Source: Acidobacteriota bacterium (GTDB lineage Bacteria; Acidobacteriota; Vicinamibacteria; Vicinamibacterales; UBA2999). Taken from it: a DNA stretch of 41,012 bases. The DNA is taken from positions 65,451 to 106,462 of the forward strand of contig VFZN01000009.1 in the NCBI GenBank assembly GCA_016871195.1, in the 5' to 3' direction. Positions 1 to 41,012 of the stretch are shown one piece after another. Made by a program: the position numbers and the translations under genes. Position 1 is the stretch's first letter; each line of letters begins with the position of its first letter. Below the pieces are notes generated by a model. It was not told the origin of the DNA. It ran no database searches and saw only the letters and a list, made by a program, of their open reading frames with translations.

Positions 1-785
1 ACGGCGGTCATGGTCATTTCCACGCGATACGTCGGTCCTGGCAGGCCAGACACCACTGTGACCCTGGCCGGCGGATCCTTGGGGAAATTGGGCACATAGT
101 TGCGGTTCATGTCCTGGAAGGTCGCGCCGTCGGTGAGATACACGCGCGTCGTGACCACATGCTCGAAGCCGAAACCGGCCGCCTTCAGCAGCGCCCCGGC
201 CGTCGACATCACCGCACGAGTCTGTGCCGCCGTGTCGCCCTCGATCGGCTGGTTGGTGGTGGTGTCGCGTGCCACCAGGCCTGACATGAACAGCGTATTG
301 CCCGTGCGGATCGCATAGCTGTACGGGTTGGCGGTCGACCACCCCTGCGGATTGATCACGACACGTTCGCCACCGGTGGGCACGGCGACCACGGAGATTT
401 CCACAAGGGCCGCCGGATTGATGAGCTTCGTGACCACGGTCGTGCGCGTCGGCGCATCCTTGGGCCACACGGAGCGCCATACCTCGGTCATCGGGGCGGC
501 GTTGGCCCCGTCCGTCAGATAGACCGTCGCCGACACCACGTTCGACAGCGACGACCCGGACTTGGCCAGCGTCTGGCCGATCTGATCAAGCACCGCCTGG
601 GTCTGCACCTTGACGTCGCCTTTGTCCGACAGTGCGCCGGCCACGTAGATCAGGCCGTCGGCCTTCACACCGAGACTGAAGGGAAGTGTGCCGTTTCCCG
701 GAACGGTGACCTGACGGCCCTGCGCCGACGCCAGACCTCCGCTCAGCCCGAGCGCCATCATCATCATGAACAGCGTGCCTTTCAC
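1..785 (-). CDS. Secreted tandem RidA (YjgF/L-PSP) domain protein, 3' partial
   Basis: I translated this from the reverse strand; it runs off the left edge. A GTG start at 785-783 follows GAGGAGG (797-791). A short hydrophobic signal peptide ends near Ala-Ser-Ala-Gln (about residues 1-22). Two consecutive RidA-like domains follow, each with a segment of the type VYLTDG and a conserved Arg after Pro-rich residues (PTRTTV in the first, PARVTV in the second), where RidA proteins keep the substrate-binding Arg. RidA enzymes hydrolyse reactive enamine/imine intermediates in the cytosol. A secreted two-domain version suggests a different, periplasmic substrate, which is inference. The gene diverges from the SET gene across a 63-bp gap. 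The family call is good; the function is uncertain. Confidence 0.8.
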   Translation of the reverse strand, partial: MKGTLFMMMMALGLSGGLASAQGRQVTVPGNGTLPFSLGVKADGLIYVAGALSDKGDVKVQTQAVLDQIGQTLAKSGSSLSNVVSATVYLTDGANAAPMTEVWRSVWPKDAPTRTTVVTKLINPAALVEISVVAVPTGGERVVINPQGWSTANPYSYAIRTGNTLFMSGLVARDTTTNQPIEGDTAAQTRAVMSTAGALLKAAGFGFEHVVTTRVYLTDGATFQDMNRNYVPNFPKDPPARVTVVSGLPGPTYRVEMTMTA

Positions 786-825
786 AAATGCCTCCTCGCC
801 GGTGACCCGCTCACCCGACTGCACG

Positions 826-835
826 ATGTTACACT
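826..835. promoter_or_regulatory. Overlapping divergent -10 boxes (RidA gene / SET gene)
   Basis: The ten bases ATGTTACACT read as TANNNT on both strands: TACACT (830-835) toward the SET gene and TAACAT (831-826) toward the RidA gene. They share the central TA. No convincing TTGACA-like -35 is seen. The SET start lies 13 nt downstream, giving a very short leader; the RidA leader would be about 35 nt with a Shine-Dalgarno. Confidence 0.45.
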
Positions 836-848
836 GAACGCCGAACGC

Positions 849-1388
849 ATGCCCTCTGCTGCTCCCCGACCTGCGGCCCGTTCCCACGCGACGTCGCGCG
901 CATCATCCGCGGTGCTGGTGCCCGACTCGTTTCCGACGAAGATTCGCGGGCCGAAGGCCGACGACCCGCCCATCGAACTGCGCAAGCCGCTGCCGAAGAT
1001 TCAGCGGCGGCGATCGAAGCTGCATGGCTGGGGCGTGTTTGCGATGGAGCGCATTACGAAGAACACGCGCATCATCAACTACGCCGGGCAGCTCATTACC
1101 CAGAAGGAAAGTGATGTCCGCGAGGATCGCTACCTGCGCAAGGGCTGCATCTGGGTCTTCCGTGTCAATCGGAAGTGGAGCCGCGACGCCAACGCCGGCG
1201 GCAACGTGGCGCGATTCATCAACCACTCGTGTGTGCACAATTGCTATGTGCAAGTCATAGGTCGCACCATCTGGGTGCGTGCCGCCCGGACCATCAAGCC
1301 GGGCGAGGAACTGACCTACGACTACAACACCGAAGGCGACAAGACCATCGCATGCCGGTGTCGTCCCCACTGCAAGACCCGGCTCTGA
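849..1388 (+). CDS. SET-domain protein-lysine methyltransferase with post-SET zinc site
   Basis: This is a 179-residue protein. Residues 1-45 are a low-complexity Ala/Arg/Ser/Pro tail and about 50-160 are a SET domain. Visible motifs are GWGVF (60-64, SAM-binding loop), FINHSC (123-128) and LTYDYN (155-160). A C-terminal Cys cluster (C169, C171, C175) together with C128 matches the SET/post-SET zinc site. The family transfers methyl groups from S-adenosylmethionine to lysine in proteins; the target here is unknown. A chromatin-like or ribosomal protein is possible. The basic N-terminus resembles a nucleic-acid-binding tail. There is no clear Shine-Dalgarno, and TACACT lies 13 nt upstream of the ATG. 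The 3' end overlaps the start of the next gene by 37 bp. Confidence 0.85.
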   Translation: MPSAAPRPAARSHATSRASSAVLVPDSFPTKIRGPKADDPPIELRKPLPKIQRRRSKLHGWGVFAMERITKNTRIINYAGQLITQKESDVREDRYLRKGCIWVFRVNRKWSRDANAGGNVARFINHSCVHNCYVQVIGRTIWVRAARTIKPGEELTYDYNTEGDKTIACRCRPHCKTRL

Positions 1389-3835
1389 GGCGCAGGCAGC
1401 GTCGCGGGCTGATACTGGTCCTCGCCGTGCTCTGGTGTCTGCTGCCAGGGGCACGCCTGTGGCCGATGATGGCCCAGACGCTCAGCCCCCCGCTGGATTC
1501 GCGTGTCGCCCTGGATGTCGTCACGCTCGATGGCTCGCAGCCCGCAAGGGGCCAGCGCCGTGACCTGCTCGAGACCCCCACGATGCCGGGCTCGGTCATC
1601 AAGGTCTTCACCCTCGCGGCGGCGCTTGAACAGCAGGTCATCACACCAGCCACCGGGGCCGTGTGTCGGCGTCAGGTGACCGTGGACGGGGTGCGGTACA
1701 CCTGTGCCCATCCCGACCTCAAGCGGGCCATGACTCCGGCCGAGGCACTGGCGCATTCGTGCAACGATTTTTTCGTATCGCTGGCGCGGAGACTGCGACG
1801 CGCTGACGTCAATCGCATTCGTGTGGCCGCCGGGCTTCCCCCTCTGGCGGCCACCACACCGCTGGCCGCAGCGCTCGTGGGCCTGGATGGCCCGCGCGTC
1901 ACCCCCCGACACCTCGCGCAGGCTCTGGCTCGACTTGTAGCTGTCGGGCGACAGGCGTCTGTGCCAATGCGCGACGACACACGGGCGGTGCTGCGCGCTG
2001 GCCTCAGTGGGGCCGCGACCTACGGCACTGCCGCTGCATTTGCTGAGCAGCGTGTGCCCGCCTGGGCCAAGACCGGAACGGCGCCGATGCCGGGGGGCGG
2101 CATCGCCGGGCTCGTGGTGGCCTTGTGGCCGGCGCCCGCGCCGACGCACAGCCTTGTGGCCCTCGCACCCGGGGGAGCCGGCATCGACGTGGCCGCTGTG
2201 GCCGCCACCTGGCTCGCTGCGAATACGCGCACGGGCGCTCAGGTAAACACGACAGGACGTCAGCCCCCGCAGGCCCCACAGGCCCCACAGGCCCCCGGGA
2301 GCGAAGCCCCCAAGGGGGAGGGCCGCAGCACCGGACCGACTATCGCTGTCGGCCGCACCCTGCCCGACGGACGTGTGCGCATCGAGTCGCTGGCGATGGA
2401 TGACTATGTGGCGCAGGTGCTGGCTGGAGAGGGGCAGCCCCGGGCGGCACGCGGCGCGCAGGAGGCGCTGGCCATTACCGCGCGCACGTTCGCGGAGGCC
2501 AATCGCGGACGGCATCGCGCAGAAGGTTTTGACGTGTGCGACACGACGCACTGCCAGGTGGTGCGGCCCTCGACCTCAGTGACACGGGACGCCGCGCGGG
2601 CAACCTCAGGACAGGTGCTGCTCGACCGTGGACGTGCCGCGCAGGTGTTCTACTCGGCCTCATGCGGCGGTATGCCTGAACGGGCGTCGCATGTCTGGCC
2701 GGGTGCACCAGATCACGAACATCCGCACCGCGATGAGGCCCATGCCGGAGAAGTGCCATGGAGCAGTGAGGTGCGCGCCGCAGATATCGAGCGTGCCCTG
2801 CGGGCCACGGGTCGGAAAGGACGATTGCGCGACCTGACGATTGTCGGGCGCAATGCGACCGGGCGGGTCGCGCGACTCAGAGCCGAGGGACTGGTACCCG
2901 CCGACATCACGGGCAACGATTTCCGACTTGCCGTGGGGCGCATTGCAGGCTGGCAGTCGCTCAAGAGCACCGCCTTCGAGATACGTCGCGCGGGCACGAC
3001 GTTTCGCTTCGTGGGGCGGGGCTTTGGCCACGGCGTCGGCCTGTGTGTCGTTGGTGCCGGGAACCGCGCGCAGGCCGGGGCTTCGGCCTCCGATATCCTT
3101 GCCTTCTACTTTCCGTCGCTCACCATCGGTGCGCTTGCGGGCAAGACCCCGACACCGGTGACGTCCGGTGCCCCCGCGGCTTCGAGCGCGGAACCACCGG
3201 CGCCATCGGCCACACCGCGTGCGCGACTACCTGCGCCCTCAGCCGATGCGAGCACGGATGTGCGTCTGTCATTGCCGATTGAACAGGAAGGCGAACGCGC
3301 TGAATTGCTGGCCCTCGTGAGGAAGGCCCGCAACGACATCGCCGCAACCGCGGGCGTGACAGCACCGCCAGTGCTGACCGTCACGGTACACCCCTCTGTC
3401 GACGCATTCGGGCGCGCCACGGGCCAGCCCTGGTGGGTTGGGGCCGCAACACGGGGGCAGGACATTGCGCTGCTGCCGCCCCGCCTGCTGCGCCAGCGGG
3501 GAGACCTCGCGCGCACCATCCGCCACGAGGTGGCGCACGCACTGCTCGACGGACAGCTTGCCGGACGCCCGTTGTGGGTGCACGAAGGTCTCGCCATTCA
3601 CTTCAGCCGCGCTGACCTGCCGCGTGCTGGTTCGTCGGGTCCGGCCCCTTCAATGTCAGGCGCTCAGACCGCACCGCTCGGGCCGTCAACCAGGGGTGCA
3701 CGCCCCAGTTGTCCCACAGACGACGAGTTGAGGCGACCGGTGTCGGCGGGTGCCCAGCGAGACGCGTATGCGCGCGCGGAACAGTGCGTCAACGCCGCGC
3801 TGGCCCGTGGAGTGACCTGGCAGGCCATCAAGTAG
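1352..3835 (+). CDS. Transpeptidase-SpoIID-metallopeptidase fusion (cell-wall remodelling)
   Basis: The protein has 827 residues from the ATG at 1352, which lies inside the SET gene. The open frame upstream is a SET shadow, so I rejected the longer start. A basic N-terminus and a hydrophobic segment (about 19-35) form a signal or anchor. Domain 1 (about 45-295) carries all three penicillin-binding motifs: SVIK (S81, K84), SCN (136-138) and KTG (240-242). A Pro/Gln/Ala linker made from 9-bp repeats follows. Domain 2 (about 335-590) is SpoIID/LytB-like, with the presumed catalytic Glu360 in the YVAQVLAGE segment and a SCGG motif. Domain 3 (about 640-827) has HEVAH (725-729) and a downstream Glu745 in HEGLA, a gluzincin-type zinc site. 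It probably cross-links and cleaves peptidoglycan, or cleaves a periplasmic protein; that role is inferred. The domain combination is unusual. Confidence 0.85.
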   Translation: MPVSSPLQDPALRRRQRRGLILVLAVLWCLLPGARLWPMMAQTLSPPLDSRVALDVVTLDGSQPARGQRRDLLETPTMPGSVIKVFTLAAALEQQVITPATGAVCRRQVTVDGVRYTCAHPDLKRAMTPAEALAHSCNDFFVSLARRLRRADVNRIRVAAGLPPLAATTPLAAALVGLDGPRVTPRHLAQALARLVAVGRQASVPMRDDTRAVLRAGLSGAATYGTAAAFAEQRVPAWAKTGTAPMPGGGIAGLVVALWPAPAPTHSLVALAPGGAGIDVAAVAATWLAANTRTGAQVNTTGRQPPQAPQAPQAPGSEAPKGEGRSTGPTIAVGRTLPDGRVRIESLAMDDYVAQVLAGEGQPRAARGAQEALAITARTFAEANRGRHRAEGFDVCDTTHCQVVRPSTSVTRDAARATSGQVLLDRGRAAQVFYSASCGGMPERASHVWPGAPDHEHPHRDEAHAGEVPWSSEVRAADIERALRATGRKGRLRDLTIVGRNATGRVARLRAEGLVPADITGNDFRLAVGRIAGWQSLKSTAFEIRRAGTTFRFVGRGFGHGVGLCVVGAGNRAQAGASASDILAFYFPSLTIGALAGKTPTPVTSGAPAASSAEPPAPSATPRARLPAPSADASTDVRLSLPIEQEGERAELLALVRKARNDIAATAGVTAPPVLTVTVHPSVDAFGRATGQPWWVGAATRGQDIALLPPRLLRQRGDLARTIRHEVAHALLDGQLAGRPLWVHEGLAIHFSRADLPRAGSSGPAPSMSGAQTAPLGPSTRGARPSCPTDDELRRPVSAGAQRDAYARAEQCVNAALARGVTWQAIK
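2270..2296 (+). repeat. Three 9-bp tandem repeats encoding a Pro-Gln-Ala linker
   Basis: Three consecutive units of CAGGCCCCA (the last ends in C) lie in frame between the transpeptidase and SpoIID domains and encode a QAP-type linker. Copy number could vary without shifting the frame. Confidence 0.7.
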
Positions 3836-3885
3836 CCCGCCTGGTCACCCGGGCCAGTGCCTCGAGACTCGTGCGATCATCAGCC

Positions 3886-4701
3886 GTGCCCCAGCCCCTG
3901 TTGCAGCTTCACGATGCCACCGTCATCAAGGATGGGCGCGCTGTGCTCGATCGCCTCTCACTGACCCTGCAGCAGGGTGAGCATACGGCGCTGCTGGGCC
4001 CGAACGGGGCGGGCAAGTCGATGCTCATTTCGCTGCTGACGCACCACGAGCGTGCCGTGCCTCATGCCGATGGCACACCTGCGGTGCGCGTCTTCGGGTC
4101 ATCGAGATGGGACGTGACGACCCTCCGGGGGCAGCTCGGCATCGTGTCAGCCTCGCTGCATCAGCAGTTTGTGGCAGGCAACAGCGAAGGACGCATGACC
4201 GGCCGCGCGGCGGTGCTTTCTGCCTTCTTCGCCTCGCACGGCATCCTGCGCTATGGCCACATCACTTCGGAGATGGCCGACCGCACCGCGTGGGCGCTCG
4301 AGCGGACGGGGGCTGCGCACCTGGCTGATCGTCTGCTGCACCAGATGTCGGGCGGGGAAGTGCGGCGCGTGATGCTGGCACGGGTCATCGTCACCGGGCC
4401 GCGTGTGCTGGTGCTCGATGAACCCACGTCGGGACTCGATCTGGCGGCGCGCTTCGAATTCATGCAGCTGGTGCGGCAGACAGTACACGACGGGACGACG
4501 CTGCTGCTGGTGACGCATCACACTGAGGAAATCGTGCCCGAGATCGGGCGTGTGATTCTGCTGAAGGGAGGGCGGGTGGTGGGCGACGGCTCGCCCGGGG
4601 AGATGCTGACCGGCGAACGGCTGGGCTCACTCTTCGGCCTGCCGGTGGCGCTCGACCGCGCACACACCTACGTGTATGCGCGGCCCGAGACGCTTACTTG
4701 A
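3886..4701 (+). CDS. ABC transporter-type ATP-binding protein
   Basis: The protein has 271 residues from the GTG at 3886; an in-frame GTG at 3871 is an alternative. It shows Walker A GPNGAGKS (38-45), ABC signature MSGGE (154-158), Walker B VLVLDEP (174-180) and an H-loop His211, so it is a complete ATPase domain. The layout, with a long stretch between the Q-loop region and the signature and an HHTEEI H-loop, resembles ModF/YlmA-like stand-alone ABC ATPases. No permease is adjacent, so its transport or regulatory partner is unknown. It starts 50 nt after the fusion protein gene on the same strand and could share its transcript. Its stop overlaps that of the convergent gene by 8 bp, with no terminator between. 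Confidence 0.85.
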   Translation: MPQPLLQLHDATVIKDGRAVLDRLSLTLQQGEHTALLGPNGAGKSMLISLLTHHERAVPHADGTPAVRVFGSSRWDVTTLRGQLGIVSASLHQQFVAGNSEGRMTGRAAVLSAFFASHGILRYGHITSEMADRTAWALERTGAAHLADRLLHQMSGGEVRRVMLARVIVTGPRVLVLDEPTSGLDLAARFEFMQLVRQTVHDGTTLLLVTHHTEEIVPEIGRVILLKGGRVVGDGSPGEMLTGERLGSLFGLPVALDRAHTYVYARPETLT

Positions 4702-5584
4702 CGCTGACCTTCACGTAGGCGTTGGTCCAGCAGCAGACTTCGCCGTTGCCGCCCTCGCCCGAGTAATCGGTCGCCAGCAGCATCAGTGCATACTCGCCGG
4801 GAGTGCTGAACTTGACGCTGGTCGTGGCCTTGCCCGCGTACGGCTGATCCTGCTTGCCGCCCTTGAGCACCTCGAGCTTCGGCGAGGCGGCGTCGAACGT
4901 GACGGCCCCGGGCCCGCGGTACTTGGTCCAGTGCAGATCCACCGGCGACCGGTCATCCGTGACGGGCGCCATCGTCGCGCTGGCAAACTTGCCGTCGTCT
5001 TCGACCCAGGCTGACAGCGAGAGTGGCGAGCCCACCGTGGCTGTGAGCGACGGTGCACCACTCAGCAGTGCCACGGGCCCCTTGACTGATTGACCTGACT
5101 CAGAGACCACGCGCAGCGTCGGCGGTTCGTTGCCGACAGCCACATCGCCGAACGGATTCACGTTGTAATCGGTGTGCAGCCGCAGCGGAATCTGGGTCGT
5201 CTGCCCATTGACCGTGAGCGTCCACGTCAGCTTCTGTGCCGGCGTGAATGACTTGGGGACTGGCACGATAAACACACCGGTGCGCCGACGCGGCATGAAG
5301 TGCGTCGGCTGTCCCAGGTCGGGACCACCGGGTTCGATGCGGTTGTTCGGGCCGATTGGCACGTCTTCCGCCTGCTTGAGGTTGCGGTTGAAGTAGCCCA
5401 CCAGGAAGTTGGGAGCGCCATCGGCGCCGTAGAACCAGCCCTCGAAGGCCCCGGTGATGCTGGTGCCGAATTGGCGTGGAGGTTCATAGGGAATGACGGG
5501 GGCCTGCTGTGCAGACACCCATCCTCCCACGGTGAGCAGCGTGACGCCGCAGGCAAGCGACGCAAGCAGTCGGGCAACGGCCAT
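4694..5584 (-). CDS. Secreted hypothetical protein
   Basis: The protein has 296 residues from the ATG at 5584, preceded by AGGGAG about 10 nt upstream. An open frame continues upstream into the cytochrome gene, but the signal peptide at this Met fixes the start. Residues 1-25 form a signal peptide ending at Ser-Ala-Gln. The mature protein is rich in beta-prone, Gly/Pro/Thr sequence. Residues about 180-295 look like an immunoglobulin- or PKD-type beta-sandwich (ending TPGEYALMLLATDYSGEGG), with a CC pair near the C-terminus. I do not recognise a catalytic motif. It lies 20 nt downstream of the cytochrome/monooxygenase-like gene, so the two probably form an operon and may act together in the periplasm. 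Confidence 0.7.
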   Translation of the reverse strand: MAVARLLASLACGVTLLTVGGWVSAQQAPVIPYEPPRQFGTSITGAFEGWFYGADGAPNFLVGYFNRNLKQAEDVPIGPNNRIEPGGPDLGQPTHFMPRRRTGVFIVPVPKSFTPAQKLTWTLTVNGQTTQIPLRLHTDYNVNPFGDVAVGNEPPTLRVVSESGQSVKGPVALLSGAPSLTATVGSPLSLSAWVEDDGKFASATMAPVTDDRSPVDLHWTKYRGPGAVTFDAASPKLEVLKGGKQDQPYAGKATTSVKFSTPGEYALMLLATDYSGEGGNGEVCCWTNAYVKVSVK

Positions 5585-5604
5585 CGGAACGGTTCTCCCT
5601 GCCG

Positions 5605-6978
5605 TTACTGGCGCTCGGAGGTGCGGGCGGCCTTGGTCTTCCGCGCCTCGAGGATCTGCTTCATTTCCTCGTCGGTGTAATACACCACGTTCATCCACGC
5701 GTGCGCCATCTCGTCGACCGTGCGGTCGCCGTAGCCCACCCACTGTTCCGGGTCGGGATTGTCCTTGTTGGCGGCCGTGTTGTCGTACCACGCGCTGACC
5801 TGAATGACCGTGCCCTTGGGATAGATCGGGGCCGCATCATCGTCATAGATGTAGTTGGTCATCCAGTTGAAGTTGAAGTTGCCCACGTAGCTGACCACTT
5901 CGCGGCCGCCATCGGGCTTGATCGCCTCGACTTTCATCGCCTTCCCGCGCAGGTGGAAGTGCGGCTGGAAATTGGTGATCATCGTGTTTTCCTTCAGCAC
6001 GGTGAACCCTTCGGTGTAGGCGATCGAGTTGGGGGGAATGTCGAGGAACTCGCGCTCACGCAGGCCCGTGAAGCCGATGAGATAGCTGCGCTTCTTGGGC
6101 TCCTGGCCCTTGGGGAAGAACCACAGGGCGATTTCCGACCCCGTCGGAATCTCTTCACCCGACGCATGAATGTGCTGGTCCCACGAAATCTTCTCGCCGG
6201 GTACCACCAGCTTGCCCGTGCCTTCCGCGAACTTGTCATAGCCCTTGCCGATCGCCCACTCCATCAGCTGCGGACGACGGTTGAGCAGGTCGGCGCGCGA
6301 TGCGGTCTGCGAGATGCCGTAGGTCGCCGTGCCGGTGTTCACCGCATCGGCGTCGCCATTCAGCACGAGGTAGGCAATCGAGTGGTGCAGCGTCTTGCGC
6401 GACTTGAGATTGGTCGGGCGAATCTCGACCATTTTCACCCAGCGCGGTTCGGTGAGCGGAATGTCGCTCATCGGGCGGTACCACACATCCTGACCGACGG
6501 CCGGCATCTTGTACTCGGGGGAGCGGATGATCATGTCAGGCTGCCCGAAGCCGTCCATCACACCCTGCCACTCGTTGTTGGTGACGAGCGGCTTGGCCAG
6601 CGGAAGGTCCTTGGGGTTGCCCTCAGGCGCTCCGGCGTCGACCCAGCTCACGATGGTGTCGATCTGCGCCTGTGACAGCGACATGTCGTTCTTGAACTTC
6701 TGCACGCCCACCGACTGATCGATGTGCCAGGGCGGCATCTGCCGGCGCGCCACGCGATTCTTGATCGAGCGGGCCCACGGACGTGCTTCCTTGTAGCTGA
6801 TCAGTGACATCGGCGCGATGGATTCCGGCTGATGGCACGACTGGCACTTCGACTGGAAGATCGGTGCGATGTCCTTCGAGAACGTTGGCGACGTCGGCGC
6901 GCTCTGCGCAGACACCGTCGTTGCACTCATCAGCACACCGACGACCCCTGCCAGCCCCCACGGCATCCTGCGACCCAT
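5605..6978 (-). CDS. Monohaem cytochrome c fused to copper monooxygenase-like domain
   Basis: The protein has 457 residues. A signal peptide (1-25) is followed by a cytochrome c-like domain (about 30-125) with one haem site, CQSCH, and a likely axial Met in the SMAPMS or MPPW region. Residues about 150-445 resemble the histidine-rich beta-domains of ascorbate-dependent type II copper monooxygenases, with HH (LHHSIAY), HIHASG, QPHFHLRG and DEMAHAW segments as possible copper ligands. Such cytochrome-monooxygenase proteins are frequent in Acidobacteriota and related soil bacteria (from memory). A strong Shine-Dalgarno (GAGGAGG) precedes the ATG. The leader contains a hairpin, and a promoter is visible about 80 nt upstream. 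The substrate is unknown. Confidence 0.8.
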   Translation of the reverse strand: MGRRMPWGLAGVVGVLMSATTVSAQSAPTSPTFSKDIAPIFQSKCQSCHQPESIAPMSLISYKEARPWARSIKNRVARRQMPPWHIDQSVGVQKFKNDMSLSQAQIDTIVSWVDAGAPEGNPKDLPLAKPLVTNNEWQGVMDGFGQPDMIIRSPEYKMPAVGQDVWYRPMSDIPLTEPRWVKMVEIRPTNLKSRKTLHHSIAYLVLNGDADAVNTGTATYGISQTASRADLLNRRPQLMEWAIGKGYDKFAEGTGKLVVPGEKISWDQHIHASGEEIPTGSEIALWFFPKGQEPKKRSYLIGFTGLREREFLDIPPNSIAYTEGFTVLKENTMITNFQPHFHLRGKAMKVEAIKPDGGREVVSYVGNFNFNWMTNYIYDDDAAPIYPKGTVIQVSAWYDNTAANKDNPDPEQWVGYGDRTVDEMAHAWMNVVYYTDEEMKQILEARKTKAARTSERQ

Positions 6979-7000
6979 GCTCTACCTCCTCGGAACATGT

Positions 7001-7018
7001 GTCCCCGCTCAGGGGGAC
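7001..7018 (-). promoter_or_regulatory. Leader hairpin upstream of the cytochrome gene
   Basis: GTCCCC (7001-7006) and GGGGAC (7013-7018) form a 6-bp GC-rich stem with a 6-nt loop. It lies just upstream of the Shine-Dalgarno in the predicted leader of the cytochrome/monooxygenase gene. It may affect translation or mRNA stability. Confidence 0.4.
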
Positions 7019-7049
7019 CCCCAGCCTGAACCGTAGCCGGAATTCCCGA

Positions 7050-7078
7050 ATTCTAGCCACCTGTTCGTGCAGTTGCAA
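7050..7078 (-). promoter_or_regulatory. Sigma70-like promoter for the cytochrome gene
   Basis: On the reverse strand, TTGCAA (7078-7073) and TAGAAT (7055-7050) are separated by 17 bp. The predicted transcript start is about 65 nt before the ATG at 6978. This is one of the few canonical -35/-10 pairs seen in the window. Confidence 0.55.
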
Positions 7079-7123
7079 TCGAAGATGTCAGGCGACGTGG
7101 CGAAACAGGCGCCCGGCGATCGT

Positions 7124-7138
7124 GGGCCCCGCGGGCCC
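7124..7138 (-). terminator. Possible terminator of the macroglobulin operon
   Basis: Two GGGCCC palindromes 3 nt apart can form a 6-bp GC stem about 85 nt after the membrane-protein stop codon. There is no U-run, so it is weak as an intrinsic terminator. The rest of the 245-bp gap holds the cytochrome promoter and leader. Confidence 0.25.
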
Positions 7139-7223
7139 CCGGAGGTTGCGGGGGATGCGGGCACGCACAGGGTGGACGGGCCGAGCCGTCACTCGCGTGA
7201 CTGTGGAACCCGCCAGAGCTTCC

Positions 7224-7946
7224 TCAGTCGGGCCGGGGATGACGCGCCACGGCCAACCGCAGTACTGCGGCGGCCCCTGCCGCGGCGATCACGACGAGGG
7301 CGCCCAGCTTCAGCGAGGCGACGGTTGGCTGCACCCACGTGGCCGGCAGGCCCTGGGGCATGGCGTACAGCAAATAGTGCTGGGGCATGACGACGGTCAC
7401 AATCACCACGGCGCTCATAACCAGCAGCCGCAGCGGATGCAGCGCGTGCCTCAGCGCATCGGTCAGCCATCCGGTTTGACGGTGGGCGACGAGGCCCGCA
7501 GCACCGACGCACAGCATCACGAAAGCAACCACCACAGAGGCGATCCACGAGCCGACCACTTGCACCGCCGAGAGCAGCGGCGTGATGTCGCTCAGGTCAA
7601 ATAGTGCGATGGCCCAGGCCGAGAGTTCGCCCTCGTGATCGCCGAGCCACTCTAGTCCGGTGTGCATGCCCAGCCACAGCACGTGCCCGATGACCAGCAG
7701 CACGAGCCACAGTCCCCACCACGTCACGCCCTCGCGGATCGCCGTGCCGTCGGCCCGATGCCAGGCCTGGACGGCGTTCGTCAGCGCCCAGGCCGCAGCC
7801 GTGTAGGTCGCCACCGCCAGGAGGGCCGAGAGTGCCAGTGTGAAGACGGTGGCTTCAGAGGTCGTCAACAGCCACCAGAACAGGCCCGCTGCGACGAGCC
7901 CGCCCGCGAGCAGCCAGAGGGTTGCCGTGAGGCCGGGGCGAATCAT
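7224..7946 (-). CDS. Polytopic membrane protein of the macroglobulin operon
   Basis: The protein has 240 residues from the ATG at 7946, which overlaps the macroglobulin stop in an ATGA quartet (7943-7946). That overlap decides the start. About six hydrophobic segments are visible (roughly residues 8-28, 34-55, 78-96, 122-165, 185-205 and 215-233). I do not recognise the family and see no catalytic motif. Translational coupling to the alpha-2-macroglobulin suggests they work at the same place, for instance as an inner-membrane partner or anchor; this is inference from position only. Confidence 0.75.
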   Translation of the reverse strand: MIRPGLTATLWLLAGGLVAAGLFWWLLTTSEATVFTLALSALLAVATYTAAAWALTNAVQAWHRADGTAIREGVTWWGLWLVLLVIGHVLWLGMHTGLEWLGDHEGELSAWAIALFDLSDITPLLSAVQVVGSWIASVVVAFVMLCVGAAGLVAHRQTGWLTDALRHALHPLRLLVMSAVVIVTVVMPQHYLLYAMPQGLPATWVQPTVASLKLGALVVIAAAGAAAVLRLAVARHPRPD

Positions 7947-10900
7947 TGGCGGCCTCCGGGTGTCACTGTCAGGGTCATCGGGGCCGAGGAGGCCGAGACC
8001 TGTGGAAGATACATGGGGCTGACCTGGGTCGGTGCCATGCGGAACGCGCCCTCTGTCGTCACCTTCACAAGGTAGACGTATTCGTAGCGGCCTCGCTCGA
8101 AATCCTGCTGGAAGAACACCGTGCGGTTGTCGCGGTACTCGACCTGCGAGCCCCACCACCACGCCACGCTGTCTGGCCTCTCGAGGGGATACGCCCACTG
8201 ATCGCGCACCGATTCCACGCCAGCCGGCAACGGGTCTTCCACCGACAGATAGCGCCAGTCGGTCGAGCCCGCGACCGTCAGCCGCACCAGCAGCACATCG
8301 CCGGGCGCGGCCGTGCCGTCGAACGCCTGCTCGCGATACACGATGCGAGAGTTGACCGTGACGGGCACCAGTCGTCTGTAGGCGCGTGTGACGGCCAGTT
8401 GTCTGCTGCCGATGCGGCCCTCTGCCGCCCGCGCATCGAAGAACGTGGCCGCGGCTGACCAGTACACCGACCCGCCCTCACGGGTCACCAGGCGCACCGT
8501 GTTCGCGCCGGTCTGCGCGTCGACCTCGAACTGCATCGGATCGGCCGCCACCATGTCGCTGGCCGAGAACGTGTGCCGGCCGGCCAGTGTGCCGTTCACG
8601 AAGACATCGACGCCGCCACCGGCCGTGGCCCGCTCGTTGCGGGCCTGCATGAACGCCAGCAGTCCATACAGGGCCATGGCCGTCCGTTTGGTCGTGCCCC
8701 AGTGGCTGCCGTGCCGGTTGATCAACAGCCAGCGGACTGCGCGTTCCAGCACGGCGTGGGTGTCGGTGCGGCGGGCCAGGGCCTGGACGGCAAAGGCGGT
8801 GGCTTCCACGCTGGTGTCGGCCGCATCGAACAGCAAGGCGTCGCTGTCGGCAGCCCACCAGCTCAGGTCGCCCTTCGTCTGCACGCGGGCCAGCAGCTCC
8901 CGTGCGGCCTGACTGGCGCGTGCGTCGCCGTGCTCGTCGAGCAGGGCCACCAGCTGCGCCTGCCCCAGGGCACTCATGCGATCGCGGGCGGCCCACGCAT
9001 CACTGAGGGCCGCCGCATGCGAGTAGGTGACGGCTCCCGACTCGGCCCACGACATGATGTCCGTCGACTCCGGCATGGCCCGTTTCAGCACATACGCCAT
9101 GTAGACCTTGAGGTCGGGCAGCGCGCGGGGATAGGTCACGTACATCCGGGCCAGTGCCCGCGCTCCGGTGTCGAGCCGGTATGTGTCGACGCGTGCCCCG
9201 GTGCGCCGGGCTTCGTCCATCGCCCACAGTGCATACGCCGACATGAACGGATGGTTGCCGTCGCTCTTCCACCAGCCCCATCCGCCATCGTCATGCTGCA
9301 TGTCACCGAGGCGTCGGAGGCCCGACGATATCTGGCGGTCGAGGGCGCCCATCCGCTCGGTCGGGGCCAGTTGCAGTGCCGTCAGGGCACGGGTGACCAG
9401 CACGTTGGGGATGAAGCTCGAGACGGTTTGCTCGGTGCATCCGTACGGATATCCGGTGAGATACTCGAGCGCCCCCAGCATCGACCCGGCGAGCGAGGGC
9501 GCGACCGACACCGTGATCCGTCGGCCCGCAGGATTTGCAGAGGCCGGCACGACGAGTTCGGCCGCAGCATCGCCGGCACCAATGACGGAGCCGGCTGCTG
9601 TCGCCGTGCGCCGTACGCCGAAGGGCTGCACCGGCAGCGACACTTCGACGGCGTCGCGATCAGTTTCGGTCTCGGCGTCGGCCGTGACAGTGGCTGTACC
9701 TGGTGTGCGGGCCACAAACGAAAAAACGTGTCGTGCCTCGCCGCCGCTGGCGAGCCCGATACCCGTGACGCGGCTCCGATCAGAGGTGGCCTCGAGCCCC
9801 GACGCGGTCACCGACACCGACGCCGTCCGTGCGTCCGGCCGATAGTTATGGACGATGGCCGGCAGGACGAGGGCGTCGCCCTCGGTGAGAAATCTCGGGG
9901 GGACGACGCGTACGATCAGGTCCTTGGTCACGGTCGTGCGGGCAACGCTGCTGCCGACACGGGTGTCGGTGGTCACCGCGCGCGCCGTGAGCCGCCAGGT
10001 GGTCAGCGCATCGGGATAGCGCACGGCGACCTGTGCCCGTCCCGTGGCGTCGGTCACAATGTCGGGCACCCAGTAAATCGCGTCGGGAAATTCCTTGCGC
10101 ACTGTGGGCTGGCTGGGCCGATCGCCCTTGAAGTCGGCCAGCGTCATCGGGCGACGGCGACGCGCCGTGAGCTGCAGGCGTTCGACGCCCGAGAATCCGG
10201 TGAAGAAGTATTCGCGCGAGAACGACGTGCTGACCCGACTGTAGTCGCGGCGGTAGAAGTAGCGGACAGGGTCAGGCGTGGAATCGGGCCGCACACCGAA
10301 GACGGCCTCGTCGATCACGGCCAGGCTCACCTGGGCCCGCACCGGGGCCCCGGTGTGGTCGGTGACCTGCACCGTGAAGCGCCCGGGCTCCTGCGGACGC
10401 GAGACCGCCTGCTCGGCCGTGATCGCGATCTGCAGCGTCTGCGCGGCGGCGGGCACACTCAGCCGACGCTCGGCCCGATAGAGCCGGCCGTCGCGCATGT
10501 AGACGAGGTTCGCGTATACATCACCGACGTCCCCCTCGGTGATAGGAATCTCAATCGCATCGGACGCGGTGAGGCGCAGCACCCGGTGCCACGCGACGTG
10601 CTGACCTTCCTTGGTCGCCAGCACGGCTCCGATGACGGTGTCCCCGCGCAGCAGCAGCCGTGCGGTGTCGCCGGGGGCATAGGTCTTCCGGTCGGCAATG
10701 ATTTCAACGAAGCGGTCACGCGACTCGTCGTCCAGGCTCGACTGCGGTCCCGGGACGAACAACCACAACTGATCGGTGATGCGGCGGCCGCCGTCCTCGG
10801 TGGCGATCGTGAGGCGGAAGGGGCCGGTCACGCCCGCCGGCAGCGTCACGGCCGCGGTCGCACGTCCGTCCTCACCTGTGGTCGCTGACGAGGTGCTGAG

Positions 10901-12643
10901 GCGCGTGGCCGTCGGTTCACCGTAGCCCACCTCGGGGTAGGTGAGTCTGTCGAGTTCGATGGCGATGGGCACGCGGGCCTGGGGCTGACCGGCATAGTCG
11001 GTCGCGCGAAGTTCCAGGTCCACCCGGTCGCCTGCCTTGACGATGGAGCGATTGGCCCGGCCGGCGATGAGAAAGCGTCCCCAGGTGGCGAGGACCTGCG
11101 TTGAGCCTGACACTTCGCGTGCACTGGCGTCGGTGACCCGGGCCTCGATGCGTGCGGTGATGTCCCGCGCCGACTCGCCGGGCGGGACGGGAATCACGAG
11201 CTCGGCGCGCCCTGACTCGTCGAGCCTGGCCTCACCCTGAGCGGTCTGGTCGCCGCCATACCAGTACGCCCCGCCTTCCTCGGCGCCCTCGTCCCAGCGC
11301 AGCGGCGAGAAATAGGGCTGCTGGCTCAGCACCCACTGCACGCGCCCGTTCGCCACGGGCTGACCGAAGTAGTACCGGGCCTGCACGGTGACGCGTGCCG
11401 ACTGGCCCTGCACAATCATGCGGGTGACCGGTGTCACCGTGACTTCGAACTCGGGCTTGCGGTACTCCTGCACCTCGAATGCGCCGAGGGCCTGCTGCTC
11501 GCCGCTCTGCACGCGAAGCGTATAGCTGCCGAGCGCACCTGCGGCGGGGATGGGAAACGACAGCGCGACAGCCCCGAAGGCATCCACCGGCAGTTGCCGC
11601 CGCACCAGCACCTTGTCGTTCGGATCGCTGGCGACGACTTCCACGGTGGTCCCGTCAAACGGCCGCAGCGCATCCTGCTCGCGCCACCGCAAAATGCCCT
11701 TCATGTGCAGGGTCTGGCCCGGGCGGTAGATCGACTTGTCGGTGTAGAGATAGCCCACTAGCTCGCGGGGCTGCGCCCGCAGCGCATACGCCCCTGGATC
11801 GGTGACCGCAATCGCCTCGCCGCACTGCGCCAGGCCCAGAATCTGGTCGATATCGCCGGGCAGCGACGCGCGCCATGTGCCGTCCGGCTCGGTGGTCCCT
11901 GAGGCGATGGCCTCGCGTCGGACCATGGCCTGCACCTGACAGCCGGCCTGGGGTTCGCCCGTGAAGCGATCGGCGGCAAACAGCAGCAGCTCGCCCGGAG
12001 AGATTTTCGTGACCAGTCCGACGTCAGACACCACCACCACCGTGTAGGCGCGGAGGCGGTCGTGTGTGGCTTCCACCAGATAGAGGCCGGCGCGGTCGAC
12101 CGGCAGGGGAATGCGCCGGAACTCGGTGTCGCGATAATTGGGCAGCAGTTCACGCCAGGACGTCACCAGCTGATCGGGATTGAGCAGTGGCACCTGCGCG
12201 AACGTCGACACATCGAGCTGCACACGCTGCGCGGCGCTGGCGCGGTCGTCGGTCACGCGGCGTGCGGCACGATAGCGTGGTGACACCTGGGCCCGCAGCA
12301 CATTCCGGATGCGCGCGCGCTGCGCGCGCTTCCACGAGGTCAGCCGCTCGATCCACGACTGCTCCTGCGGCACCTCCATCGGGGCATCCGTGCCGAACTG
12401 GTGCGGATCGGAGAGGCCGGCGAAAAAGCGGAACGGATCGCGCACCCGATACACACGCACGTCGAGATGTTCGACCCGGCGGAAGGTGAGGAAGAAGTGC
12501 GGCGCATCGCGTGTGGTGAAGGTTTCGCTGGTCGACAGCGAAAATGCCGGGCCGGCATTCTCGGCCGTCGCAGGCTCCTGAGCCTCGGCGGCCAGGGCGC
12601 AGGCCAGCAGCGCAATCAGAGACAGAAGAACGCGGCGTGTCAT
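7943..12643 (-). CDS. Bacterial alpha-2-macroglobulin with thioester motif
   Basis: The protein has 1566 residues from the ATG at 12643; the open frame continues upstream but overlaps the DUF1175 gene. An N-terminal signal peptide (about 1-22) contains a Cys at 14 that could be a weak lipobox. Macroglobulin MG domains follow, with segments typical of the family such as YLYTDKSIYRPGQTLHMKG. The thioester sequence YGCTEQ has Cys1069 and Gln1072, so the covalent trap appears intact. An alpha/alpha toroid-like region follows, and a C-terminal beta domain ends the protein. Bacterial macroglobulins are periplasmic and trap attacking proteases. The gene is coupled by 4-bp overlaps to DUF1175 upstream and to a membrane protein downstream. 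A DUF1175 neighbour is typical of the E. coli yfaS type, which as I recall usually lacks the thioester. Confidence 0.92.
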   Translation of the reverse strand: MTRRVLLSLIALLACALAAEAQEPATAENAGPAFSLSTSETFTTRDAPHFFLTFRRVEHLDVRVYRVRDPFRFFAGLSDPHQFGTDAPMEVPQEQSWIERLTSWKRAQRARIRNVLRAQVSPRYRAARRVTDDRASAAQRVQLDVSTFAQVPLLNPDQLVTSWRELLPNYRDTEFRRIPLPVDRAGLYLVEATHDRLRAYTVVVVSDVGLVTKISPGELLLFAADRFTGEPQAGCQVQAMVRREAIASGTTEPDGTWRASLPGDIDQILGLAQCGEAIAVTDPGAYALRAQPRELVGYLYTDKSIYRPGQTLHMKGILRWREQDALRPFDGTTVEVVASDPNDKVLVRRQLPVDAFGAVALSFPIPAAGALGSYTLRVQSGEQQALGAFEVQEYRKPEFEVTVTPVTRMIVQGQSARVTVQARYYFGQPVANGRVQWVLSQQPYFSPLRWDEGAEEGGAYWYGGDQTAQGEARLDESGRAELVIPVPPGESARDITARIEARVTDASAREVSGSTQVLATWGRFLIAGRANRSIVKAGDRVDLELRATDYAGQPQARVPIAIELDRLTYPEVGYGEPTATRLSTSSATTGEDGRATAAVTLPAGVTGPFRLTIATEDGGRRITDQLWLFVPGPQSSLDDESRDRFVEIIADRKTYAPGDTARLLLRGDTVIGAVLATKEGQHVAWHRVLRLTASDAIEIPITEGDVGDVYANLVYMRDGRLYRAERRLSVPAAAQTLQIAITAEQAVSRPQEPGRFTVQVTDHTGAPVRAQVSLAVIDEAVFGVRPDSTPDPVRYFYRRDYSRVSTSFSREYFFTGFSGVERLQLTARRRRPMTLADFKGDRPSQPTVRKEFPDAIYWVPDIVTDATGRAQVAVRYPDALTTWRLTARAVTTDTRVGSSVARTTVTKDLIVRVVPPRFLTEGDALVLPAIVHNYRPDARTASVSVTASGLEATSDRSRVTGIGLASGGEARHVFSFVARTPGTATVTADAETETDRDAVEVSLPVQPFGVRRTATAAGSVIGAGDAAAELVVPASANPAGRRITVSVAPSLAGSMLGALEYLTGYPYGCTEQTVSSFIPNVLVTRALTALQLAPTERMGALDRQISSGLRRLGDMQHDDGGWGWWKSDGNHPFMSAYALWAMDEARRTGARVDTYRLDTGARALARMYVTYPRALPDLKVYMAYVLKRAMPESTDIMSWAESGAVTYSHAAALSDAWAARDRMSALGQAQLVALLDEHGDARASQAARELLARVQTKGDLSWWAADSDALLFDAADTSVEATAFAVQALARRTDTHAVLERAVRWLLINRHGSHWGTTKRTAMALYGLLAFMQARNERATAGGGVDVFVNGTLAGRHTFSASDMVAADPMQFEVDAQTGANTVRLVTREGGSVYWSAAATFFDARAAEGRIGSRQLAVTRAYRRLVPVTVNSRIVYREQAFDGTAAPGDVLLVRLTVAGSTDWRYLSVEDPLPAGVESVRDQWAYPLERPDSVAWWWGSQVEYRDNRTVFFQQDFERGRYEYVYLVKVTTEGAFRMAPTQVSPMYLPQVSASSAPMTLTVTPGGRQ

Positions 12644-13338
12644 GGGGTTTCGAGGATGCTCAGTCGGAAGACACCGACAAACGAGGCGTTGGTCGGCAGC
12701 GGACGCCAGCGGGGCGAGGGATGGGCCTGCAGCACCGAGAGGCGCACTCTTCGCACCTCGCCGGCCGAGGCGCCGTCGGGACCGGTGTGGTAGACGACCC
12801 AGTCGTCGCCCTCGGTCTCGAAACGCGAGCGCCCCAGAAACACCATCAGGTGATCGGGCTGTGACTGTCCGGGCTGATGAAAGGCGAGCAGGTCGCCCGG
12901 TTGCGCGGCACGGGCGTCCCGTCCGCGGGGCACGGTATTCCAGCGGATGAGCGTGCGTGCGTCGGCAAACTCGCCATAGGCCGAGCCCGCTGAGGAGGCG
13001 ACACGGAACAATGGCCAGTGATCGCCGGTGACCGGGGGCGCGGAACGCACGTCGGGAAACTGCGGCACAAACGGCAGGCGGAGGCGCTGGTGCCAGACCG
13101 GGGTGTGCGCCCGCAGCGCCTCGCGAAACGCCAGTCGCACCAGGGCGGCGCAATCGACCACTTCGGGCTGCGGCTGCTCGAACTGTGCATCGGCCAGCAG
13201 GGTGAACCACTGGCGGAACGCCCCGCGGTCAGACTCATCGGCCAGGCGCACCTGGGCGCCCAGCGGGGACGTGGAGGCCCCCAGCAGCGTCAACACAAGG
13301 AATATCGTGGGGGCCGCCGCCCCGTGCCCGGTGCGCAT
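12640..13338 (-). CDS. DUF1175 (YfaT-like) secreted protein, cysteine-peptidase-like
   Basis: The protein has 232 residues with a signal peptide (about 1-28). A papain/NlpC-P60-like set of residues is visible: VDCAALVR with Cys63, PGDLLAF (147-153) followed by PDHLMVFLG with His163, and His184 in VVYHTG. This pattern (DCxxLV, then GDLxxF, then HxxxxLG) resembles cell-wall or amide cysteine hydrolases. DUF1175 genes accompany macroglobulin genes, as in the E. coli yfa cluster. Its stop overlaps the macroglobulin start (ATGA, 12640-12643). There is no Shine-Dalgarno, and a TATACT -10 box lies 8 nt before the ATG, so the mRNA is probably leaderless. The family call is fairly sure; the enzyme activity is inference. 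Confidence 0.8.
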   Translation of the reverse strand: MRTGHGAAAPTIFLVLTLLGASTSPLGAQVRLADESDRGAFRQWFTLLADAQFEQPQPEVVDCAALVRLAFREALRAHTPVWHQRLRLPFVPQFPDVRSAPPVTGDHWPLFRVASSAGSAYGEFADARTLIRWNTVPRGRDARAAQPGDLLAFHQPGQSQPDHLMVFLGRSRFETEGDDWVVYHTGPDGASAGEVRRVRLSVLQAHPSPRWRPLPTNASFVGVFRLSILETP

Positions 13339-13340
13339 GC

Positions 13341-13358
13341 GGGGTCAGTATAGACCCC
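13341..13358 (-). promoter_or_regulatory. -10 box inside a perfect palindrome, macroglobulin operon promoter
   Basis: GGGGTC and GACCCC exactly flank AGTATA, which is TATACT on the reverse strand (13352-13347). The start codon of the DUF1175 gene begins 8 nt downstream. The arms centred on the -10 box look like an operator, so a repressor bound there would block the promoter. No good -35 is visible. Confidence 0.5.
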
Positions 13359-13422
13359 GAGGCCCCGGGTGCAGCCGCGCAGCGACGAGGCCTGCCGGGT
13401 ATACCATGACGGAGAGGATCCC

Positions 13423-14397
13423 ATGCTGATCAAGAAGCCCGCCGACCTGCGAGAGTCAGACGTCACCGACCAGTCGCTCTACCTGCGCCGCCGAGAGTTC
13501 CTGCAGGTCGCCGGTTCGACCGCTGTGGCCATGGCCACGGTCGGCGGGGTGCCGGCGTTCGAAGGCACGTCCACCGTGCTCCACGCCCAGAACCCGTCGG
13601 CGCGCAAGCTCGAGAACTTCACGAAGAGTGCGTTCAACACCGACGAGAAGATGAACTCGTACAAGGACGTCACGACCTATAACAACTTCTACGAGTTCGG
13701 CCTCGACAAGGCCGACCCGGCCCGCTATTCGAGCACCCTGCGCCCCAGCCCCTGGTCCGTGGTGGTCGACGGGCAGTGCGGCAAGCCCGGCACCTACACC
13801 ATCGAAGACATCATGAAGTGGTTTCCCCTCGAAGAGCGCATCTACCGGATGCGCTGCGTCGAGGCCTGGTCGATGGTGATTCCGTGGGTCGGCTTCCCCC
13901 TGGCCGACTTCGTCAAGCGCTTCCAGCCCACCTCGCGCGCGAAATTCGTCAAGTTCACGACCCTCGTCGACACCAAGCAGATGCCCGGTCAGACCGAGCC
14001 GGCGCTGCCCTGGCCGTACGTGGAAGGCCTGCGGATGGACGAGGCCCTGCACCCGCTGGCCCTGATGGCCGTCGGGCTCTACGGCGAAGTGCTGCCGAAC
14101 CAGAACGGCGCCCCCATCCGCCTCGTGGTGCCATGGAAGTACGGCTTCAAGGGCATCAAGTCGATCGTGCGGGTCAGCTTTGAGGAATCGCAGCCGCTCA
14201 ATACCTGGCAGCGCGTGCGCGCCGATGAGTACGGCTTCTACGCGAACGTCAACCCGGCGGTCGACCACCCCCGCTGGTCGCAGGCCAGCGAGCGGCGCAT
14301 CGGCGAGTTCTTCAAGCGCAAGACCCTGCCGTTCAACGGCTACGCCGACCACGTGGCGTCGCTCTACACCGGCATGGACCCGCGCAAGCTTTACTGA
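13423..14397 (+). CDS. msrP: Protein-methionine-sulfoxide reductase catalytic subunit MsrP
   Basis: The protein has 324 residues. The ATG at 13423 is preceded by GGAGAGG. The N-terminus has a twin-arginine motif ([10 protein letters not shown], about 22-31) and a hydrophobic stretch, so it is exported folded with its cofactor. The sulfite-oxidase-like molybdopterin fold is recognisable, with the Mo-ligating Cys145 in RMRCVEAW and conserved WPYVEGL and [12 protein letters not shown] segments. MsrP reduces oxidised methionines in periplasmic proteins using electrons from MsrQ. Length matches the family. It overlaps no neighbour, is separated by only 2 nt from msrQ, and diverges from the macroglobulin operon. 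Confidence 0.95.
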
Positions 14398-14399
14398 CC

Positions 14400-15005
14400 G
14401 TGTCCTCGACCGTCTGGGTGCGGCGGGCCCTCAAACCCGCCGTGTTTCTCGCCGGTCTCGGCCCGGCGATCTGGCTGGTGGTCCGGGGCTTCCAGGGTGA
14501 GCTGGGCGTCAATCCGGTGGAAACGGTCACCAACGACACCGGTATCTGGACGCTCCGCTTCATCGTCCTGACCCTCGCAGTCACGCCCACGCGGTGGCTG
14601 ACGGGCTGGAATCCCGTGGCGCTGTTCCGGCGCATGCTGGGCCTGTTTGCGTTCTTCTACGGCACGCTGCACTTTCTGACCTACTTCATCCTCGACCACT
14701 CGCTCGAGCTGGCCGGCGTCTGGGACGATGTGGTCAAGCGGCCGTACATTACAGCGGGCTTCACGGGATTCATGCTGATGGTGCCGCTGGCGCTGACCTC
14801 GACCCACGGCTGGATTCGCCGTCTCGGCGGACATCGCTGGAACCGGCTGCACCAGCTGGTGTACGTGTCGGCGATTGGCGCGGTGTTGCATTACCTCTGG
14901 AAGGTGAAGCTCGACACCACCAATCCGTTCATCTACATCGCCATCGTCGCCGTGCTGCTGGGCGCGCGCCTCTGGCACCACATCGCCCGCGCGTCGCAGA
15001 AATGA
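14400..15005 (+). CDS. msrQ: Haem-binding membrane subunit MsrQ
   Basis: The protein has 201 residues from a GTG start 2 nt after the msrP stop, which suggests translational coupling. About six transmembrane helices with conserved histidines (in the GTLHFLTYF, NRLHQLVY and AVLHYLWK segments) fit the ferric-reductase-like MsrQ family. MsrQ passes electrons from quinol or flavin across the inner membrane to MsrP. Its length and partner are as expected. The initiator tRNA follows 46 nt downstream. Confidence 0.93.
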   Translation: MSSTVWVRRALKPAVFLAGLGPAIWLVVRGFQGELGVNPVETVTNDTGIWTLRFIVLTLAVTPTRWLTGWNPVALFRRMLGLFAFFYGTLHFLTYFILDHSLELAGVWDDVVKRPYITAGFTGFMLMVPLALTSTHGWIRRLGGHRWNRLHQLVYVSAIGAVLHYLWKVKLDTTNPFIYIAIVAVLLGARLWHHIARASQK

Positions 15006-15030
15006 TGGAGCCGTCCTCGAAGGCGTGTGC

Positions 15031-15036
15031 TACTCT
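15031..15036 (+). promoter_or_regulatory. Candidate -10 box of initiator tRNA
   Basis: TACTCT lies 15 nt before the tRNA 5' end, at a spacing that suits a short processed leader. There is no clear -35. Confidence 0.35.
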
Positions 15037-15051
15037 TAGAGTCTCAGGTGA

Positions 15052-15129
<78 letters not shown>

Positions 15130-15144
15130 CCTCTTCTGAACATC

Positions 15145-15166
15145 CGGCTGCCCATTCCGGCAGCCG
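15145..15166 (+). terminator. Hairpin terminator after initiator tRNA
   Basis: CGGCTGCC (15145-15152) and GGCAGCCG (15159-15166) form an 8-bp stem with a 6-nt loop. The following TCGCTATTTATAC is only moderately T-rich. It lies between the tRNA and a convergent gene, so it may serve both directions. Confidence 0.6.
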
Positions 15167-15234
15167 TCGCTATTTATACGGCGGCGGAGGACCGTCACGC
15201 GTGGCGCGGCGCCTCCGCGCGCGGTCCAGCCCTT

Positions 15235-16227
15235 TTACTTCTTTTCCTTGAACCCGGCGGGCACTGCCACGTCGCCAGCGGCCACGGCGGTGCCCAGTTG
15301 CAGGGTTTCAGTAGTCGACGTCAGCACCGTCGACCGTCCCGGCGTGCCAGTCGTCGTCGGTTCGGCGGTCTTGCCGCGACCCATTCGACGGCCCAGGCCC
15401 CCGAGCAGGCCGCCGACGCTCGTCGGCGGCGCGTCGTTCTTTTCGGCGGTGTCATCACCTTGCGGGCTGCCGACCACCTGAAACGTCATCACGGTGCTGA
15501 GCGGCGTGCCCTTCAGCTTGCCAGCTTCGGCCCGAAACCGTTCGAGCGCCTTCTGCATTTGCGGATACATGGCCATCGCCTGCCGCATATCGGCCTGTGC
15601 CTGCGCGGGATCGATGCCCAGCAGCTGCTGCGCATAGCGCTGACGGAACGCCGTCAGCTCGTTCAGGGCGTCGGCCTCGGTGGTCATCCAGAGCGCGACG
15701 TCGAGGACAAAGCCGCCATCCTCGACACGCTTGCCCTTCTCGCGGACCGTAACCGTGGCGATTGATTCCTGCGCGCCGAGCCCCGCAATGGTCTTCGACT
15801 GGCCCGTTTGCTTCACGGTAAAGTCGACCTCATACTCTTTGCCCGATCCCTGCTCCGCGGGGGCCTCATCCCTGGTCTCGTCCTTGGCCTTGGCCATCGC
15901 CTCTTCCATCTGCCGGCGATACTCGGCGAAGGTCAGCACCGAATAACTCTTGCGACGCATGTCCAGCTGGTAAATCTTTTCCTCGGCCAGGTCGATAATC
16001 TCCCCGGTCATGTCATTCGAGGTCATCAGCCGGTCGCCCTTCAGCGCAACGGTCGTGACGATGCCCTCGCGTGCGGCTTTGCCACCGAACATGCCGGCGA
16101 TGCGACCCAGCGCCCCTTCAAACTTCACCTGCGTGCGCTCCTGAGTGCGCACGTCCGCGTGCAGAGACACGGCGCTCACGAGGCTCGCCACCATCACCAT
16201 CAGCACCACTCGAGTCAGCTTCAGCAT
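15235..16227 (-). CDS. Secreted hypothetical protein
   Basis: The protein has 330 residues from the ATG at 16227. A signal peptide (1-25) ends at His-Ala-Asp. The N-terminal half reads like a LolA- or DUF4412-type beta protein (KGDRLMTSNDMTGEIIDL, then LDMRRKSYSVLTF), and the middle is Ala/Glu/Lys-rich and helical (about 105-130 and 205-240). A Gly-rich segment (GGLLGGLGRRMGRGK) lies near residue 285. No catalytic motif is evident. A TACGCT -10 box lies 7 nt before the ATG and no Shine-Dalgarno is seen, so it is probably leaderless. It diverges from pirin. The function is unknown; the start choice is good because the signal peptide begins there. Confidence 0.7.
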   Translation of the reverse strand: MLKLTRVVLMVMVASLVSAVSLHADVRTQERTQVKFEGALGRIAGMFGGKAAREGIVTTVALKGDRLMTSNDMTGEIIDLAEEKIYQLDMRRKSYSVLTFAEYRRQMEEAMAKAKDETRDEAPAEQGSGKEYEVDFTVKQTGQSKTIAGLGAQESIATVTVREKGKRVEDGGFVLDVALWMTTEADALNELTAFRQRYAQQLLGIDPAQAQADMRQAMAMYPQMQKALERFRAEAGKLKGTPLSTVMTFQVVGSPQGDDTAEKNDAPPTSVGGLLGGLGRRMGRGKTAEPTTTGTPGRSTVLTSTTETLQLGTAVAAGDVAVPAGFKEKK

Positions 16228-16234
16228 GAAGTCG

Positions 16235-16240
16235 AGCGTA
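16235..16240 (-). promoter_or_regulatory. -10 box of leaderless secreted hypothetical gene
   Basis: TACGCT on the reverse strand is 7 nt before the ATG at 16227. There is no Shine-Dalgarno. Confidence 0.4.
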
Positions 16241-16291
16241 TGACGACCGCTGCTGCGGCGCAAGGGGGAAGCGCTTGGCGCCGGCCCGTCG

Positions 16292-16297
16292 TATGCT
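16292..16297 (+). promoter_or_regulatory. -10 box of pirin gene
   Basis: TATGCT lies 9 nt before the ATG at 16307, with no Shine-Dalgarno, so the transcript would be leaderless or nearly so. Confidence 0.4.
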
Positions 16298-16306
16298 GAA
16301 GGCATC

Positions 16307-17212
16307 ATGTCGATGCGCCCTGTGCGCTACTCCCGCCAGGCCCAGTCCACCCTCGAAGGGGCCGGCGTGCACCTGCACCGCGCCTTCGGATTCGGCACCA
16401 CCAGCGACTTCGACCCGTTCCTCCTGTTTGATGATTTCCGGAATGACCGGCCGGCCGATTTTGCCGCCGGCTTTCCCTGGCATCCCCATCGCGGGATCGA
16501 AACCATCACGTATGTGCTGGCCGGGACGGTCGACCATGCCGACAGCCTCGGGAACCGCGGGGCCCTCGGCGCAGGCGATGTGCAGTGGATGACCGCCGGC
16601 AGCGGCATCATTCATCAGGAAATGCCGCACGGCGACGGGCACGGACGCATGCACGGCTTTCAACTGTGGGCCAACCTGCCGCGTGCCCTGAAGATGACGA
16701 CCCCGCGCTATCAGGATGTGTCTGCCCGCGATATCCCCTCAATCGCCGACGATGACGGGACGGTGGTGCGGGTGATCTGCGGCGAATTCTGGGGACGACG
16801 GGGGCCGGTGGACGGCATCGCCGCCGATCCGCGCTATCTCGATGTCTCGGTGCCGCCGCGTCGGCGCCGCACCCTGCCGGTGCCGGTCGAGGCCAATGCC
16901 TTCGCGTACATCTTTGCCGGCAGCGGCGTGTTTCGCGGGGCGTCCGCGCCCAGGATGGTCGCGACCGAACTGGTGGGGCAGGGCGATGACCCGGTCTACA
17001 CCGATGTCGGCAACCGGTCGCTAGTGGTGTTCGACCGAGGCGATGAGGTGACGGTGGAAGCCGGAGAGGACGGCCTGCGCTTCCTACTCGTGTCGGGCCG
17101 ACCCATTCAGGAACCCGTCGCCTGGCACGGCCCCATCGTCATGAACACTGAAGAGGAACTGCGCCAGGCATTTTCGGAAATTCGCCAGGGGACCTTCATC
17201 CGGCACCCGTAA
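16307..17212 (+). CDS. Pirin family protein (bicupin)
   Basis: The protein has 301 residues. The N-terminal cupin carries the pirin metal site: His59 and His61 (PWHPHRGIET), His103 and Glu105 (GIIHQEMP). These positions nearly equal those of human pirin and E. coli YhhW. The second cupin (about 155-285) is less conserved. Pirins bind Fe(II); some act as quercetin 2,3-dioxygenases and others as redox regulators. The physiological role here is unknown. The gene faces OsmC, with a strong shared terminator between them. Confidence 0.92.
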   Translation: MSMRPVRYSRQAQSTLEGAGVHLHRAFGFGTTSDFDPFLLFDDFRNDRPADFAAGFPWHPHRGIETITYVLAGTVDHADSLGNRGALGAGDVQWMTAGSGIIHQEMPHGDGHGRMHGFQLWANLPRALKMTTPRYQDVSARDIPSIADDDGTVVRVICGEFWGRRGPVDGIAADPRYLDVSVPPRRRRTLPVPVEANAFAYIFAGSGVFRGASAPRMVATELVGQGDDPVYTDVGNRSLVVFDRGDEVTVEAGEDGLRFLLVSGRPIQEPVAWHGPIVMNTEEELRQAFSEIRQGTFIRHP

Positions 17213-17223
17213 CGGCACGCGTT

Positions 17224-17247
17224 CGTCCCGGGCCGAGGCCCGGGACG
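17224..17247. terminator. Bidirectional terminator between pirin and OsmC genes
   Basis: CGTCCCGGGCC (17224-17234) and GGCCCGGGACG (17237-17247) are exact 11-bp inverted repeats separated by 2 nt, followed by TGTTGTTA. It sits in the 40-bp gap between two convergent genes. Confidence 0.75.
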
Positions 17248-17252
17248 TGTTG

Positions 17253-17678
17253 TTAGCGCTTGAGGGTGGCCTTCAGCGTGCGTGACGTGGCCGCCAGGGC
17301 GCGCGAGATGATGCAGCCGTCAAACATCTTCTGCGCCAGTGCCTGGAATGTGGCATTGTCAGCGCCCGGGACGTCAGCCTCGCACACGAGGTCGATGCGC
17401 GAAATCAGAAATCCCTTGTCGTCCTGCCCGTTGTGCACGGTCGCGGTCGTGTGCACGCTGGTGGCGACGAAACCGGCGCCGGCCAGCGCATTGGCAAGGG
17501 CCATCGAAAAGCAGGCCGCCTGGGCCGCGCCGATCATTTCTTCCGGATTCGCCCCTGGCTGGTCTTCGAACCTGGTCGCAAACGTGAATGCACCTGCGTA
17601 GGCGCCGCTGCCGAAGGCCGCGTGTCCGACCCCCGACTTGAGATCACCCTTCCACTCTGCCGTTGCTGTACGAGCCAT
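17253..17678 (-). CDS. osmC: OsmC family peroxiredoxin
   Basis: The protein has 141 residues, with the two redox cysteines of OsmC: Cys56 (AAQAACFSMA) and Cys122 (FDGCIISRAL). A conserved Arg (ATRFEDQPGANPEEMIG region) and Glu are also present. OsmC enzymes reduce organic hydroperoxides using dithiol reductants. An AGGAGG Shine-Dalgarno precedes the ATG. It lies 61 nt downstream of the FtsB-like gene on the same strand and may share its transcript or use its own promoter (TACGAT is visible upstream). Confidence 0.93.
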   Translation of the reverse strand: MARTATAEWKGDLKSGVGHAAFGSGAYAGAFTFATRFEDQPGANPEEMIGAAQAACFSMALANALAGAGFVATSVHTTATVHNGQDDKGFLISRIDLVCEADVPGADNATFQALAQKMFDGCIISRALAATSRTLKATLKR

Positions 17679-17739
17679 CTGACCTCCTGAACTGATGTGA
17701 CGAGAAACGTCCCATCGTAGCAGGGGGGCGGCGGTAGGC

Positions 17740-18093
17740 CTATCGGCTCGTGGGCGGGTTCTTGATGATGAACAGGATCTCGCCGGGCTTGACCAACCCG
17801 AGATCCTGCCGTGCCACAGTCTCGATGGTCGAGCCCTGCTCGCGGAGACGGGTCACGTGTGCACGCAGGCGGGCGTTGTCGGCGCGGGCTTTGTCGAGGG
17901 CACGTCGGAGCGCCGCATCCATCCGGCGCGCTTCCCTGAGGGCAAGCAGGCCTTCTTCGCCCACCACCGCATCGATGGTCACCAGGGCGGCGAACGCGAA
18001 CGCGGCCGCGCGGATCGCGCGCCGCGCACGGTCACCCGACACGCGGGTGGGCACGGGCAGTGGCAGGGGAGACTCGGTGCTGCGCGCCGTCAC
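17740..18093 (-). CDS. FtsB/DivIC-like septum formation initiator
   Basis: The protein has 117 residues. A basic N-terminus precedes one transmembrane helix (about 25-45), then a coiled coil (about 50-88, with RRALDKARADNARLRAHVTRL heptads) and the C-terminal signature QDLGLVKPGEILFII typical of FtsB/DivIC. FtsB links FtsL and FtsQ in the divisome and activates septal peptidoglycan synthesis. Usually ftsB lies beside eno; here it is coupled by a 4-bp overlap (ATGA, 18090-18093) to a ribbon-helix-helix gene, which is unusual. Confidence 0.82.
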   Translation of the reverse strand: MTARSTESPLPLPVPTRVSGDRARRAIRAAAFAFAALVTIDAVVGEEGLLALREARRMDAALRRALDKARADNARLRAHVTRLREQGSTIETVARQDLGLVKPGEILFIIKNPPTSR

Positions 18094-18317
18094 CGGCCCT
18101 CCCGCGGGGCAGTCGCCGTCGCGGGAGCGGACGACTCGTCAAGATACTGCTCGAGGGCGCGCACCAGCACGCTTCTGAGGTCGCTGCGTTCGTCCATTGC
18201 GCGGATTTTTGCAGCGCGCCAGAGATCACCGGGAAGTTCGACGGTGGTCTTGACCGTTTCGCTGTGGGTCCGCTTTGCCGCCACGACGGCTACGAGTCTA
18301 GATGTCGATGCACGCAT
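18090..18317 (-). CDS. Small ribbon-helix-helix-like protein
   Basis: The protein has 75 residues. Residues about 22-60 (KTTVELPGDLWRAAKIRAM followed by a second helix ending RALEQYL) look like the beta-helix-helix fold of CopG/Arc or VapB antitoxin DNA-binding proteins. The C-terminal tail is Ala/Thr/Ser-rich. No toxin gene is adjacent; the coupled downstream partner is the FtsB-like gene. It may autoregulate, because operator-like repeats sit on its promoter. The N-terminal start is uncertain: an internal GTG at Val22 would give about 54 residues. Confidence 0.65.
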   Translation of the reverse strand: MRASTSRLVAVVAAKRTHSETVKTTVELPGDLWRAAKIRAMDERSDLRSVLVRALEQYLDESSAPATATAPREGR

Positions 18318-18351
18318 ACGGCAAGGAATAAAGACAGTAGTAAGGCAAAAA

Positions 18352-18399
18352 GGTTATACACGTAAACAGCACACCGTGTAAACAGTTTAATTTATAACC
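18352..18399. promoter_or_regulatory. Promoter and operator-like repeats in an AT-rich island
   Basis: On the reverse strand, TTTACA (18382-18377) and TATAAC (18358-18353) are 18 bp apart, pointing at the ribbon-helix-helix gene. The direct repeat GTAAACAG occurs at 18362-18369 and 18378-18385, 16 bp apart, overlapping the -35. GGTTATA (18352-18358) and TATAACC (18393-18399) form an inverted pair. This is the most AT-rich segment of the window and fits a multi-site operator. Confidence 0.5.
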
Positions 18400-18467
18400 G
18401 TATTTGCGGCTTTACGGTTCGACGGTTTGACGGGTACGGATTCCGGGGCCTCAGGCACAATGCCTCC

Positions 18468-18794
18468 ATGCTGCCTTCCGATATGCCCCTGCTGGTGTGG
18501 TCGACGTGGCCCGATGGGCCGCCGCCTGACGAGGTGGTGGAGGGGTTGCTGGCTGAGGGGCTCGTGGCGTGCGTATCTGTTGGACCGCTCGCCACGTCGC
18601 ACTATCGCTGGAAGGGAATGGTCGAGCGTGCGCGCGAGTGCGGAGTGCTCATGAAAACCGTGAGCACCCGATTGGCGGCGCTCGAGGCGCGCTGGCTGGC
18701 CCTGCACCCTTACGATGTCCCCGAGTTCCTGGTGAGCCCGGTGTCAGGGGGCAGCGCGGCCTATCTCGACTGGCTGCGCGCTGAGACGACGTAG
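18468..18794 (+). CDS. cutA: Divalent-cation tolerance protein CutA
   Basis: The protein has 108 residues, the normal CutA1 length. It matches the family from the N-terminal beta strand to the conserved HPYDVPEFL segment (about residues 80-88) and the C-terminal YLDWL helix. The usual SxYxWxGxxExxxE segment is present as HYRWKGMVERARE. CutA1 forms trimers resembling PII proteins and was linked to copper tolerance, but its molecular role is unsettled. It faces the PLP enzyme gene, with an 11-bp gap. Confidence 0.93.
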   Translation: MLPSDMPLLVWSTWPDGPPPDEVVEGLLAEGLVACVSVGPLATSHYRWKGMVERARECGVLMKTVSTRLAALEARWLALHPYDVPEFLVSPVSGGSAAYLDWLRAETT

Positions 18795-18805
18795 GAGGTG
18801 CGACG

Positions 18806-19957
18806 TCAGGCCAGCGCCTGCGCCAAATCATCCCGAAGGTCGGCGACGTCCTCGATGCCCACCGACACCCGGACCAGGCCGTCGGTGATGCCCAGCGCCT
18901 GACGCCGCTCGACGGGCACCGAGGCGTGTGTCATCACGGCCGGGTGGGAAATGAGTGTCTCGACGCCCCCGAGGCTTTCGGCCAGGGCCATCAGCCGCAC
19001 GCGGCCCAGGAAGTCACGCGCGGCATCCATCGTTCCCAGGTCGAACGAGATCAGGCCGCCGTATCCGCGCATCTGCCGCGTGGCCAGGGCATGATGCGGG
19101 TGCGAGGGCAGGCCGGGATAGATCGTGCGCACCACCTTCGGATGCGCCTCGAGGTAGTGGGCTATCTCCATGGTGTTGGCGTTGGTGCGCTCCAGACGCA
19201 CGTCGAGGGTCTTGGTGCCCCGCATGATCAGGAAGGCATCCATCGGCCCGAGAATCGCACCCGCGGCGTTCTGCACAAACCGCATCCACTCCACGTCATC
19301 TTCATGCCGCACGACGACGATGCCGCCGACGCTGTCGCTGTGACCATTGAGAAACTTGGTGGTGCTGTGCAGGACAATGTCGGCGCCTAGCTCGAGCGGC
19401 CGCTGGATGTAGGGGCTGGCAAACGTGTTGTCCACCACCACGCGGACCCCGTGCCTGTGGGCGATCTCGCACGCGGCCGCGATGTCGGTGATCTGCAGCA
19501 TCGGATTGGTGGGCGTCTCGAGAAACAGGTAGCGCGTCTTCGGCGTCAGCGCCGGGGCAATCCGATCGAGGTGCGACGTGTCGACGTAGGTGAAGTCGAG
19601 CCCGAACTTCCGGCGCACGCGCTCGAACAGACGGAAGGTCCCGCCGTAGGTGTTGTCGCTGACCACCACGTGGTCGCCCGATTTGAGGCGCGTGAGCACG
19701 GCGTCGATGGCCGCCAGGCCCGAGGCGAAGGCAAACCCGGCCACGCCGCTTTCGATGGCCGCGACGTTGCGCTCGAGAGCCATGCGGGTGGGGTTCTGCG
19801 TGCGTCCATACTCGAAGCCCTTGTGCTGCCCCAGCCCTTCCTGCACGTACGTCGAGGTCTGGTAGATGGGCGTCATGATGGCGCCGGTGGCCGGGTCGGG
19901 TTCCTGACCGGCATGGATGCAGCGTGTGCTGAAGCGGGCGTGCGCGTCGAGTTTCAT
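18806..19957 (-). CDS. Cystathionine gamma-synthase/lyase family PLP enzyme
   Basis: The protein has 383 residues from the ATG at 19957. The longer open frame upstream is antisense to the phosphatase gene and was rejected. It is a typical trans-sulfuration enzyme: FEYGRTQNPTR (48-58), the PLP lysine K201 in HSTTKFLNGHSD, SGLAAID (79-85) and the C-terminal SLGGVETLISHPA and LVRVSVGIED segments. It could be cystathionine gamma-synthase (MetB) or cystathionine gamma/beta-lyase; sequence alone does not decide, and no met or cys neighbour helps. The start region has only a weak GGAG. Confidence 0.93.
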   Translation of the reverse strand: MKLDAHARFSTRCIHAGQEPDPATGAIMTPIYQTSTYVQEGLGQHKGFEYGRTQNPTRMALERNVAAIESGVAGFAFASGLAAIDAVLTRLKSGDHVVVSDNTYGGTFRLFERVRRKFGLDFTYVDTSHLDRIAPALTPKTRYLFLETPTNPMLQITDIAAACEIAHRHGVRVVVDNTFASPYIQRPLELGADIVLHSTTKFLNGHSDSVGGIVVVRHEDDVEWMRFVQNAAGAILGPMDAFLIMRGTKTLDVRLERTNANTMEIAHYLEAHPKVVRTIYPGLPSHPHHALATRQMRGYGGLISFDLGTMDAARDFLGRVRLMALAESLGGVETLISHPAVMTHASVPVERRQALGITDGLVRVSVGIEDVADLRDDLAQALA

Positions 19958-19982
19958 CGGGGGGAAGTGCTCCGGAGACGTC

Positions 19983-19992
19983 ACGATACTCT
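19983..19992. promoter_or_regulatory. Overlapping divergent -10 boxes (PLP enzyme / phosphatase)
   Basis: ACGATACTCT reads TANNNT on both strands: TACTCT (19987-19992) toward the phosphatase and TATCGT (19988-19983) toward the PLP enzyme, sharing the central TA. A further TATGCT at 19995-20000 also points right. Confidence 0.4.
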
Positions 19993-20032
19993 GATATGCT
20001 CCGCAGGCGCAATTGCCGCGCCCGCACGCCGC

Positions 20033-22150
20033 ATGGCTGCTTTTTCCACCGCAGAGTCTGACCGCCACCGCGACCGCACGGCTACGCCGGGCGGCGCGAG
20101 GACGAGACGTGGCTGGCTGCTGAGGCTGGCCGGGGCCGGACTGCTGGCCAAGCTCGCAGAGTGGGGCGCACTCGCGGCGGGTCGTGCCCCGAGCGCGTGG
20201 CAGCAGGCGCTCGGGACACTGGGCAGCGTTGTGTGGATCGTGGCAGCGGTCTGGGCCCTGTGGCTGCTGTTCCGCCGCGCCCGCAGACGGTTCGAGTGGC
20301 GCGTGCGCCACAAGTTGGTGCTCTCCTACATCTTTGCCGGGGTGGTCCCTGTGCTGCTGGCGGGTGCCTTCGCGTTGCTGGTCGCGCAACTGCTCCTGCT
20401 CAGCCTGAGCTCGTTTCTCGTGCGCCAGCACATGATGACGCTGCAGGTGGAGACGCAAACGCTGGCACGCGCGGAAGTGGCGGCGCTGACGCGTGCGCCG
20501 TCGCGCGGCGTCGTGCTTGATTCCACGACCACCACGTCCATCGACACACGCTATCGGTGGGCGTCGATGGTGGTTGTACCAGTGGCGGGCCTGACGTGTC
20601 CGGCCGAACAGGGACGCACGTCGGTGCGGGTGGGCCGGCGACGGGCAGGCGCCTGGGCGCATCTCGAGCCGCCGCGGGCACTGCCAGCGTGGGTGACCTG
20701 CGCAGGGTTTGCGGGTCTGGTGGGCTATCGCGCGCCCCAGTCCGATGGCACTCTGACTACCACCGCGGTGATGCGTGCCGTCGTGCTCGAGCCTGCAGAA
20801 CGGCCGCAGTGGGCCGTGACCGTCGACCTGCCGGTGTCGCAGGAAGTCAGGGCGGCGATGGCCGTGGTGACGGGACTGGCCATCGGCGAGGTTGGCAGCA
20901 ACGATCCGCAGTGGCGTCCCGATCTCATCGGTCGTCGGGTGGCGTCGGTGACGCCCGGTGATGACGGCCGTGACACGGGGCAGGGGCTGTTCAGCGCGTC
21001 ATGGCTAGCGTTTCTCGACGCGGTCGACTGGTCGACTGGCGACACGGTCGCGATGTCCATGAACATCACCACCGGGCTGCTGCCGGTGTATCGGCAGGTG
21101 ACCGATGCGCCGACGGGATTCCGTGGTCTCACCGTCGGAGGGGCGCTCCTGGCGGCCGTGATTCTGGTGGGCGGCAGCCTGCTGATCGTCCAGGCATTCG
21201 CGCTCTACTCGGGCTTTTCGCTGGCCCGGCAGATCACCGATGCCGTTGATGATCTCGCCGACGGCACTGCCCGGTTACGTGCGCGCGATTTCACCCATGT
21301 CATTCCCGTGCGCGCACGCGACCAGCTGGGCGAGTTGTCCACGTCGTTCAACGCGATGACCGGTGAGGTGCGGGCCCTCCTGGGCGAAGTCGCGCAGAAG
21401 GAGCGGCTCGATCAGGAGATGCGTGCGGCGCGCGCCATTCAGCAGCAGCTGCTGCCAGAGGCACCGACCCACCTGGCTGGTCTCGATGTGCTGGCCTACT
21501 GCACCCCGGCGCGCGAAGTGGCCGGCGACTATTACGATTTCCTGCCCATCAGCGACACGACGATCGGGGTAATCATTGCCGACGTGGCCGGCAAGGGCCT
21601 GGCCGCCGGCCTCTACATGGCGCAGCTCAAGGTGATCGTGCAGTCACTGTCGCACCTGCACCAAGCGCCCCGCGAGTTTCTTCGGGCCGTCAATCGCGTG
21701 GTTTCGCGCAACATCGACCCGCGCTCGTTCATCACGATGACCTACGGGGTCATCGACCTCGAGCGCCGCGAGTTGACATTTGCCAGGGCGGGCCATGCGC
21801 CGCTCATGCGGCTGGCATCTCGTGCCGGTGACGTCGAGGTCCTCGCGCCCGACGGCATGGTGGTCGGGCTCACGGTCGACGGGGGAGAGATGTTTGACAG
21901 CGTGCTGGAACAGCGCACCGTGGCGCTCTCGCCCGGAGACCTGCTGGTGTGGTTTACCGACGGCATCACCGAAGCGATGACGACCGGAAATGAATGCTAC
22001 GGCGAGGCACGCCTCGCCGCGCTGCTGCGGACGCACGCGGGCGCCCCGCTTGGCGACCTGCGTGCAGCCCTCGAGCAGGATCTGGATGCCTTTACCGGAC
22101 ACGCCGACCCGCACGACGATATGACCATGATTCTGTTGAGGCTCACGTGA
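20033..22150 (+). CDS. Membrane HAMP-SpoIIE (PP2C-type) serine phosphatase
   Basis: The protein has 705 residues from the ATG at 20033; no Shine-Dalgarno is visible. It has transmembrane segments near 55-78 and 90-125, a probable periplasmic sensor region (about 130-360), a further membrane segment (about 362-390), HAMP (about 395-445), a short coiled coil, and a SpoIIE/PP2C phosphatase domain (about 475-705). Metal-binding motifs VAGDYYDF, IADVAGKG, FARAGHAPLM and HDDMTMI are intact. Such proteins usually dephosphorylate an anti-sigma-factor antagonist in a partner-switching cascade; no STAS or RsbW partner is present in the window. The stop overlaps the RNase III start (GTGA, 22147-22150). 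Confidence 0.9.
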   Translation: MAAFSTAESDRHRDRTATPGGARTRRGWLLRLAGAGLLAKLAEWGALAAGRAPSAWQQALGTLGSVVWIVAAVWALWLLFRRARRRFEWRVRHKLVLSYIFAGVVPVLLAGAFALLVAQLLLLSLSSFLVRQHMMTLQVETQTLARAEVAALTRAPSRGVVLDSTTTTSIDTRYRWASMVVVPVAGLTCPAEQGRTSVRVGRRRAGAWAHLEPPRALPAWVTCAGFAGLVGYRAPQSDGTLTTTAVMRAVVLEPAERPQWAVTVDLPVSQEVRAAMAVVTGLAIGEVGSNDPQWRPDLIGRRVASVTPGDDGRDTGQGLFSASWLAFLDAVDWSTGDTVAMSMNITTGLLPVYRQVTDAPTGFRGLTVGGALLAAVILVGGSLLIVQAFALYSGFSLARQITDAVDDLADGTARLRARDFTHVIPVRARDQLGELSTSFNAMTGEVRALLGEVAQKERLDQEMRAARAIQQQLLPEAPTHLAGLDVLAYCTPAREVAGDYYDFLPISDTTIGVIIADVAGKGLAAGLYMAQLKVIVQSLSHLHQAPREFLRAVNRVVSRNIDPRSFITMTYGVIDLERRELTFARAGHAPLMRLASRAGDVEVLAPDGMVVGLTVDGGEMFDSVLEQRTVALSPGDLLVWFTDGITEAMTTGNECYGEARLAALLRTHAGAPLGDLRAALEQDLDAFTGHADPHDDMTMILLRLT

Positions 22151-23124
22151 CGACGGGCCTGTTGGTGGTGTTCCGGACTCCATCCGAAATGGAAGCCGAA
22201 GTGGTGCAAGGACTGCTGCAGAGCCACGGCATCGACTGCTGGCGCACGGCGGGCCCGCCTCCCGGGGTCTTCCCCTTCACCTCGTCGCCGCTCGGCGAGA
22301 CGTGCCTGTCCGTGCGCAACGCCGATGCCGACGCGGCGTTGCGTCTCCTCGAACCGGCTGAGGCGCACGAGCCGCAGGCCACGCCCACCGCACCCGAGAC
22401 TTTGCCCGTGCACGTGCTGCCCGATCTTGCCGAACTGGAAGCCCGCATTGGCTATCAGTTCCAGCAGCGGACGCGGCTCGAACAGGCCCTCACGCACAAG
22501 TCGCGGGCCCACGAGGATGTCACGGGAGGGCAGCGGCATAACGAATCGCTCGAGTTCCTGGGCGATGCGGTGCTCGGTCTGCTGGTGGCCGAGGCGCTTT
22601 GCGAGCGGTTGCCCGACACCACCGAGGGTCAGAAGTCACAGCTGAAGGCCGCACTCGTGTCCACCACGACGCTGACGGCGATGGCCGAAGCGGTCGCCCT
22701 GGGGCAGCATCTCCGCCTCGGCCGGGGAGAAGAGAAGACAGGGGGGCGCCTGAAGCCTGCGTTGCTGGCGGATGCGTGCGAGGCGCTCATCGCCGCGCTG
22801 TATCTCGACGGGGGACTCGAACCGGCGCGACGGTTCGTGCTGACCGCGCTGGCCCCGGAGTTCGATGCCGCGGCACTGCGGGGGTTCCGCGGCACCGACT
22901 TCAAGTCGCGCCTGCAGGAGGTGCTGCAGCGCAGCGGGCAACCCCTGCCGACCTATGACGTGGTGGCGACCTCCGGCCCTGACCACCGGAAGGTCTTCAC
23001 GGTTGAAGTGCGCGTCGCCGCGCAGGCACTGGCGACGGCGGACGGGCTCACGAAAAAGGACGCCGAGCAGCAGGCGGCGGCGCTGGCGCTTGCCGGTCTC
23101 GTCGACGAGACGGCACGTCCCTAG
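22147..23124 (+). CDS. rnc: Ribonuclease III with N-terminal DUF2007 domain
   Basis: The protein has 325 residues from the GTG at 22147, in a GTGA overlap with the phosphatase stop. Residues about 4-70 (LLVVFRTPSEMEAEVVQGLL, then GIDCW, then LSVRNADADAALRLLE) match DUF2007, a small PII-like putative signalling domain. A Pro/Thr-rich linker (about 72-90) leads to the RNase III domain (about 92-240) with the signature ESLEFLGDAVLGLLV and the second catalytic ADACEALIAALYLDGG motif. A dsRNA-binding domain (about 252-322) ends the protein. RNase III cleaves double-stranded RNA, including rRNA precursors. The standard enzyme is about 220-250 residues, so the N-terminal fusion is extra. In-frame GTG codons at 22408 and 22414 could start a normal-sized form. 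Confidence 0.88.
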   Translation: MTTGLLVVFRTPSEMEAEVVQGLLQSHGIDCWRTAGPPPGVFPFTSSPLGETCLSVRNADADAALRLLEPAEAHEPQATPTAPETLPVHVLPDLAELEARIGYQFQQRTRLEQALTHKSRAHEDVTGGQRHNESLEFLGDAVLGLLVAEALCERLPDTTEGQKSQLKAALVSTTTLTAMAEAVALGQHLRLGRGEEKTGGRLKPALLADACEALIAALYLDGGLEPARRFVLTALAPEFDAAALRGFRGTDFKSRLQEVLQRSGQPLPTYDVVATSGPDHRKVFTVEVRVAAQALATADGLTKKDAEQQAAALALAGLVDETARP

Positions 23125-24245
23125 TCGATTTCGATGATGCCGACGGCGCGGCGGTCGCCGGTCGCACGCAGGCTGGTGGCCTGTGATGCGCCAGGAAGGC
23201 GAGTGGCGGCGAACGCATGCACTTCGCGCGCCACCACGTCGACCGATGGAGGTTCGGGCCGGCAGTAGAGCCGCACCCACAGGCGCAGGAGGGGATCGGC
23301 AAAGCGATACCGTTTCTGGTGAGACACCACCAGATCGACGTCTTCGAGCCACGACAGGTAGTCCTTGGTCGAGCCGGGCGTGCGCTGCATCTGCTGCGCG
23401 ATTTCGGTCAGATTCAGCGGTTCGGCGTCAGCGAGAATTTCAAGAATGGCCTTGAGGGCCCCATAGCCACGGGCCTGTTGCAGCCGCCACTCGTAACGCT
23501 GCGCGCACCACGCCGCCAGGTCGCCGTCGCGGGTGAGCAGCGCCGTCAGCGCGCTGATGGGGTCGCCGCTGCGGGTCCCCATGCGGGACGCAGCGGTGAC
23601 CAGCGCATGCACATACGTCGCACGACCATCGGTGAGCGCCTGCACCGTCTGACCCAGAGACAGTCGCTCGTCGTCCCGCTCGGGCCCCGGGGGCAGCATG
23701 GCGGTCACTTCATCGGCGGAGAGTGCCGGCAGCGTGATGAGTTCGATGCGCGAGGCCACGTCGCGCAGCAAGTGTTGTGTGCGCCGGACGAATCGGCTAG
23801 TCAGCACGAACCGATGAGGCGAGGCCACCAGGGCCGCGAGCAGTTCACGCTGCGCGTGACGCAGGCCGGGAAAGCTTTCGAAGGTCCGGCTGGCCAGCAC
23901 TTCATCCAGAAGGAAGGTGCGCGGGCGGTCATTGGAGACCGTCGCAAAGAAGCGCAGCAGTCGGTCGAAGGCGTCGCGCGCCGAGGTCGGCGGATGCGGT
24001 GTCGTGGGCGACAGAAACGGTGAGGCCTGCATCACCGCGCGGAGGAAGCGTTCGGGGGTGCTGGCCGCTCGCTCGACGTCGATGAACTGACACGTGTCAC
24101 GCCCCAGCCGGTCGGCGACGGCATGCAGTAGCGTGCTGCGGCCCGTGCCGCAGCCGCCCACCACGCAGACCACGCGGGCCGGGGCCTGCTCGAGCGCATC
24201 GAGCACGCGCCGCTCGAGGCCCACGTGTGGCGTCATCATCGTCAT
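23121..24245 (-). CDS. P-loop ATPase with variant Walker A and winged-helix C-terminus
   Basis: The protein has 374 residues. The P-loop reads GGCGTGRST (30-38), with Arg36 where Lys is expected. Walker B is RTFLLDEV (about 108-115). The C-terminal part (about 270-340, with [10 protein letters not shown] and [15 protein letters not shown]) looks like a winged helix, as in archaeal-type or STAND-like AAA ATPases. Function unknown. The start overlaps the hutU stop in ATGA (24242-24245), so it is translated from the hut transcript. The stop overlaps the rnc stop by 4 bp. It could be a regulator riding on the hut operon, but nothing in the sequence proves a role in histidine use. Confidence 0.75.
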
Positions 24246-25906
24246 GAGCGCGGGATCATCGGCAGGTGCACGCCGCGGGCGTGAGCGGTTGCGATCGCTT
24301 CTGGGTAGCCGGCATCGGCATGACGGGCTACACCCATGCCCGGATCGCAGGAGAGCACGCGCTGCAGTTTATCGTCAGCGTCAGCTGAGCCGTCAGCGAC
24401 GATGACCATGCCGGCATGCATCGAGTAGCCGATGCCGACACCACCGCCGTGGTGCACCGAGACCCACGTGGCGCCGGCCGAGGCATTGAGCAGTGCATTC
24501 AGAATGGGCCAGTCGGCGATGGCATCACTGCCGTCACGCATGCCCTCCGTTTCGCGGTTTGGCGAGGCCACCGATCCGGTATCGAGGTGGTCACGCCCGA
24601 TCACGATGGGAGCCGACACCTTGCCGGTCCGGACCAGTTCGTTGATCTTGAGGCCAAAGCGCGCGCGTTCACCGTAGCCTAGCCAGAAAATTCGCGAGGG
24701 CAAACCCTGAAACGCCACTCGTTCACCTGCGAGGCGAATCCAGCGACACAGGGCCTCGTTATCGGCAAACATCTCGAGAGCGGCCTCGTCGGTGACTCGG
24801 ATATCGTTCGGGTCACCCGACAGCGCGGCCCAGCGGAACGGACCCTTCCCTTCGCAGAACAGCGGCCGGATGTATTCCGGCACAAAACCGGGAATGCGGA
24901 ACGCATCGGTCACGCCGGCCTTCACGGCCTGGGCGCGGATGTTGTTGCCGTAATCAAAGACGATGCTGCCGCGGTCTTGAAGCGCGCGCATCGCGGCCAC
25001 ATGTGCGCCCATGGCCGCGATGCTGCGGCGCTCATATTCGGCGGGCTCGAGTTGGCGAAGCGTGGAGGCCTGCTCGAGCGTGAGACCGTTGGGCACGTAG
25101 CCGACGAGCGGGTCGTGGGCCGAGGTCTGGTCGGTAACGACGTCGGGCACGATACCGCGCGCGACCAGCGCCGGAAGCACATCGGCGGCATTGGCCAGCA
25201 AGCCCACCGACCGCGCCGTGCGAGTCGTCCGATATCCCTCCACACGCGCCAGCGCATCGTCGAGCGACGCGCTGGCCTCGTCGAGATACCGGCTCTGCAG
25301 GCGGCGTTCGATGCGGGTGGGGTCGACTTCGATGACCAGTGCCACACCGCCGTTCATGGTGATGGCGAGCGGCTGGGCCCCGCCCATGCCTCCGAGGCCC
25401 GCGGTGACGGTGAGACGACCCGCCAGCGACCCGCGAAAGTGGCGACGGGCCAGTTCGGCGAGGGTTTCATAGGTGCCCTGCAGAATGCCCTGCGTGCCGA
25501 TATAGATCCAGCTGCCCGCCGTCATCTGCCCGTACATCGTGAGCCCACGCGCCTCAAGGTCGCGGAAGGTATCCCAGGTGGCCCACTTCGGGACGAGATT
25601 GGCATTGGCAATGATCACGCGCGGCGCATGCGTCGATGTGCGGAACACGGCCACCGGCTTGCCCGATTGCACGACGAGCGTCTCATCATGCGCGAGCGAC
25701 TGCAGCGATGCCACGATCGCGTCGAAGGCCTCCCATGATCGGGCTGCGCGGCCCGTTCCCCCGTACACCACCAGCGAGTCCGGACGCTCGGCCACCTCTG
25801 GGTCGAGGTTGTTCATCAGCATGCGCAGGGCTGCTTCCTGCGGCCAGCCCTTGCAACTGATTGATGCCCCGCGTGGCGCGCGAATCGTTCGGGTGATGAC
25901 ATCCAT
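24242..25906 (-). CDS. hutU: Urocanate hydratase
   Basis: The protein has 554 residues, the usual HutU length, from the ATG at 25906; an upstream extension was rejected because the family N-terminus begins here. It shows the family signatures [11 protein letters not shown] (48-58), the NAD-binding [14 protein letters not shown] region (168-181), [13 protein letters not shown] and the [13 protein letters not shown] segment near the C-terminus. It converts urocanate to 4-imidazolone-5-propionate with tightly bound NAD+, the second step of histidine degradation. It follows hutH by 64 nt. hutI and hutG are not in the window. Confidence 0.97.
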
Positions 25907-25970
25907 GAGGAAAACGCCTACGAAACTATGCAGCGGACCGTGCCTTGTCAAACTGAAAATGATCGCGCGA

Positions 25971-28798
<2,828 letters not shown>

Positions 28799-28814
28799 TC
28801 GGCCGACGGTCGGA

Positions 28815-30971
28815 TCAGTCCGGCTGACGCGGTGGGATACCGGGGGGGGGGACCGCCGCTGTCGGGGCCGTGCGCCCCGTGTAGTGCTCAAGCAAGGTGG
28901 CCTGGGCGTCAATGCCAGGGCCGCCGGCCGTCCGCACGACGCGTGTATAGCTGCCGTCGGCATGCAGGTGCCACGTCCGCACCGTGTCGCTCCACAGCGT
29001 GTGGAATACCACGGTGCGCAGGTGGGCATTCCACTCGGGATCCGTGACCGGGCACAGGACCTCAACGCGGCGGTCCAGATTCCGTTCCATCAGGTCTGCG
29101 CTGCCGAGATACACCTCAGGGTGGCCGCCGTTCTCGAACACGTACAGTCGCGAATGTTCGAGGAAGCGGCCCACGATCGACCGCACCTCGATGCGGTCGC
29201 TTACACCGGGAATGCCTGGTCGCAGACAGCACACGCCCCGTACCATCATCCGGACCGGCACCCCTGCCTGCGACGCCTGATACAGCAGTCGAATCATTCC
29301 GGGGTCGGCGACCGCGTTGTTCTTGATGGCAATGCCCGAGGGGCGGCCAGCCTGCGCGTGAGCAATCTCGCGCGTGATGAGATCGTGAAAGCCCCGACGC
29401 AGGCCTTCGGGCGCGACCAGCAGCGACGAGAAGCGGTGCTGGCTCGAGTACCCGGTCAGTGCATTGAACACCTCGCTCACGTCGCCAAGCAAGGACGTGT
29501 CGGCCGTGAAGATACCGATGTCCGTGTAGAACTGCGAGGTGCTGCGGTTGTAGTTGCCCGTGGCGATGTGCGCGTAGCGCCGAATGCCGTCGCCTTCCTG
29601 TCGCACCACGAGACAGAGCTTGCAGTGCACCTTCAGGTTGACGAGACCGTAGACGACATGAATGCCGGCCGATTCCAGCCGGTGCGCCCACGCGATGTTG
29701 TTGCGTTCATCGAACCGGGCCTTCAGTTCGACCATCACGGCCACCTGCTTGCCCTGTTCGGCCGCTTCGATGAGCATCTCGATGAGCGGCGAATTCGGGC
29801 CGATGCGATACAGCGTCATCTTGATGGCGACGACGGACGGATCCGTGACGGCGGCACGGAGGAACGTCTCGACTGAGGTGAACGAGTCGAACGGATGGTG
29901 TACGAGCACATCTTCGTCGGCAATCTGCGCGAAGACCTGGTCAGCCTCATCCGGCGCCCACCGCGTGGCGGGGGTGAAGCCGGGGAACTTCAGCGTCGGG
30001 CGTGGCAGCCGCGTCAGTTGGTGCCAGTCGCCGAAGCCGAGGCGGCTTGAGGTCCGCACGACCACATCCTCGTGAATCTCGAAGTTGTCGACGAGGATGT
30101 TCAGGATGCGGCGCGGCATCTCCGACTCGACCTGCAGCAGCGACAACGCTCCGTACCGCAGCTGCTTGAGCCCCCGGTCAACGGTTTCCAACAGATCGTC
30201 GGCTTCGTCTTCCTGGATCACCATGTCGGTGTCGCGGATGATGCGGAAGAGATAGGCCCCTTCAATCTGTGTTCCGGGAAACAGCGCATCGAGGTTCCGG
30301 CGGATGACATCCTCGAGGAAGACGAATGACACGCCAGGTGTCGGCGAGAGGTCATCGGGCAGTGCGATGAAGCGCGGCAGCATCCCGGGCACCTTGACGC
30401 GGGCAAACTTGGTCCGGCCTCCGTGGCGCACGCGCACCGCCAGATTCATGCTCAGGTTCGAAATGTAGGGAAACGGATGCCCGGGATCGAACGCCAGCGG
30501 CGTCAGCACAGGAAAGATCTGCGCCGTGAAATAGCGCTGCAGCCACGCATCGATGGCCGGCGTGTATTGGTCGGGATCGAGCAGGTGAATACCGGCCCGG
30601 GACAGCAGCGGCCGCAGATGGTCATCCCAGCAGGCGGCCTGTTCGTTGGCGTGCGCCAGCGCGTGCTTCCGGATCAGGGCCAGTTCCTCAGTGTTCGTCA
30701 GCCCGTCGATCGACGAACCTTCGATGCCGGCCCGCGACTTCTTGAGGATGGTGGCCACGCGCACCATGAAAAACTCATCGAGGTTGGTGCCGGCGATGGC
30801 CAGAAATTTGACCCGCTCGAGCAGCGGATGGCTCGCATCACTAGCCTGGGCGAGCACGCGGCGGTTGAACGCCAGCCAGCTTAGCTCACGGTTGATATAG
30901 AGCGAGGGATGCTTGAGGTCGCTCTTCGAACGGGGACGCCGGGCCGAGCCGGATTTCGCGCGTGACGGCAC
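28815..30971 (-). CDS. ppk1: Polyphosphate kinase 1
   Basis: The protein has 718 residues from a GTG start at 30971. The N-terminal basic tail is followed by YINRELSWLAFNRRVL, typical of Ppk1. The autophosphorylated His is His449 in VHCKLCL, with ATGNYNRSTSQFYTDIG shortly after and VELKARFDERNNIAWA before. It reversibly polymerises ATP gamma-phosphate into polyphosphate, usually at the inner membrane. A TAGTCT -10 box lies 6 nt before the GTG, so it is probably leaderless. The last about 20 codons (Pro-rich) span a run of ten G (28842-28851), so the C-terminal frame may vary or be a sequencing artefact. Confidence 0.96.
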   Translation of the reverse strand: MPSRAKSGSARRPRSKSDLKHPSLYINRELSWLAFNRRVLAQASDASHPLLERVKFLAIAGTNLDEFFMVRVATILKKSRAGIEGSSIDGLTNTEELALIRKHALAHANEQAACWDDHLRPLLSRAGIHLLDPDQYTPAIDAWLQRYFTAQIFPVLTPLAFDPGHPFPYISNLSMNLAVRVRHGGRTKFARVKVPGMLPRFIALPDDLSPTPGVSFVFLEDVIRRNLDALFPGTQIEGAYLFRIIRDTDMVIQEDEADDLLETVDRGLKQLRYGALSLLQVESEMPRRILNILVDNFEIHEDVVVRTSSRLGFGDWHQLTRLPRPTLKFPGFTPATRWAPDEADQVFAQIADEDVLVHHPFDSFTSVETFLRAAVTDPSVVAIKMTLYRIGPNSPLIEMLIEAAEQGKQVAVMVELKARFDERNNIAWAHRLESAGIHVVYGLVNLKVHCKLCLVVRQEGDGIRRYAHIATGNYNRSTSQFYTDIGIFTADTSLLGDVSEVFNALTGYSSQHRFSSLLVAPEGLRRGFHDLITREIAHAQAGRPSGIAIKNNAVADPGMIRLLYQASQAGVPVRMMVRGVCCLRPGIPGVSDRIEVRSIVGRFLEHSRLYVFENGGHPEVYLGSADLMERNLDRRVEVLCPVTDPEWNAHLRTVVFHTLWSDTVRTWHLHADGSYTRVVRTAGGPGIDAQATLLEHYTGRTAPTAAVPPPGIPPRQPD
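28842..28851. repeat. Ten-G homopolymer near the ppk1 3' end
   Basis: Ten consecutive G on the plus strand (C on the coding strand) encode the PPP part of the ppk1 tail. Slippage here would change only the last about 10 residues. Confidence 0.8.
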
Positions 30972-30977
30972 GTTCGT

Positions 30978-30983
30978 AGACTA
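30978..30983 (-). promoter_or_regulatory. -10 box of ppk1
   Basis: TAGTCT on the reverse strand, 6 nt before the GTG start at 30971, with no Shine-Dalgarno. The gap to the upstream TauE/SafE gene is 42 nt, so read-through is also possible. Confidence 0.3.
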
Positions 30984-31013
30984 GCAGACTGCTGTAACGG
31001 GACCCGGCTGGCG

Positions 31014-31763
31014 TCAACTGAACCAGAGCACGACCGCGAACACCACCATCGCGACCGCGACCACACGCTGAATCCACACATGGCCGAGGGCCATCGCCAG
31101 TCGCACCCCGAGCGTGCCGCCGATGAAGTTACCGACGCCGAGCGCCAGACCCATGCTCCAGTCAATCGTGCCGGCGCTGCCGAAGACGGTCAGCGCCACG
31201 ATGGTCATCAGCAGCACGTGCAGCAGCTTGATCGCATTGCCCTTGACGAGATCGAAGCCGGCCGCCGTGGTGAACGCCAGCAGCAGGAACCCGATGCCGG
31301 CCTGGATGAATCCCCCGTAGAGCCCCATCAGGAAGAATCCGACATGGGTCGCCATGGGGCTCCAGGGTGTTGCTGCAGGGCTCGCTGTCCCAGACGAGGC
31401 GCGCTGCCGCCACAGCGACCAGCCCGTCATCACCAGCATGATCGTCGCCAGCATGCGGGAGAAGGCCTGCGGAGGAATCGCCAGTGCCAGCCAGGCGCCG
31501 AGCCCTGCGCCGGCCATGACCGGTACACTGACCCTGAGTGCCCACGTCCAGTCAACGACCCCGTGGCGGTGAAAGCCCCACAGGCCCGCGAGGCTCTGCG
31601 TCAGGACACCGACGCGGTTGGTGGCGTTGGCCACCGGGGCGGGTACCCCGATCAGCAGCAGTAGAGAGAGAGTGAGGAACGAACCGCCTCCGGCGACGAC
31701 ATTGAGGGCTCCGGAGACCGTAGCCGCCGCGACGACCGTGGCGAGTTCAAGGGGGGACGGCAC
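31014..31763 (-). CDS. TauE/SafE family sulfite/anion exporter
   Basis: The protein has 249 residues from a GTG start at 31763. It has about eight hydrophobic segments and two family-type repeats: GALNVVAGGGSFLTLSLLLLIGVP with NATNRVGV in the first half, and YGGFIQAGIGFLLLAF with KGNAIK in the second. TauE/SafE proteins export sulfite, sulfoacetate or related anions; the substrate cannot be read from sequence. A TACCAT -10 box lies 6 nt before the start. It lies upstream of ppk1 on the same strand. Confidence 0.9.
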   Translation of the reverse strand: MPSPLELATVVAAATVSGALNVVAGGGSFLTLSLLLLIGVPAPVANATNRVGVLTQSLAGLWGFHRHGVVDWTWALRVSVPVMAGAGLGAWLALAIPPQAFSRMLATIMLVMTGWSLWRQRASSGTASPAATPWSPMATHVGFFLMGLYGGFIQAGIGFLLLAFTTAAGFDLVKGNAIKLLHVLLMTIVALTVFGSAGTIDWSMGLALGVGNFIGGTLGVRLAMALGHVWIQRVVAVAMVVFAVVLWFS

Positions 31764-31769
31764 ACAGCC

Positions 31770-31775
31770 ATGGTA
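31770..31775 (-). promoter_or_regulatory. -10 box of the TauE/SafE gene
   Basis: TACCAT on the reverse strand, 6 nt before the GTG at 31763. No Shine-Dalgarno is seen. Confidence 0.3.
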
Positions 31776-31794
31776 TTGCAGGCGCTGCCTCGAC

Positions 31795-31800
31795 TACAGT
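31795..31800 (+). promoter_or_regulatory. -10 box of the CPA2 antiporter gene
   Basis: TACAGT, 10 nt before the ATG at 31811. GAAGGG between them is a possible weak Shine-Dalgarno but would be in an almost absent leader. Confidence 0.35.
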
Positions 31801-31810
31801 GAAGGGCACG

Positions 31811-33802
31811 ATGCACGGTCAGTCGATTATGCAGGACGTCGTCGTCCTCTACGGGCTGGCGCTGGTGTTCCTGCTGCTGGGCAGCCGCCTGCGCCTGCCC
31901 GGCATCATCAGCCTGATTCTGACCGGGGTGTTCGCCGGGCCCGGCGGCGTCGGGCTGGTGTCATCCGACGAATCGGTGCAGACCTTGTCCGAGGTCGGCA
32001 TCGCCCTGCTGCTGTTCACGGTGGGCCTCGACCTGTCGGTGCACGACATCCAGCGTCTCTGGAGAAACGCCCTGGTGGGGGGCGGGGCGCAGATGGCCGG
32101 CACCATGCTGGTGGTGGCACCGTGGGCGTGGTGGGCGCTCGGTGATCGCACCGAGACGCTGCTGTTTGCAACATTCTTTGTCGCCCTCTCCAGCACCTCC
32201 ATCGTGGTGCGCGAACTGACGCGTCGTAACGAGTTGCATGCCCCCCACGGGAGTCTGGCGCTCGGCGTGCTGCTCCTGCAGGACGTCCTCGCCCTGGTGG
32301 CATTGGTGCTGGCGCCGATGCTGTTCGGATCGAACGGGGCCAGTCTGGGCCGTGCCGTGACGCAGATCGCCATGATCGGTGTGGGGCTCGCCCTGGTGTC
32401 GAGACTGGTCCTGCCCATGCTCTTCCGCTGGGCCACCATGGCCGGGCGGGAAGCGTTCACCCTGACCGTTCTCGTCGCGAGTCTCGGCGCGGCCTGGATC
32501 GCGTCCGTCCTGGGGCTGTCGATGACCGTCGGGGCGTTCCTCGCAGGACTGGTCCTCGACGAGAGTGAATACAGCCACCAGATTCATGCGGAAGTGCGCC
32601 CCCTGCGTGACCTGCTGACCAGCCTATTCTTTGTCTCGGTGGGGCTGCTGGTGTCTCCGGCCGACCTCGTGCCGGTACTGCCCATCGTGCTGCTGGTGGC
32701 GCTGGGCATGATCGTGCTCAAAGTCGCTGGGGCCGCGCTGGCCTTCAGTGTAGCCGGGCTGTCACCACGCGTTGGGCTGACGACCGCACTGGTCCTGGCC
32801 CAGGTCGGCGAGTTCTCATTTGTGCTCGGGGCGGAAGCCGTGACGCACGGGGCCATCGGGGGGCAGTCGTGGTCCATCCTGCTCGGCGCGAGCATGATCA
32901 CCATGGCCCTGTCGCCGGCGGTCATCGCGGCGGCACCGAGTCTGGCGGCGTGTCTGACGCGGGCGAGTAGCAGGGTCGACGGCAGGCCAGATGACGAGCG
33001 CCGGTGGCGCGACCACGTCATCATTCTCGGATTCGGCGAAGGCGGACGCCTGGTGTCGCAGGCGCTGTCGGCTATCCGTCGGCCGCATGTGGCCATCGAC
33101 CTCAACGGGGTATCGGTTCGCTCGGCACTGACGGCGGGTCACACGATTCTCTACGGCGATGCCACGGCCGAGGAACCGCTGCGCGCGGCCGGCCTCGAGC
33201 GGGCAGCGGCGGTTGTGGCCATGCTGTCTGACCCCGGCGCGACCGAGCGGGCCATCCGCAGCGTGCGGTCACTTCGACAGGATGTGCCCATCTTCGTCCG
33301 CACCCGCTTCCGTACCGAGGCCGAACGGATGCGCCGCAGCGGGGCCACGCTGGCCGTGGCTGAGGAACTGGAAGCCTCAATCGAGGTCATGGCGCAGATG
33401 CTGGTGCGGCTGGATGTGCCTGGCCAGCAGGTCGACACCCTCGTGGATGCAGCCCGCGAGGCGACCGACGCGCCCAGTGCGCGGACGGCGCTGCCGGTGG
33501 GGCCGGTGGCGCGCTCGGTCATCGACGCCTTTGTCGACACCCCGGTGCGGACCCACCGGCTGCAGTCGGGAGACTGGGCAGTGGGCCAGTCTCTGTCGGC
33601 CCTGGACCTGCGGGCCACCGTCGGCGTCACGGTGGTGGCTGTCAAGCGCGGCGAGGACATGGTGACCCCGCCCCCGGTTGACTGGCGGTTCCTGGGGGGC
33701 GATGTGCTCTATGTCGTGGGGCGACCATCGGCGCTCCGCCGGGCCGACGGCTATCTGACGACCGGGTCGGAGACCCCGGCAGAGTCTGCTGGCACCGCCT
33801 AG
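31811..33802 (+). CDS. CPA2 cation:proton antiporter with RCK/TrkA domains (KefB/YbaL-like)
   Basis: The protein has 663 residues from the ATG at 31811; an in-frame GTG at 31799 is inside the -10 box and was rejected. Residues about 1-385 hold roughly 12 transmembrane segments with the family features LFTVGLDLS, GVLLLQDVLAL and FFVSVGLLV. RCK-N follows (about 400-520), with the nucleotide-binding GFGEGGRLVSQAL glycine motif, and a TrkA-C domain (about 570-645) ends the protein. It exchanges K+ or Na+ for protons across the inner membrane, gated by NAD(H) or similar ligands. It resembles KefB, KefC and YbaL; the exact substrate is unknown. Confidence 0.92.
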   Translation: MHGQSIMQDVVVLYGLALVFLLLGSRLRLPGIISLILTGVFAGPGGVGLVSSDESVQTLSEVGIALLLFTVGLDLSVHDIQRLWRNALVGGGAQMAGTMLVVAPWAWWALGDRTETLLFATFFVALSSTSIVVRELTRRNELHAPHGSLALGVLLLQDVLALVALVLAPMLFGSNGASLGRAVTQIAMIGVGLALVSRLVLPMLFRWATMAGREAFTLTVLVASLGAAWIASVLGLSMTVGAFLAGLVLDESEYSHQIHAEVRPLRDLLTSLFFVSVGLLVSPADLVPVLPIVLLVALGMIVLKVAGAALAFSVAGLSPRVGLTTALVLAQVGEFSFVLGAEAVTHGAIGGQSWSILLGASMITMALSPAVIAAAPSLAACLTRASSRVDGRPDDERRWRDHVIILGFGEGGRLVSQALSAIRRPHVAIDLNGVSVRSALTAGHTILYGDATAEEPLRAAGLERAAAVVAMLSDPGATERAIRSVRSLRQDVPIFVRTRFRTEAERMRRSGATLAVAEELEASIEVMAQMLVRLDVPGQQVDTLVDAAREATDAPSARTALPVGPVARSVIDAFVDTPVRTHRLQSGDWAVGQSLSALDLRATVGVTVVAVKRGEDMVTPPPVDWRFLGGDVLYVVGRPSALRRADGYLTTGSETPAESAGTA

Positions 33803-33812
33803 CCATTGCGTG

Positions 33813-33871
33813 TAGAATCCGCTCTGAACGAGATTCCTGACGGCAATCCCCGCCGCAGGACACCAAGGAGG
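33813..33871 (+). promoter_or_regulatory. Promoter -10 and strong Shine-Dalgarno of first HisC-like gene
   Basis: TAGAAT (33813-33818) has a weak CTGGCA 18 bp upstream. AAGGAGG (33865-33871) precedes the ATG at 33879 by 7 nt. The predicted leader is about 55 nt, unlike the leaderless neighbours. Confidence 0.45.
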
Positions 33872-33878
33872 CAAGTGT

Positions 33879-35063
33879 ATGTCGCTGAGCCGTCGGCGAC
33901 TCTTTCAGCGTCTTTCGCCCGTCGAGGCATCCTCTCCTGCTGAGTGGATTGCCGCGCGCGGTCGCGAAGCCGGCCTGACAGAGTTTGGCGAGCAGGGTAT
34001 GGCCGCTGGGGCCCGCCCAATCCGCATCGCCAGCAATGAAAACCCCCTCGGGCCCGGTCAGCACGTGCTCGACGCCATCGTGGGCAAGTTCCCCGAAGCC
34101 CACCGCTACCCGTTCAACGCCAAGCAGACCGAAGGCGCGCTCATCACCGCCATCGCCCAGAAGAATGCGGCGAAGAACGAGAACGTGCTGCTGGCGCCCG
34201 GTTCCGGCGAGCTGCTGGTGCACGCCGTCCGGGCCTTCACGTCTGCCAGCAAGCCGCTGGTGACTGCGTGGCCCTCGTACGAGACGCCCCGTGACATCGC
34301 CAAGAAGATGGGCATTCCGGTCCGCGAAGCGGCCCTCGACGGCAAGCTGCGCATCGACATCGCGAAGATGGTCGAGGCGTCGAAGGGCGCCGGCCTGGTC
34401 TTCTTCTGCAACCCCAACAACCCGACGGCGACCGTCCACGGCAAGTCGGCTGCGGTCGATCTGGTCAAGGCCATCCGCGCCGCATCACCCGAGACGGTCA
34501 TTCTCATTGACGAGGCCTACCACGACTACGTCACCGACCCGGCCTACGGTTCGATGATCGACGTGGCGCTGGCCACGCCGAACGTGTTTGTGACCCGCAC
34601 CTTCTCGAAGGCCTACGGTATGGCCGGCCTGCGCGCGGGCTACGCTATCGGCCATGCACCGACGGTCAAGTCGATTGCCGCCTACAAGATGCCGTACGGG
34701 CTGGGCACGCTGACGCTGGGCGGCGCCATCGTCGGCTTTGCCAACGATGCCCACATCGCGTCCGAGCGCAAGCGCAACACCGAAGTCCGCAACTTTACCG
34801 TGAAGGCATTTGCGGACATGGGCGTGACCGCCACGGATTCGCAGACCAACTTCCTGTTCCTGGACATCAAGCGTCCCGCCGCGGGCTTCCGCGATGCGTG
34901 CCGTGCCCAGGGCGTGCTGGTCGGTCGCGACTTCCCGCCCTACGAGAAGACCCACGTCCGCGTTTCGCTCGGCACCATGGACGAAATGAAGAAGGCCGTT
35001 GAGGTGTTCAAGAAGGTGCTGGGGTCGACTACGACCACGTCCAGCAAGGACAAGCAGCAGTAA
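33879..35063 (+). CDS. HisC-like PLP aminotransferase, degenerate Tat leader
   Basis: The protein has 394 residues. It is a fold-type I aminotransferase close to histidinol-phosphate aminotransferase: SNENPLGP (52-59), FFCNPNNPTATVHG (175-188), DEAYHDY (211-217), PLP lysine K244 in RTFSKAYGMAGLR, and a C-terminal HVRVSLGTMDEM. The N-terminus MSLSRRRLFQRLS keeps an S-R-R motif like its downstream paralogue but lacks the hydrophobic core needed for Tat export. It may therefore be cytosolic. No other his gene is adjacent, so a role in histidine synthesis is not supported. It forms a tandem pair with the next gene, 31 nt away. Confidence 0.9.
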   Translation: MSLSRRRLFQRLSPVEASSPAEWIAARGREAGLTEFGEQGMAAGARPIRIASNENPLGPGQHVLDAIVGKFPEAHRYPFNAKQTEGALITAIAQKNAAKNENVLLAPGSGELLVHAVRAFTSASKPLVTAWPSYETPRDIAKKMGIPVREAALDGKLRIDIAKMVEASKGAGLVFFCNPNNPTATVHGKSAAVDLVKAIRAASPETVILIDEAYHDYVTDPAYGSMIDVALATPNVFVTRTFSKAYGMAGLRAGYAIGHAPTVKSIAAYKMPYGLGTLTLGGAIVGFANDAHIASERKRNTEVRNFTVKAFADMGVTATDSQTNFLFLDIKRPAAGFRDACRAQGVLVGRDFPPYEKTHVRVSLGTMDEMKKAVEVFKKVLGSTTTTSSKDKQQ

Positions 35064-35094
35064 TCCGATGTCCAGAGTCAAGGAGGAGTCCACT

Positions 35095-36249
35095 ATGTCG
35101 CTCTCGCGACGTTCGTTTGTGCAGACGCTGGGCGTCGGTGCGGCGGGAATGTGGGTCGGAGCGCGTGGCCGTGAAGGCTCGCTGTTCGGATCCGAGGCGG
35201 TGTTTGCCCAGGGCGCGCCGTCCCCCATCATTCTTTCCAGCAACGAGAACCCGCTTGGTTGCCACCCTGATGTGCTCGCGGGCGTCCGCGGCTCGTTCGC
35301 CGAGGGAGGCCGTTACAACTACGCGGCGGTCGATGAAATCACCGCCCTGCTGGCGAAGAAGCACGGCGTCAAGCCGGAGAATGTGCTGATCGGCTCAGGC
35401 TCGACACAGATTCTCCGCACCTCGACGCACGTCTTCACGTCGAAAACCGCGGGCCTCACCGCCACGATTCCGGCCTACGAGGAATGCGCCGACTACGCAC
35501 GCCTCATGGGCCACCCGATCACCGGTGTCAAGCTCACCGCCGACCTCCGCATGGACCTCGATGCCATGCAGCAGGCGTCGAAGGGCGCAGGCCTGGTGTT
35601 CTTCTGCAACCCAAACAACCCGGTCGGGACCGCCGTCACCGCCAGCGACACGCGCACCTACCTCGAGACGCTGATGAAGCAGTCGCCCACCACCACGGTG
35701 CTGGTCGACGAGGCCTACTTCGAGTACGCCACCATGCCCGGCTACGCGACCATGATTCCCCTGGCCGTGCAGAACCCCCGGGTTATTGTGGCCCGCACCT
35801 TCTCGAAGTGCCTCGGCATGGCCGGGCTGCGCATGGGCTTCGCCATCGCGCACGCCGACACCATCGCCAAGCTCAAGGCCTGGGACGGCACCAACAACGT
35901 CTCAATCATGGGCCTCATGGGTGTCAAGGCCGCCCTGCAGGTGCCCGACCAGTGGGTGAAAGACGAGCAGGCCCGCAATAAGGCCGCCCGTGACTTCACG
36001 CAGAAGTGGTTCGCCGATCGCGGCTACACGCCGACCGATTCGCAGACCAACTTCATGTTCATCAACATCAAGCGGCCAGCCCGCGAGTTCCGCGACGCCT
36101 GCCTCAAGGAAGGTGTGCTCGTGGCGCGCGACTTCCCGCCCTACGAGAAGACCCACGCCCGCATCTCGGTCGGCACCATGGACGAGATGAAGAAGGCCGT
36201 GGAAGTGTTCGGCAAGGTCCTTGCGCAGCCAGCCAAGTCGGCGGCGTAA
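35095..36249 (+). CDS. Tat-exported HisC-like PLP aminotransferase
   Basis: The protein has 384 residues; AAGGAGG (35080-35086) fixes the ATG. SRRSFVQTLGVGAAGMWVG (4-22) is a complete twin-arginine signal with cleavage probably near AQG (38-40). The catalytic domain repeats that of the upstream gene: SNENPLGC (49-56), FFCNPNNPVGTA (169-180), DEAYFEY (205-211) and PLP lysine K238 in RTFSKCLGMAG. The last about 45 residues before the tail are nearly identical to the paralogue, suggesting recent duplication or gene conversion. A periplasmic, PLP-loaded aminotransferase would be unusual; Tat could export it folded with cofactor. The substrate is unknown. Confidence 0.9.
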   Translation: MSLSRRSFVQTLGVGAAGMWVGARGREGSLFGSEAVFAQGAPSPIILSSNENPLGCHPDVLAGVRGSFAEGGRYNYAAVDEITALLAKKHGVKPENVLIGSGSTQILRTSTHVFTSKTAGLTATIPAYEECADYARLMGHPITGVKLTADLRMDLDAMQQASKGAGLVFFCNPNNPVGTAVTASDTRTYLETLMKQSPTTTVLVDEAYFEYATMPGYATMIPLAVQNPRVIVARTFSKCLGMAGLRMGFAIAHADTIAKLKAWDGTNNVSIMGLMGVKAALQVPDQWVKDEQARNKAARDFTQKWFADRGYTPTDSQTNFMFINIKRPAREFRDACLKEGVLVARDFPPYEKTHARISVGTMDEMKKAVEVFGKVLAQPAKSAA

Positions 36250-36273
36250 GGACGGTCTGTTCCACCTCACGCT

Positions 36274-36316
36274 CGGGTCGCTCTCCATCCACGGAGGGCG
36301 ACCCGTTCGTCTTTCT
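36274..36316 (+). terminator. Rho-independent terminator after the aminotransferase pair
   Basis: A 13-bp stem, CGGGTCGCTCTCC (36274-36286) with GGAGGGCGACCCG (36293-36305), has one G-U pair and a 6-nt loop. It is followed by TTCGTCTTTCT. The cupin gene begins just after. Confidence 0.8.
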
Positions 36317-36331
36317 CAGGAGTCGCTCCCT

Positions 36332-36724
36332 ATGTCCCAATCCCGATTCGCGCTCGCCGTGTTCGCTACCGTAGGTCTCGCGACTGCCGCGCTTGACGCG
36401 GTCTACCAGCAGCAGGCCGCAGGCACGCGACGAGAGCCCCAGTTTGACAACGCCAACGTCAGGGTCTGGAAGTCGATCATTTATCCTAACCAGCCGCTGG
36501 CCCTGCACCGACATGACCACGGTCGGACGATCGTGGCCCTCAAGGGCGGCACCCTTGATGTCGTCGATGCCCAGGGTAAGACGATGGAGAAGATGACCTG
36601 GGAGACCGGCAAGGCCTACTGGCTCGGCCCCGATGCACCCGGTACCCAGCACGGCGACATGAACTACGGCAAGGAGCCCATGGAAGTCATCGTCGTCGAA
36701 ATGAAGAACGACGCGCCGCGATGA
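36332..36724 (+). CDS. Small secreted cupin protein
   Basis: The protein has 130 residues from the ATG at 36332, where a signal peptide (about 1-20) begins; AGGAG lies 11 nt upstream. The cupin core carries His59, His61 and His63 (LALHRHDHGRTIVALKGG), a Gly/Pro turn (YWLGPDAPGTQHGDM) and a terminal beta strand, so a metal-binding beta-barrel is likely. The substrate is unknown. It is followed 19 nt later by a lipoprotein gene on the same strand, probably in the same transcript. Confidence 0.75.
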   Translation: MSQSRFALAVFATVGLATAALDAVYQQQAAGTRREPQFDNANVRVWKSIIYPNQPLALHRHDHGRTIVALKGGTLDVVDAQGKTMEKMTWETGKAYWLGPDAPGTQHGDMNYGKEPMEVIVVEMKNDAPR

Positions 36725-36743
36725 CGCGTCTCGCGGAGTACGC

Positions 36744-37355
36744 ATGGTGACGAGGTCCGCCCGCGTGCGTTACCTCGCACGCCTGATGATTGTGACCGGC
36801 GTGCTGGGGGCAGCCCTGGCATGCTCGTCGCCCGCGCCGACGCCATCGGCAGAGGGGCCGTACGGCAGCGAGACCATGCCCCGCCCCTCGGCGCCGCCGG
36901 AGCAGGTGCTGCACTCAGACGCCTGTCCCTTCGAGGGCTGCCAGCTCGGACGCTGGACCGCCCGCGAGCCGGTGACGGTCTACGACCATCCCGACAGCAC
37001 GGTGACACGCACGCCCCTCGCGGCCGGACAGACAGTGCTGGCGCTGGCCACCGAGGTGCGCGCCCTGCCGCGCGCGGCGACGATTACCGCGCTCGGCCCG
37101 GACGAGCGCGCAGTCGGCATGAATCAGGGCGATCAGGTGCTGGTGCTCTACCCTCGGGGGGAAGGGGCCCTGGTCGTGGTGCACAAGGGCACCGTGCGAC
37201 GTGCCTCGCTCGACCTGACCGTCAGATATGTGCTGCCGCTTGAGCAGGCCCCACTCGATTACACTTGGTGGGTGCGCGTCGAATTGCCCGACCGGTCAAT
37301 CGGCTGGCTGCGGAATCCGCTCAGGCAGTTTGACGGGATGGACGCCCGTCAGTAG
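36744..37355 (+). CDS. Putative lipoprotein with SH3-like region
   Basis: The protein has 203 residues. A basic N-terminus and hydrophobic stretch end at ALAC with Cys27, a plausible lipobox. Residues about 60-195 are beta-rich (REPVTVYDHPDS, LAAGQTVLAL, YTWWVRVELPDRSIGWLRN), resembling bacterial SH3-like domains that often bind cell-wall or protein partners. The function is unknown. The last 35 bp overlap the 3' end of the convergent DUF4862 gene. Confidence 0.65.
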   Translation: MVTRSARVRYLARLMIVTGVLGAALACSSPAPTPSAEGPYGSETMPRPSAPPEQVLHSDACPFEGCQLGRWTAREPVTVYDHPDSTVTRTPLAAGQTVLALATEVRALPRAATITALGPDERAVGMNQGDQVLVLYPRGEGALVVVHKGTVRRASLDLTVRYVLPLEQAPLDYTWWVRVELPDRSIGWLRNPLRQFDGMDARQ

Positions 37356-38325
37356 CAGGCGCGCCCCACGCCCCGACAATCAGTTGCAGCAATTCAGACG
37401 CGGTCGCCAGTCGCATCTCGACGCCGGCATCGGCCGGGCGAATGCCGATCTTGGCGGCCGTGAACAGCAGCGGTGCGTCGTGATACGCCATGCCAGCGGC
37501 CTCGATGTGCGCAGGCGTCAGCAGTGAACCGGGCGCACCATGCGGCGTCCCGGGCGTCCAGGCATGCGGCATGTGAGAGTCGTGCCACGGCCCGTAGGGC
37601 GTGGCCTCTCCTGAGCAGCCGGAAAAGCAGATGCCCCGAAGGCGACCATGCTGCCGCGCCTCGAGCGGGTGCGCTGTGGCTGTCTCGACCCGATGGGTCT
37701 CAAGCACCGAGCGCGCCCAGTTGATGACCAGTCCCACGGGCGCGCCGCCGCTGGCCTCGACCGCAGCGACCGCGGCCAGTTCGTCCCGGAGGGGAAGGAA
37801 CCCCTTGTGATGGGGATGCCCCGGCTGGAAGGCATCGCAGTGTTCCACCAGCAGCTCGGCGCCACCCCAGGGGAATGCCTGCACCTGCCGCAACGAGTCA
37901 GTGAAGGCCTGCACGGCCGTGGGTGTGGAGGGCTGGGCAGAGGGGGCCGAATGCACCTCGACGGCCAGCACGGCCTGCCGGCCGAGGTAGTCGTTGAGGC
38001 GGGCAACAGCGTCGGCGGCACGCCTGACAAACGCGAGCGCCGCCTGTCGTCCCGGCTCGTCCGTTGAGGCCAGGCCCCATCCGGGCCGGGCCGCGACCTG
38101 CTGCATCGTCCCCGGCAGGAGGGTGACGACGTAGTGCCAGCGCGGCGCCAGCTGGCGCAGCAGCCAGGGCTCGTCGACGCGGTGCAGGGTGCCCGTGAAG
38201 GGCAGTTCGAGACCGCCAAGCTGGGGCAGGTCACGAAGCCCGGCGTAGAAGGCGTCCTCGGCCCGGCGGTCGTCAGGGGCCAGGGCGTAGGCGCCGAGCA
38301 GCGGGGCGTGTGCGTGAGCGGTCAT
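37321..38325 (-). CDS. DUF4862 family protein (TIM-barrel, sugar isomerase-like)
   Basis: The protein has 334 residues from the ATG at 38325; an upstream extension lacks family similarity. It reads like DUF4862: LGAYALAP, GLELPFTGTLHRVDEPW, GWGLASTDEPGRQAAL, LAVEVHSAPS, LLVEHCDAFQPGHPHHKGF and GLVINWARS. The ordered acidic and His residues suggest a metal-dependent xylose-isomerase-like TIM barrel. The function is not known to me. The TATGCT -10 box is 33 nt before the start, so it has a real leader. Its 3' end overlaps the lipoprotein gene by 35 bp on the opposite strand. Confidence 0.78.
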   Translation of the reverse strand: MTAHAHAPLLGAYALAPDDRRAEDAFYAGLRDLPQLGGLELPFTGTLHRVDEPWLLRQLAPRWHYVVTLLPGTMQQVAARPGWGLASTDEPGRQAALAFVRRAADAVARLNDYLGRQAVLAVEVHSAPSAQPSTPTAVQAFTDSLRQVQAFPWGGAELLVEHCDAFQPGHPHHKGFLPLRDELAAVAAVEASGGAPVGLVINWARSVLETHRVETATAHPLEARQHGRLRGICFSGCSGEATPYGPWHDSHMPHAWTPGTPHGAPGSLLTPAHIEAAGMAYHDAPLLFTAAKIGIRPADAGVEMRLATASELLQLIVGAWGAPATDGRPSRQTA

Positions 38326-38448
38326 GAGCTGGTTCGACGACACGGCGCAGAGCTTCAAAGCATACAGCGGACCGTGCCCGCCCTCTGGGGCACACGACTC
38401 AGGGACCGGCCGTAGGCCTGGTCGTTCGTGAATCACACGGCACCCTGC

Positions 38449-38454
38449 TACGAT
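38449..38454 (+). promoter_or_regulatory. -10 box of the GT39-like gene
   Basis: TACGAT lies 8 nt before the ATG at 38463, with no Shine-Dalgarno; a leaderless start is likely. Confidence 0.4.
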
Positions 38455-38462
38455 CCTCGAAC

Positions 38463-40001
38463 ATGCCACTGGGCCACACCCTCACACGCAACGCGCGCCT
38501 TGCCTCGCTGACGGTCCTGGCACTCGTCGTCTTTCGCTCCGGCGTGTTTGTCTTCTGGCCGCAGTCCCACTTCGACGCTGACTCGGCGATCACGGGTCTG
38601 ATGGCCACGCATCTGGCCGATGGACGGGCGTTTCCGCTGTTCTACTACGGCCAGAATTACCTGCTCGGTGTGGATGCGTATCTGGCGGCGCCACTGTTTG
38701 CGGTGCTGGGCCCGTCAGTGACGGCATTGAAGGTGCCGCTGCTGGTCGTCAATCTCGTGGTGGCATGTCTGCTGCATCGAGCATTCGTCCGGGATATGGG
38801 GCTGTCGCCCTGGCTCGCTGTCGTGCCGGCGCTGTTCTTCGTGGTGCCTGCTCCGGGTACCGCCGCCCGAATCATCGAAGCCAATGGGGGCAACCCCGGA
38901 CCGTTCCTCTATGTCATGCTGCTCTGGGCGCTTCGTCACAGGCCAGCGTGGGTGGGGTGCGTGGCCGGCGTGGGGTTCCTGCATCGGGAGTTTACCCTCT
39001 ACGGAGTGCTCGCGCTCCTCGTCGTGGACACTGTGCATTCGGCCCGGACACCGCGCGCGTGGCTGCGGCACTGGAGCACGGTCGCGTTGACGGCGGGTGT
39101 TGTGTGGGGAGCGATTCAGGTGGCGGTTCCGTATGCGTCCGCGGCGGGCCCGGGGACGACCGTGGCCGACGTGTACCAGCCGCGGAACAACATTGCTGAG
39201 CTGGCCAGCCGGGTCTGCCTCGACGTCTCGGCGACGGCCTCAGGCATTCCTAAACTGGCGACCGAACACATCCCAGTGCTCTTCGGGGCCCAGCGATTAG
39301 CGCTCACCGATTTCGGCATCGAAAGCCCGCTGCAGCAGGGCATGGACTGGAGTTGGCTGCTGCTGGCCATTCTGCTGGCCGGTGTGGTGGTCGTACTCGT
39401 GAGTCGCCGCGCCTGGCGTGCGGGCTGGAGGCGCGAGTACGACGCAGGTCTCTACCTGACGCTGGTCGGGGTGCTGTCGCTGACGGGATACCTGGTGGGA
39501 CGCTGTGGTGAGGTGAGCTTCTATTGGATGCGCTACGACCTGCTGTCACTGCTGGGGGCATCCGGCTGTGTGGCCTGGGCACTGGCCGCGGCGCAGACGC
39601 CTGACGTCCCGCACACGCCGGCGTCGCAGGGAGGGCGACTGTGGGCGGCTCGACGCGCGATCGTGATCCTGATGGTGTGCTGGGCGTTGTTGGGGGCGGC
39701 CGTCCACACACGACTGTGGTGGCAGTACGTCACCGATCCACCGGAGGGTGGCAAGCAGCGGGTCATCCGGGCACTGGACGCTCGCGGTGTCCGCTACGCC
39801 TACGCCGACTATTGGTATGCCTACGCCATCACCTTCCTGACACACGAGCGCATCATCGTGGCGTCTAACTCCTTCATGCGGATTCCGTATTACAACACGC
39901 TCGTGGATGAGCATCGCGAGGAGGCCGTGACACTCTCCAGGGAACCGTGCGACGGTGGCGAGGAGATTGTCGACAGAGTCTATCTCTGCGGCTCCAGGTA
40001 G
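38463..40001 (+). CDS. GT39-like integral membrane glycosyltransferase
   Basis: The protein has 512 residues with about 10-12 hydrophobic segments. The first periplasmic loop has DADSAITG, like the acidic-residue loop of glycosyltransferase family 39/ArnT-type enzymes, followed by YYGQNYLLGVDAYL. A C-terminal soluble part (about 420-512) ends the protein. Such enzymes move a sugar from a polyprenyl-phosphate donor to lipid or protein outside the membrane. The exact donor and acceptor are unknown, and it could instead belong to a related PMT or EpsG-like family. It starts without a leader and ends about 120 nt before tRNA-Glu. Confidence 0.75.
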   Translation: MPLGHTLTRNARLASLTVLALVVFRSGVFVFWPQSHFDADSAITGLMATHLADGRAFPLFYYGQNYLLGVDAYLAAPLFAVLGPSVTALKVPLLVVNLVVACLLHRAFVRDMGLSPWLAVVPALFFVVPAPGTAARIIEANGGNPGPFLYVMLLWALRHRPAWVGCVAGVGFLHREFTLYGVLALLVVDTVHSARTPRAWLRHWSTVALTAGVVWGAIQVAVPYASAAGPGTTVADVYQPRNNIAELASRVCLDVSATASGIPKLATEHIPVLFGAQRLALTDFGIESPLQQGMDWSWLLLAILLAGVVVVLVSRRAWRAGWRREYDAGLYLTLVGVLSLTGYLVGRCGEVSFYWMRYDLLSLLGASGCVAWALAAAQTPDVPHTPASQGGRLWAARRAIVILMVCWALLGAAVHTRLWWQYVTDPPEGGKQRVIRALDARGVRYAYADYWYAYAITFLTHERIIVASNSFMRIPYYNTLVDEHREEAVTLSREPCDGGEEIVDRVYLCGSR

Positions 40002-40123
40002 GGATACCCGTCGGTGAATGCCCGTAGGAGGACGGCTGGCCTCCGGAACCGACCACCGCTCCGCAGAAGCCAGCGCGTCGGCGCCGGGCAGCGGCCGGTG
40101 CAGCAGCGACATCTGGAAAAGAG

Positions 40124-40199
40124 TGGCGTCCCCGACGGGATTCGAACCCGTGTTTTAGCCTTGAAAGGGCCACGTCCTGGGCCTCTGGACGACGGGGAC
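40124..40199 (-). tRNA. tRNA-Glu (TTC)
   Basis: This is a 76-nt cloverleaf on the reverse strand with encoded CCA. Acceptor GTCCCCG pairs with CGGGGAC, and G73 precedes CCA. The anticodon TTC is at 40165-40163 in a CTTTCAA loop, and the T-loop is GGTTCGAATCC. It is close to E. coli tRNA-Glu. A TACACT -10 box (40225-40220) lies about 20 nt upstream. Confidence 0.96.
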
Positions 40200-40219
40200 G
40201 CAAGGGGTGGAAACGCCAA

Positions 40220-40225
40220 AGTGTA
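40220..40225 (-). promoter_or_regulatory. -10 box of tRNA-Glu
   Basis: TACACT on the reverse strand, 20 nt before the tRNA 5' end. The -35 is unclear. Confidence 0.35.
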
Positions 40226-40246
40226 GCATGCCCTCGAATCGCTGCG

Positions 40247-40252
40247 TATAAT
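40247..40252 (+). promoter_or_regulatory. Consensus -10 box, leaderless start
   Basis: A perfect TATAAT lies 7 nt before the ATG at 40260, so transcription would begin at or next to the start codon. No Shine-Dalgarno can fit. Confidence 0.55.
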
Positions 40253-40259
40253 CCGCCCG

Positions 40260-41012
40260 ATGGCGCGGTCTGTTGCACGTCGCTCGACGGCCCTCCTGAT
40301 GGTGACCAGTCTGCTGCTGGCCGGGCCGACGCTGGTCGGTGCCCAGCCGGCGAAACCTGCGGCCCTCACTCGCGACGTGCTGGGTGATGTGCTGGCCCGG
40401 GTGGGCGAGCAGGTCCGGCAGTTCTTTGCGCGTGCGCAGAGTCTGGTCTGCCTGGAAACGGTGCGGTTGCAGCCGCTCGACATGGGGCTCGCCTCGGGAA
40501 GCTTCGGTCGCACGGTCGAGTCGGAACTGCGCCTGTCGTGGGATCCCGACGATCTCGAGCGGCGCCCCGTCGAGGCGCGCACGCTGCGGTCGGTGCTCAA
40601 GGTGAACGGCCATCCGCCCCGCCGCAACGATCGGAACGACTGCACCGACCCCGAGCAGAACGAATCAGAGACGCAGCCGCTGTCGATGCTGCTGCCCGAT
40701 CAGCAGCGCGACTATGTGTTCACGCCGGGGAAGCCCGAACGCGTCGATGGTCGCTGGGCGCATGTCGTGCAGTATCGCGTGACGACGCCGATGTCCGTGT
40801 CGGTCGAGGAGATCCCGGGCAAGGACGACTGCATCAGCTTCAATGTCGAGGGCGGTACGCGCGGGCGCATCTGGATTGATGTCGAGACCTTTCAGGTGCT
40901 GAGGCTCGACCAGGCCCTGGTGGGCCTCGTCGACATTCCCCTGCCGAAGCGCGCCGCCATGCGCTCGGGCGGCAACATCCGGTGGACGCTCGAGCGCCAC
41001 GACATCTCGATC
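40260..41012 (+). CDS. Secreted hypothetical protein, 3' partial
   Basis: I translated this directly: an open frame of 251 codons from the ATG at 40260 to the window end. A signal peptide (about 1-29) ends at Val-Gly-Ala-Gln. A helical stretch follows (about 35-60), then alternating beta-type sequence with a pair of Cys residues in short acidic loops (about residues 126 and 191). The ending (GRIWIDVETFQVLRLD) resembles LolA/LppX-like outer-membrane lipoprotein carriers seen often in Acidobacteriota hypotheticals, but I cannot assign a family. It reads away from the tRNA-Glu gene and has its own consensus -10 box. Confidence 0.8.
   Translation, partial: MARSVARRSTALLMVTSLLLAGPTLVGAQPAKPAALTRDVLGDVLARVGEQVRQFFARAQSLVCLETVRLQPLDMGLASGSFGRTVESELRLSWDPDDLERRPVEARTLRSVLKVNGHPPRRNDRNDCTDPEQNESETQPLSMLLPDQQRDYVFTPGKPERVDGRWAHVVQYRVTTPMSVSVEEIPGKDDCISFNVEGGTRGRIWIDVETFQVLRLDQALVGLVDIPLPKRAAMRSGGNIRWTLERHDISI

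Follow-up and report, generated by a model that had tools for sequence, protein, structure and literature searches.

A transpeptidase-SpoIID-gluzincin protein of Acidobacteriota, possibly allied to a type-I alpha-2-macroglobulin

Introduction

In bacteria outside the group considered here, type-I alpha-2-macroglobulins (A2Ms) pair with penicillin-binding protein (PBP) 1C, and a role of this pair in defence and repair has been put forward as a hypothesis (PMC4498604, PMC5764988). In mycobacteria, an endopeptidase, a lytic transglycosylase and a PBP (RipA, RpfB and PBP1) act jointly as separate proteins joined by contacts (PMC2912383). Lytic transglycosylases of the SpoIID/LytB family are found in B. 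subtilis, C. difficile and Waddlia; the Waddlia homologue acts at the division septum (PMC6635528), and the action of SpoIIDMP during engulfment is tied to wall synthesis (PMC5158138).

Here we describe an acidobacterial gene that joins a transpeptidase, a SpoIID domain and a predicted metallopeptidase in one chain. The fusion was not found in open-licence papers, which agrees with the view of the first-pass annotation that its architecture is unlike known ones.

Results

A three-domain protein encoded in a single frame

The window, that is, the whole stretch of acidobacterial DNA analyzed, spans 41,012 nucleotides. Positions 1352-3835 of its forward strand form one open frame of 827 aa. A hydrophobic N-terminal segment is followed by three domains, delineated through homologues and family profiles: first a minimal penicillin-binding transpeptidase (TP), next a SpoIID/LytB domain and last an HExxH domain of gluzincin type. 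The possibility of a chance or frame-shifted ORF was rejected, since 11 relatives (homologues being 54-59% identical) occur in named Acidobacteriota MAGs and seven of them show all three domains in the same order. Comparison of relatives revealed variable Pro/Ala-rich linkers between the domains. The ATG at 1352 lies inside the 3′ end of an upstream gene for a SET-domain protein (849-1388, forward strand), making the start codon assignment uncertain; several relatives could begin exactly at the SET stop codon. Because the SET gene adjoins loci with and without TP alike in the window's class, it is probably separate in function, and it was rejected as a partner. A simple hydropathy scan found a sole strongly hydrophobic segment (residues 18-40; 1403-1471, forward strand), a candidate signal peptide or membrane anchor; the chain is apparently exported.

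The first-pass annotation had placed three intact active-site sets in one exported chain. All of the residues named (S81, 136-138, 240-242, E360, SCGG, HEVAH and E745) are present in the translation, and the three-domain reading stands, with TP and SpoIID profiles above their cut-offs and the HExxH domain recognized through relatives and fold. In structure prediction, the TP and gluzincin folds were recovered, much of SpoIID was of low confidence and, at pTM values of 0.39 and 0.41, the models do not fix the relative placement of the three sites.

A minimal transpeptidase with a candidate zinc site

The TP domain (residues 48-292 by a cut chosen here, 70-245 in Pfam; 1493-2227, forward strand) was identified from profiles and predicted fold. 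It contains S81-x-x-K84 (SVIK), S136-C-N138 (SCN) and K240-T-G242. The match to Pfam Transpeptidase PF00905 (E 3.2e-12, 46.7 bits, cut-off 22.1) places it among the penicillin-binding transpeptidases; scores of 50.9 bits against a cut-off of 455 for pbp2_mrdA and of 23.9 against 688 for spoVD place it outside the class B high-molecular-weight PBPs. The top profile match was C. difficile PBP3 (7rd0, 8e-27). The predicted TP structure, with pLDDT mostly 75-97, matched H. pylori PBP2 over 254 residues (VIA Z 27.1, rmsd 2.8). Only 47 residues, including the hydrophobic segment at residues 18-40, precede the TP cut and leave no space for a pedestal domain, and Pfam and NCBIfam profiles detected no glycosyltransferase domain in the chain. 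On both counts, the protein should not polymerize new glycan strands.

A candidate zinc site is formed by C105, C118, H120 and C137, the last being the X of SxN (1664-1762, forward strand). These residues are invariant in 39/39 aligned TP domains, the class rows of which had been chosen on the basis of intact SxxK, SxN and KT but without regard to the four ligands. The predicted site follows the ligand pattern of zinc-binding serine PBPs (Cys/Asp, Cys/Asp, His, Cys of SxN), and the same pattern is described for the class B enzymes C. difficile PBP3 and SpoVD (PMC9334274), with which it shares Cys, Cys, His and the Cys of SxN. Unlike these enzymes, the acidobacterial TP is shorter and without a pedestal, and its metal site is predicted from sequence.

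SpoIID is the constant part of the family

The SpoIID/LytB domain (residues 330-597; 2339-3142, forward strand) contains LAGEG, with the catalytic E360, and SCGG at 437-440. Pfam SpoIID matched at E 3.3e-13 (50.5 bits, cut-off 23) and NCBIfam SpoIID_LytB (TIGR02669) at E 2.4e-36 (126.1 bits, cut-off 83.3), making the domain a member of that family. E360 aligns with C. difficile E101, and C396, H400 and C401 align with C140, H145 and C146, residues named in PMC6221140. The domain thus resembles known SpoIID/LytB lytic transglycosylases in its TIGR02669-level match, catalytic Glu and Cys-His-Cys set; it differs from them in falling below the cut-off of the stage II sporulation protein D equivalog (TIGR02870, 80.7 bits against 234.75) and in being fused to a TP and a peptidase. 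The Glu is retained in all 85 scored class rows (87 rows, two unscored) and, beyond the class, in 16/16 module rows. TP and intact HExxH are missing in many relatives, and SpoIID persists as the constant component. The window protein is the sole PF08486 match of its own genome.

A small gluzincin-type domain

The C-terminal domain (residues 634-827; 3251-3832, forward strand) carries HEVAH at 725-729, comprising H725, E726 and H729, and a second Glu, E745, 15 residues after the second His. Neither Pfam nor NCBIfam gave a match below E 0.01 for the window's own HExxH part; relatives and fold are the basis on which it was assigned. Seven of 49 relatives match Peptidase_MA_2 (PF13485; best 3.9e-5). 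Among the 50 matches listed for the model, mostly M1 aminopeptidases, VIA Z was 10.9-12.6 over about 155 residues, with rmsd values of 2.7-4.3 and one row at 9.2; Foldseek returned LTA4H (prob 1.00, E 0.04). An HExxH motif with a downstream Glu on a predicted gluzincin fold, the pattern shared by M1, M61 and Peptidase_MA_2, would place the domain in the gluzincin/Peptidase MA superfamily. It differs from those families in its small size, the 15-residue His-Glu spacing and the lack of a significant family match.

Fused, split and reduced forms

A contig scan with patterns taken from the window protein alone gave matches in Acidobacteriota only. All three domains were found in at least 29 ORFs of the window's class (two of them incomplete) and in at least eight from three other acidobacterial families, counts that cover the loci examined and are lower bounds for genomes. 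Dropped beforehand were a decayed copy in G109 (L084; TP motifs AVAH/ACN/KGG, SpoIID truncated), an ordinary PBP of the window's genome (L002), partial copies (L012, L086, L098) and SpoIID-only paralogues (L099, L100, L102, L103, L120-L123). Two thinned alignments were used, A3 (49 of 62 references) and A4 (39 of 47); their class rows were pre-filtered for HEHE and S-K-S-N-K-T, so that conservation of these residues there is by selection.

In a further family, f26, a separate TP gene directly precedes a SpoIID-HExxH gene at 8/8 loci examined; G199, with no match, and G423, with a short SpoIID match, lie outside these eight. The occurrence of both fused and adjacent-gene forms marks TP and SpoIID-HExxH as parts that go together. 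The HExxH motif is intact in 44/44 scorable rows with TP versus 15/41 rows without it (degenerate in 0/44 versus 26/41); L083, with its HExxH domain across two frames, was left unscored. All HExxH losses map to branches ending without TP, which make up 21% of the eligible tree length, a crude chance of 1e-4 for six losses. Two of the eight reconstructed losses fall on the same branch as TP loss, where the tree does not give the order of loss. Independent-pairs tests on the tree were not significant, being underpowered at two to three usable pairs, so that the case for joint inheritance is built on the pattern and the crude length-based odds. Retention of TP elsewhere after its loss from the fusion was considered and rejected: when 25 genomes without TP were searched with its profile (E up to 1e-12), nothing below 400 aa matched, the frames being longer than 600 aa, as of canonical PBPs, except for two of 406 and 419 aa. 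A search for plasmid carriage yielded six records, each matching one domain and none covering 80% of the query.

Linkage to an A2M and a membrane protein

About 4 kb from the three-domain gene, convergent with it and separated from it by other genes, the reverse strand of the window encodes a bacterial A2M (7943-12643; about 1,566 aa when counted from its probable start) with MG2, A2M_BRD, A2M, TED and bMG10 domains and a type-I (CXEQ) thioester motif, GCTEQ. The gene overlaps by four bases that of a 240-aa membrane protein with about six helices (7224-7946, reverse strand), which has relatives near TP-containing loci. Within 6 kb, 35/47 TP-containing rows have an A2M gene, as against 0/45 TP-less rows. 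Of the remaining 12 TP-containing rows, three have none, eight have one on another contig (in G107, of the larger type only, the classes of about 1,600 and 2,000 aa being separated by open-frame length alone) and one has it at 26.5 kb. L004 and L013 have no A2M at all, yet their TP and HExxH are intact. Five of six contig-edge rows are A2M-linked and all five have HEHE. G050, G047 and G051 each combine an A2M-linked copy, TP-containing or at a contig edge, with an unlinked TP-less copy.

The membrane-protein gene was found at 30/47 TP-containing and 0/45 TP-less loci, using profiles derived from TP-containing loci, the window and contig-edge loci. In hhalign, two other groups of these proteins matched the window group at 94.5% and 70%, but they did not match each other (4.7%); the three groups may be related, hydrophobic composition possibly inflating these figures. 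SpoIIM was rejected as an identity, as the members scanned had no Pfam match. TP, intact HExxH, linked A2M and membrane protein thus occur jointly and, judged from gene content, the three-domain protein tends to be inherited together with the A2M gene.

The arrangement resembles the E. coli pair of yfhM and the PBP1C gene in that a CXEQ A2M gene lies near the gene of an apparently exported PBP. The partner is not PBP1C (glycosyltransferase plus transpeptidase), however: the PBP here is a minimal TP resembling PBP2 and SpoVD, either fused to SpoIID and a gluzincin or encoded beside them, and the acidobacterial module has no glycosyltransferase domain and adds the membrane protein. None of the other five PF00905 proteins of the genome reaches the PBP_1c cut-off; two PBP1A-family proteins score above theirs.

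Discussion

We tentatively propose, at somewhat less than even confidence, that the protein edits peptidoglycan in the periplasm as the enzyme partner of the type-I A2M in acidobacteria, in the place of PBP1C. Since type-I A2Ms elsewhere pair with PBP1C, it may replace that protein in the acidobacterial A2M module, and the gene content hints at a module for defence and repair of the cell wall. We infer catalysis and the repair role alike, and neighbouring genes do not in themselves establish a function. The chain would be exported and either bound to the inner membrane or released to the periplasm, as its hydrophobic N-terminus suggests. Upon a breach of the envelope, the A2M, given its domains and CXEQ motif, would trap the intruding protease; protease trapping is known for E. 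coli A2M. By analogy with SpoIID biochemistry, the SpoIID domain would cut glycan at the damaged wall, best on strands that amidases have denuded of peptides; two Amidase_3 loci occur in the genome. S81 of TP would be acylated on D-Ala-D-Ala stems, re-crosslinking or trimming the existing wall instead of new strands, as the missing pedestal and glycosyltransferase suggest. Finally, the gluzincin would cleave peptide or protein at the same site, for example debris, trapped protein or a regulator. An improbable extension would make this a complement-like periplasmic immune module, in which the gluzincin cleaves or primes the A2M bait, the thioester forms a covalent bond with the intruder or the wall where damage has occurred, TP and SpoIID excise and restitch the marked wall, and the membrane protein holds all at the membrane.

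The protein could instead be a general growth or division editor, cutting and restitching septal or lateral wall in make-before-break fashion, the A2M being a mere passenger neighbour. The septal Waddlia homologue, the engulfment role of SpoIIDMP and the mycobacterial trio, in which contacts between proteins bring these three types of activity together, are precedents, and SpoIID does stay where TP and linked A2M are missing. To follow a single domain, as the A2M does with TP, is not what one would expect of a passenger, however, and we regard this explanation as unlikely.

Somewhat less likely still, TP would be a penicillin-binding sensor or a peptide-binding targeting module, not a cross-linking one, with SpoIID as the working enzyme. 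Its size of only about 245 residues without a pedestal would suit such a role, as would the matches of 7/39 TP members to the BlaR1 model and of 5/39 to class D beta-lactamase models, and the loss of the SxxK lysine in L006 with the remainder intact; yet the PBP2 (pbp2_mrdA) and SpoVD models are each matched by 39/39. Likewise, SxxK, SxN and KT[GA] are intact in 31/33 long class rows, the exceptions being L006 and the decayed L084, and no A2M of the linked type is present in the L006 genome either. Autoprocessing by the HExxH domain to separate TP from SpoIID, although it would fit the variable linkers and the association of intact HExxH with TP, is very improbable and was set aside, as the f26 TP is already a separate gene with HExxH still intact at 8/8 loci examined and 15 TP-less rows keep the motif.

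Returning to the A2M-linked editing enzyme, the "self-contained" machine of the first-pass annotation had to be abandoned: the protein has no pedestal or glycosyltransferase, TP and intact HExxH are often absent, and the TP-containing form, usually found beside A2M and membrane-protein genes, appears to belong to a larger module. TP, linked A2M, membrane protein and HExxH site tend to disappear together. A single polypeptide may physically couple wall cleavage and cross-linking chemistry, as make-before-break models assume, and the "trap and repair" idea becomes amenable to testing in a lineage whose PBP is a different one, already fused with both a wall-cutting enzyme and a protease.

Domain composition of the candidate wall enzyme

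Translation of positions 1352-3835 (forward strand) gives a stop-free frame of 827 amino acids in which every active-site residue claimed by the first-pass annotation falls where that annotation had placed it. Its call of a penicillin-binding transpeptidase (TP) domain followed by a SpoIID domain was borne out by profile searches: Pfam Transpeptidase matches residues 70-245 (E 3.2e-12) and Pfam SpoIID residues 343-423 (E 3.3e-13), both above cut-off, while NCBIfam SpoIID_LytB spans residues 343-592 with 126.1 bits against a cut-off of 83.3. No glycosyltransferase domain was matched among Pfam and NCBIfam profiles, and the protein has insufficient room for a pedestal domain.

Sequence matches in the PDB comprised PBP2/FtsI-type chains and SpoIID chains (4rwr, 9e-13; 5i1t and 5txu, both from C. 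difficile, 5txu being assigned by its numbering). In the PDB alignments, E360 pairs with E101 of C. difficile SpoIID, and C396, H400 and C401 pair with C140, H145 and C146, any of which, when lost, is reported to alter zinc or activity to differing degrees (PMC6221140). The SpoIID glutamate is kept in all 85 scored copies from the Vicinamibacteria (2 of 87 were unscored) and in 16/16 TP-containing loci from four acidobacterial families outside this class (f26, f28, f38 and f80). The middle histidine of the Cys-His-Cys set is substituted in seven of eight f26 proteins.

A first structure model, built from nine sequences, had a mean pLDDT of 66.3 and a pTM of 0.39, with a confident TP region (pLDDT mostly 75-97) that resembles class B PBPs, best of all H. 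pylori PBP2 (in VIA, a Z of 27.1 with an rmsd of 2.8 across 254 residues). A TP profile was built from 39 of 47 members after thinning, the class copies having been pre-filtered for catalytic residues; its top match was C. difficile PBP3 (8e-27), and each of the 39 matched both the pbp2_mrdA and spoVD models. All 39 aligned domains share C105, C118, H120 and C137, the same Cys-Cys-His-Cys(SxN) ligand pattern as is described for two zinc-binding PBPs of C. difficile, PBP3 and SpoVD (PMC9334274). A related site is reportedly required for function in A. baumannii PBP2 (PMC9974482).

The HExxH domain itself gave no significant family match in Pfam or NCBIfam; 7 of 49 relatives' domains matched Peptidase_MA_2, at best with 3.9e-5. 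A second model, of residues 325-827 (mean pLDDT 68.7), reached about 90 across much of this domain. Its first Foldseek matches were SpoIID structures (E 1.9e-8) but with an rmsd of 14-17, so that the SpoIID part is poorly placed; next came LTA4 hydrolase, with a probability of 1.00 but an E of 0.04. Among the matches listed by VIA, most were M1 aminopeptidases and some collagenases (Z 10.9-12.6, about 155 residues). The domain is predicted from the model to be gluzincin-like in fold. Outside the acidobacteria, a gluzincin-like domain was seen in a hypothetical protein of a Meiothermus plasmid (NZ_CP021131.1:71436-71735), 42% identical to residues 651-752.

Among open-licence papers, none was found linking SpoIID and penicillin-binding with Acidobacteria, or SpoIID with Acidobacteriota; the term "SpoIID domain" was absent from papers on transpeptidase domains and fusions (best 20 of 93 matches). 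The sole match for SpoIID, penicillin-binding and multidomain together appears to concern phage and plasmid polyvalent proteins.

Distribution of fused and split forms

One scan of named genomes returned 11 loci, all in Acidobacteriota MAGs. Within the Vicinamibacteria the family profile matched 187 of 193 genomes, many with SpoIID alone. From the fetched loci of the class, 92 distinct domain-bearing ORFs were retained, and 29 of them carry all three domains in one frame; two of these are incomplete (in L083 the HExxH part is broken, and in L101 TP and SpoIID match only in part). Phylum-wide, 182 of 396 sampled genomes matched, and 20 loci were fetched. Eight encode the fused protein (f28, f38 and f80). 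Another eight, all from f26, carry TP as a gene of its own that abuts or overlaps the SpoIID-HExxH gene immediately after it; the remaining four have SpoIID alone. TP and HExxH motifs are intact in all 16 fused and f26 loci. Frames of about 980-1,085 residues with only a partial SpoIID match (e.g., G004:C24, G406:C1 and G302:C4) suggest further SpoIID architectures in the phylum.

Joint absence of the TP and HExxH domains

In a tree of the SpoIID part only (quick IQ-TREE, no bootstrap, root not inferred), most deep branches hold TP-containing forms, making TP loss the simpler reading. SpoIID-only copies do not form a single outgroup, two of them (L120 and L123) falling beside fused proteins of other families. 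Remnants persist: TP fragments in L026 and L061, an SxxK changed to SIAT in L006, and in L084 a TP domain decayed at all three motifs with a truncated SpoIID. In 25 TP-less genomes, TP profile matches sit in long, canonical-looking PBP frames, except for two frames of 406 and 419 residues.

Among 85 copies scorable for both domains, HExxH is intact in 44 with TP and 15 without, and degenerate in 26 without TP and in none with it. Plain parsimony requires six changes per trait; a loss-only reconstruction requires seven TP and eight HExxH losses. All eight HExxH losses lie on branches ending without TP, which make up 21% of eligible tree length; the crude probability of such placement is about 1e-4 for six losses and 4e-6 for eight. 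Two share a branch with the TP loss itself, so that either loss may have come first there. An independent-pairs sign test was not significant, with too few pairs. Fourteen TP-less copies (L065-L071, L073-L078 and L080) retain the gluzincin domain at 94-142 bits, with the HExxH glutamate replaced by alanine and both histidines substituted in every one; judging from these substitutions, the domain is perhaps a conserved non-catalytic pseudo-peptidase.

Linkage to an alpha-2-macroglobulin gene

On the reverse strand, the window encodes a type I alpha-2-macroglobulin (A2M) with the thioester motif GCTEQ (7943-12643) and a 240-residue membrane protein of about six helices (7224-7946), with an overlap of four bases between their genes. 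In many acidobacteria, relatives of both are encoded close to the TP-containing form. The same pair, with a membrane protein of about 250 residues, forms the next genes in the four f26 loci whose flanks were scanned. A related membrane protein occurs in 8/8 fused loci of other families (about 280 residues in those read). The CXEQ motif was found in five of ten loci scanned, several others holding part of an A2M gene or none. On the upstream side, a SET-domain gene (849-1388, forward strand) overlaps the start of 1352-3835 and precedes most fetched copies in the class, with or without TP alike.

A2M is common in the phylum (at least 167 of 297 genomes; most frames among the matches listed span about 1,800-2,200 residues), so that linkage, rather than mere presence, is informative. 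Positions were compared after a bMG10 (PF17973) search of 77 and 21 genomes. A2M lies within 6 kb of 35 of 47 TP-containing copies (688-4,382 bases); in the others it is 26.5 kb away (one), on another contig (eight, with only the larger type in G107) or absent (three). None of 45 TP-less copies is linked: 37 are without A2M and eight have it elsewhere. In three of those eight genomes that A2M is linked to another copy, TP-containing or at a contig edge; in the remaining five, the only A2M has a frame of about 2,000 residues. Six copies sit at a contig edge where TP could not be scored; five of them are linked. The membrane-protein gene was found in 30/47 TP-containing versus 0/45 TP-less loci, counted in flanks often of only about 1.5 kb with profiles built from TP-containing, window and contig-edge loci. 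The linked type of A2M is absent from the genomes of four TP-containing copies, two damaged (L006, by its SIAT change, and L083, whose HExxH part is spread across two frames) and two intact (L004 and L013).

In a number of bacteria, type I A2Ms are reported to be encoded beside PBP1C, a pair for which a role in protease trapping and wall repair has been proposed (PMC4498604, PMC5764988). The other PBPs of the window's genome are an FtsI/SpoVD-like protein (below model cut-off), PBP2, two of the PBP1A family and an OXA-like protein; none reached the PBP_1c cut-off in a profile search of that genome. The OXA-like frame (L128, C13:59852-60403; 435 residues) has a class D beta-lactamase domain scoring 220.9 bits against a cut-off of 250, preceded by about 195 further residues. 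Given the pairing of type I A2Ms with PBP1C elsewhere and a genome with no PBP above the PBP_1c cut-off, the module is most likely what corresponds in acidobacteria to the A2M-PBP1C pair, with a different, composite TP-SpoIID-HExxH wall enzyme in place of PBP1C. Beyond the observed linkage, shared absence of domains and intact motifs, the protein families involved suggest that proteases would be trapped, and that this protein would cut and restitch the wall.
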